Shown in pieces: positions 1 through 35,633 of a stretch of DNA of 35,633 nt; the first letter of the stretch is position 1, and every line of letters begins with the position of its first letter. Origin of the DNA: an uncultured SAR86 cluster bacterium (GTDB taxonomy: Bacteria > Pseudomonadota > Gammaproteobacteria > Magnimaribacterales > TMED112); NCBI GenBank assembly GCA_902610995.1, contig CACLXU010000009.1, forward strand, positions 1 through 35,633, given 5' to 3'. The position numbers and the translations under genes were made by a program. The notes beneath the pieces were generated by a model. The model saw only the letters and a list, made by a program, of their open reading frames with translations. It was not told the origin of the DNA and did not search any database.

Positions 1-433
1 ATACATTAAGTTCTTGTCTTTTAATATCTGTCTCGCCCATATAGATTGTACAATCAAGACCTAATTTTGCACATATAGTTGCAGTAGCAACTCCATGTTG
101 ACCTGCTCCGGTTTCAGCAATAATTCTTTTTTTTCCTAGTTTTTTTGCTAGTAATGCTTGTCCAACAGTATTATTTATTTTATGGGCACCAGTATGATTT
201 AGATCCTCTCTCTTAAACCAAACCTTGGCTTTGACTAATTCAGAATATTTTTCAGCAAAATATAAAGGTGATGGTCTACCTACATAGTATTTATATATAT
301 TTGTAAGTTCTTCTTGAAAATTAGCATTATCTTTTATGTCTAGATATAGACTATCCAATTCATTCAATGCATGAGATAAGGTTTCTGGAATAAACAGACC
401 TCCATAATCACCAAAATAACCTTTATTTTTCAA
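1..433 (-). CDS. trpB: Tryptophan synthase beta chain, N-terminal part (cut by window edge)
   Basis: PLP enzyme that joins indole and serine in the last step of tryptophan synthesis. About 144 N-terminal residues are present and the rest lies beyond base 1. The protein opens with the family's [15 protein letters not shown] block. The PLP lysine is K85 in the HTGAHKINN motif, and the catalytic glutamate is E107 in AETGAGQHG. The start is a TTG at 431-433: the frame closes upstream at a stop (443-445) and there is no early ATG. The first 11 bases overlap the end of trpF, so translation is probably coupled. It is the last visible gene of the minus-strand operon that begins near 3781. Confidence 0.95.
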
Positions 434-1016
434 TGAAGTCTCCTAAAATTTTAATCATGTCTTGATCTTTAATGCCTGGACTAAGTTCTATTTTTGAATT
501 GATATCAACTCCCCAAAAATTTAAGTTCTGAAGGTTGTTTATATCGTCTATACCAATACCGCCCGCAATCATAATTGTGGGAAATAAATTTTTATCTATT
601 GAGTTTAAATCCACTTTTTTACCCGTTCCGCCTAAATTGTTAATCATATTGTCGACCAAGTATTTATGTTTATTAGGATTTAATAAATCTTTATAAGCGT
701 TTTGTTTCAAAGTTGTTACAGACACAGGTATAAGTAATTTATGTAAAAAATGATCTGTCTTTAAGTCTCCATAGATTTGTAACGTCGATTCAGGGGAATA
801 AGTAATTATATTATTCAATATATCAGCTCTATCAGATCTAAAGAGGGCCACAAATTTTTCTCCTAGATCATATTTGTGATACATCTCAATCGCCCATTTT
901 TGCTCAACATATCTAGGGCTCTCTTCAATAAAATTAAATCCAAAATAATCAATATTTGAGTTTAATAAACTCACAATATCTTCCTCTCGGGTTAACCCGC
1001 AAACTTTTATTTTCAT
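423..1016 (-). CDS. trpF: Phosphoribosylanthranilate isomerase
   Basis: Catalyses the Amadori rearrangement of N-(5-phosphoribosyl)anthranilate in tryptophan synthesis; a cytosolic TIM barrel. The N-terminus MKIKVCGLT is the family signature and carries the general-base cysteine (C6). Further on, YLVDN followed by [11 protein letters not shown] matches the conserved acid and phosphate-binding region, and [12 protein letters not shown] is the second phosphate grip. At 197 residues it is full length for a monofunctional TrpF, not fused to TrpC as in enteric bacteria. It follows the cupin gene by 5 bases and overlaps trpB by 11, so it sits within one transcript. Confidence 0.95.
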
Positions 1017-1021
1017 ATTAA

Positions 1022-1459
1022 TTATTTCTTAGATTGAGGGTCTTTGTCTGATTCAGCAGATCTGCCTCGCCAACCTGCTTTATCAAATAATCTTAAATAG
1101 ACCAATTGATCGTGATCACTTTCATTTAATACTTTAACGTAGTCACCCTCTTCCGCGAGGATTACATCTCCAGCTGCTAATGCATATTCATCTTTATGCA
1201 TTATCCCGTGAGATGGATCGTGTCCATGGCCATCTTGAGTGTTTGCGTATTCTACAACTTCCATAAGTCCACGACCTGATACAACAACATAAATAACTTC
1301 ACTCTCAAGAAGCCTATGTCCATAAGTAGACATACTCGGTTCTATCACAGTTTTACTTGCGATTAATTTATTTAATAAATCATTTGTCCAAACTGTATAA
1401 CTGTCATCCTTTCTCTCTGGGACGCCACCTACTCGGAAATTTACATACTTTTTAGCCAT
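1022..1459 (-). CDS. Cupin-fold protein of unknown role
   Basis: A 145-residue cytosolic protein with a single cupin-like barrel. The first cupin motif is around residues 46-64 (GHRLLESEVIYVVVSGRG), with one histidine (H48) and glutamates E52/E54. The second is around 97-115 (GDVILAEEGDYVKVLNES). Between them lies a His-rich insert (residues 78-88: H78, H80, H84, H88), unusual for a small cupin and possibly metal-binding. The C-terminus is a charged tail. It lies between the SnoaL-like gene and trpF in the same direction. I cannot assign a substrate. The cupin call rests on motif spacing, not on a recognised close family. Confidence 0.7.
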   Translation of the reverse strand: MAKKYVNFRVGGVPERKDDSYTVWTNDLLNKLIASKTVIEPSMSTYGHRLLESEVIYVVVSGRGLMEVVEYANTQDGHGHDPSHGIMHKDEYALAAGDVILAEEGDYVKVLNESDHDQLVYLRLFDKAGWRGRSAESDKDPQSKK

Positions 1460-1502
1460 AAGTGTTGTTAATTTTAAATAGAAAATAAAAGATTACAAAT
1501 CC

Positions 1503-1913
1503 TTAACGCCAAATTTGAGGATTAGTTAAATGTTTCTCCATTTCTTGTTGAATAACTTGCAAGCTTTTCTGTGGCCTTAGATATACTTTCATTTCAGTAA
1601 ATTTCATTTCATCATTCCATTTAAAGGTATCAATTCCATTTACCTGAATACCATCAATCTCACAATTAAACTCAAGCATAGCATTGTGGTTAGATTTAAT
1701 TTCTCTGACGTATCTAAAATCTTCTGCATTTAGAAATGCCTTACTTGCAGCTATCAAATAAATAAATCCCATATGTTTATCTTTAGGCCTATGAACTACT
1801 GGAGAAAAAAATGTAAATTCTTCATCTAATAGCTCATATAGCAGATTATAGTCAGAATCTTCTAGGGATTTATGCCAATTAATAACAGGATCAATTAATT
1901 CTTGCGTATTCAT
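1503..1913 (-). CDS. SnoaL-like / NTF2-fold protein
   Basis: A 136-residue protein with the pattern of SnoaL-like NTF2-fold proteins: an N-terminal helix pair (IDPVINWHKSLEDSDYNLLYELLDEEFTFFSPV) and a run of beta strands (REIKSNHNAMLEFNCEIDGIQVNGIDTFKWND). The family includes small isomerases, hydrolases and many uncharacterised ligand-binding proteins; the sequence does not show which. No signal peptide is seen. Its start overlaps the 3' end of the dipeptidase gene by 23 bases, so coupled translation in the same operon is likely. I infer no specific reaction. Confidence 0.7.
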   Translation of the reverse strand: MNTQELIDPVINWHKSLEDSDYNLLYELLDEEFTFFSPVVHRPKDKHMGFIYLIAASKAFLNAEDFRYVREIKSNHNAMLEFNCEIDGIQVNGIDTFKWNDEMKFTEMKVYLRPQKSLQVIQQEMEKHLTNPQIWR

Positions 1914-2997
1914 CTACTTCTCTCCAAACTCTAATTGTGTTGCCACCAAGTACTTTCCTTATTTCAGAAATAGAATAACCCCTTTTTAACATCTCGTTAA
2001 TTAAATTAGGAAAATAAGATACATCTTTTAAACCAGTTGGTAAGGTGTCGCCAACACCATCAAAGTCTGATCCAATTCCGATATGATCAATTCCAGCTAC
2101 TTCTACAGCCCTATCTATATGATCAACAACTTGTTCTACTGTTGCAAAGACGTTGTCTTCGGTTGGAGCTGCATCATTAGATCTAGATTTATCAATTATA
2201 AAGGACGAACCAAAATTAATATGCAATACACCTCCATTTCTTGCTAACTCAACCAGCATTTTGTCAGAAACGTTCCGTTCCCATCCTGGAGTAAAATGGC
2301 GCAAAGAAGAATGACTTGCTATTACAGGTGCCTTAGATAATTTTAATACCTCAAAAAATGCTTCATCTGATACATGTGATATATCAATCATCATTCCAAC
2401 ATCATTCATTTCTTGTATTAATGTTTTTCCAAATGGACTTAATCCACTCCATCTCTTGTTATCATCATATGATGAGTCACTTATGTGATTGCTCTTAGAA
2501 TGTGTAAGAGTGATATACCTTATGCCTCGTTCGTAAAAGTATTTTACTCGTTCAAGCTTACCCTCGAGAGGAGCACCATTTTCTATGCCTAATGCTATGC
2601 CGATCAAATTTTGTCCAGGTAAATTCCCAACATAGACATTGTCTTTGAGGATAAAAAATTTATCAGGTGAATCATCCACTACGGACTCCACCATATCAAT
2701 AAGCTCATTAGCTAATTCAAAACTTGTTTTATTTTTTTCTGTATCAGCAGGTAGATAGATTGAAAAGAATGGGATATTTAATCCTCCCTCCATTGCTTTA
2801 ACATAATCAAAATTCAAGGAGGTCAAACCAGATATATCCTCAAAATTTCCTGTTTGATCTAACTGGCTACGTAATCTATATGGAACGTCAATATGAGCAT
2901 CTACAATAAGAGATTCATTTGCTAGGACTTTTGGATCAACTGTTGTGTTGCATGAAGTGAGAATAAATATAACTGTAAAAATTACATATCTACTCAT
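1891..2997 (-). CDS. Membrane dipeptidase (peptidase M19), lipoprotein
   Basis: Zinc-dependent dipeptidase of the renal dipeptidase family, predicted to be a cell-envelope lipoprotein. I chose the ATG at 2995-2997 over one 45 bases upstream because it directly opens a lipoprotein signal peptide (MSRYVIFTVIFILTSC, lipobox LTSC, C16). Family motifs follow: VDAHIDVPYR (metal ligands H35, D37), GIALGIENGAPLEG (bridging glutamate), YITLTHSKSN, MMIDISHVSD, PVIASHSS and HIGIGSDFDGVG. At 368 residues it has the usual family length. Its start overlaps the end of the SDR gene by 8 bases, and its end overlaps the SnoaL-like gene. The likely role is cleaving dipeptides in the periplasm; the substrate is unknown. 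Confidence 0.92.
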   Translation of the reverse strand: MSRYVIFTVIFILTSCNTTVDPKVLANESLIVDAHIDVPYRLRSQLDQTGNFEDISGLTSLNFDYVKAMEGGLNIPFFSIYLPADTEKNKTSFELANELIDMVESVVDDSPDKFFILKDNVYVGNLPGQNLIGIALGIENGAPLEGKLERVKYFYERGIRYITLTHSKSNHISDSSYDDNKRWSGLSPFGKTLIQEMNDVGMMIDISHVSDEAFFEVLKLSKAPVIASHSSLRHFTPGWERNVSDKMLVELARNGGVLHINFGSSFIIDKSRSNDAAPTEDNVFATVEQVVDHIDRAVEVAGIDHIGIGSDFDGVGDTLPTGLKDVSYFPNLINEMLKRGYSISEIRKVLGGNTIRVWREVDEYARIN

Positions 2998-3781
2998 ACC
3001 TGCCACCTGCGACTTTATTGCCAATAAACTTAACCAACCCATTTGGCAGAAAACGCAACGTGTTCACTAAAAACTTATAGACTAATCCAGGTATAACAAT
3101 TTGTTTGTTTTTAAATAGGCCGTTTATTCCAGCTTCAGCAACATCGTCAGCTGACATTTTCATAAATGATGGTACTTTATCCATTTGCTTTTGTGTTCCA
3201 CTCACTGAGTGAAACTCAGTTACTGTGAAGCCTGGACACAAAGCAGTAGCATTAATATTTTCTCGGTTATAGGCAGCGTTAATTGCCTCTACAAACCTAT
3301 TCATAAATGTTTTTACAGGACCATAAAGTACAGCATATCTTGGAGAAGCTGGTGCAAACCCTGCAACTGATGAAACAACTAGTACTTTTCCACCTCCCCT
3401 TTTAATAAAATCTTTAAGGTAAAGTTTTGTTTGCATTATTACTGATAACCCTAATACTCGTAGACAATCTTCCTCATCATCAAGTGAAACTTCATGTAGG
3501 GTTTTATTATGTTGATATCCAGCATTAAGCACTAATATTTCGACATCTAGTTTAGTTTCCCTTGAGTAGTCATAGATTTCTTTTGGCGAATTTTTGTTTT
3601 TTAGGTCAGATTGAAGCACTTCTACATTTACATTAAATTTCTTTTCAATATCTAATGCAATCTCTTTTAATCTATCTATTCTTCTTGCTACAAGAAATAG
3701 ATCGTATCCCCTCTCTGCAAATTTATATGCTATTGATTTTCCTATACCGGCAGTTGGACCAGTTACTAATACTACTGACAT
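2990..3781 (-). CDS. Short-chain dehydrogenase/reductase (SDR)
   Basis: NAD(P)-dependent oxidoreductase with a Rossmann fold. The cofactor motif TGPTAGIG is at residues 7-14, NAG at 86-88, the catalytic serine in VVSS near 137, and the YxxxK pair as Y153 and K157. At 263 residues it is a classical SDR. The C-terminal FLVNTLRFLPNGLVKFIGNK suggests membrane association, as in some lipid-related SDRs, but the substrate cannot be read from sequence. A good Shine-Dalgarno (AAGGAG) lies 6-7 bases before the ATG. It is the first gene of the operon running to trpB. Confidence 0.92.
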   Translation of the reverse strand: MSVVLVTGPTAGIGKSIAYKFAERGYDLFLVARRIDRLKEIALDIEKKFNVNVEVLQSDLKNKNSPKEIYDYSRETKLDVEILVLNAGYQHNKTLHEVSLDDEEDCLRVLGLSVIMQTKLYLKDFIKRGGGKVLVVSSVAGFAPASPRYAVLYGPVKTFMNRFVEAINAAYNRENINATALCPGFTVTEFHSVSGTQKQMDKVPSFMKMSADDVAEAGINGLFKNKQIVIPGLVYKFLVNTLRFLPNGLVKFIGNKVAGGRYE

Positions 3782-3801
3782 AATTATCTCCTTATTAGAG
3801 C

Positions 3802-3807
3802 ATTATA
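3802..3807 (-). promoter_or_regulatory. Probable -10 element for the SDR-trpB operon
   Basis: A perfect TATAAT on the minus strand lies about 20 bases upstream of the SDR start codon, just before its Shine-Dalgarno. No good -35 hexamer is found at 16-18 bases. The call rests on the -10 match and its position in front of the first gene of the operon, in AT-rich DNA where chance matches are common. Confidence 0.35.
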
Positions 3808-3847
3808 TATAAAAATGTAAATTTAATATTGATTATTATTTAAACAG

Positions 3848-3868
3848 GTTGATTAATTTTTGATCAAC
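3848..3868. repeat. Short inverted repeat upstream of the SDR-trpB operon
   Basis: GTTGAT (3848-3853) and ATCAAC (3863-3868) are perfect inverted arms separated by 9 bases, with further partial symmetry outside (CAG on the left, CTG on the right). It lies about 40 bases upstream of the putative -10 element of the minus-strand operon, where an activator or repressor could bind. It does not resemble the TrpR operator. Confidence 0.35.
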
Positions 3869-3987
3869 TGATCTTGCTTTTTATCTAATGTCAAAATATT
3901 TTTAATTTTTTTTGCATCCTACAAGTCACTAAAAATAATAGTTTCCAGGAGCATAAAAAAAAACATATATTTTTTTTCATAAGATGC

Positions 3988-4016
3988 TTGCAAATGTAAA
4001 TGCACTTTACTAAAGT
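3988..4016 (+). promoter_or_regulatory. Probable sigma-70 promoter of the pheA-upstream RNA
   Basis: TTGCAA at 3988-3993 (-35, four of six consensus bases) and TAAAGT at 4011-4016 (-10, four of six) are separated by 17 bases. Initiation is predicted near 4022-4024, at the left end of the structured stretch that ends in the terminator at 4217-4246. Confidence 0.45.
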
Positions 4017-4021
4017 AGATA

Positions 4022-4248
4022 TTACCTCAAGATAACCAGATCAGAAAGGGAACTGCAGAACCCAGAATGAAAAAGTTACTTAGGAAGAGAACAGAAAGGT
4101 GAAAGTTCTAGAAAGCTTAGCTAGCAATAAAGCGAACTAGACCACCGAGGATAAAAGAGATCTTATCCAAGGATGCAGAAGGTAATCTCACTTTTGACAC
4201 CTACTGATCTCGACTGAAAAAAACTGAGCTTGCTCAGTTTTTTTTTGT
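4022..4248 (+). ncRNA. Structured RNA of unknown family upstream of pheA (sRNA or leader)
   Basis: About 225 bases between a promoter-like sequence and an intrinsic terminator, with no convincing coding frame. Local hairpins: GGATAA (4149-4154) with TTATCC (4163-4168); GGTG/AGTTC (4098-4108) with GAACT/CACC (4134-4146); and GGG (4048-4050) with CCC around a CTGCAG core. Two long-range pairings cross: TTACCT (4022-4027) with AGGTAA (4180-4185), and AGATCAG (4038-4044) with CTGATCT (4204-4210). They would form a pseudoknot or two alternative states. Four GGA motifs are scattered through it, faintly like CsrA-titrating RNAs. It does not show the signatures of tmRNA, RNase P RNA, SRP RNA, T-boxes or 6S RNA. 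It could be a free sRNA or a pheA attenuator leader. Confidence 0.55.
4217..4246 (+). terminator. Intrinsic terminator 26 bases before pheA
   Basis: ACTGAG, loop CTTG, CTCAGT, flanked by seven A on the left and nine T on the right, is a textbook rho-independent terminator. It ends only 26 bases before the pheA start codon, so transcripts from the promoter near 4000 must read through it to express pheA. Confidence 0.9.
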
Positions 4249-4272
4249 CTTTAAAAACCTTACAATCCTTCA

Positions 4273-5085
4273 ATGAAAATTTATTTCTTAGGTCCGTTTG
4301 GCACTAATTCTGATCTTGCAGCACGTCATATTTTTAAAGCAACACAGTATAATTTCATTCCATTAAGATCAATTGAAGATATATTTGAAAAAGTTGCTCT
4401 TAGCCATACCTATTATGGAGTTATTCCTTTTGAAAACTCCTATCAAGGCGTTATAAATTCATCGCTAAACGGATTAATTGATTACGATCTAAAAATTACT
4501 AAAGAATTAAATTTTAAAATAATTCATTCATTCTGCTCTAAAAACGTTGCCATCAAAAATGTAACTAAAATTGCTTCTCATCCACAAGTATTTGGACAAT
4601 GTAACGATTGGTTGAAACGAAATTACCCAAATGCAGAAAAAGTTGTTTGTACAAGCACAGCAGAAGCAGCTGAAATGGCAAAACACGATTCATCTATATT
4701 CTGTATTGCAAATGACTATGCTAAAGACCTATTTGATTTGAATATGCATGAAACAAATATTCAAGATTCAGACAATAATGTAACTCGTTTTCTTGTCATT
4801 GGAAAAATGATTGAAAACAAGGGTAAAGACAATAAAACCTCAATTATGATAAATCTATCTGATAAACCTGGTTCTTTATTATCTATTTTGAAGCCCTTTG
4901 CTGAAAACGATATTAATATGACCAGAATTGAAACAAGACCATCAAGAAATAATGATTTTCAGCATACATTCTTCATAGATTTTGAAGGATATTATGAAGA
5001 TGATAAGGTAGCTGGACTTATTTCAACCTTAGAACAAATGTCAAAGGAATTGAGAATAATTGGATCTTACGAAATATTGTATTAA
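4273..5085 (+). CDS. pheA: Prephenate dehydratase, stand-alone with ACT domain
   Basis: Converts prephenate to phenylpyruvate for phenylalanine synthesis. The catalytic domain covers residues 1-180: GPFGTNSDLA, VIPFENSYQGVINSSL, SHPQVFGQC and NNVTRF with catalytic T171. The ACT domain (about 188-265) carries DKPGSLLSILKPF and RIETRPS, the phenylalanine-binding feedback site. There is no N-terminal chorismate mutase, whereas many gammaproteobacteria have a fused P-protein. The terminator just upstream leaves no room for a missing domain. No Shine-Dalgarno is visible. It overlaps the convergent hydrolase gene by 4 bases. Expression may depend on read-through of the upstream terminator. Confidence 0.94.
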   Translation: MKIYFLGPFGTNSDLAARHIFKATQYNFIPLRSIEDIFEKVALSHTYYGVIPFENSYQGVINSSLNGLIDYDLKITKELNFKIIHSFCSKNVAIKNVTKIASHPQVFGQCNDWLKRNYPNAEKVVCTSTAEAAEMAKHDSSIFCIANDYAKDLFDLNMHETNIQDSDNNVTRFLVIGKMIENKGKDNKTSIMINLSDKPGSLLSILKPFAENDINMTRIETRPSRNNDFQHTFFIDFEGYYEDDKVAGLISTLEQMSKELRIIGSYEILY

Positions 5086-6026
5086 GAATTAGAATCTAAG
5101 TGAACAATGATTTCACTATTAAAATTATCCAGAGACTTTTGAGTTAATAGATGGCCCATGTCCTTAACAGGAACAAAGGTACTGGAGTTTATTAATTTAT
5201 GTGTATTTAACCCCTCTTTAAATGGAATTAACGGGTCTAGTTCACCATGTATAATCAATGTGGGGAGTGTAATATTTCTAACAGATTCTTCTCTTGATTT
5301 ATCTGCTAGAATTGCAAGCAATTGACGGGAAAACCCAGAATCTTCTTTACTGCGATTAATATTGTCTATAACCCCTTGTTTAAACTCAGGTGTATCAAAA
5401 TCAGTATTTCCAGCATCTAGTATTGAATATATCTCTACTGCCCTTTCAATTCTTTTTTCAATTGTTTTTTCTCTTCTTGATCTATCATTAAGTAATTTAG
5501 CAAGACGTCCTCTTGGTGCTGTTGATGCGTCGGGTGTTTTTGCCATTGATGCAATTAATGTAAGTGAATAAAATCTTTCCTCGTTATTTGATGCAAGATG
5601 CTGAGAAATCATTCCTCCCATTGACATTCCAACTAGATGAGATTTATCAATACTTAAATGATCTAATACTGCTAAACCATCATTTGCCATATCCCCAAGT
5701 GAATAAGTAGATCTAATTGGTAACCCTGTATAAAATTTTACGTAATTCCAGATAAAGTTTGGTCTCCCATATTCCTTAAAACTTGTTGATAATCCGACAT
5801 CCCTGTTGTCATAAACGATTGGTCTATAACCATTTTCTTGTAAGAATTCTATGAAAAATTGCGGCCAGTAAGTAAGCTGACCTCCTAACCCCATCACAAG
5901 AAGAACTGGGGTATTATTTTCTGGACCAAAATCTTTATAGTAAATCTGGACATCGCCATTTGTTGCATAACCTTCATCTTCAGAGAAAACAAAAAATGAA
6001 AAGGTGATTAATATTGCCAGTCTCAT
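5082..6026 (-). CDS. Secreted alpha/beta hydrolase
   Basis: A 314-residue alpha/beta-hydrolase with a short N-terminal hydrophobic segment (MRLAILITFSFFVFS) that looks like a signal peptide. The oxyanion region is VMGLGG (44-49), the nucleophile elbow GMSMGG (S135), the acid D264 in HGELDPLIP, and the histidine H292 in DMGHLL. The closest resemblance is to RdmC/aclacinomycin methylesterase-like hydrolases; the substrate is unknown. It is 6 bases downstream of the two-TM membrane protein gene and is probably the last gene of the sigma-factor operon. Its end overlaps pheA by 4 bases. Confidence 0.9.
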   Translation of the reverse strand: MRLAILITFSFFVFSEDEGYATNGDVQIYYKDFGPENNTPVLLVMGLGGQLTYWPQFFIEFLQENGYRPIVYDNRDVGLSTSFKEYGRPNFIWNYVKFYTGLPIRSTYSLGDMANDGLAVLDHLSIDKSHLVGMSMGGMISQHLASNNEERFYSLTLIASMAKTPDASTAPRGRLAKLLNDRSRREKTIEKRIERAVEIYSILDAGNTDFDTPEFKQGVIDNINRSKEDSGFSRQLLAILADKSREESVRNITLPTLIIHGELDPLIPFKEGLNTHKLINSSTFVPVKDMGHLLTQKSLDNFNSEIIVHLDSNS

Positions 6027-6032
6027 AGAAAA

Positions 6033-6383
6033 TTATTTTTTGTTAAATTTATCAGTGGAAAAAAAAGTGAAGTCATACTCTCTCAAACTACCATACAAAC
6101 TTATAAGGCCAAAAGAAACAAGTATTGGGTATAAATATACTTCAATAAATTTTAGTGGATTTAAAATAATTAAATAAAAATTTTGAAGCAATGAAAAAAC
6201 AATCTCATGATAATAAGCACCGACAATAGTAAAAATACAAAAGAATGTAATATCTATAGGTTTAATAGAAATTGACTTAGAGTTATTAGCTAGGATCATC
6301 ACGTATTTGGTAAAAAGATTAGGGTTTTGTAGTTTATATAAACGTTTTTTTTCTGTATTTATAATCTTATTGAATCTGTTCAT
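6033..6383 (-). CDS. Small two-TM membrane protein, possible anti-sigma partner
   Basis: A 116-residue protein I do not recognise. The N-terminal ~40 residues are basic and polar. Two hydrophobic segments follow at about 45-63 (ITFFCIFTIVGAYYHEIVF) and 82-97 (VYLYPILVSFGLISLY), then a short charged tail. The start codon overlaps the stop of the ECF sigma gene as ATGA, so the two are translationally coupled. That arrangement is typical for a sigma factor and its membrane anti-sigma factor. No zinc-binding anti-sigma motif (HxxxCxxC) is present, so the anti-sigma role is only an inference from position. Confidence 0.7.
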   Translation of the reverse strand: MNRFNKIINTEKKRLYKLQNPNLFTKYVMILANNSKSISIKPIDITFFCIFTIVGAYYHEIVFSLLQNFYLIILNPLKFIEVYLYPILVSFGLISLYGSLREYDFTFFSTDKFNKK

Positions 6384-6865
6384 TTTAATTTGACTAAAGC
6401 CCGTTTAATTATTGATTTAATAGTGTTTATATTCATTGCTAATGATTTTGCAATATCTTCATTTTTATAATCATAAACATACTTTAATGTAAAAATAATC
6501 CTTTCCGTGGATGAAAGTGGTTTAATCATATTAAAAAAATCGTCATCTTTATTTTCATAAACCTGTTGCTCGGAAATATCTTCTAGGTCGATGTATTTAT
6601 TTATTGTTTTAATCTCATTTTTAAAGCAATTGATTGCTATTTGAACAAGCCATGTTTTTAACTCTCTAGATGAATCGTAAGAGTTTAAGTATTTCATTGC
6701 TCTTAAAAATGCCATTTGAGTTAGATCCTCTGAAAAGTGAATGTTGCCCGCTGTGATTCTCATCATTACACCAAAAACGTAATTATTATAAGACTTAATA
6801 ATTTTCTCAAAATGATGTATTCCATCATTTAAACAAAGATCAACAATCTCTTTGTCTGATTGCAT
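6380..6865 (-). CDS. ECF-type RNA polymerase sigma factor
   Basis: A 161-residue sigma-70 family protein with only regions 2 and 4. Region 2 (about 18-85) includes HFSEDLTQMAFLRAMKYLNSYD and the -10-reading stretch ELKTWLVQIAINCFKNE. Region 4 (about 108-161) includes LSSTERIIFTLKYVYDYKNEDIAKSLAMNINTIKSIIKRALVKLK, a helix-turn-helix. Its ATG directly follows the stop of the DUF6249-like gene (TAAATG), and its stop overlaps the next membrane-protein gene. The whole cluster is therefore one operon, presumably responding to an envelope signal; the regulon is unknown. Confidence 0.93.
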   Translation of the reverse strand: MQSDKEIVDLCLNDGIHHFEKIIKSYNNYVFGVMMRITAGNIHFSEDLTQMAFLRAMKYLNSYDSSRELKTWLVQIAINCFKNEIKTINKYIDLEDISEQQVYENKDDDFFNMIKPLSSTERIIFTLKYVYDYKNEDIAKSLAMNINTIKSIIKRALVKLK

Positions 6866-7411
6866 TTAAGCATTCTTAATTGAATATGCTTTTTGGTATA
6901 GGCCAAAACCTATTTGTCCCATACCAATACAAAAAATTAAGGCCCCAACACCTGATATAGGGTTAAGTAAATTTTGTATGATGAATATACCTAGAAAAAA
7001 TAAACCTGTCCCTACTCCTAATTGGATGAAACCAGACTGAACTGGAGATCTCTTACTATCTTTTTCATCATAACCTGGCATTGATTTAATCATATCTACA
7101 GATAATTCTTGGCCATTTTGAAGTGCAACTTGTAGGGTATTGTGTAATTGCTCCGCTCTTTTATTTTTATAGTGATTCACAATTAAGATTATCCAAATAG
7201 GTGTTCCAAAAAAAATGACTACAAAAAAAAGTCCGATAATGAAACCAAATCCACCATCTGAAGCTGCAGATTGAAATACTAAATCACTTATTATTCCATT
7301 CTCCTCAACTGACGAAATTTGTATAAAATAAGATGCTAAATAATCTATTAATCCAATTAAATAATTGGCTAACTTGTTAATGAATTCGCCTATTAAAAAT
7401 ATTAAATCCAT
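6866..7411 (-). CDS. DUF6249-like membrane protein beside the sigma factor
   Basis: A 181-residue integral membrane protein starting at the ATG at 7409-7411. I prefer it to the ATG 30 bases upstream because AAGGAG lies at ideal spacing before it. An N-terminal amphipathic region is followed by a hydrophobic segment near 65-85 (FIIGLFFVVIFFGTPIWIIL), then a cytosolic stretch with NHYKNKRAEQLHNTLQVALQNGQELS. Two more hydrophobic segments follow near 125-172. The order TM, KRAE/ALQNGQ, paired C-terminal TMs matches the DUF6249 family as I know it. It is the first gene of the ECF operon and could be a signal sensor or a sigma-controlled target. Confidence 0.75.
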   Translation of the reverse strand: MDLIFLIGEFINKLANYLIGLIDYLASYFIQISSVEENGIISDLVFQSAASDGGFGFIIGLFFVVIFFGTPIWIILIVNHYKNKRAEQLHNTLQVALQNGQELSVDMIKSMPGYDEKDSKRSPVQSGFIQLGVGTGLFFLGIFIIQNLLNPISGVGALIFCIGMGQIGFGLYQKAYSIKNA

Positions 7412-7441
7412 AAATTTCTCCTTATATATATACTTAGACAA

Positions 7442-8263
7442 ATGGCAAAAAGTTTCAATTTAATAGAATTCTATATAAAGGATGTACATTTTCCAAATAA
7501 AAAACCTGACAACGCACATAAATATGACTTTGGAATATTATTTGTTTATGGCGGTGAAAGACCCTATGGTGGTGCTGCACTACTATGTATACAAACAGCA
7601 TTAAAAACGGGAATAGGCCTTGTATATAGTTTATTTCATGGATCACAAAATGATGAAATTCTAAAACAGTTTCCTGAAGTTATATGTCTAGAATCATTAG
7701 ATCAAATAAAACTTACAATTAAAAAGGAGTCATTTATAGTGGCAGGTCCAGGCACATCTGAAATATCAAAACATAAGGATCTTTTAAATATAGTTTCTAT
7801 CCATGATAAAACATCAATTCTAGATGCTGCTCTTATACAGGCAATAAAAGAGATAAAATTTGTAACTCCTCCAATAATTACTCCCCATGAAGGAGAGGCA
7901 GCAAAATTATTGAATTGTTCATCAGAAATAATAAGAAACAATAGGGAAAGATCTATTAAAGAAATTTCAAATTCTTATTCATGCATAACTGTTTTAAAAG
8001 GAAAAGATACGCTTATTTGTGATGGTGAAACAATTTATAAATGCAAACATGGTTCAAATAATCTCGCTAAAGCTGGCAGTGGCGACATACTCGCAGGATT
8101 AATAGGAAGCCTTTTAGCACAAGGCTTATCCCCTGTTGAAAGCTGCAAAACTGCTGTTGCATTACACGGATTTTGTGCAGAACATCTAGAACATCGTGGT
8201 TATATAGCAAATGAATTAATAGAAAAAATTGCCGAGAAAAGATTTTCTTTGTCAGTTACCTAG
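7442..8263 (+). CDS. nnrD: ADP/ATP-dependent NAD(P)H-hydrate dehydratase
   Basis: Repairs damaged NADHX/NADPHX back to NADH/NADPH; a cytosolic ribokinase-like fold. Visible motifs: ILFVYGGERPYGGAALL, FIVAGPGTSE, IITPHEGEAAKLL, TVLKGKDTLI and AKAGSGDILAGLIGSLLAQG with catalytic D215. At 273 residues only the dehydratase domain is present. The NnrE epimerase domain, fused in E. coli, is absent here and must be elsewhere or missing. The gene starts 30 bases from the divergent membrane-protein gene, without an obvious Shine-Dalgarno. Its end overlaps the convergent MBL hydrolase by 12 bases. Confidence 0.92.
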   Translation: MAKSFNLIEFYIKDVHFPNKKPDNAHKYDFGILFVYGGERPYGGAALLCIQTALKTGIGLVYSLFHGSQNDEILKQFPEVICLESLDQIKLTIKKESFIVAGPGTSEISKHKDLLNIVSIHDKTSILDAALIQAIKEIKFVTPPIITPHEGEAAKLLNCSSEIIRNNRERSIKEISNSYSCITVLKGKDTLICDGETIYKCKHGSNNLAKAGSGDILAGLIGSLLAQGLSPVESCKTAVALHGFCAEHLEHRGYIANELIEKIAEKRFSLSVT

Positions 8264-9235
8264 AATCGTTTGATATTCTAGTGAATCAAGCAATATGAGT
8301 TGTCCTGGTTTTGAAGTGGAAAAGATTTTTTCTGAATTTAATCTTTGGTATTTATTTATTAACTCTGGTGGTTCGAAGAGTGGCTCTTTAGATAAGAAGA
8401 ATGTTCCCCAATGAATGCCAAAGCTATAATCTATGTTTAGGTCCTCTGCAATTTTGATTGCTTCCTCAGGATTTACATGGTGATCCTTTTCAATTTCTCT
8501 AGGAGCGTATGAGCCTATGGGGATAAATGCAACGTCAATATTACCAAATTTTTCTATTTCCATGCTGAATAACGAGTCGTAACCTGTATCTCCAAAATGT
8601 GCAACTGTAAAATCTGAACTTTGTATTTTCCATCCCCCCCAAAGACTATTATTTCTATCAAAAAATGTTCTTGCAGACCAATGTTTAACAGGAAAAAATG
8701 TAAAAACTTTATTATTGATAGATGTACTCTGCCACCACTCAAATTCTTTAACATTTAAAAGATTATTCCTTTGAAGTAATGTTTTATCTCCTTTAGGTAC
8801 AAAAAATAAAATATCTGTATTTCTATTCTGAAGTTCAATTAAAGTTGGAATATCTAAGTGGTCATAGTGGTTATGTGAAATAAGTACTTTTGATATGTTT
8901 GGTAACTCATTAATTGGAATTGCTGGGCTTATTAGTCTTCTAGGGCCAATAAAGGAAAAGGGAGATGCCCGTTCAGAAAAAATTGGATCAATTAATATAT
9001 TTTCCCCATCAAGATTTAATAGAATTGTTGCATGACCGACCCAAACAAAACTATTTTCTGAAGCAGTTTGTTCTTTCCAAGACTCTGATAAAGAAATTGT
9101 TCCGGCATCATAGTTTGTATTCAAAGTGTTAAACAAAGATCGATAATTATTCAATAGATAAACAAAAAGAATAATAGAAATTACCAGAATTGAAACGGCT
9201 ATATATCTAATCAAATATTTTAAATTTTTTATCAT
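8252..9235 (-). CDS. Membrane-anchored MBL-fold hydrolase (NAPE-PLD/UlaG-like)
   Basis: Metallo-beta-lactamase-fold hydrolase with an N-terminal membrane anchor (about residues 8-27). Zinc-site motifs: HNHYDHLD (H121, H123, D125, H126), VKHWSAR, FGDTGYD and, near the C-terminus, IHWGTF. The combination with WVGHAT and IDPIFSERASPFSF fits N-acyl-phosphatidylethanolamine phospholipase D-like proteins and other lipid-related MBL enzymes. The substrate is not certain. An in-frame ATG at 9265 would add ten residues. I prefer 9235 because it gives a compact membrane anchor, but neither start has a clear Shine-Dalgarno. Its end overlaps nnrD. Confidence 0.88.
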   Translation of the reverse strand: MIKNLKYLIRYIAVSILVISIILFVYLLNNYRSLFNTLNTNYDAGTISLSESWKEQTASENSFVWVGHATILLNLDGENILIDPIFSERASPFSFIGPRRLISPAIPINELPNISKVLISHNHYDHLDIPTLIELQNRNTDILFFVPKGDKTLLQRNNLLNVKEFEWWQSTSINNKVFTFFPVKHWSARTFFDRNNSLWGGWKIQSSDFTVAHFGDTGYDSLFSMEIEKFGNIDVAFIPIGSYAPREIEKDHHVNPEEAIKIAEDLNIDYSFGIHWGTFFLSKEPLFEPPELINKYQRLNSEKIFSTSKPGQLILLDSLEYQTILGN

Positions 9236-9285
9236 ATCACCAAGATGGCTTACTATAATATTCAATAATTCTAATTCTAATCATT

Positions 9286-10140
9286 ATGAACACAATCAAT
9301 CTTTCCAGTTTAATTAAAAAATTTTTGCTAACAATTATTCTTGTTTCATGTTCTAGTACAAAGTTTATAAATGTAGAATCTGAAAATTATGACACCAGAG
9401 TAAAGTATCTAGTTTTACATTTCACATCAGAAGGTTTTGATGAATCTATGAGGTTACTAACAACAGAATCTTCAAGACCTGTAAGTGCTCATTACCTAAT
9501 ATCAAATGGAACATATAGAGGAAATAATTCTAAAGATGGTATTTATCAGCTTGTAGAGGAAAAATATCGTGCTTGGCACGCTGGTATTAGCTATTGGAAT
9601 GGTGAAAGAGGTATAAATGATAATTCAATTGGAATTGAAATTGTGAATGAATCCAGATGCAGTCAATCAATTTCTCTTCTTTCGAATTATTCTAAACTTC
9701 AAGAGAAATGTGTATTTGAAGAATACCCAGAAGATCAAATTAATAAACTGATTTATCTGATAAAAGATATAGTTTCAAGAAATCCAAGAATTAAGCCAAA
9801 AAATATCGTAGGACACTCTGATATCGCACCAGAAAGAAAAATTGATCCAGGGCCATTATTTCCGTGGAAGAAGCTTTATCAAAATGGTATAGGGACTTGG
9901 TACGAAGATGATGATCTTAATTATTTTTTAGATAAATTCAGTAAAGATATGCCCTCAACTAAACTAGTACAGACAGAATTATTTGAATATGGCTACGACA
10001 TCGAGTTAACTGGAATTACAGATAAACAGACGTCTGAAGTTGTTAGAGCTTTTCAACTGCGGTTCAGACCAGAAAGATATGATGGTGTTATTGATGTAGA
10101 AACTGCAGCGATAATCTTCGCATTAAATAGGAAATATTGA
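9286..10140 (+). CDS. amiD: N-acetylmuramoyl-L-alanine amidase, AmiD-type lipoprotein
   Basis: Zinc amidase that removes peptides from muropeptides, anchored in the outer membrane. The lipoprotein signal peptide ends in LVSC (C22). The amidase_2 domain spans about 38-190: LVLHFTSEG (H45), RAWHAGISYW (H98), NSIGIEIVNE and GHSDIAPERKIDPGPLFPW (H177, D187). A C-terminal peptidoglycan-binding domain (about 222-280) has LFEYGYDI, TSEVVRAFQLRFRPERYDGVIDVETAAII. The total length of 284 matches E. coli AmiD. The role in peptidoglycan recycling or remodelling follows from the family. It stands alone, divergent from the MBL gene, and is followed by tRNA-Glu on the other strand. Confidence 0.93.
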   Translation: MNTINLSSLIKKFLLTIILVSCSSTKFINVESENYDTRVKYLVLHFTSEGFDESMRLLTTESSRPVSAHYLISNGTYRGNNSKDGIYQLVEEKYRAWHAGISYWNGERGINDNSIGIEIVNESRCSQSISLLSNYSKLQEKCVFEEYPEDQINKLIYLIKDIVSRNPRIKPKNIVGHSDIAPERKIDPGPLFPWKKLYQNGIGTWYEDDDLNYFLDKFSKDMPSTKLVQTELFEYGYDIELTGITDKQTSEVVRAFQLRFRPERYDGVIDVETAAIIFALNRKY

Positions 10141-10165
10141 TTTTGTGTCAATAAGGTGCCAAAAA

Positions 10166-10241
<76 letters not shown>

Positions 10242-10250
10242 ACATTGGTA

Positions 10251-10256
10251 ATTATA
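10251..10256 (-). promoter_or_regulatory. Probable -10 element of tRNA-Glu
   Basis: A perfect TATAAT on the minus strand ends 10 bases upstream of the tRNA 5' end, the expected position for a short-leader tRNA promoter. The -35 region is weak. Confidence 0.4.
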
Positions 10257-10288
10257 TAAACAAAAAGTTATTTTTAAAGCTTTATCAA

Positions 10289-11017
10289 CTAACTTAACCT
10301 TTTTTCAATTTCTGCAAGAAATCCTCTCAAAAAATTTACTTCCATTTCATCTAAACCAATTCTAGTAAACATTCGTTTAATTCGCGCTCCTATTTGTCTG
10401 GGATTTCCTTTGTTGTAAACCTCTAACTGTTCTGCAACTTCAATAAAATGGTTAATTAATCGCTGAACATGAAGAGACTTAGCCTTCGGAACATCCCAGA
10501 TATCGCTTTTTATAAACGGTTTATTTAGATGATTATCAAGATAAAGTTGATAACAAACTACTTGAACAGACATTGCTAGATTTAAAACTGAGTAATTTTC
10601 ATTTGCAGGTATTTGTATATGAAGATTTGATTTTTGGAGCTCCTCATTTGTAAGTCCCCGGTCCTCTCTTCCGAATAGAAGTCCTATAGACTTTTCTTCA
10701 GCAAACTTCACAATTTTTGGAGATGCTATATGTAGATCCTCACATGGCCATGGAACTTTCCTTTGTCTAGAGGACGTAGCGACAACAAAATCAATTCCAT
10801 CAAGGGCTTCATCAAGATTTTTTACAACTTTAATTTTATCAATTAGATCTTTTGCATTAGCTGCTAATGTTGAGACTTCTTTATCAGGAAAATTTTTTGG
10901 ATTTACTAGAATTAGATCACCAAAAGACATAGTTTTCATTGCTCTTAAAGTAGATCCGATATTTGCAGGACTGGTAGTCTCAATAAGTATTATTTTGACA
11001 TGTGTATTTAAATTCAT
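10289..11017 (-). CDS. trmJ: tRNA (Cm32/Um32) 2'-O-methyltransferase
   Basis: SPOUT-fold methyltransferase that 2'-O-methylates position 32 of tRNAs using S-adenosylmethionine. The N-terminal motif (PANIGSTLRAMKTMSFGDLILV), the central GLLFGREDRGLTNEEL and the C-terminal knot YSVLNLAMSVQVVCYQLY are characteristic of TrmJ. The C-terminal extension, with HFIEVAEQLEVY and RIKRMFTRIGLDEMEVNFLRGFLAEIEKRL, is the TrmJ-specific helical domain. At 242 residues it has the expected length. It is divergent from suhB with only 12 bases between the starts, the same arrangement as in E. coli. Confidence 0.94.
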   Translation of the reverse strand: MNLNTHVKIILIETTSPANIGSTLRAMKTMSFGDLILVNPKNFPDKEVSTLAANAKDLIDKIKVVKNLDEALDGIDFVVATSSRQRKVPWPCEDLHIASPKIVKFAEEKSIGLLFGREDRGLTNEELQKSNLHIQIPANENYSVLNLAMSVQVVCYQLYLDNHLNKPFIKSDIWDVPKAKSLHVQRLINHFIEVAEQLEVYNKGNPRQIGARIKRMFTRIGLDEMEVNFLRGFLAEIEKRLS

Positions 11018-11029
11018 AAGATAGTCTCT

Positions 11030-11836
11030 ATGTCACTTCCACCAATTCTTAATAGAGCATTAAAAGCATCATATGAAGGTGCAAATGAGATTATTCATTT
11101 TAGTAAAAGAATAGACAATCTTGAAGTAATTAAGAAAGATGGAAATGATCTAACTACAAATTTAGATAGGTTAGTTGAGGGTAAAGTATTTGAGAATCTC
11201 AAAAAATATTATCCTGATTTTCATTACTATGGTGAGGAAACTAATACCTTGGAAATTGATGAGAATGTATCAACTTGGGTTTTAGATCCAATTGATGGAA
11301 CAAGAAATTATGTCTATCAATATCCTCATTATGCTCTTTCTTTAGCGTGTTTTTCTGAAGGCAAGGTTATTTGTGCTGTAATTATTGATCCGTGCAGAGA
11401 TGATGTATTTTGTGCTGGAGAAGGAACTGGTGCTTTGCTTAACAATAAGAGAATTCGATGCAATAAAAAACAAAACCTACAACACTCAATGTTGGCAAAT
11501 GTTGGGCACTCCTCAAATGAGCAAAAATATTCTTATGATATACGTAAAACTCTTGAGCAAATGTATCCATACAATTTAACCCTTAGACGAAGCGGATGCA
11601 CTTCTCTAGATCTTGCTTATGTAGCTTCAGGAAAGCTTGATGGATTCTGGGGCCATGGTCTGAAACCGTGGGACAGATTGGCTGGCCAATTCATTGCTCA
11701 AAATGCAGGAGCTCTAGTAAGTTCTTTTGATGGAATTCCTGATTCTTATGAATGTGATAATCTGATTGTTTCTACCCCAAAGTGTTTTAAAGAATTATCT
11801 GTTTGTGTAAAAGCAGGATATCAATCTAAAGAATAA
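11030..11836 (+). CDS. suhB: Inositol-monophosphatase family protein (SuhB-like)
   Basis: Mg-dependent phosphatase family; in enteric bacteria SuhB also acts in rRNA antitermination. The metal site is complete: YYGEET (E69/E70), WVLDPIDGTRNY (D86, D89) and GLKPWDRLAG (D215). RSGCTSLDLAYVASGKLDGFW is the usual substrate-side block. It has 268 residues. The neighbouring divergent trmJ supports orthology to suhB rather than cysQ, though the sequence is fairly diverged. Its 3' end overlaps secF, on the opposite strand, by 16 bases. Confidence 0.88.
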   Translation: MSLPPILNRALKASYEGANEIIHFSKRIDNLEVIKKDGNDLTTNLDRLVEGKVFENLKKYYPDFHYYGEETNTLEIDENVSTWVLDPIDGTRNYVYQYPHYALSLACFSEGKVICAVIIDPCRDDVFCAGEGTGALLNNKRIRCNKKQNLQHSMLANVGHSSNEQKYSYDIRKTLEQMYPYNLTLRRSGCTSLDLAYVASGKLDGFWGHGLKPWDRLAGQFIAQNAGALVSSFDGIPDSYECDNLIVSTPKCFKELSVCVKAGYQSKE

Positions 11837-12735
11837 GATTCTTCAGGTTCATTTTTTGGTTTTTCCATATCTTTATTGCTTAAATTTAATTTAAGCAGAA
11901 CACCTACAACTATCACTATTGATGAATATGAACCTATCACTACCCCGAGAGAAAGGGCAAGACTGAAGTTATATAATGCTGCCCCACCGGCAAACAATAA
12001 TGCCATCAAAACAAGAAGAGTCGTAAAAGAGGTGATAATCGTCCTAGCAAAAACTTGATTTAAGGACTTATTTATTAATATATCTGGACTGCCCTTTGAA
12101 TTTGGATCAAGAAAATTTTCTCTAATTCTATCAGAAACTACTATTGAATCGTTCAATGAATAACCAACTATAGCTAGTATTGCCGCTAAGACAGACAGGT
12201 CAAAGTTCAAATTAAATATAGAAAATACCCCTAGTATAATTACCACATCATGGATAAGTGCTGCTATTGCACCATAGCCAAATTTAATTTGGAACCTAAA
12301 GATTATGTAAATTAAAATTGCAAAAATAGCTACAAGAACAGCTATGCCTCCCTTGTCTCTAAGCTCTTCTCCAATTTGAGGAAATATGGTTTCACTTTTT
12401 ACGACTTCACCAAGGTAATCGTCATCATCAAGTATGTTAATGACAGTATCAGCATTTATATTTAGTTCTTCGTCACTTTGAAATTTAATAAGAACATTTT
12501 CGTCGCTTCCAAAATTTAGAACTAAAAAGTTTGCATCCTCTATTTTTGAAATACTGTTTCTAATTCTTTCGAGGTCAGCTCTTTCTTTGTATTTTATTTC
12601 AATGGAAACACCTCCTGTAAAATCCAAGCCATAATTTAAGCCTTTAAAAAAAATTGAGGTAATTGAAACTAACAGGATTATTGATGATATTAATAGCCCT
12701 AAGGTATTGTATTTTGTAAACGGTATATTCATCAT
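11821..12735 (-). CDS. secF: Protein translocase subunit SecF
   Basis: Inner-membrane partner of SecD that uses the proton gradient to complete protein export. Six TM helices are recognisable, with a large periplasmic loop after TM1. The signature LNYGLDFTGGVSIEIKY (about 29-45) and the TM4 stretch VGYSLNDSIVVSDRIREN carry the family residues. At 304 residues it is full length. The start overlaps the secD stop as ATGA, so the pair is translationally coupled. It is the last gene of the queA-tgt-yajC-secD-secF operon. Confidence 0.96.
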   Translation of the reverse strand: MMNIPFTKYNTLGLLISSIILLVSITSIFFKGLNYGLDFTGGVSIEIKYKERADLERIRNSISKIEDANFLVLNFGSDENVLIKFQSDEELNINADTVINILDDDDYLGEVVKSETIFPQIGEELRDKGGIAVLVAIFAILIYIIFRFQIKFGYGAIAALIHDVVIILGVFSIFNLNFDLSVLAAILAIVGYSLNDSIVVSDRIRENFLDPNSKGSPDILINKSLNQVFARTIITSFTTLLVLMALLFAGGAALYNFSLALSLGVVIGSYSSIVIVVGVLLKLNLSNKDMEKPKNEPEESYSLD

Positions 12736-14570
12736 ATTTTTAACTCAGAAACTGTTCTATAACCATAAATAAAATTAACTAATGACCTTGTTACCAAGAT
12801 AGCTGTAAATATTGATGTAACTATCCCAATGCTTAAAGTTACAGCAAATCCTTTAATTGGTCCTGTACCAATGGCATATAAAATTAGCGCGACTATTAAA
12901 GTTGTAATATTTGCATCCATAATGGTGCTAAAGGCTTTTGAAAAACCATTTTTAATCGCACTTTGTGGTTCTATATTGTTTTTAAGTTCTTCTGATATTC
13001 TTGCAAAAATCAATACATTTGCATCTACGGCCATTCCAACAGTTAATACTATTCCAGCAATGCCAGGCAAAGTTAATGTGCCGCCAACAGCCGACATTAT
13101 TGATGTAACTAAAATTAAATTACAGATCAGAGCAAAATTTGCTGATAATCCAAAAAGCCTATATCTAAGAAGCATAAAAATAAAAACCAAAATAAATCCA
13201 ATTATTATTGAGGTCACGCCTTTATCTATATTTTCTTTTCCTAATGTAGGTCCAATTGTTTGTTCCTCTACGAATTTCATGGGAGCTGCAAGAGCCCCTG
13301 CACGTAATAATAAAGCTAACTCGCTAGCCTCATTTGGTCCAGTTAAGCCAGTAATCCTGAAGCTGGTACCTAAAACTGCTTGTATAGTTGCATTACTAAT
13401 TATGCTTTTTTCTAGGAAAGATTCTTGAACAACATTATTCTCCTCATCAAAAAAGGTTTTTGTTTTCTCTTCGACGAGAATAACACCCAACCTTCTCCCT
13501 ATATTACCAGTGGTAGCTTTTTGCATTGCTCTTCCACCTTCAATGTCTAAATTAATATTTACTTGTGGTCTTCCATTTTCATCAAAGCTACTTTGTGCAT
13601 TTGTTACATTATCTCCTGATAAGACAATAACTTTTTCAAGAAATGCACTTCCTTGTAAAGGATTTTTATATTGAAATTTTTCTTTCCGTAAGAAAGAATC
13701 ACTGTTTCTTGCTTCAAGCCTGAATTCTAAATTTGCAGTTTTCCCAATTATTTTTTTTGCAGATGCTGAATCTTGCACTCCAGGAAGTTCAACTACTATT
13801 CGCCCTTTGCCTTCTCTTTGTACAATTGGTTCTGAGACACCCAATTCGTTTACTCGATTTCTTAAAGCAACTAAATTTTGTTCAACTGCATAATCTATAA
13901 TCTCTGAAAGGTAATTATCAGTGTATTGAAGCTTTATATTTGTGCCATCAACAGACACGTTATATTTACTACCTGAAGTGGTGAAATTGTTTTCGTTTAC
14001 ATATTTAACCGCAGAATCAGCATCAATCTCAGAGTTGAACGATAAATCAATCGTATTACCTGTGCTTTGATATGATGAGAAAAAACCCTGCTTGGTAAAT
14101 TCTTCAACTAATGATGCTCCCTCAGATGAAAGTCGTTCTTCAGAATATCGAGCAGTGTCAACTTCGAGAAGAAAATGTATGCCTCCAGCTAGATCTAATC
14201 CTAAATTTAGGGGCTTAGCGCCTATTTCTCTAAGCCATTTAGGAGTTGAAGGCTCACTTTTTAAAGCAATAATATAGTCCCCATCAGAAAAGTTTGAAAG
14301 AATGCGCCTTGATGATAGCTGATCATCGACTGATTCTAATACAATTGTTAATGAGTTATCCTCTAATTCTAGAGAACCCACTAAAATGCCCTCTTCTTTT
14401 AGTGTCTTTTCAATATTGGAAATCAGATTTGAATTTATTTCGTCACTACTATTTCCAAGTGCAATTTGAAGAGCTGGCTTGGAGGGAAAGATATTTGGCA
14501 GTGCAAAAATAACACCCACAAATAATACAGATGCTATTAATGAATATTGCCAAATCTTAAATTGATTCAC
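12732..14570 (-). CDS. secD: Protein translocase subunit SecD
   Basis: Large membrane subunit of the SecDF export motor. TM1 is at the N-terminus. The signature PLNLGLDLAGGIHFLLEVD (about 117-135) is followed by the periplasmic P1 domain, which contains LRNRVNELGVSEPIVQREGKGRIVVELPGVQD. Five C-terminal TM helices include GIVLTVGMAVDANVLIFARISEEL with its conserved aspartate. At 612 residues it is close to the E. coli protein. Translation begins at a GTG (14568-14570) that overlaps the yajC stop codon as GTGA; no alternative ATG is nearby. Confidence 0.97.
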   Translation of the reverse strand: MNQFKIWQYSLIASVLFVGVIFALPNIFPSKPALQIALGNSSDEINSNLISNIEKTLKEEGILVGSLELEDNSLTIVLESVDDQLSSRRILSNFSDGDYIIALKSEPSTPKWLREIGAKPLNLGLDLAGGIHFLLEVDTARYSEERLSSEGASLVEEFTKQGFFSSYQSTGNTIDLSFNSEIDADSAVKYVNENNFTTSGSKYNVSVDGTNIKLQYTDNYLSEIIDYAVEQNLVALRNRVNELGVSEPIVQREGKGRIVVELPGVQDSASAKKIIGKTANLEFRLEARNSDSFLRKEKFQYKNPLQGSAFLEKVIVLSGDNVTNAQSSFDENGRPQVNINLDIEGGRAMQKATTGNIGRRLGVILVEEKTKTFFDEENNVVQESFLEKSIISNATIQAVLGTSFRITGLTGPNEASELALLLRAGALAAPMKFVEEQTIGPTLGKENIDKGVTSIIIGFILVFIFMLLRYRLFGLSANFALICNLILVTSIMSAVGGTLTLPGIAGIVLTVGMAVDANVLIFARISEELKNNIEPQSAIKNGFSKAFSTIMDANITTLIVALILYAIGTGPIKGFAVTLSIGIVTSIFTAILVTRSLVNFIYGYRTVSELKI

Positions 14571-14869
14571 TGTGATTCAATACTGTTTATAGTACCTTTT
14601 GGCAGTTGAGAGGATATAAATTCCTTTTGCATGTTAATCGTTACATTTTCATTCAATCTAACTGAAATAAACCTATCTTTTATATTTTCAACTTTGCCTA
14701 CCAAACCTGATGAAGTCATAACCTCATCTCCTTTTTGAAGATTTGATACCAATGTTTCATGTTCCTTTTTTCTTTTTTGCTGTGGTCTGATTGTCACAAA
14801 ATAAACAAAAAGGAAAAAAACTAAAAGCATAATAAATGGAAAAAATGTTGGTGCTGCTGCTTCGTTCAT
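14567..14869 (-). CDS. yajC: Sec translocon accessory protein YajC
   Basis: Small single-TM partner of SecDF. The TM segment at about residues 8-27 is followed by the hallmark IRPQQKRKKEH. The cytosolic part contains LQKGDEVMTSSGLVGKVENI and FISVRLNENVTINMQKEFIS, the usual beta-rich tail. It has 100 residues. It lies 7 bases after tgt and overlaps secD by 4, as in the classical operon. Confidence 0.96.
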   Translation of the reverse strand: MNEAAAPTFFPFIMLLVFFLFVYFVTIRPQQKRKKEHETLVSNLQKGDEVMTSSGLVGKVENIKDRFISVRLNENVTINMQKEFISSQLPKGTINSIESQ

Positions 14870-14876
14870 AAAACTC

Positions 14877-15995
14877 CTAAAGTTTTGGCTTTTTTAAGTT
14901 CCTCATATCGTAAAAGTATTCGACAAATTCTTCAAATTTATTTTCTTCAAGAGACTCTCTTATGTCTTTCATTAATTTATGAAAGTGCGAAAGATTACAA
15001 ATGGTCATCAAAGTGCTTGCTAACATCTCATTGCAACGATCTAAGTGATGAATATAGCCTCTTGTAAAATTTCTACAAGTGTAACAATCACAATTTTCAT
15101 CTAAGGGCTTATTTGAATTCTTATGCTCTGAATTTCTAATTTTTAATATTCCCTTTTCTGTGTAAATATACCCATTTCGCCCATTTCTAGTTGGAATAAC
15201 ACAATCAAACATATCAATTCCATACCTAACACCCTCAACCAGCTCTTCAGGAGTGCCAACACCCATAACATAGTGTGGAATATGAGTTGGTAATTCAGGA
15301 GCGAGTATTTGAAGAATTTTAGTCTTTTTTTCTCTAGGTTCTCCAACACTCAAACCACCGATTGCAATTCCATCAAAATTAAGTGAGGTTAAATATTCTA
15401 AAGATTTAAGTCTTAATTCTGGATATTCACTTCCCTGTACTATCCCAAATAGGAGATGTTGTTTACTATGCTGGTCAAAGTATTTCTTTGACTCAAGTGC
15501 CCAGCGGTGAGTTAGTTCCATGGATTTTTTTGCTTCACTTAAGGTAGATGGATAGTCTGTACAATCATCAAATACCATGATTATATCTGAATCTAAATTA
15601 AGTTGGATTTGTATTGAATCTGACGGATACATGACAATCTTTTTACCATCTAATGGTGATTTAAATTCGACTCTATCGTCAAAAACTTTTCGTAAATCTC
15701 CCAAACTCCAAACCTGAAAGCCACCAGAATCAGTCAATATTGAACCGTTCCAATTCATAAAATTATGTAATCCATTAAATTTATTAATTAATTTTGATCC
15801 AGGACGTTGCTCAAGATGAAATGCATTCCCTAAAATAACTTCAAAACCAATATCCTTAAGCTGGTCTGGAGTTACTCCTTTAACAGCACCATATGTCCCA
15901 ACTGGCATAAAGACAGGGGTATTTATCGATGAAGTTTTAGTTGTAAGCACGCCCCTTCTCGCGAAACCTTCTTCATTTAATATTTTGAAAGACAT
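14877..15995 (-). CDS. tgt: tRNA-guanine transglycosylase
   Basis: Exchanges guanine for preQ1 at position 34 of tRNAs with GUN anticodons (queuosine pathway). The TIM-barrel motifs ILTDSGGFQVWSLGDLRKV, IAIGGLSVGEP and YGIDMFDCVIPTRNGRNG (nucleophilic aspartate) are present, as are the zinc ligands CDCYTC followed by a histidine near 315-345. At 372 residues it is full length. Its start overlaps the queA end by 19 bases, so translation is coupled. The neighbour queA performs the next step. Confidence 0.97.
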   Translation of the reverse strand: MSFKILNEEGFARRGVLTTKTSSINTPVFMPVGTYGAVKGVTPDQLKDIGFEVILGNAFHLEQRPGSKLINKFNGLHNFMNWNGSILTDSGGFQVWSLGDLRKVFDDRVEFKSPLDGKKIVMYPSDSIQIQLNLDSDIIMVFDDCTDYPSTLSEAKKSMELTHRWALESKKYFDQHSKQHLLFGIVQGSEYPELRLKSLEYLTSLNFDGIAIGGLSVGEPREKKTKILQILAPELPTHIPHYVMGVGTPEELVEGVRYGIDMFDCVIPTRNGRNGYIYTEKGILKIRNSEHKNSNKPLDENCDCYTCRNFTRGYIHHLDRCNEMLASTLMTICNLSHFHKLMKDIRESLEENKFEEFVEYFYDMRNLKKPKL

Positions 15996-17032
15996 TTTTC
16001 TATTATCATTGCATCTCCATAACTATAAAACCTTAGACTGTGTTTAATAGCATATTTATAAGCATTTAGAATATTTGATTTTCCTCCAAACGCACATACC
16101 AGCATCAGAAGACTAGATTCAGGTAAGTGGAAATTGGTTATAAGCTTATCAACAATTTTGAACTTATAACCCTCTTTAATAAATATATCGGTGGATTGAT
16201 TTCCTGTTCTAATATTTTGCTTGTCAGGCTCAAAAGCTGACTCCAAGGCTCTTAATGTTGTCGTGCCTAAAGCTATAATTTTTCCACCTCTGCCTTTGCA
16301 AGATTCTATTTGTGTTCTTAAATCATCTGGAATAAAAAAATTTTCTTTATGTAATGTTGCATTTGCATCAATTAAATCATCTTTGATTGGTTGAAATGTG
16401 CTATACCCAACATCCAGACAAAGTGTAGATACATGAGTTTTTTGTTTGATTCTATCTAATAAAGTTTTGTCAAAATGTAAGGAAGCTGTAGGTGCTGCAA
16501 CAGAATTACTGTATTTTTCGTTTGCAAACACACTTTGATATCTATCTACATCAACTTTGCTCTCAGCACGCTTTAAATATGGAGGAATTGGCATTGAGCC
16601 GATATTTAAACAAATTTGATCTATTGGTTGTGAAAATTCAATTTTAAGGAAATTAGTATCTTTGGTAGGTAAGATTTTTATATCAAGAGGGTATTGATCA
16701 GTGAATAGTTTTTGATGGACTATATTTCTGTTAAGGCCCCTAGTTAAACAATTTGCTGTATATTTATTGATTTTTTCTAATATTAAAATTTCAACTTTCC
16801 CGCCTGTTTTTTTTATAAGCTCAAGGCGAGCTTGAAAGACTTTCGTTTCATTTAGAATTAACAAATCTTCTTTGTTAATTTTGTTCTCAATATCTGAAAA
16901 AATATTAATTTCAAAGTCATTGTTATTTACAGTTAGTAATTTAGAGTCTGAGCGATTTTCTAATGGAAATTTTGCAATTAGCTCTTCTGGGAGTTCATAA
17001 AAGTAATCAGATTTATAGATGTCATTATTCAT
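15977..17032 (-). CDS. queA: S-adenosylmethionine:tRNA ribosyltransferase-isomerase
   Basis: Adds the epoxycyclopentane ring to preQ1-modified tRNA, using S-adenosylmethionine as ribosyl donor. Family motifs: YELPEELIAKFPLENRSDSKLL at the N-terminus, the ETKVFQARL region, SVAAPTASLHF near the middle, LDVGYSTFQPI, and the C-terminal NFHLPESSLLMLVCAFGG. I chose the ATG at 17032 (about 351 residues); an in-frame ATG at 17044 would add four residues, and neither has a clear Shine-Dalgarno. First gene of the queA-tgt-yajC-secDF operon, divergent from tRNA-Leu with only 22 bases between. Confidence 0.95.
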   Translation of the reverse strand: MNNDIYKSDYFYELPEELIAKFPLENRSDSKLLTVNNNDFEINIFSDIENKINKEDLLILNETKVFQARLELIKKTGGKVEILILEKINKYTANCLTRGLNRNIVHQKLFTDQYPLDIKILPTKDTNFLKIEFSQPIDQICLNIGSMPIPPYLKRAESKVDVDRYQSVFANEKYSNSVAAPTASLHFDKTLLDRIKQKTHVSTLCLDVGYSTFQPIKDDLIDANATLHKENFFIPDDLRTQIESCKGRGGKIIALGTTTLRALESAFEPDKQNIRTGNQSTDIFIKEGYKFKIVDKLITNFHLPESSLLMLVCAFGGKSNILNAYKYAIKHSLRFYSYGDAMIIEKCLSKY

Positions 17033-17054
17033 TGAATGTATCATATCAATTTAT

Positions 17055-17139
17055 GGGGATGTGGTGGAATTGGTAGACACGTGCGACTCAAACTCGCATG
17101 CTGAAAGGCGTAACGGTTCAAGTCCGTTCATCCCTACCA
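17055..17139 (+). tRNA. tRNA-Leu (anticodon CAA), CCA encoded
   Basis: An 85-base class II tRNA with a long variable arm (CATGCTGAAAGGCGTAA region). The anticodon loop CTCAAAC between TGCGA and TCGCA gives CAA, which reads the leucine codon UUG. D-arm TGGTGGAATTGGTAGACACG and T-arm CGGTTCAAGTCCG are typical for tRNA-Leu. The acceptor closes with a G-U first pair. Confidence 0.95.
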
Positions 17140-17188
17140 AACTAAAAAAACTAAAAGTGTATCTAATAGGTTATAATTCACTAAATAT

Positions 17189-17308
17189 ATGAACAAATTT
17201 CTTTTATTTCTATTTATCTATATATTTATTCCTATGGTAATAAGTATTGATGTGGTCAGAGGTAACGCAGCCTATTCAGATAAAGTAAATATAGAAAAAA
17301 GTGCCTAA
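17189..17308 (+). CDS. Small hydrophobic peptide with signal-like N-terminus (39 aa)
   Basis: Short frame beginning MNKFLLFLFIYIFIPMVIS: a lysine followed by a long hydrophobic run, typical of a signal peptide or single membrane anchor. About 20 polar residues follow (IDVVRGNAAYSDKVNIEKSA). A TATAAT at 17172-17177 lies just upstream. Its last 8 bases overlap the GTG start of the next secreted protein, the geometry of translational coupling. No family is recognised. The length makes it uncertain, but the signal-like start and the coupling argue for a real gene. Confidence 0.45.
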   Translation: MNKFLLFLFIYIFIPMVISIDVVRGNAAYSDKVNIEKSA

Positions 17309-17633
17309 AATATCTTTTCTTTTACTATTATTTTCTTGCTTAACATTTAGTTATTGTGAAGATGAATATATTGAGGGTGTAGGTTGGAAAAAGATTTATT
17401 ACCCATCTGACGGCCCACCAAGAGAAGCTGTTGGAAGGTGCAAAACCGATGAAGACCAAATCTTAACAGTTGTAGCTCTAGCAGCTATAGGGTGGGCTAT
17501 CTACGAAAACGTTGAATTTGAGCTATCTCTTTATGCAAACGACAATCTTGTTATATTGCCACTTGATAGTGTAAAAATTAACGAATTTAAAAATCCAGAA
17601 TTAACGTTAACTTTGTTTGAGTTTAAATACTAG
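17301..17633 (+). CDS. Small secreted protein of unknown function
   Basis: A 110-residue protein read from a GTG start (17301-17303) that overlaps the end of the preceding small frame. MPKISFLLLLFSCLTFSYC is a clear signal peptide, followed by an acidic mature start (EDEYIEGVG). The mature part has a hydrophobic patch (ILTVVALAAIGWAIYENV) and a beta-rich C-terminus (FELSLYANDNLVILPLD, LTLTLFEFKY). One cysteine (C47) remains in the mature part. I recognise no family. It overlaps the convergent rluC-type gene by 4 bases. Confidence 0.65.
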   Translation: MPKISFLLLLFSCLTFSYCEDEYIEGVGWKKIYYPSDGPPREAVGRCKTDEDQILTVVALAAIGWAIYENVEFELSLYANDNLVILPLDSVKINEFKNPELTLTLFEFKY

Positions 17634-18533
17634 ATAATTTCTAGATTTTCCCCAAAACCATGGTTATCCTCAGAAATGACCTTTACTTTTTTTCCATCCT
17701 CAAAGAAATTGATTTCCCTAGCATGTAACATCATCCTACATTTTGGGTTTGCAAAGTTCTTTATGCTGTATTTTTGATCTCCAACAATTGGATATCCTGC
17801 ACTACTGCAATGTAGTCTAATTTGATGCGTTCTTCCAGTAATCGGTATTGCAATAATATGAGAGTACAAAGCTGAATGTTTAACATAAGTAAATTTTGTT
17901 AATGATTCTTTGCCAGTTATTGCTAGCTGTGCAATTCTTTCAGAATTTACCTGCTTTATATCCATGTTTGTTTCAATTTTTTTTAAATGTTCTGGCCACC
18001 TACCATGCACAATACATTCGTATATTTTTTTAACTTCTTTATTTCGAAATTGTTTGTGTATCTCTCGCAATGAAGACATTTTTTTTAGCGATAACTAAAC
18101 AGCCGCTTGTTAATTTGTCTATTCGATGTGCTAATTTAAAATTATCAGAATTTTTGTAGATTTTCTTAATTAATTCTATGACACCAAAATTTAACCCAGA
18201 TCCACCATGAACAGAAAAATTTGGTGGCTTATTTAGTACAATATATTTATTTGAATCATAAACAATGCAATTTTTAATTATTTCTAGATGAGTAGATAAA
18301 TTAGGAGATTCAGAAACATCTTTTTTTTCAACAAAAATTGGACACGAAACCTTATCATTGCTTAATAATTTATAGTCTGGCTTTGATTTTTTATCATTAA
18401 CTTTTATTTTTGCTTTTCTAATTGAACTATATATTTTTGACTTCGGAACTTTTCTATATTTAGAAAATAAAAAATTATCCAAACGTCTTCCAGAATTTTC
18501 TTTGTCAATAATTAAAAATTCAATTTCTGTCAT
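17630..18533 (-). pseudogene. rluC: RluC-type 23S rRNA pseudouridine synthase, one-base frameshift
   Basis: Two overlapping minus-strand frames together make one RluC/RluD-family enzyme of about 300 residues. The first (18533 to about 18080) holds the S4 RNA-binding domain (RRLDNFLFSKYRKVPKSK) and the catalytic motif AHRIDKLTSGCLVIAKK with its aspartate. The second (18079-17630) continues with MSSLREIHKQF, YECIVHGRWP, ITGRTHQIRLHCSSAGYPIVGD. The join lies in a run of eight A (minus strand; 18079-18086). Seven A would restore the frame exactly where E. coli RluC reads AKKRSALRSLHEQF. Both halves are otherwise intact, so this may be a sequencing indel, a recent mutation, or a frame restored by slippage. 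It is divergent from rne, as in E. coli. Confidence 0.85.
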
Positions 18534-18613
18534 TATGCTGTAGAATATACCACGAGCTTACAACTTAAATAATTACAAATTACAAAGTAAGCATGAAAAT
18601 AATTAATTTAATA

Positions 18614-18728
18614 GATAAGAACAATGGCTAAAGAATTTAATCAAACAAGTTTTAATGTAATAGTTTTGAAAATTCCAATATAAATCACTTAAACAACCCT
18701 TGTTCTTATCCTTTTTAAAAGGGATAAA
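18614..18728 (+). promoter_or_regulatory. Structured leader of rne, likely autoregulatory
   Basis: GATAAGAACAATGG (18614-18627) pairs with CCCTTGTTCTTATC (18697-18710) with a single mismatch in 14, forming a long stem over about 70 bases. Directly adjacent, ATCC-TTTT (18708-18715) can pair with the Shine-Dalgarno side AAAAGGGAT (18717-18725), hiding the ribosome-binding site of rne (start 18729). E. coli rne is feedback-regulated by RNase E binding to stem-loops in its 5' leader. The sequences are not alike, but the position and logic are. A 19-codon frame from 18624 also lies in the loop; I do not claim it is used. Confidence 0.55.
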
Positions 18729-20651
18729 ATGAAAAAAATACTTATTGATACCAATTCAATTAATGGCAGAAGAAGCGCATTGATTGATGGTGAAAAATTA
18801 ATCGATTTTGATCTTGAGTTTGAAGGTAATAACTTTCAAAAAGGAAGCATACATAAAGGCAAAATAACAAAAATTGAGGCAAGTCTTGAAGCAATTTTCA
18901 TCGAACTTGGCTCATCTAGACACGGTTTTTTGCCCTTTAAAGAACTATCTCCTGAATATTTTGATTCCTCTAAAACAGGAAGTGATAGATTTAAAATAAA
19001 AGAGGGTGATGACATAGTCGTTCAGATTGAAAAAGAGGAACGTGTAAATAAGGGAGCCGCACTTTCAACATATATTTCACTTGCAAGTAGATATATAGTC
19101 TTGATGACTAATCATCCAACTGGAGGTGGGATTTCAAGAAGAATTAGCGGTGAAGATAGAGATAAAGTTAAGACACTTATTGAGAATCTTAATATACCTG
19201 AAGGTATGAGCGTCATAATAAGAACCGCTGGCATAGACAGACAAATTGAAGAATTAAACTGGGATTTAGAATATCTCAAAAAGCTTTGGGTTGAAGTTGA
19301 AAGTGCAATTCAAAAATCTAAAGCTACCCAATTAATTTATGCAGATCAGAGCCTGATCCAAAAGACTATTAGAGATTACTTTAAAGAAGATATTGGAGAA
19401 TTAATTGTTGATAACGTTAATGACTTTGATAACGCTAAAACTTATGCGAATAAAATTGTCCCTGAATTTATAGAGAAAATTAAACTCTACGAAGAGGAAA
19501 TACCGCTATTTGCAAGTTATGGTATTGAATCAAAAATTGAATCAGCATTTTCCAGAGAGGTAAAACTTCCATCAGGTGGTTCGTTAGTCATAGATTCTGG
19601 CGAAGCTTTAACATCTATTGATATTAATTCTGCAAGATCGACTAAAGGAACCGATATAGAAGAAACTGCTCTCAAAACAAACTTAGAGGCAGCTAAAGAA
19701 ATCGGAAGACAAGTAAAACTGAGAGATCTTGGTGGACTTATCGTAATTGACTTCATTGATATGGAAAATGAAGATAGCAATGGAAAGGTTGAAAAAGCTA
19801 TGTATGAATCGACTAAACATGATCATGCAAGAATTCAACTGGATAAAATCTCAAGATTTGGCTTAATGGAAATGTCCCGTCAAAGAATTAAACCAGCTTT
19901 AAATGATTTAATGGGGAAGACAATTTGGGTAAGATCTGTTGCGAGTATTTGTGAGTCAATATTTAGATTAGTTACTGAAAAATCTATTAACAATAGATCA
20001 AGTGTCCTGTTGCTAAAAGTATCGCCGAATGTAGCAAATGAGTTATTAAATAAATATCGGTCAAATATGGCTGAAATAGAAAATAAATTTGGGACAAAAA
20101 TTATGACATTTATAGATCCATACAAGCAAAACGATAGTTATACAATCGAAATCAAAAAGAATGCTTATTTTGATTATGAGCAAAATATGGAGGAATCTTC
20201 ACAAGGGTTTCAAAATAAATCAAGTTATAATCTGAAGGTTCCAAAAAAGAAAACACAAGCTTTGGTTGAGGATGTAGAGTTTAGAAATAAACCAAAAGTT
20301 GATTCAAATAAAAAAGGTTTCTTAGATTCATTGTTTGGTTTCTTTAAAACGGAAGAGGATAAACCTAAAAAGCCTAAAAAGAAGTTCAATCCACGCAATC
20401 GTTATAATAAGTCTTCCACCAAACCAAGAAATACTAAGAATTTTAAGGGGAAACAACGAACATCACAGAATAAATTGCCCAAAAAATCTGTAAAACCAAA
20501 TAAACCGAAACCACCAGTGAATGGTAATTTAAAATCATCTCCAGCTAATACTCCAGCACCGTTACCTGCTGATGATATTGGAAATAGAGTTGAGCCTAAG
20601 AAAAAAAGTGGTGTGAGACGGGCAAAAAATGACCCTAGGGCAAAAAATTAA
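18729..20651 (+). CDS. rne: Ribonuclease E, short form
   Basis: Endoribonuclease for mRNA decay and rRNA/tRNA processing. N-terminal RNase H-like and S1 regions (MKKILIDTNSINGRRSALIDG, IHKGKITKIEASLEAIFIELG, RHGFLPFKEL) and the DNase I-like catalytic part (ALTSIDINSARST with D298; GGLIVIDFIDM with D341/D344; LMEMSRQRIKPAL) are clear. Where E. coli has the CPRCSGTG zinc-link, this protein reads NDLMGKTIWVRS with no cysteine pair, so the tetramer-forming zinc site appears lost. After about residue 495 comes a short lysine/proline-rich tail rather than the long degradosome scaffold. It has 640 residues. A good Shine-Dalgarno (AGGG) is present but may be sequestered by the leader. The end overlaps nudC by 17 bases. 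Confidence 0.94.
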   Translation: MKKILIDTNSINGRRSALIDGEKLIDFDLEFEGNNFQKGSIHKGKITKIEASLEAIFIELGSSRHGFLPFKELSPEYFDSSKTGSDRFKIKEGDDIVVQIEKEERVNKGAALSTYISLASRYIVLMTNHPTGGGISRRISGEDRDKVKTLIENLNIPEGMSVIIRTAGIDRQIEELNWDLEYLKKLWVEVESAIQKSKATQLIYADQSLIQKTIRDYFKEDIGELIVDNVNDFDNAKTYANKIVPEFIEKIKLYEEEIPLFASYGIESKIESAFSREVKLPSGGSLVIDSGEALTSIDINSARSTKGTDIEETALKTNLEAAKEIGRQVKLRDLGGLIVIDFIDMENEDSNGKVEKAMYESTKHDHARIQLDKISRFGLMEMSRQRIKPALNDLMGKTIWVRSVASICESIFRLVTEKSINNRSSVLLLKVSPNVANELLNKYRSNMAEIENKFGTKIMTFIDPYKQNDSYTIEIKKNAYFDYEQNMEESSQGFQNKSSYNLKVPKKKTQALVEDVEFRNKPKVDSNKKGFLDSLFGFFKTEEDKPKKPKKKFNPRNRYNKSSTKPRNTKNFKGKQRTSQNKLPKKSVKPNKPKPPVNGNLKSSPANTPAPLPADDIGNRVEPKKKSGVRRAKNDPRAKN

Positions 20652-21423
20652 GTGCCTTTTCTATTAGGCTTCTAGATAGTGAAAGTCTTGGTGGAATGGT
20701 TGGTAAATTAGACTTATCAAACCATTCTGCTGATTCTATTTCACTATGATCAGGCATAATTTCTGTATCATAAGCTTTTGCAATGAATCCAACCATGAGT
20801 TGATTTGGAAATGGCCAAGTTTGGCTACCATGATATTTCAGATCATGAACTTTTATACCAACCTCCTCATAAACTTCTCTGACAACACATTCCTCAAGAG
20901 TTTCCCCATATTCAACAAATCCTGCCAAAACTGTAAAAAAAGGTGTATTTAAATGTTTAGCAAGTAATATTTTTTCATCTGACAATACGGCCACCAATAT
21001 ACAAGGAGAAATTTTTGGAAAAATACTTTTTTGACAAGAAGAGCAACTTTTTGAGAGGTCTTCGTTGATACTGCTCAATCTAGTGCCATCTGTACTGCAA
21101 TAATTATAGGATTTAACCCAACTAAATAATTGTGCTGCTCTTGAATAGATCATCAAGTCATATTCATCTCTTAAATATCTGAGAATTTCTCTTTGTTTAA
21201 GGCAAATAAAATTCGACTTAATTTCATTTTGTTGAGAAATAAATATTGCAGATGTCTTTGATTCGTAAACTTTATAAGCATCGTTTTTTATGGTCATATC
21301 ACTTGAAATAAAGGAATTTGTCTCTGCATCAAGAAGTATATTTCCTTGATTATCGAAAAAAATATGTTTTCCAGTATTCTTCTGATTTAGACAAATCTCA
21401 AAACAAGCATTAAAATCACGCAT
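20635..21423 (-). CDS. nudC: NAD+ diphosphatase / NAD decapping Nudix enzyme
   Basis: Hydrolyses NADH/NAD+ and removes NAD caps from RNA. The order is an N-terminal domain, a zinc ribbon (about 106-132) and a Nudix domain. The Nudix box GFVEYGETLEECVVREVYEEVGI (168-190) is complete, and SQTWPFPNQLM (200-210) matches the SQPWPFP specificity motif. In the ribbon, C109, C127 and C130 remain, but the second cysteine of the first knuckle is replaced (YCSTDG), so zinc binding may be weakened or use D112. At 262 residues it has the usual length. Convergent with rne. Confidence 0.93.
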   Translation of the reverse strand: MRDFNACFEICLNQKNTGKHIFFDNQGNILLDAETNSFISSDMTIKNDAYKVYESKTSAIFISQQNEIKSNFICLKQREILRYLRDEYDLMIYSRAAQLFSWVKSYNYCSTDGTRLSSINEDLSKSCSSCQKSIFPKISPCILVAVLSDEKILLAKHLNTPFFTVLAGFVEYGETLEECVVREVYEEVGIKVHDLKYHGSQTWPFPNQLMVGFIAKAYDTEIMPDHSEIESAEWFDKSNLPTIPPRLSLSRSLIEKALNFLP

Positions 21424-21442
21424 AATCTAGAAATTATTTAAA

Positions 21443-22915
21443 ATGAATGCCACCTTAAACATATTTATAAACAGTTTTCTTGGTAAAGCTCCTTTGTGGT
21501 ACAAGACTGCAATAGCAAGTTTTTTAATTGTAAACCCAATCCTTTACTTTTATCTACAATTTATCGGGATGGATGCTGGATTTATCTTAGGATGGATTTT
21601 GCTGCTACAGTTTATCTTTACATTAATATTTTCAATACAATGTTATCCTCTACAACCTGGCGGACTATTAGCATTACAATCATTATTTATCGGACTTACT
21701 GATCCTTATCATGTCTACCATGAGATTGAATCAAATTTAGAAGTACTGCTACTTTTAATATTTATGGTTTCAGCAATTTTTTTTATGAAAGACTTGTTGC
21801 TAGTGATTTTTACACAATTAATAAAATCATTTAAAAATAAAATATCATTATCAATACTATTTGTAGTTTCAGCTGCTTTTCTATCAGCTTTTCTCGATGC
21901 ATTAACAGTTACAGCGGTTCTTATATCTGTTTCAATAGGTTTCTACAAGATTTTTGAAAACAACTATTCTAAAAATAAAATATCAGAAGAAGAATTTAAA
22001 AAAGGTAAATTATTTCTTGCAGATATTGTTATGCATGGTGCTGTAGGGACAGCTCTTGGTGGTGTGTGTACGATTGTGGGAGAACCACAAAATTTATTAA
22101 TCGCTACAAAAGCAGGATGGGAATTTAATGAGTTCTTTTTGAGGATGGCTCCAGTAACTATGCCTGTTCTTGTATGTGGCTTAATCACTTGTTTTTTTAT
22201 TGAAAGATTTAAATTATCAACTTATGGAGAAAATTTACCAGAATCATTAAGGTTAAAGATAATAGAAGATGCAGATGCAAAAGCTCTAAAGCGAACAAAT
22301 TTACAGAATCTTCATCTGAAGGTTGAAGCAATAATGGGATTATGCTTAATTGCCGCTTTAGGATTGCATTTAGCTCCTGTAGGTGTAATTGGTTTGTTCT
22401 TAATGGTTGGCTTAACTTCAATGAAAGGAATTATTTCTGAACATCACCTTGGAGATGCATTTAAAGAATCCTTGCCCTTCACAGCGTTGCTAGTGGTCTT
22501 TTTTGTAATTGTTGCTGTGATTAATGACCAGAACTTATTTACGCCAATAATCAATCAAGTTTTTATGTCATCACAAGAGATTCAAGTACCTTTATTTTAT
22601 ATAGCAAATGGTGTTCTATCTGCAATAAGCGATAATGTTTTTGTAGCGACAGTTTACATGAATGAGATTGTGTTGGCTTTGGAAAATGAGGTGATATCAC
22701 GTTCACAGTTTGATAAGTTAGCTGTTGCTATTAACACTGGAACAAATCTGCCTAGCGTTGCTACTCCAAATGGACAAGCAGCATTCTTGTTTTTACTAAC
22801 TTCTTCATTGGCGCCAATGATTGGATTGTCATATTTAAGAATGGTTGTTAAAGCTTTGCCATATACCATAGTCTTAACAACAGTCGGGTTAGTCTGTGTA
22901 ATTCTATACATTTAA
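21443..22915 (+). CDS. nhaB: Na+/H+ antiporter NhaB
   Basis: Inner-membrane sodium/proton antiporter of the IT superfamily. The N-terminus NSFLGKAPLWYKTAI, the block CYPLQPGGLLALQSLFIGLTDPYHVYHEI, and FLSAFLDALTVTAVLISVSIGFYKIF with its membrane aspartate are NhaB signatures. TALGGVCTIVGEPQNLLIA and the C-terminal INTGTNLPSVATPNGQAAFLFLLTS also match. About a dozen TM segments are expected over 490 residues. Sodium handling suits a marine bacterium. It is divergent from nudC by 19 bases and 4 bases upstream of dusA, so co-transcription with dusA is likely. Confidence 0.95.
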   Translation: MNATLNIFINSFLGKAPLWYKTAIASFLIVNPILYFYLQFIGMDAGFILGWILLLQFIFTLIFSIQCYPLQPGGLLALQSLFIGLTDPYHVYHEIESNLEVLLLLIFMVSAIFFMKDLLLVIFTQLIKSFKNKISLSILFVVSAAFLSAFLDALTVTAVLISVSIGFYKIFENNYSKNKISEEEFKKGKLFLADIVMHGAVGTALGGVCTIVGEPQNLLIATKAGWEFNEFFLRMAPVTMPVLVCGLITCFFIERFKLSTYGENLPESLRLKIIEDADAKALKRTNLQNLHLKVEAIMGLCLIAALGLHLAPVGVIGLFLMVGLTSMKGIISEHHLGDAFKESLPFTALLVVFFVIVAVINDQNLFTPIINQVFMSSQEIQVPLFYIANGVLSAISDNVFVATVYMNEIVLALENEVISRSQFDKLAVAINTGTNLPSVATPNGQAAFLFLLTSSLAPMIGLSYLRMVVKALPYTIVLTTVGLVCVILYI

Positions 22916-22919
22916 AAAA

Positions 22920-23894
22920 ATGAAAAGATTATTCTGTGTTGCTCCTATGATGAAAAAGACTGACAAGCACTTCAGATTTTTATGTCGAAATTTATCGAAG
23001 AATAGCTATCTCTATACAGAGATGATTCATTGCAACGCAATATTAAGGGGAGATTCCGATAAGCTTTTATCATACGATCAATGTGAACATCCAATTGCTC
23101 TTCAATTAGGAGGTTCTAATCCTAAGGACTTAGGTGAAGCAGCAAAAATTGCCTCTGCTTATAACTATGATGAAATTAATTTAAATGTAGGGTGTCCTTC
23201 AAAAAAAGTAAAATCAGGTAATTTTGGAGTATTTCTTATGAAAGATTTACCCCTTCTTCAAAGTTGTATCTACGAATTAACAAATAATACATCCCTCCCA
23301 GTAACTGTTAAATGCAGAATCGGAGTTGATGACCTAGAAGGAAGTGCTTTTTTAAATAACTTTATTGAACGGTTGATAGGTTCTGGGGTTAATACTTTTA
23401 TAATACATGCAAGAAAAGCCATAAGCGGTTTAGATACAAAACGAAATAGATCAATACCGCCATTGATATATGACGAGGTTTACAAGATAAAACAAAACTA
23501 TCCAGATACTGAGATTATCTTGAATGGAGGCATAAGCTCATATAAAGAAATAAATAATCACTTAACTAATGTTGATGGTGTTATGCTTGGTAGAAAAGTT
23601 TACTCCGATCCATCTTTTCTGCTCTCAGTTGATAATAACATTTACAATGAGCAGAGTTCATTTTCTATAGACCAGGCTCTCATGAGCTTCATGGAATATA
23701 TCTTAAAGCTTGAAAACAAAAAAGATGCTAACCGGGCAATAGGTCATTTGATGCAATTTATAAAATCTTTAAGTATTGAGAAACAAAAAAGGAAAATTCT
23801 TCTTGATGAATTGAATAACAAAAATGTTGAATTAACAAATGTTTTTGAGAACTTTACTCAGGATTATCAAAAAAATCTATCTCTAAATCTGTAA
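22920..23894 (+). CDS. dusA: tRNA-dihydrouridine synthase A
   Basis: FMN enzyme that reduces uridine 20/20a in tRNAs. MKRLFCVAPMMKKTDKHFRFLCR at the N-terminus, TEMIHCNAIL, IALQLGGSNP, and the catalytic cysteine motif INLNVGCPSKKVKSGNFGVFLM are all present. The DusA-specific LDTKRNRSIPPLIYDEVY and ILNGGI...DGVMLGRKVYSDP follow. At 324 residues it has the usual length. It follows nhaB closely and overlaps the convergent mlaA by 41 bases, the longest such overlap in the window. Confidence 0.95.
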   Translation: MKRLFCVAPMMKKTDKHFRFLCRNLSKNSYLYTEMIHCNAILRGDSDKLLSYDQCEHPIALQLGGSNPKDLGEAAKIASAYNYDEINLNVGCPSKKVKSGNFGVFLMKDLPLLQSCIYELTNNTSLPVTVKCRIGVDDLEGSAFLNNFIERLIGSGVNTFIIHARKAISGLDTKRNRSIPPLIYDEVYKIKQNYPDTEIILNGGISSYKEINNHLTNVDGVMLGRKVYSDPSFLLSVDNNIYNEQSSFSIDQALMSFMEYILKLENKKDANRAIGHLMQFIKSLSIEKQKRKILLDELNNKNVELTNVFENFTQDYQKNLSLNL

Positions 23895-24573
23895 GAAAAT
23901 CGTCTTCAATTTCTCCATCAAGTACTAAATAATCTCTAGACTGCAAATATGCATCTCTTACAAAATCATACTTATCACCTATGATTAGATTTTCTGCTAT
24001 CAATAGTCTTTCTCTTGTTTCTATAACATCAAATACATTTAAAATCAGTGATGCTTCTTCATCAGAAACAGAAAGATTACCTGAAAGAAACCAGCTGGTA
24101 GGTTTAGCTAATATATCTCTTAAGGTTGTTGGACCCACGAAGGGCACAAATAAATAAACCCCAGAGGGAACACCCCAATACCCTAAAGTTTGTCCAAAAT
24201 CTTCATCATGACGTTCCAATCCAATCTCAGAAGCAATATCTAGAATACCAACCACTCCAACAGTACTATTTACTAAAAATCTTGCTGAATCTTGAGCAGC
24301 TAAACCTAATTTACCTTGGAGAAGTTGATTCACTGCAGTATCTATTTCGGAAAGATTGCTAAAGAAGTTAGTTATTCCATCTTTTATTATTTGAGGCGTA
24401 TATTCACTATAAACCTCTGCCGCTGGTCTCAATAAATATGTATCAAGATCATCAGAAACCTCAAACACAGTTCTATTTATGTCTTCAAAAGGATCTCTAT
24501 TAAGATCGTCATCACATGATAAATAAAGGGCTTGTGTTAGAAAAAGGCAAAATATAATTTGTTTAATTTTCAT
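23854..24573 (-). CDS. mlaA: Outer-membrane lipid asymmetry lipoprotein MlaA (VacJ)
   Basis: Outer-membrane lipoprotein that removes misplaced phospholipids from the outer leaflet and passes them to the Mla pathway. The signal peptide ends in the lipobox-like YLSC (C20). Then come the family blocks DPFEDINRTVFEVSDDLDTYLLRPAAEVY, NFFSNLSEIDTAVNQLLQGK, FLVNSTVGVVGILDIASEIGLERHDEDFGQTLGYWGVPSGVYLFVPFVGPTTLRD. It has 239 residues with an acidic C-terminus. It directly follows the Mrp-type ATPase gene (stop and start adjoin at 24573/24574). No other mla genes are in view. Confidence 0.94.
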   Translation of the reverse strand: MKIKQIIFCLFLTQALYLSCDDDLNRDPFEDINRTVFEVSDDLDTYLLRPAAEVYSEYTPQIIKDGITNFFSNLSEIDTAVNQLLQGKLGLAAQDSARFLVNSTVGVVGILDIASEIGLERHDEDFGQTLGYWGVPSGVYLFVPFVGPTTLRDILAKPTSWFLSGNLSVSDEEASLILNVFDVIETRERLLIAENLIIGDKYDFVRDAYLQSRDYLVLDGEIEDDFLTDLEIDFFDNPE

Positions 24574-25260
24574 TTAGTTTAGATCAGGCAAATAGTCGTA
24601 TAAATCACTAGTATTATTATAAACCTTCTTAATCTCTTTTTTTGTTAACCTAGGAATAACTCCTATAACTTCTACATTATGAAAATGAGAATTAAGGGTT
24701 TTTGAATTAATTGCTTTCTCTCCAAGTTTAAAGTTCTCTGACATATTTTCTATGCATCCTAAAATTTTTATATTAAATCTATTCAACAACTGAATTGTCT
24801 TCTTTGAATCTTCTATTGACATCAAATCATCCTTGCAAATCAATAAAGATTCATTGATATCAAGATCATTGAACATAGTTAAATATGGATCTCCAGTTCC
24901 TGGCGGCATATCAATAATCAAATAATCTAAATCTGTCCAACTCACATTTTGAAACATGCTTTTAAGGACCTTGCTTATCATCGGCCCTCTCCAAAAAACC
25001 GTTTCCTGTTTATTTAGAATTAATTCAACCGATGCAATTTGAATTCCATCGACCACCAATGGCTCGAGGTATTTTTTATCATTAAATGATTTAAAACTTC
25101 TAGGATTTACATCAAATAAATTCAATATATTAGGTCCGTATAAATCTCCATCAAATAATCCAACATTCAATCCAGCATCTTTAAGTTTTTTGGCCATAAG
25201 ATAAGAAATTGTTGTCTTGCCAACCCCTCCTTTAGCTGAAGAAATAGCAATTTTTTTCAT
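24574..25260 (-). CDS. mrp: Mrp/ApbC-type P-loop ATPase, short form
   Basis: Member of the Mrp/NBP35 family of iron-sulfur cluster carrier ATPases. The start is the ATG at 25258-25260, which opens MKKIAISSAKGGVGKTT with the deviant Walker A. FDGDLYGPN, FWRGPMISKVLKSMFQNVSWTDLDYLIIDMPPGTGD and ENMS further on are family blocks. Two features are unusual: no N-terminal MIP18/DUF59 domain, and the CPxC motif normally just after ENMS is absent (ENMSENFKLGEKAIN), so the usual cluster-binding cysteines are missing. It has 228 residues. It is divergent from metG, as in E. coli, and contiguous with mlaA. Confidence 0.9.
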   Translation of the reverse strand: MKKIAISSAKGGVGKTTISYLMAKKLKDAGLNVGLFDGDLYGPNILNLFDVNPRSFKSFNDKKYLEPLVVDGIQIASVELILNKQETVFWRGPMISKVLKSMFQNVSWTDLDYLIIDMPPGTGDPYLTMFNDLDINESLLICKDDLMSIEDSKKTIQLLNRFNIKILGCIENMSENFKLGEKAINSKTLNSHFHNVEVIGVIPRLTKKEIKKVYNNTSDLYDYLPDLN

Positions 25261-25294
25261 ACTTGTAAAAGTAACATATAATTTGAGAACATAC

Positions 25295-26899
25295 ATGAGA
25301 TATATAGTCACAAGTGCCTTACCTTATGCAAATGCATCTTTGCATTTAGGTCATATGCTTGAAGCAATACAAACCGATATTTGGGTAAGAAGCCTTAACC
25401 TTGATTCTCATCAAGCTTATTACTTTTGTGCTAGTGATACTCATGGAACACCAGTCATGCTGAAAGCGAAAGAATTAAGTATTAAACCGGAAGATCTTGT
25501 AAATAAAATGAAGATAGAGCATCAGAAAACCTTCGAGGACTTCAATATAAATCTAACAAATTTCCATACTACTCATAGTGAAGAGAGTGAAGAACTTACC
25601 CTAAATATTTTCAATAAGCTAAGCAAAAACAAGAAGATTTATACAGAAGATATTATTCAGTTATTTGATGAAAAGGAAAATATATTTCTTTCAGATAGAT
25701 TTGTAAAAGGAACATGTCCAGCATGTGGGGCTGCTGATCAATATGGTGATGCGTGTGAGGTCTGTGGTAAAACATATGATGCCTTAGATTTGATAGATCC
25801 TATCTCAACATTATCAAGCACTACACCTGTACAAAAAAAATCATCTCATTATTTTTTTTCTTTATCTGAATTTAAAGATTTCTTAAAAAAAAGAGTAAGT
25901 GAACTATCAGATCAAAAACCTGTCATCCATAAAATTAATGAATGGCTAGAGGATGATTTAAAAGATTGGGATGTTTCACGGGATGAACCTTACTTCGGTT
26001 TTAAGATACCTGGAGAAGAAAGTAAATTTATTTATGTTTGGTTGGATGCGCCAGTCGGTTATTTTGCATCAATTAAAAACTGGTGTGATCAAAACAATCA
26101 TAAATATGAAGATTTCTTAGATAAAGATTCAAAATTGGTACATTTTATAGGAAAAGACATAATGTATTTTCACCTTCTTTTTTGGCCTTCAACTCTTCAT
26201 GCAGCTCAAGTAAAACAACCCGATGAAGTTTTTGTCCACGGATTTATGACTATCGAGGGCAATAAAATGTCAAAATCCCGAGGGAACTTTATTACAGCAA
26301 ATGATGCATTAACATTTGCTGATGCAGATTTTTATAGGTATTACATTGCTTCAAAATTGAACAATGATATCTCTGATATGGATTTTAGCGTTCAAGATTT
26401 CATTCAAAAAATTAATAGTGATTTAGTTGGAAAATTTATAAATATTCCCAGCCGTACATCTAAATTTATCCAAAAATATGGAAATTCAAAAGTTTTGCCA
26501 AACTCGATGGAATTAATTGATAAGTATAAAGTTGAGTTTGAAAAGACAATATCACTAGTTGAGTCAAGAAACTATTCGCAAGCACTAAAATTAATTATGT
26601 CTATGGCAGATGAAGTGAATACGTACATTTCAATTAAGGAACCATGGACATTAGCAAAAGACAATAACATTGAAGAGTGTTTAGAGGTTTGCTCAAATGC
26701 ACTGGCTATATTCTGCAGTTTAAATGTACTCTTAACACCTTTTATGCCAAACATATCCAATAAAATTTCTGCATTCTTAAAAGTTGATAATTTAAAATAT
26801 AGAGATATTTATATGCAATGCATAAATGAAATTAATGAATATGACCATATTATTAAAAGATTAGATGCAAAAGATTTTGAGGGGATGGTTACAAAATGA
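25295..26899 (+). CDS. metG: Methionyl-tRNA synthetase, catalytic part
   Basis: Charges tRNA-Met. The ATG at 25295 opens [20 protein letters not shown] with the HIGH-type motif (HLGH). A zinc knuckle carries [17 protein letters not shown] (four cysteines), and the KMSKS loop is at about 325-329. The anticodon-binding helical domain includes [14 protein letters not shown] and [12 protein letters not shown]. The protein stops after about 534 residues, without the C-terminal tRNA-binding domain that E. coli MetG carries. That domain is the next gene, overlapping as ATGA (26896-26899), so the enzyme is split but coupled. An in-frame ATG at 25217 would overlap mrp and has no family support. Confidence 0.96.
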
Positions 26900-27231
26900 G
26901 TGAAGAAATAAAAATTGAAGATTTTATGAAAATCGATCTAAGAGTTGCAAAAATCAAGGAAGCTATCGAAGTTCCTGAAGCTGATAAATTAATCAAGCTC
27001 ATTTTAGACGTGGGTGAATTGGGTGAAAAAACTGTTTTTGCGGGTATAAAATCTGCATATTCCCTTGAGGAGCTTCAAGATAAGTTTGTTGTTGTAGTTA
27101 GTAATTTGAAGCCAAGACAAATGAAGTTTGGATTATCTGAAGGAATGATATTAGCTGCAGGACCTGGAGGATCGGAGGTATTTATGGTTTCACCTGATGA
27201 CGGAGTACAACCAGGTATGAGAGTAAAATGA
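26896..27231 (+). CDS. Separate tRNA-binding domain of methionyl-tRNA synthetase
   Basis: A 111-residue OB-fold protein equivalent to the C-terminal domain of long MetG and to Trbp111/CsaA-type tRNA-binding proteins. [55 protein letters not shown], and [14 protein letters not shown] match the E. coli MetG C-terminus almost block for block. The start overlaps the metG stop as ATGA. Likely role: dimerisation and tRNA binding in trans with the catalytic subunit. It overlaps the following reductase gene by 4 bases, again as ATGA. Confidence 0.93.
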
Positions 27232-28253
27232 AAACAGATATTATTGTTGTTGGTGCTGGACCAGTAGGTCTATTTACTGTATTTGAAGCAGGTATATTGG
27301 GACTAAATTGTATTCTCATTGATAATCTTGATAAACCAGGAGGACAATGTGCTGAACTTTATCCAGACAAACCAATTTATGACATTCCTGGTGTCCCTTA
27401 TCAAACAGGGCAAGAGCATGTTGATGCCCTTCTTAAGCAAATTGAACCATTTAATTACAGATTGTTATTGAATCAAAGAGTGAATGAAATAACAAAGAAT
27501 GGAAATAATTGGATCGTGAAAACTAGTTCCAATGAGGAAGTTACTGCTCCAAATATATTTATTGCAGCAGGTGCCGGATCATTTGAACCTATTAAACCAA
27601 ATATCCCATCTGATTATTCTTCTCTTGAGAATAAAAAAGTCTTTTACTCTATAAAGGATAAGAAAAAATTTATTAAAAAAAGCGTAGCTATCTTTGGTGG
27701 TGGGGATAGTGCACTTGATTGGACAGTAGAATTATCAACAATTGGCGCAGATGTTTCCTTGATCCATAGAAGAGATGCTTTTAGGGGCGCCCCAGATACT
27801 GAACAAAAAGTAAGAGAATTAGCTAAAAAAAATAAAATTAACCTGCTTACCCCCTTTATTTTAAATGATCTTAAGTCAGATGGTGATAAATGTAATGCTG
27901 AATTAATCGATACAAAAACAAAAGATCTATCATCACATGAGTTTGACTACATTGTTTTTTTGTATGGATTAAATAAAAAACTAGGCCCTCTTTTAGATTG
28001 GGGCCTAGATAATGATGGGAAAAAAATTATTGTTGATACAGAGGCATACGAAACTAACCAAGAAGGAATTTTTGCTGTTGGTGATATTAATCACTACCCA
28101 GGAAAGCTAAATTTAATTTTATCAGGGTTTCATGAAACAACTCTTGCTGTACAAAAAGCTTTCAAAAGAATTTATCCGGAGGAGCGTGTTCCTTTTGGAT
28201 ATACAACTTCAAATACCAAAATTCATGAACGTCTTGGTATAAAGTCAGAATAA
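27228..28253 (+). CDS. Ferredoxin/flavodoxin-NADP+ reductase, thioredoxin reductase-like (YumC type)
   Basis: FAD/NADPH reductase of the thioredoxin-reductase-like FNR class. Two dinucleotide folds are visible: [19 protein letters not shown] (4-22) for FAD and [17 protein letters not shown] for NADPH. The redox CxxC of true thioredoxin reductases is absent, as expected for [33 protein letters not shown] and [28 protein letters not shown] are typical. It has 341 residues. It is coupled to the metG pair by an ATGA overlap. Just downstream lie bfd and bfr, so a role supplying electrons to Bfd for iron release is plausible. Confidence 0.92.
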
Positions 28254-28280
28254 AGCCCTAATTTTTTTAATTTAGATATT

Positions 28281-28309
28281 GCAAATGATAACCATTCTCA
28301 TTATCATTT
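28281..28309. promoter_or_regulatory. Fur box upstream of bfd
   Basis: The core GATAACCATTCTCATTATC (28287-28305) has perfect GATAA/TTATC ends and matches the 19-bp Fur consensus at 15 of 19 positions. A second register from 28281 also scores 15 of 19, so overlapping sites are likely. It ends just before the bfd start at 28314, where Fur binding would block transcription. Confidence 0.8.
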
Positions 28310-28313
28310 AGGC

Positions 28314-28484
28314 ATGTACATATGCGTTTGTAAAAAAATTACTGAAGGGCAGTTAAAAGATTCTTTCATAAAAACTGATTGCAATTTTCAGGAATCACAA
28401 AAAAATTTAGGATTTTCTTCTAAATGTGGCAAATGCAAAAGCTCAGTAGAATCGCTAGTTAAGACTATTCAGTTTAAAAAATAA
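28314..28484 (+). CDS. bfd: Bacterioferritin-associated ferredoxin
   Basis: A 56-residue [2Fe-2S] protein: MYICVCKKITEGQLKDS at the N-terminus and FSSKCGKCKSSVESLV at the C-terminus give the CxC...CxxC cluster ligands of Bfd. Bfd delivers electrons to bacterioferritin heme to release stored iron. It lies between the FNR gene and bfr, and a strong Fur box sits immediately upstream, so iron starvation should induce it. Confidence 0.93.
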   Translation: MYICVCKKITEGQLKDSFIKTDCNFQESQKNLGFSSKCGKCKSSVESLVKTIQFKK

Positions 28485-28492
28485 ATTCAAAT

Positions 28493-28511
28493 AAGAATGA
28501 GTATCATTAGC
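28493..28511. promoter_or_regulatory. Possible Fur box upstream of bfr
   Basis: AAGAATGAGTATCATTAGC matches the 19-bp Fur consensus at 14 of 19 positions and lies 52 bases before the bfr start, in a 78-base gap after bfd. It is weaker than the bfd box; in AT-rich DNA some chance similarity is expected. Confidence 0.5.
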
Positions 28512-28562
28512 AAAATGAGCATATCTCTTGATTTTTATTGTTAATAACAATATAAATTCATT

Positions 28563-29033
28563 ATGCAAGGTAATGACAAGGTCATCGAACATCTAAATAA
28601 GATTCTCTACAACGAGTTAAGAGCTATAAACCAATACTTCCTACATTCACGAATGCTGTCTGATTGGGGACTAGAAAAGTTCGCTGAATACGAGTACTCA
28701 GAATCTATGGATGAAATGAAGCATGCAGATAAGCTTATACAAAGAATATTATTTTTGGAAGGCTTGCCAAACCTTCAAGATTTAGGTCAAATTTATATTG
28801 CTGAAGAGCCAATAGAAGTTCTTAATAATGATCTAAAATTAGAGAATGAAGCAATTCCTGATCTAAGAGATGCGATAAAGCACTGTGAGGATGTTAGGGA
28901 TTTTGTTTCTAAAGATATGTTGCAGAAAATTCTTGAAAGTGAAGAAGAACATGTCGACCACCTTGAAACTCAGCTTGCACTTCTCGAAAAAGTTGGAAAA
29001 TTAAATTTCTTACAAAGCCAAGTAAAAGCTTAA
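28563..29033 (+). CDS. bfr: Bacterioferritin
   Basis: Heme-containing ferritin subunit that stores iron in a 24-mer. E18, E51, H54 and the downstream E94, E127 and H130 positions give the di-iron ferroxidase centre. M52 in SMDEMKHAD is the heme ligand. LFLEGLPNLQDLGQIYI is the family signature. At 156 residues it matches E. coli Bfr closely. It follows bfd by 78 bases, with a possible Fur box between. It abuts the convergent glutaredoxin gene with no spacer (stop codons adjoin at 29033/29034). Confidence 0.96.
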   Translation: MQGNDKVIEHLNKILYNELRAINQYFLHSRMLSDWGLEKFAEYEYSESMDEMKHADKLIQRILFLEGLPNLQDLGQIYIAEEPIEVLNNDLKLENEAIPDLRDAIKHCEDVRDFVSKDMLQKILESEEEHVDHLETQLALLEKVGKLNFLQSQVKA

Positions 29034-29342
29034 TTATTTCAATGTAGATTCGAGCTCTTTGCTCTCGTGAAGCTCAACGACTATATCACAACCACCAACT
29101 AGTTCACCATTCACAAAGAGTTGAGGAAAAGTTGGCCAATTAGATATCGAAGGGAGTGTAGTTCTTACTTCAGGAAATTCTAAAACATCGATATAACTAA
29201 ATTCAACATCATAAGAAAGGAGAATTTGGGCTACTTTCATTGAAAAACCACATTGTGGCTGATATGGCGATCCTTTCATAAACAATAAGATCTTATTGTC
29301 TTTGATTTGTTCATTGATGTCGTTTATGACTTTGCTATCCAT
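29034..29342 (-). CDS. grxD: Monothiol glutaredoxin (Grx4/GrxD type)
   Basis: CGFS-type glutaredoxin involved in iron-sulfur cluster transfer and iron homeostasis. FMKGSPYQPQCGFSMKVAQIL carries the active C31. TFPQLFVNGELVGGCDIV supplies the glutathione-binding cis-proline and GG-CD elements. At 102 residues it is a single-domain protein. Its start overlaps the pdxJ end by 8 bases, so they form an operon. Its position next to bfr fits a role in iron metabolism. Confidence 0.95.
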   Translation of the reverse strand: MDSKVINDINEQIKDNKILLFMKGSPYQPQCGFSMKVAQILLSYDVEFSYIDVLEFPEVRTTLPSISNWPTFPQLFVNGELVGGCDIVVELHESKELESTLK

Positions 29343-30084
29343 TTATTAACTTAATGTAATCATCTATTGTTTGCTTGAACCCTTTAACTAATGATTCCGA
29401 TATTATTGCATGTCCAATAGAAACTTCATCAATTATATCTAATTCAACAAGGTTTAATAGATTTTTTGTATTTAAGTCATGTCCGGCATGTACTCTTAAA
29501 CCTAAACTTTTTGCCTCTTCAGAGATCATATGGATGTTCTTAATTTCCTTATCAATTAACATCTTATTGCCTGTCGAGAATGCATTTGCATATGGACCTG
29601 TATAGATTTCAATTGCGTTAATATTTTCAGAAATTAATTCCTTTAAATATAATTCATCACTATTGACAAAGATGCTGCAAACTTGATTATGAGGGCTTAG
29701 CAATTTTGTACATGAATCAAGATATTCTTTATCCTCTATAGACCACCCATGATCAGACGTTATCTGATTAGATTCATCAGGCACTAACGTAATTTGGTGT
29801 GGATTAATATCCCTAATAATTTCATTGAATCCTTTGTAATTAGAATTTTTTTGTTCTTTTGGGTTGCCTTCAATATTTAGAAATTTCTTTGCTTTAATAC
29901 AGAGCTCATTTAAGAGTGCTATATCATCATAATCAATATGTCGTGCATCAGGTCTTGGATGAACAGTAATGCCAATACAAGCCTGATCGAGAACATAGTT
30001 GGCGAAGTAGTTTATATCTGGAACCCCTCCTCCACGGGAGTTTCTTAGAAGAGCTACTTTATTTAAATTTACGCTTAATTTCAT
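29335..30084 (-). CDS. pdxJ: Pyridoxine 5'-phosphate synthase, Bacteroidota-like type
   Basis: Condenses 3-amino-2-oxopropyl phosphate with deoxyxylulose 5-phosphate to make pyridoxine phosphate. The start is ATG at 30082-30084. MKLSVNLNKVALLRNSRGGGVPD, GITVHPRPDARHI and FLNIEGNP are the conserved phosphate and substrate sites. These segments follow the version with HPRPD and NIEGNP that I associate with Bacteroidota. The usual gammaproteobacterial form is GVNIDHxATLRxARGTxYPDP with HLREDRRHI. It has 249 residues. It overlaps both grxD and the upstream monooxygenase gene. Confidence 0.93.
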   Translation of the reverse strand: MKLSVNLNKVALLRNSRGGGVPDINYFANYVLDQACIGITVHPRPDARHIDYDDIALLNELCIKAKKFLNIEGNPKEQKNSNYKGFNEIIRDINPHQITLVPDESNQITSDHGWSIEDKEYLDSCTKLLSPHNQVCSIFVNSDELYLKELISENINAIEIYTGPYANAFSTGNKMLIDKEIKNIHMISEEAKSLGLRVHAGHDLNTKNLLNLVELDIIDEVSIGHAIISESLVKGFKQTIDDYIKLING

Positions 30085-31138
30085 GGTCACTATTGTAAAG
30101 CCATTTGTATCTTGGTTTATATAGTTTTAAAAACGTATTTCTAAAGCTACTTAATATTGGATTTAACTGAAAAATTATCCTATTCATTTCAGCATTATGA
30201 ATAATTCGGTTTAAAAATTTATTCCTCGTGCATAGGATCTTTCTTATTTCATCACAAGAATGTTGCTGAAATAATTGACTAACTATATCTGCATCAATAA
30301 ATGCCTGAGAGGCACCCTGTGCTAAGTGAGGCAACATTAAATGTGCAGCATCGCCTAAATTGATTTGATTAAATTTCCCCCAATTAATTGACTTTGAATA
30401 TTTGAGTTTTCTAACAATAGGATTCTTTGAATGAAGCAGTAAATTTTTTAGATATACAGGCAATTTCTGAAGGAATGATTTATTGAACTTGTCATTTAAA
30501 ATTAATCTTTCTATGTCTTTTGATACACTTATTGTGAAAGCAGTACCTTTGTTTTTTAGTGGATATGTAACTATGTGGAAGTTGTGGTGCATAAATAAGT
30601 TTAATTTTTGAAAAATTTCATGTTCATACGAGCTAATGCCCCAAATTGCAAAAGCATTTGATTCAAAAAAAGTATTTGAATCATGGTAACCAAATGAGTT
30701 AAAGAAATAATTACACTCAAATTTTTTATCATTGGTTTCAAGTTTTATTTTTTCTCTAAAGTAATTAACCTGATTAACATCAACATTATTTAGAATTTTG
30801 TTGTCAGGTATTTTATTTCTTAAAGTTTTAATTAAAGCTTTCCTTTCCAAAAAAAATGGAGCTTCACCTTTGTCATTCGTAATATCTATTGAATTAATGT
30901 GCTTTGCTTCATGATCATAGAGAAATAATTCTGAAGAGGACTTTGAGATATGTTTAATATCTTTGAAAACATTTAATTTTTTTAGAACATGATGTGAATT
31001 TGGAGCAATTTGAATGCCAGTAGCTAGATCATCTAATAAGGTTCTTTTTTCTAGAATTAAATAATCTATAGAATTTTGTTCAAAAAAATTTGCTAACGAT
31101 AAGCCAGCAATTCCTGCACCACCAATAATAATTTTCAT
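30059..31138 (-). CDS. FAD-dependent monooxygenase
   Basis: Class A flavoprotein hydroxylase of the salicylate hydroxylase / UbiH group. GGAGIAGLSLANFFEQN (6-22) binds FAD, ILEKR is the end of the second strand, ATGIQIAPNSHHVLKKL follows, and LGDAAHLMLPHLAQGASQAFIDA is the second FAD motif. It has 359 residues. It leads an operon with pdxJ and grxD, overlapping pdxJ by 26 bases. The substrate cannot be read from sequence; the basic C-terminus (YKPRYKWLYNSDHEIKRKFK) may contact membrane. Confidence 0.88.
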   Translation of the reverse strand: MKIIIGGAGIAGLSLANFFEQNSIDYLILEKRTLLDDLATGIQIAPNSHHVLKKLNVFKDIKHISKSSSELFLYDHEAKHINSIDITNDKGEAPFFLERKALIKTLRNKIPDNKILNNVDVNQVNYFREKIKLETNDKKFECNYFFNSFGYHDSNTFFESNAFAIWGISSYEHEIFQKLNLFMHHNFHIVTYPLKNKGTAFTISVSKDIERLILNDKFNKSFLQKLPVYLKNLLLHSKNPIVRKLKYSKSINWGKFNQINLGDAAHLMLPHLAQGASQAFIDADIVSQLFQQHSCDEIRKILCTRNKFLNRIIHNAEMNRIIFQLNPILSSFRNTFLKLYKPRYKWLYNSDHEIKRKFK

Positions 31139-31158
31139 AAGTTCGCGAATTTTCTCTT

Positions 31159-31170
31159 TATAATTATAAT
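31159..31170 (+). promoter_or_regulatory. Probable -10 element(s) of tRNA-Arg(ACG)/ggt
   Basis: Two adjoining perfect TATAAT hexamers (31159-31164 and 31165-31170) end 8 bases before the tRNA 5' end. The -35 region is poor. It may drive tRNA-Arg(ACG), ggt and tRNA-Arg(TCG) as one transcript, since the gaps between them hold no other promoter. Confidence 0.45.
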
Positions 31171-31178
31171 TTAATTGT

Positions 31179-31255
31179 GCGCTTGTAGCTCAGCTGGATA
31201 GAGCGCTTGGCTACGGACCAAGAGGTCGGGAGTTCGAATCTTCCCAGGCGCACCA
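31179..31255 (+). tRNA. tRNA-Arg (anticodon ACG), CCA encoded
   Basis: A 77-base cloverleaf beginning GCGCTTGTAGCTCAGC and ending CAGGCGCACCA. The anticodon loop CTACGGA between CTTGG and CCAAG gives ACG, normally edited to inosine to read CGU, CGC and CGA. It lies 16 bases before ggt. A near-copy with a different anticodon arm lies right after ggt. Confidence 0.96.
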
Positions 31256-31271
31256 CATATAAGGCAATATT

Positions 31272-32945
31272 ATGAAAAAAAATTTCTATTTAATCATATT
31301 CTTAGCAAACATTTTCTTTGGATATGACAGATTAACAGGACTACCTTTTGCTTCAAGATCTGAAGTTATAGGTCAATACGGAATGGCTGCAACAAGTCAT
31401 CCGCTAGCAACCCAGACAGCTATAGATATATTGAAGTCTGGTGGAAATGCTATTGACGCTGCCATAGCTGCAAACGCAGTATTAGGTCTTGCTGAACCTA
31501 CAGGTTGTGGAATTGGTGGTGACTTATTTGCTATTGTTTGGGATTCAAAATCAAGACAATTATATGGTCTAAACTCTTCAGGACCCGCCTCAAAGAATTT
31601 AAGTATTGAATATGTACAGAAACAAGGCTACGAAAAAATCCCTGCTTATGGCGCTCTTCCAGTAACAGTGCCAGGAGCAGTGGCTGGATGGACTGCACTA
31701 CATAAGAGATTTGGAAAATTAAGCTTTGAATCATTATTTGATAATGCGATCAATTATGCAGATAAAGGGTTTCCAGTTACAGAGTTAATTGCATACTATC
31801 TTGAGAGAAGTAGTAAAAATTTTCAAAGCTATGAAAATTTTAGTGATGTATGGATGCCTAATGGCTCATCACCCAAGAAGGGAGAAATTTTTAAAAACCC
31901 ATACCTAGCAAAAACCTATAAATTAATTGCAAAAACTTATGGTAGATCGTTTTATGAGGGTGATACAGCATCATCAATAATAGAAATACTAAATAAAAAT
32001 GGTAATCCAATGATGATTTCAGATTTAGAAGGGTTTGAACCTGAATGGATTGATCCAGTTTCGACGAATTACAGAGGGTATGATGTATGGGAATTACCTC
32101 CAAATGGACAAGGAATTGCAGCATTGCAAATTTTAAATATCCTGGAAAATTTTGATATCAGGGAAATGGGATTTGATTCAGCAGAATACATACATGTTTT
32201 TACAGAAGCAAAAAAATTAGCCTTTGAAGACAGAGCGCAATATTATGCAGATCCAAATTTTTCCAAAATCCCTACTCAAAAACTAATTTCAAAAGATTAT
32301 GCAAGAGAAAGGCTGGAATTAATTGATCTTAATGCAGCTGGAAGATCATATGATGCTGGTTTAGAGCATGGTGACACCATATATCTTACTGTAGCTGATA
32401 AAGACGGAAATATGGTTTCACTAATACAAAGCAACTATAGAGGTATGGGGTCAGGAATTGTGCCAAAAGATTCTGGTTTCATGTTACAAGATAGAGGTGA
32501 GATGTTCAGTATGGATCCGAACCATATGAATTCATTGGTTGGAGGTAAAAGACCATTTCACACTATAATCCCGGCATTCATTACTAAAAACGGTAATCCA
32601 TTTGTGAGTTTTGGTTTGATGGGTGGTGCAATGCAACCTCAAGGACATGCGCAAATAGTTATAAATATGATTGATTTCGATATGAACCTACAGGAAGCTG
32701 GTGACGCCCCACGAATTAGACATATGGGATCATCTGAGCCTACAGGGGAAATAATGTCTGATGGAGGCTATTTAGCCCTAGAATCTGGATTTTCTGAGAA
32801 AACAAGAAAAGATTTAGAGAAACTAGGCCATATAATAAAAGATGAAAAAGGTGGTTTTGGTGGTTATCAAGCTATTATGCTACTTAATGGTGTTTACTTT
32901 GGAGCCTCAGAAAGTAGAAAAGATGGACAAGCATCTGGATATTAG
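31272..32945 (+). CDS. ggt: Gamma-glutamyltransferase family protein (YwrD-like)
   Basis: Ntn hydrolase of the gamma-glutamyltranspeptidase family, made as one chain that cleaves itself before a threonine. A short hydrophobic N-terminus (MKKNFYLIIFLANIFFG) suggests export. Family blocks: ATSHPLATQTAIDILKSGGNAIDAAIAANAVLGLAEPTGCGIGGD, YGALPVTVPGAVAGW, and GDTIYLTVADKDGNMVS with the predicted nucleophile T369. SGIVPKDSGFMLQDRG, GGKRPFHTIIPAF and GLMGGAMQPQGHAQI point to the YwrD-like branch rather than classical E. coli GGT. It has 557 residues. It sits between two tRNA-Arg genes, and its TAG stop shares its last base with the second tRNA. Confidence 0.94.
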   Translation: MKKNFYLIIFLANIFFGYDRLTGLPFASRSEVIGQYGMAATSHPLATQTAIDILKSGGNAIDAAIAANAVLGLAEPTGCGIGGDLFAIVWDSKSRQLYGLNSSGPASKNLSIEYVQKQGYEKIPAYGALPVTVPGAVAGWTALHKRFGKLSFESLFDNAINYADKGFPVTELIAYYLERSSKNFQSYENFSDVWMPNGSSPKKGEIFKNPYLAKTYKLIAKTYGRSFYEGDTASSIIEILNKNGNPMMISDLEGFEPEWIDPVSTNYRGYDVWELPPNGQGIAALQILNILENFDIREMGFDSAEYIHVFTEAKKLAFEDRAQYYADPNFSKIPTQKLISKDYARERLELIDLNAAGRSYDAGLEHGDTIYLTVADKDGNMVSLIQSNYRGMGSGIVPKDSGFMLQDRGEMFSMDPNHMNSLVGGKRPFHTIIPAFITKNGNPFVSFGLMGGAMQPQGHAQIVINMIDFDMNLQEAGDAPRIRHMGSSEPTGEIMSDGGYLALESGFSEKTRKDLEKLGHIIKDEKGGFGGYQAIMLLNGVYFGASESRKDGQASGY

Positions 32946-33021
32946 CGCTTGTAGCTCAGCTGGATAGAGCATCTGGCTTCGAACCAGAGGGTCGGGAGTT
33001 CGAATCTTCCCAGGCGCACCA
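32945..33021 (+). tRNA. tRNA-Arg (anticodon TCG), CCA encoded
   Basis: A 77-base cloverleaf identical to the tRNA-Arg(ACG) at 31179 except around the anticodon arm: the loop is CTTCGAA between TCTGG and CCAGA, giving TCG, which reads CGA. Its first G is the last base of the ggt stop codon, so ggt mRNA and tRNA cannot both be intact from one transcript. A terminator follows 3 bases after the CCA. Confidence 0.95.
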
Positions 33022-33024
33022 AAA

Positions 33025-33048
33025 AAAAGGGCCCGTTAGGGCCCTTTT
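33025..33048. terminator. Bidirectional intrinsic terminator
   Basis: AAAAGGGCCC, loop GTTA, GGGCCCTTTT is a perfect 10-bp stem flanked by A and T runs. It ends the tRNA-Arg(TCG)/ggt unit on the plus strand and the TonB receptor on the minus strand. Confidence 0.92.
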
Positions 33049-33066
33049 AATTAGAATGTCGTATGA

Positions 33067-35633
33067 TTAGAACGAGTAGTTGAAACCGAAGGATAGCCTT
33101 TGGGCTATAACTCCACCTTCACCACTAGCACTACCATAGTTAGCACCAGTTCCACCATCTCTAAGTTGGTTTCTGTGCCATACGCTAGTTGCTTCCCAAT
33201 CTAGAAGGTTGTTAACTCTAAATCTTAAAATTAACCCCTCTAAACCAAGATCTGATGCATCATAATTAACACCAGCATTTACCATGTACCATCCTTCGAT
33301 GTGATTAGGTAGGTAAGTACCATTTCTAGTATCAACATACTTATCTGGTTGCTCATTGTAATCCCAATCGTTATCGAATTTTCCTTCACCATAGTAGAAA
33401 ACATCTACATATGACATGAAAGGTCCATAAAAATGCTGTAACTGAGTATAAAATTGGTTTCTAGCATTTGTACCAAATTCACCAGTATTATCATTTATAT
33501 CTGTACCAGTTGCAGAAAATAAGTCTTTTTCATTATAAATGTGCTTAACATTTAAGTTGAAATCACCCCACTTATCTTCAACGTCTGCTCCCAACCATCC
33601 AAATGCGAAGTTTGCAAAATCTGCAACCGAATTGAAGTAACTCAATTCAGATATTGTTGCTTCGTATTCGAAGATAGCTGCATTAACCTGTCCAGCTATA
33701 TATGCGACCTCTCCTGCTCCTCTAAGAAGTTGGAAATCATCTCCTCTGAAGAACTGATCACAAAATGGGTTATTAGGATAGCTAGTTGAGTCATAACACG
33801 CGTTCATAATTTGAGTTGGTGTATATGATGTAATTGCATCCGAAATATCGATTACAATTTTATCAATAGCTATTTGCAGTTCGCCTGGAACAAAGCTTGG
33901 CTGATAAATTAAACCATAACCTTGAGCTTCTGCAGTTTCGTTAGCTAAGTTAATGTTTCCACCACTTCTTCCTTGAACGGATGCATTTTTTGCAAATGAT
34001 TCCCAGTTTGTGATATCAATACCATAACGTGCAGCATCTGCTTCACAGTTAGCTCTCCTCACTGCTGGGTTAGGTCCAGCGTCTATGAAACTCTGGTCAC
34101 AAGGGTCATTAACAAATGCTCCTGTGGCAACAACAGGCTGGAATAGCTCACCCATTGAAGGTGCTCTAACAGCATTTTGTTGGTTAAGTCTAAGTCTTAA
34201 ATCGTCATTTATTCTGAAATTAAGACCAACATTATCCGCTTCATCAACTCCAGCAAGAGAATTGTCTAACTCTCTATAGGAATATTCTAAATCTACTCCT
34301 TTAAGCAAGCTTACACCACCTAAGGATAGTTCACCAAAACCGTTACCTAACACAGGAACAAACAGCTCAAAATAGACGTCTGATGTTGAGAAAGCTCCGC
34401 TAACATCTGCTGAATATCCAGCTCTGTATACGTTAGCTTTTGATCCTCCGTCAACTTTATAATCAACGCTTTCTTTTCTTGATTCAAAACCTACTAAACC
34501 AAGAACATCTCCAGCTGGCAAGCCAAACAGAGCTCCTTGGATGTTACCAAATCTTACAATTTGATTTATTTCATTATTTGAAAAAATATTAGCAGTTACA
34601 TAATCAAGTTGCTCTTGCGAAGGAGTGTAATAACCAAAAGGTTGGACAGGAACACAATCACCTGGTGATCCTAATAGAAGATCTCCAGAAACTGCTATAT
34701 TGCCATAAACTGTTGGCATAATTCTGCTTGCATAACCTGGTTCATAGTTAAACTTACAATCTATTAAACCTGTATCTGGGTTAATTCCAACGTCAATTGC
34801 AGCAAAAAATCTTCCATCCAGATAATCTACCTCAGTTGCAAGAACTCTACTTTTACCAAATGAGTAGCCAGCTTCCCAGTCAAATTCACTTCCAAGCAGT
34901 GGCAATGAACCTTCGAAAGAAAAGTTAAAACTTGTAGTTGCACTATCATTTGTTGGTCTCGGTACCCAACTCAATGGAGCCCACTGCAGGTATACGCCTG
35001 TAATTGGTTCTCCTCCAACAGTCAAACCTGCAAGCAAATCTCTAGCTTGTTGTGAGAAATATGGGTAATCAAGTGGCAAAAATGGAGGTTGTGCGGTACC
35101 ACCAAATAATCCTGATTGGTATTGAGGCTGTGTAACAGTAGGAAAAGTTTGAAATTGTGATGAATAAATCTCTGTTTTAAATTTCACAAGATCGCTAAGT
35201 TGATAGGTATAAAAAGATGAAACGTTGTATCTATCATAAGCATTTGAGAAAGAACCATATTGATCCAGATAAAGTCCATCACCACCAACTGACCAAACTG
35301 CATTACCAGTTTTCTCACCTGGTACAGCTTGTCTAAGGTTTCCTTGGTTATCGAATTCATATGCAAAACCATCATCACATAATCCAGCGCCAAGGTTATA
35401 AAGTACAGTTGATCCGCAAGTTGCGAATCCAAACTTACTTAATCCATAAAGAGTATAGTTAGGATAAAAACCACTTTGTCCAGCATATGCTGCGTCCAAA
35501 AGTGTTGTTCTATAAAGATAGTTTTTTCTATAAGGAAGCATTGTCTCATCAATTCTTGGAGTCTTTGTCATTTCAAGAGAAAGCACAAAGTTACCCTTGC
35601 CATCGGCTGAATTGAATCCCATTAAAGATCTAA
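33067..35633 (-). CDS. TonB-dependent outer-membrane receptor, C-terminal part (cut by window edge)
   Basis: About 855 residues of an outer-membrane beta-barrel receptor; the frame is open to the window end, so the plug and signal peptide lie outside. Alternating aromatic strands run throughout (for example SDLVKFKTEIYSSQF, DLEYSYRELDNSL, LNFRINDDLRLRLNQQNAVRAPSMGELFQP). The C-terminus is LSFGFNYSF, with the terminal phenylalanine used for outer-membrane assembly. NDPCDQSF...RRANCEADAARYGID is a cysteine-bearing loop common in this receptor class. It imports a large or scarce substrate with TonB energy; the substrate is unknown. Confidence 0.93.
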   Translation of the reverse strand, partial: RSLMGFNSADGKGNFVLSLEMTKTPRIDETMLPYRKNYLYRTTLLDAAYAGQSGFYPNYTLYGLSKFGFATCGSTVLYNLGAGLCDDGFAYEFDNQGNLRQAVPGEKTGNAVWSVGGDGLYLDQYGSFSNAYDRYNVSSFYTYQLSDLVKFKTEIYSSQFQTFPTVTQPQYQSGLFGGTAQPPFLPLDYPYFSQQARDLLAGLTVGGEPITGVYLQWAPLSWVPRPTNDSATTSFNFSFEGSLPLLGSEFDWEAGYSFGKSRVLATEVDYLDGRFFAAIDVGINPDTGLIDCKFNYEPGYASRIMPTVYGNIAVSGDLLLGSPGDCVPVQPFGYYTPSQEQLDYVTANIFSNNEINQIVRFGNIQGALFGLPAGDVLGLVGFESRKESVDYKVDGGSKANVYRAGYSADVSGAFSTSDVYFELFVPVLGNGFGELSLGGVSLLKGVDLEYSYRELDNSLAGVDEADNVGLNFRINDDLRLRLNQQNAVRAPSMGELFQPVVATGAFVNDPCDQSFIDAGPNPAVRRANCEADAARYGIDITNWESFAKNASVQGRSGGNINLANETAEAQGYGLIYQPSFVPGELQIAIDKIVIDISDAITSYTPTQIMNACYDSTSYPNNPFCDQFFRGDDFQLLRGAGEVAYIAGQVNAAIFEYEATISELSYFNSVADFANFAFGWLGADVEDKWGDFNLNVKHIYNEKDLFSATGTDINDNTGEFGTNARNQFYTQLQHFYGPFMSYVDVFYYGEGKFDNDWDYNEQPDKYVDTRNGTYLPNHIEGWYMVNAGVNYDASDLGLEGLILRFRVNNLLDWEATSVWHRNQLRDGGTGANYGSASGEGGVIAQRLSFGFNYSF

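Follow-up and report, generated by a model that had tools for sequence, protein, structure and literature searches.

The window (the whole 35,633-nt stretch of DNA that was analysed) contains a non-coding gap at positions 3988-4272, bounded on one side by a minus-strand short-chain dehydrogenase-like gene (2990-3781) and on the other by plus-strand pheA (4273-5085). An earlier reading made from the sequence alone (the sequence-only reading) had described a strongly paired non-coding region here, with a promoter and a terminator of its own. The gap and its folding were borne out, as the minimum free energy is -65.7 kcal/mol (z -3.16) and none of 200 shuffled sequences was equally stable, and so was the plus-strand intrinsic terminator at 4216-4245, a 13-pair stem followed by a T run whose form is kept across all subfamilies. 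The plus-strand promoter at 3988-4016 (-35 element TTGCAA at 3988-3993, a 17-nt spacer and -10 element TAAAGT at 4011-4016) is weak, with 8 of 12 consensus bases when judged by eye and a score under the threshold of a simple scanner in the window; however, relatives carry a version closer to consensus at the same place (TTGACA...TAATAT or TATTAT), and there is a counterpart in every subfamily. Transcription is predicted to start near 4022-4024. We conclude, on sequence grounds, that the locus is a stand-alone RNA gene of about 225 nt with its own promoter and its own terminator.

It can be seen from an Infernal search against Rfam that plus-strand positions 4031-4223 match family RF02034 (IMES-1) over its full length (model positions 1-191 of 191), with a score of 116 bits against a gathering cut-off of 81 and an E-value of 1.8e-24; no other Rfam family came near its own cut-off in the gap. 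That the RNA is IMES-1 is close to certain. The sequence-only reading had called it unassigned, and had named a clear match to a known family in such a search as the outcome that would count against that view; RF02034 is such a match. Its statement that this is none of the well-known housekeeping RNAs does hold, as there is no 6S match at the locus and RNase P RNA is encoded separately in the genome.

IMES-1 is an RNA of marine origin that is very highly abundant in metatranscriptomes, and its carriers prove to be SAR86 marine bacteria. Within the order, 128 of 203 genomes gave a match. A class-level sample of 369 genomes included four of the same order, and the remaining 365 lacked IMES-1; all three matching genomes were from the order, the fourth giving no match under stricter filters. 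In a phylum-level sample the RNA was found in the genome of the window alone and in none of 298 others. A pattern scan with one genome per species likewise returned mostly contigs labelled SAR86 cluster, TMED112 or unnamed Gammaproteobacteria. We conclude that, among the sampled genomes, IMES-1 is confined to the SAR86 group, the genomes without a match inside the order being in part accounted for by incompleteness and by one family (f4) having a different RNA, IMES-5, instead. Pattern matches also occurred on contigs labelled Pseudohongiella, Rhodobiaceae, Neomarinimicrobiota and Flavobacteriales (L132, L160, L166 and L197); those at L132, L160 and L166, with IMES-1-like sequence, are probably on mislabelled or misbinned SAR86 contigs, and two further matches (L178 and L204) are apparently due to chance. 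Several genomes of family f3 have two IMES-1 genes encoding very similar RNAs, some of them about 0.3 to 14 kb apart (L095, L096, L099, L101, L102, L103, L106 and L107). A literature search found no paper in which IMES-1 or IMES-5 is the name of an RNA, the 2009 source lying outside the scope of that search, and a paper on marine mdRNA-Seq does not mention SAR86. The RF02034 family is already catalogued; what this analysis adds is its confinement to SAR86 and the covarying self-complementary loops described below.

In the family to which the window belongs (f1), the RNA always stands between the dehydrogenase gene and pheA. In f2, IMES-1 has an electron-transfer flavoprotein dehydrogenase-like gene on one side and another conserved gene on the other, and it is found in f3 at several different places, sometimes in two copies (gene names in relatives are our by-eye reading of the sequences). 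Since the neighbours differ outside f1, and since the terminator separates the RNA from pheA, the association with pheA made in the sequence-only reading is incidental and we rejected the idea of a cis-regulatory leader. Apart from the closeness of pheA, the grounds for taking the RNA as either such a leader or a copy, since diverged, of 6S or RNase P housekeeping RNA are some short strings which, by eye, it has in common with RNase P RNA, namely GGGUGAAAG, AAGAG and CCACC..AAGG. We consider both possibilities extremely improbable, because RNase P RNA (306 bits) and a 6S-like RNA (G000:C10:17384-17555; 39 bits, under the cut-off of 46.4) each have a gene of their own elsewhere in the same genome, while the 6S family RF00013 has no match at the locus itself. 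The 6S-like RNAs of the genus score 31 to 45 bits against that Rfam cut-off and would thus be missed by standard annotation.

We found that 14 sequences of the genus support a common plus-strand fold. P1 pairs TAAC (4033-4036) with GTTA (4075-4078) and is 91% paired in these 14 rows; P2 lies inside it, with an outer part (4041-4043/4068-4070) that is 76% paired with changes on both sides and an inner part (4049-4050/4061-4062) that is 100% paired. The long P3 consists of GAGA (4087-4090/4208-4211), CAG (4092-4094/4204-4206) and AGGUG (4097-4101/4198-4202); it is 98.8% paired in the genus, where two of its pairs have changed on both sides, and it is also present in the single-sequence minimum free energy fold. 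The loop 2 hairpin (4107-4111/4137-4141 and 4115-4118/4130-4133) is 100% paired with compensatory changes in both helices. P4 (GGATAA/TTATCC, 4149-4168, loop 4155-4162) is 100% paired in the genus, with both-side changes at two pairs, and P5 (CAGAAG/CTTTTG, 4176-4196, loop 4182-4190) is 98.8% paired there. Taken as a whole the proposed fold is 97.6% paired in the 14 sequences, where slid versions reach 26 to 41%, and 15 of its pairs have changed on both sides; as the fold was drawn partly from the same sequences, the high level is biased upward, and the comparison with the slid versions has the same bias.

Loop 4 (GAGAU, 4157-4161) and loop 5 (AUCUC, 4185-4189) are complementary and invariant in the genus, and IMES-5 has other complementary pairs at the same two loops (GGGU/ACCC, CGGG/CCCG, AGGU/ACCU and UGGGU/ACCCA). 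From these comparisons the conserved crossing contact is that of loop 4 with loop 5. The RF02034 structure as printed by cmscan contains neither this pseudoknot, nor the GAGA/UCUC extension of P3, nor the covariation of loops 1 and 2. A further feature of loop 4 in the genus is the sequence AGATCT (4158-4163), which overlaps the contact with loop 5; it is invariant and self-complementary in 14 of 14 rows, and absent from other families.

The sequence-only reading had proposed two crossing stems, TTACCT/AGGTAA and AGATCAG/CTGATCT, forming a pseudoknot or a two-state switch. Both complementarities are present in the sequence and the RNA does contain a pseudoknot, but it is that of loops 4 and 5, and the pair counts in the genus and in other families disfavour the two stems as the conserved fold. 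The first is a feature of the genus only: it shows no compensatory change, is mismatched in 3 of 14 rows, and its partner GGTA is found in 11 of 14 rows of the genus and in 0 of 95 others. The second is 88.8% paired in the genus with some covariation, which it owes to a 3' strand common with P3 and to 5' strands that are near-repeats of each other; the conserved helix that uses this 3' strand is P3. A switch in which 4204-4211 alternates between P3 and a stem with 4038-4044 is suggested by just these near-repeated 5' strands, both of which covary with the one 3' strand. Such a switch may exist within the genus, but we judge it unlikely: one pair of the alternative stem fails to form in 6 of 14 rows and its other breaks affect fewer rows, the stem looks incomplete or missing in other families by eye, and it is less well supported than P3.

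The evidence on which our main proposal rests comes from the apical loops. The loop 2 hexamer of the window, GCUAGC (plus strand, 4120-4125), is self-complementary, as is the hexamer at this position in every one of the 109 sequences, although it takes 12 different forms: seven form Watson-Crick pairs throughout (GCUAGC, GUCGAC, GCAUGC, GCCGGC, GGUACC, GUUAAC and GUAUAC) and five include G.U pairs (GUCGAU, GUCGGC, GUUGAC, GUGCAU and GUGCGC). At least 18 changes were inferred on a single RNA tree, which was built from the same alignment with the loop columns included; none of them breaks self-pairing, and double changes that replace both partners of a pair occur at positions 3/4 and 2/5. The hexamer columns were set within each family, as a MAFFT alignment of all sequences shifts loop 2 by about three columns between families. 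When the frame was slid by 1 to 6 bases as a control, at most 3 of the 109 rows were self-complementary. In 2000 shuffles the maximum was 60 of 109, and the chance estimate for all 18 inferred changes is log10 P -9.2; since such estimates assume random bases, and a product over the 12 hexamers assumes an independence that related sequences lack, we rely instead on the slid control and the pattern of changes. Loop 1 (CUGCAG, plus strand, 4053-4058, with AA on both flanks) behaves similarly across 113 sequences, 82 having CUGCAG and 31 CUCGAG (4 of these being IMES-5), with no other hexamer; with two states only, this covariation may reflect one or two events. Taken at the level of sequence, the evidence for selection on loop self-complementarity is very strong.

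Neighbouring bases of one loop cannot pair together, and their covariation therefore points to pairing between two molecules. Pairing of loops 1 and 2 in cis, or with another RNA instead of themselves, seems to us distinctly unlikely. No conserved cis partner was found for the loop 2 hexamer, with 85 of the 109 rows having a complement of at most 4 nt elsewhere, and another RNA as partner would need to follow the hexamer through all 12 of its forms, while the self-complementarity of each was left without a reason; in f2, coexisting IMES-1 and IMES-5 both have CUCGAG in loop 1, and the two RNAs could pair with each other there. Still less likely, in our view, is a monomeric IMES-1 whose palindromic loops are the footprint of symmetric protein binding, or of a palindromic DNA site in the gene. 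The hexamers are indeed often perfect DNA palindromes (for example GCTAGC, GTCGAC and GGTACC), but 32 of the 109 rows need G.U pairs and so form no DNA palindrome, a tolerance that favours RNA pairing over a DNA dyad; moreover the hexamer is part of an apical loop, the stem that closes this loop covaries, and 12 hexamers at one site argue against a sequence-specific reader. We infer that IMES-1 probably homo-oligomerises through two symmetric kissing loops, one at loop 1 and one at loop 2. Self-complementarity is itself silent on affinity, and some hexamers, such as GUUGAC (-2.6 kcal/mol) and GUUAAC (-3.4 kcal/mol), would pair weakly.

A model built from weak IMES-1 matches picked up, in families f2 and f4, an RNA that is related but shorter. 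We rejected this RNA as a new family since Rfam already holds it as IMES-5 (RF02995); the region of the window gives no match to RF02995 even at an E-value of 10. Like IMES-1, IMES-5 has P1, P2 with loop 1 (ACUCGAGA), a long P3 and the pseudoknot of loops 4 and 5, but it is shorter and lacks the loop 2 hairpin, and the two belong to no common Rfam clan. One IMES-5 scores 34 bits against the IMES-1 model, and from the common architecture we infer that the two RNAs are of common descent. In f2 genomes where both have been placed on one contig, about 13 to 14 kb separates them and their strands are opposite. Loop 1 of IMES-5 is CUCGAG in 47 of 48 cases. The single exception (genome G045, 3001-3170, L278) has a broken palindrome, CUAGAG, which may be an assembly error.

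In the mechanism that we propose, IMES-1, the non-coding product of a gene of its own in marine bacteria of the SAR86 group, would act in trans. It folds into P1 to P5 and the pseudoknot of loops 4 and 5, and would present loops 1 and 2 at its apices, each ready to pair with its counterpart on a second molecule. Self-association through these two symmetric kissing loops would give dimers or, if loops 1 and 2 contact different partners, chains or closed assemblies, and the assembly would be the working form of the RNA. Because each molecule would have two symmetric kissing loops that work independently, larger assemblies made of RNA only, in the form of chains, rings or cages, are conceivable, as is co-assembly with IMES-5 through its CUCGAG loop 1 where both RNAs are present; we put these forward as speculation that is rather less likely to be right than wrong. 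As to what the assembly does, a structural scaffold or a sequestration particle would be our guess.

The layout of the loops resembles that of the HIV-1 dimerisation initiation site, an element of viral genome packaging in which a 6-nt self-complementary sequence with purine flanks lies in an apical loop; no homology is claimed. A loop with a covarying self-complementary sequence is a feature of natural homo-oligomeric RNAs, and loop 2 of IMES-1, with 12 hexamers and 109 of 109 rows, is such a loop. Our argument from covariation is of the same kind as that for the L9.3 kissing loop of OLE and the L21a kissing loop of GOLLD, which have been seen by cryo-EM and are supported by covariance at adjacent loop bases (PMC12286853). 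IMES-1 would share symmetric kissing loops with the homo-oligomeric RNA-only complexes OLE, ROOL and GOLLD, but those RNAs are much larger, their oligomers have been seen by cryo-EM whereas ours is predicted, and no sequence relation is claimed. To our knowledge, natural RNA-only complexes have so far come from large, ornate RNAs; if IMES-1 oligomerises, they would extend to a compact system of about 225 nt in abundant ocean bacteria. For an RNA catalogued without a function, the assignment to SAR86, the presence where Hfq, ProQ and CsrA were not found and the strong evidence from evolution of self-association together give a cheaply testable lead on its role.

No regulatory action dependent on Hfq, ProQ or CsrA would be expected of such an RNA. 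Neither Hfq nor ProQ was found in any of 10 genomes searched (that of the window, which is 80% complete, and nine with a completeness of at least 92%), which disfavours an sRNA dependent on either chaperone. Of 202 genomes, 63 gave a CsrA match and every one of these belongs to f2 or f4, with no match in the genus of the window or in families f1 and f3, and a CsrA-sequestering RNA of the CsrB kind is thereby also disfavoured. As IMES-1 is present where these proteins were not found, it most likely works without Hfq, ProQ and CsrA in f1 and f3. IMES-5 and CsrA both occur in f2 and f4 (48 and 63 genomes respectively, 42 having both) and neither occurs in f1 or f3; a link between them is possible, although the overlap may reflect shared ancestry. 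IMES-5 contains 1 to 6 GGA triplets, and the counts in IMES-1 are similar.
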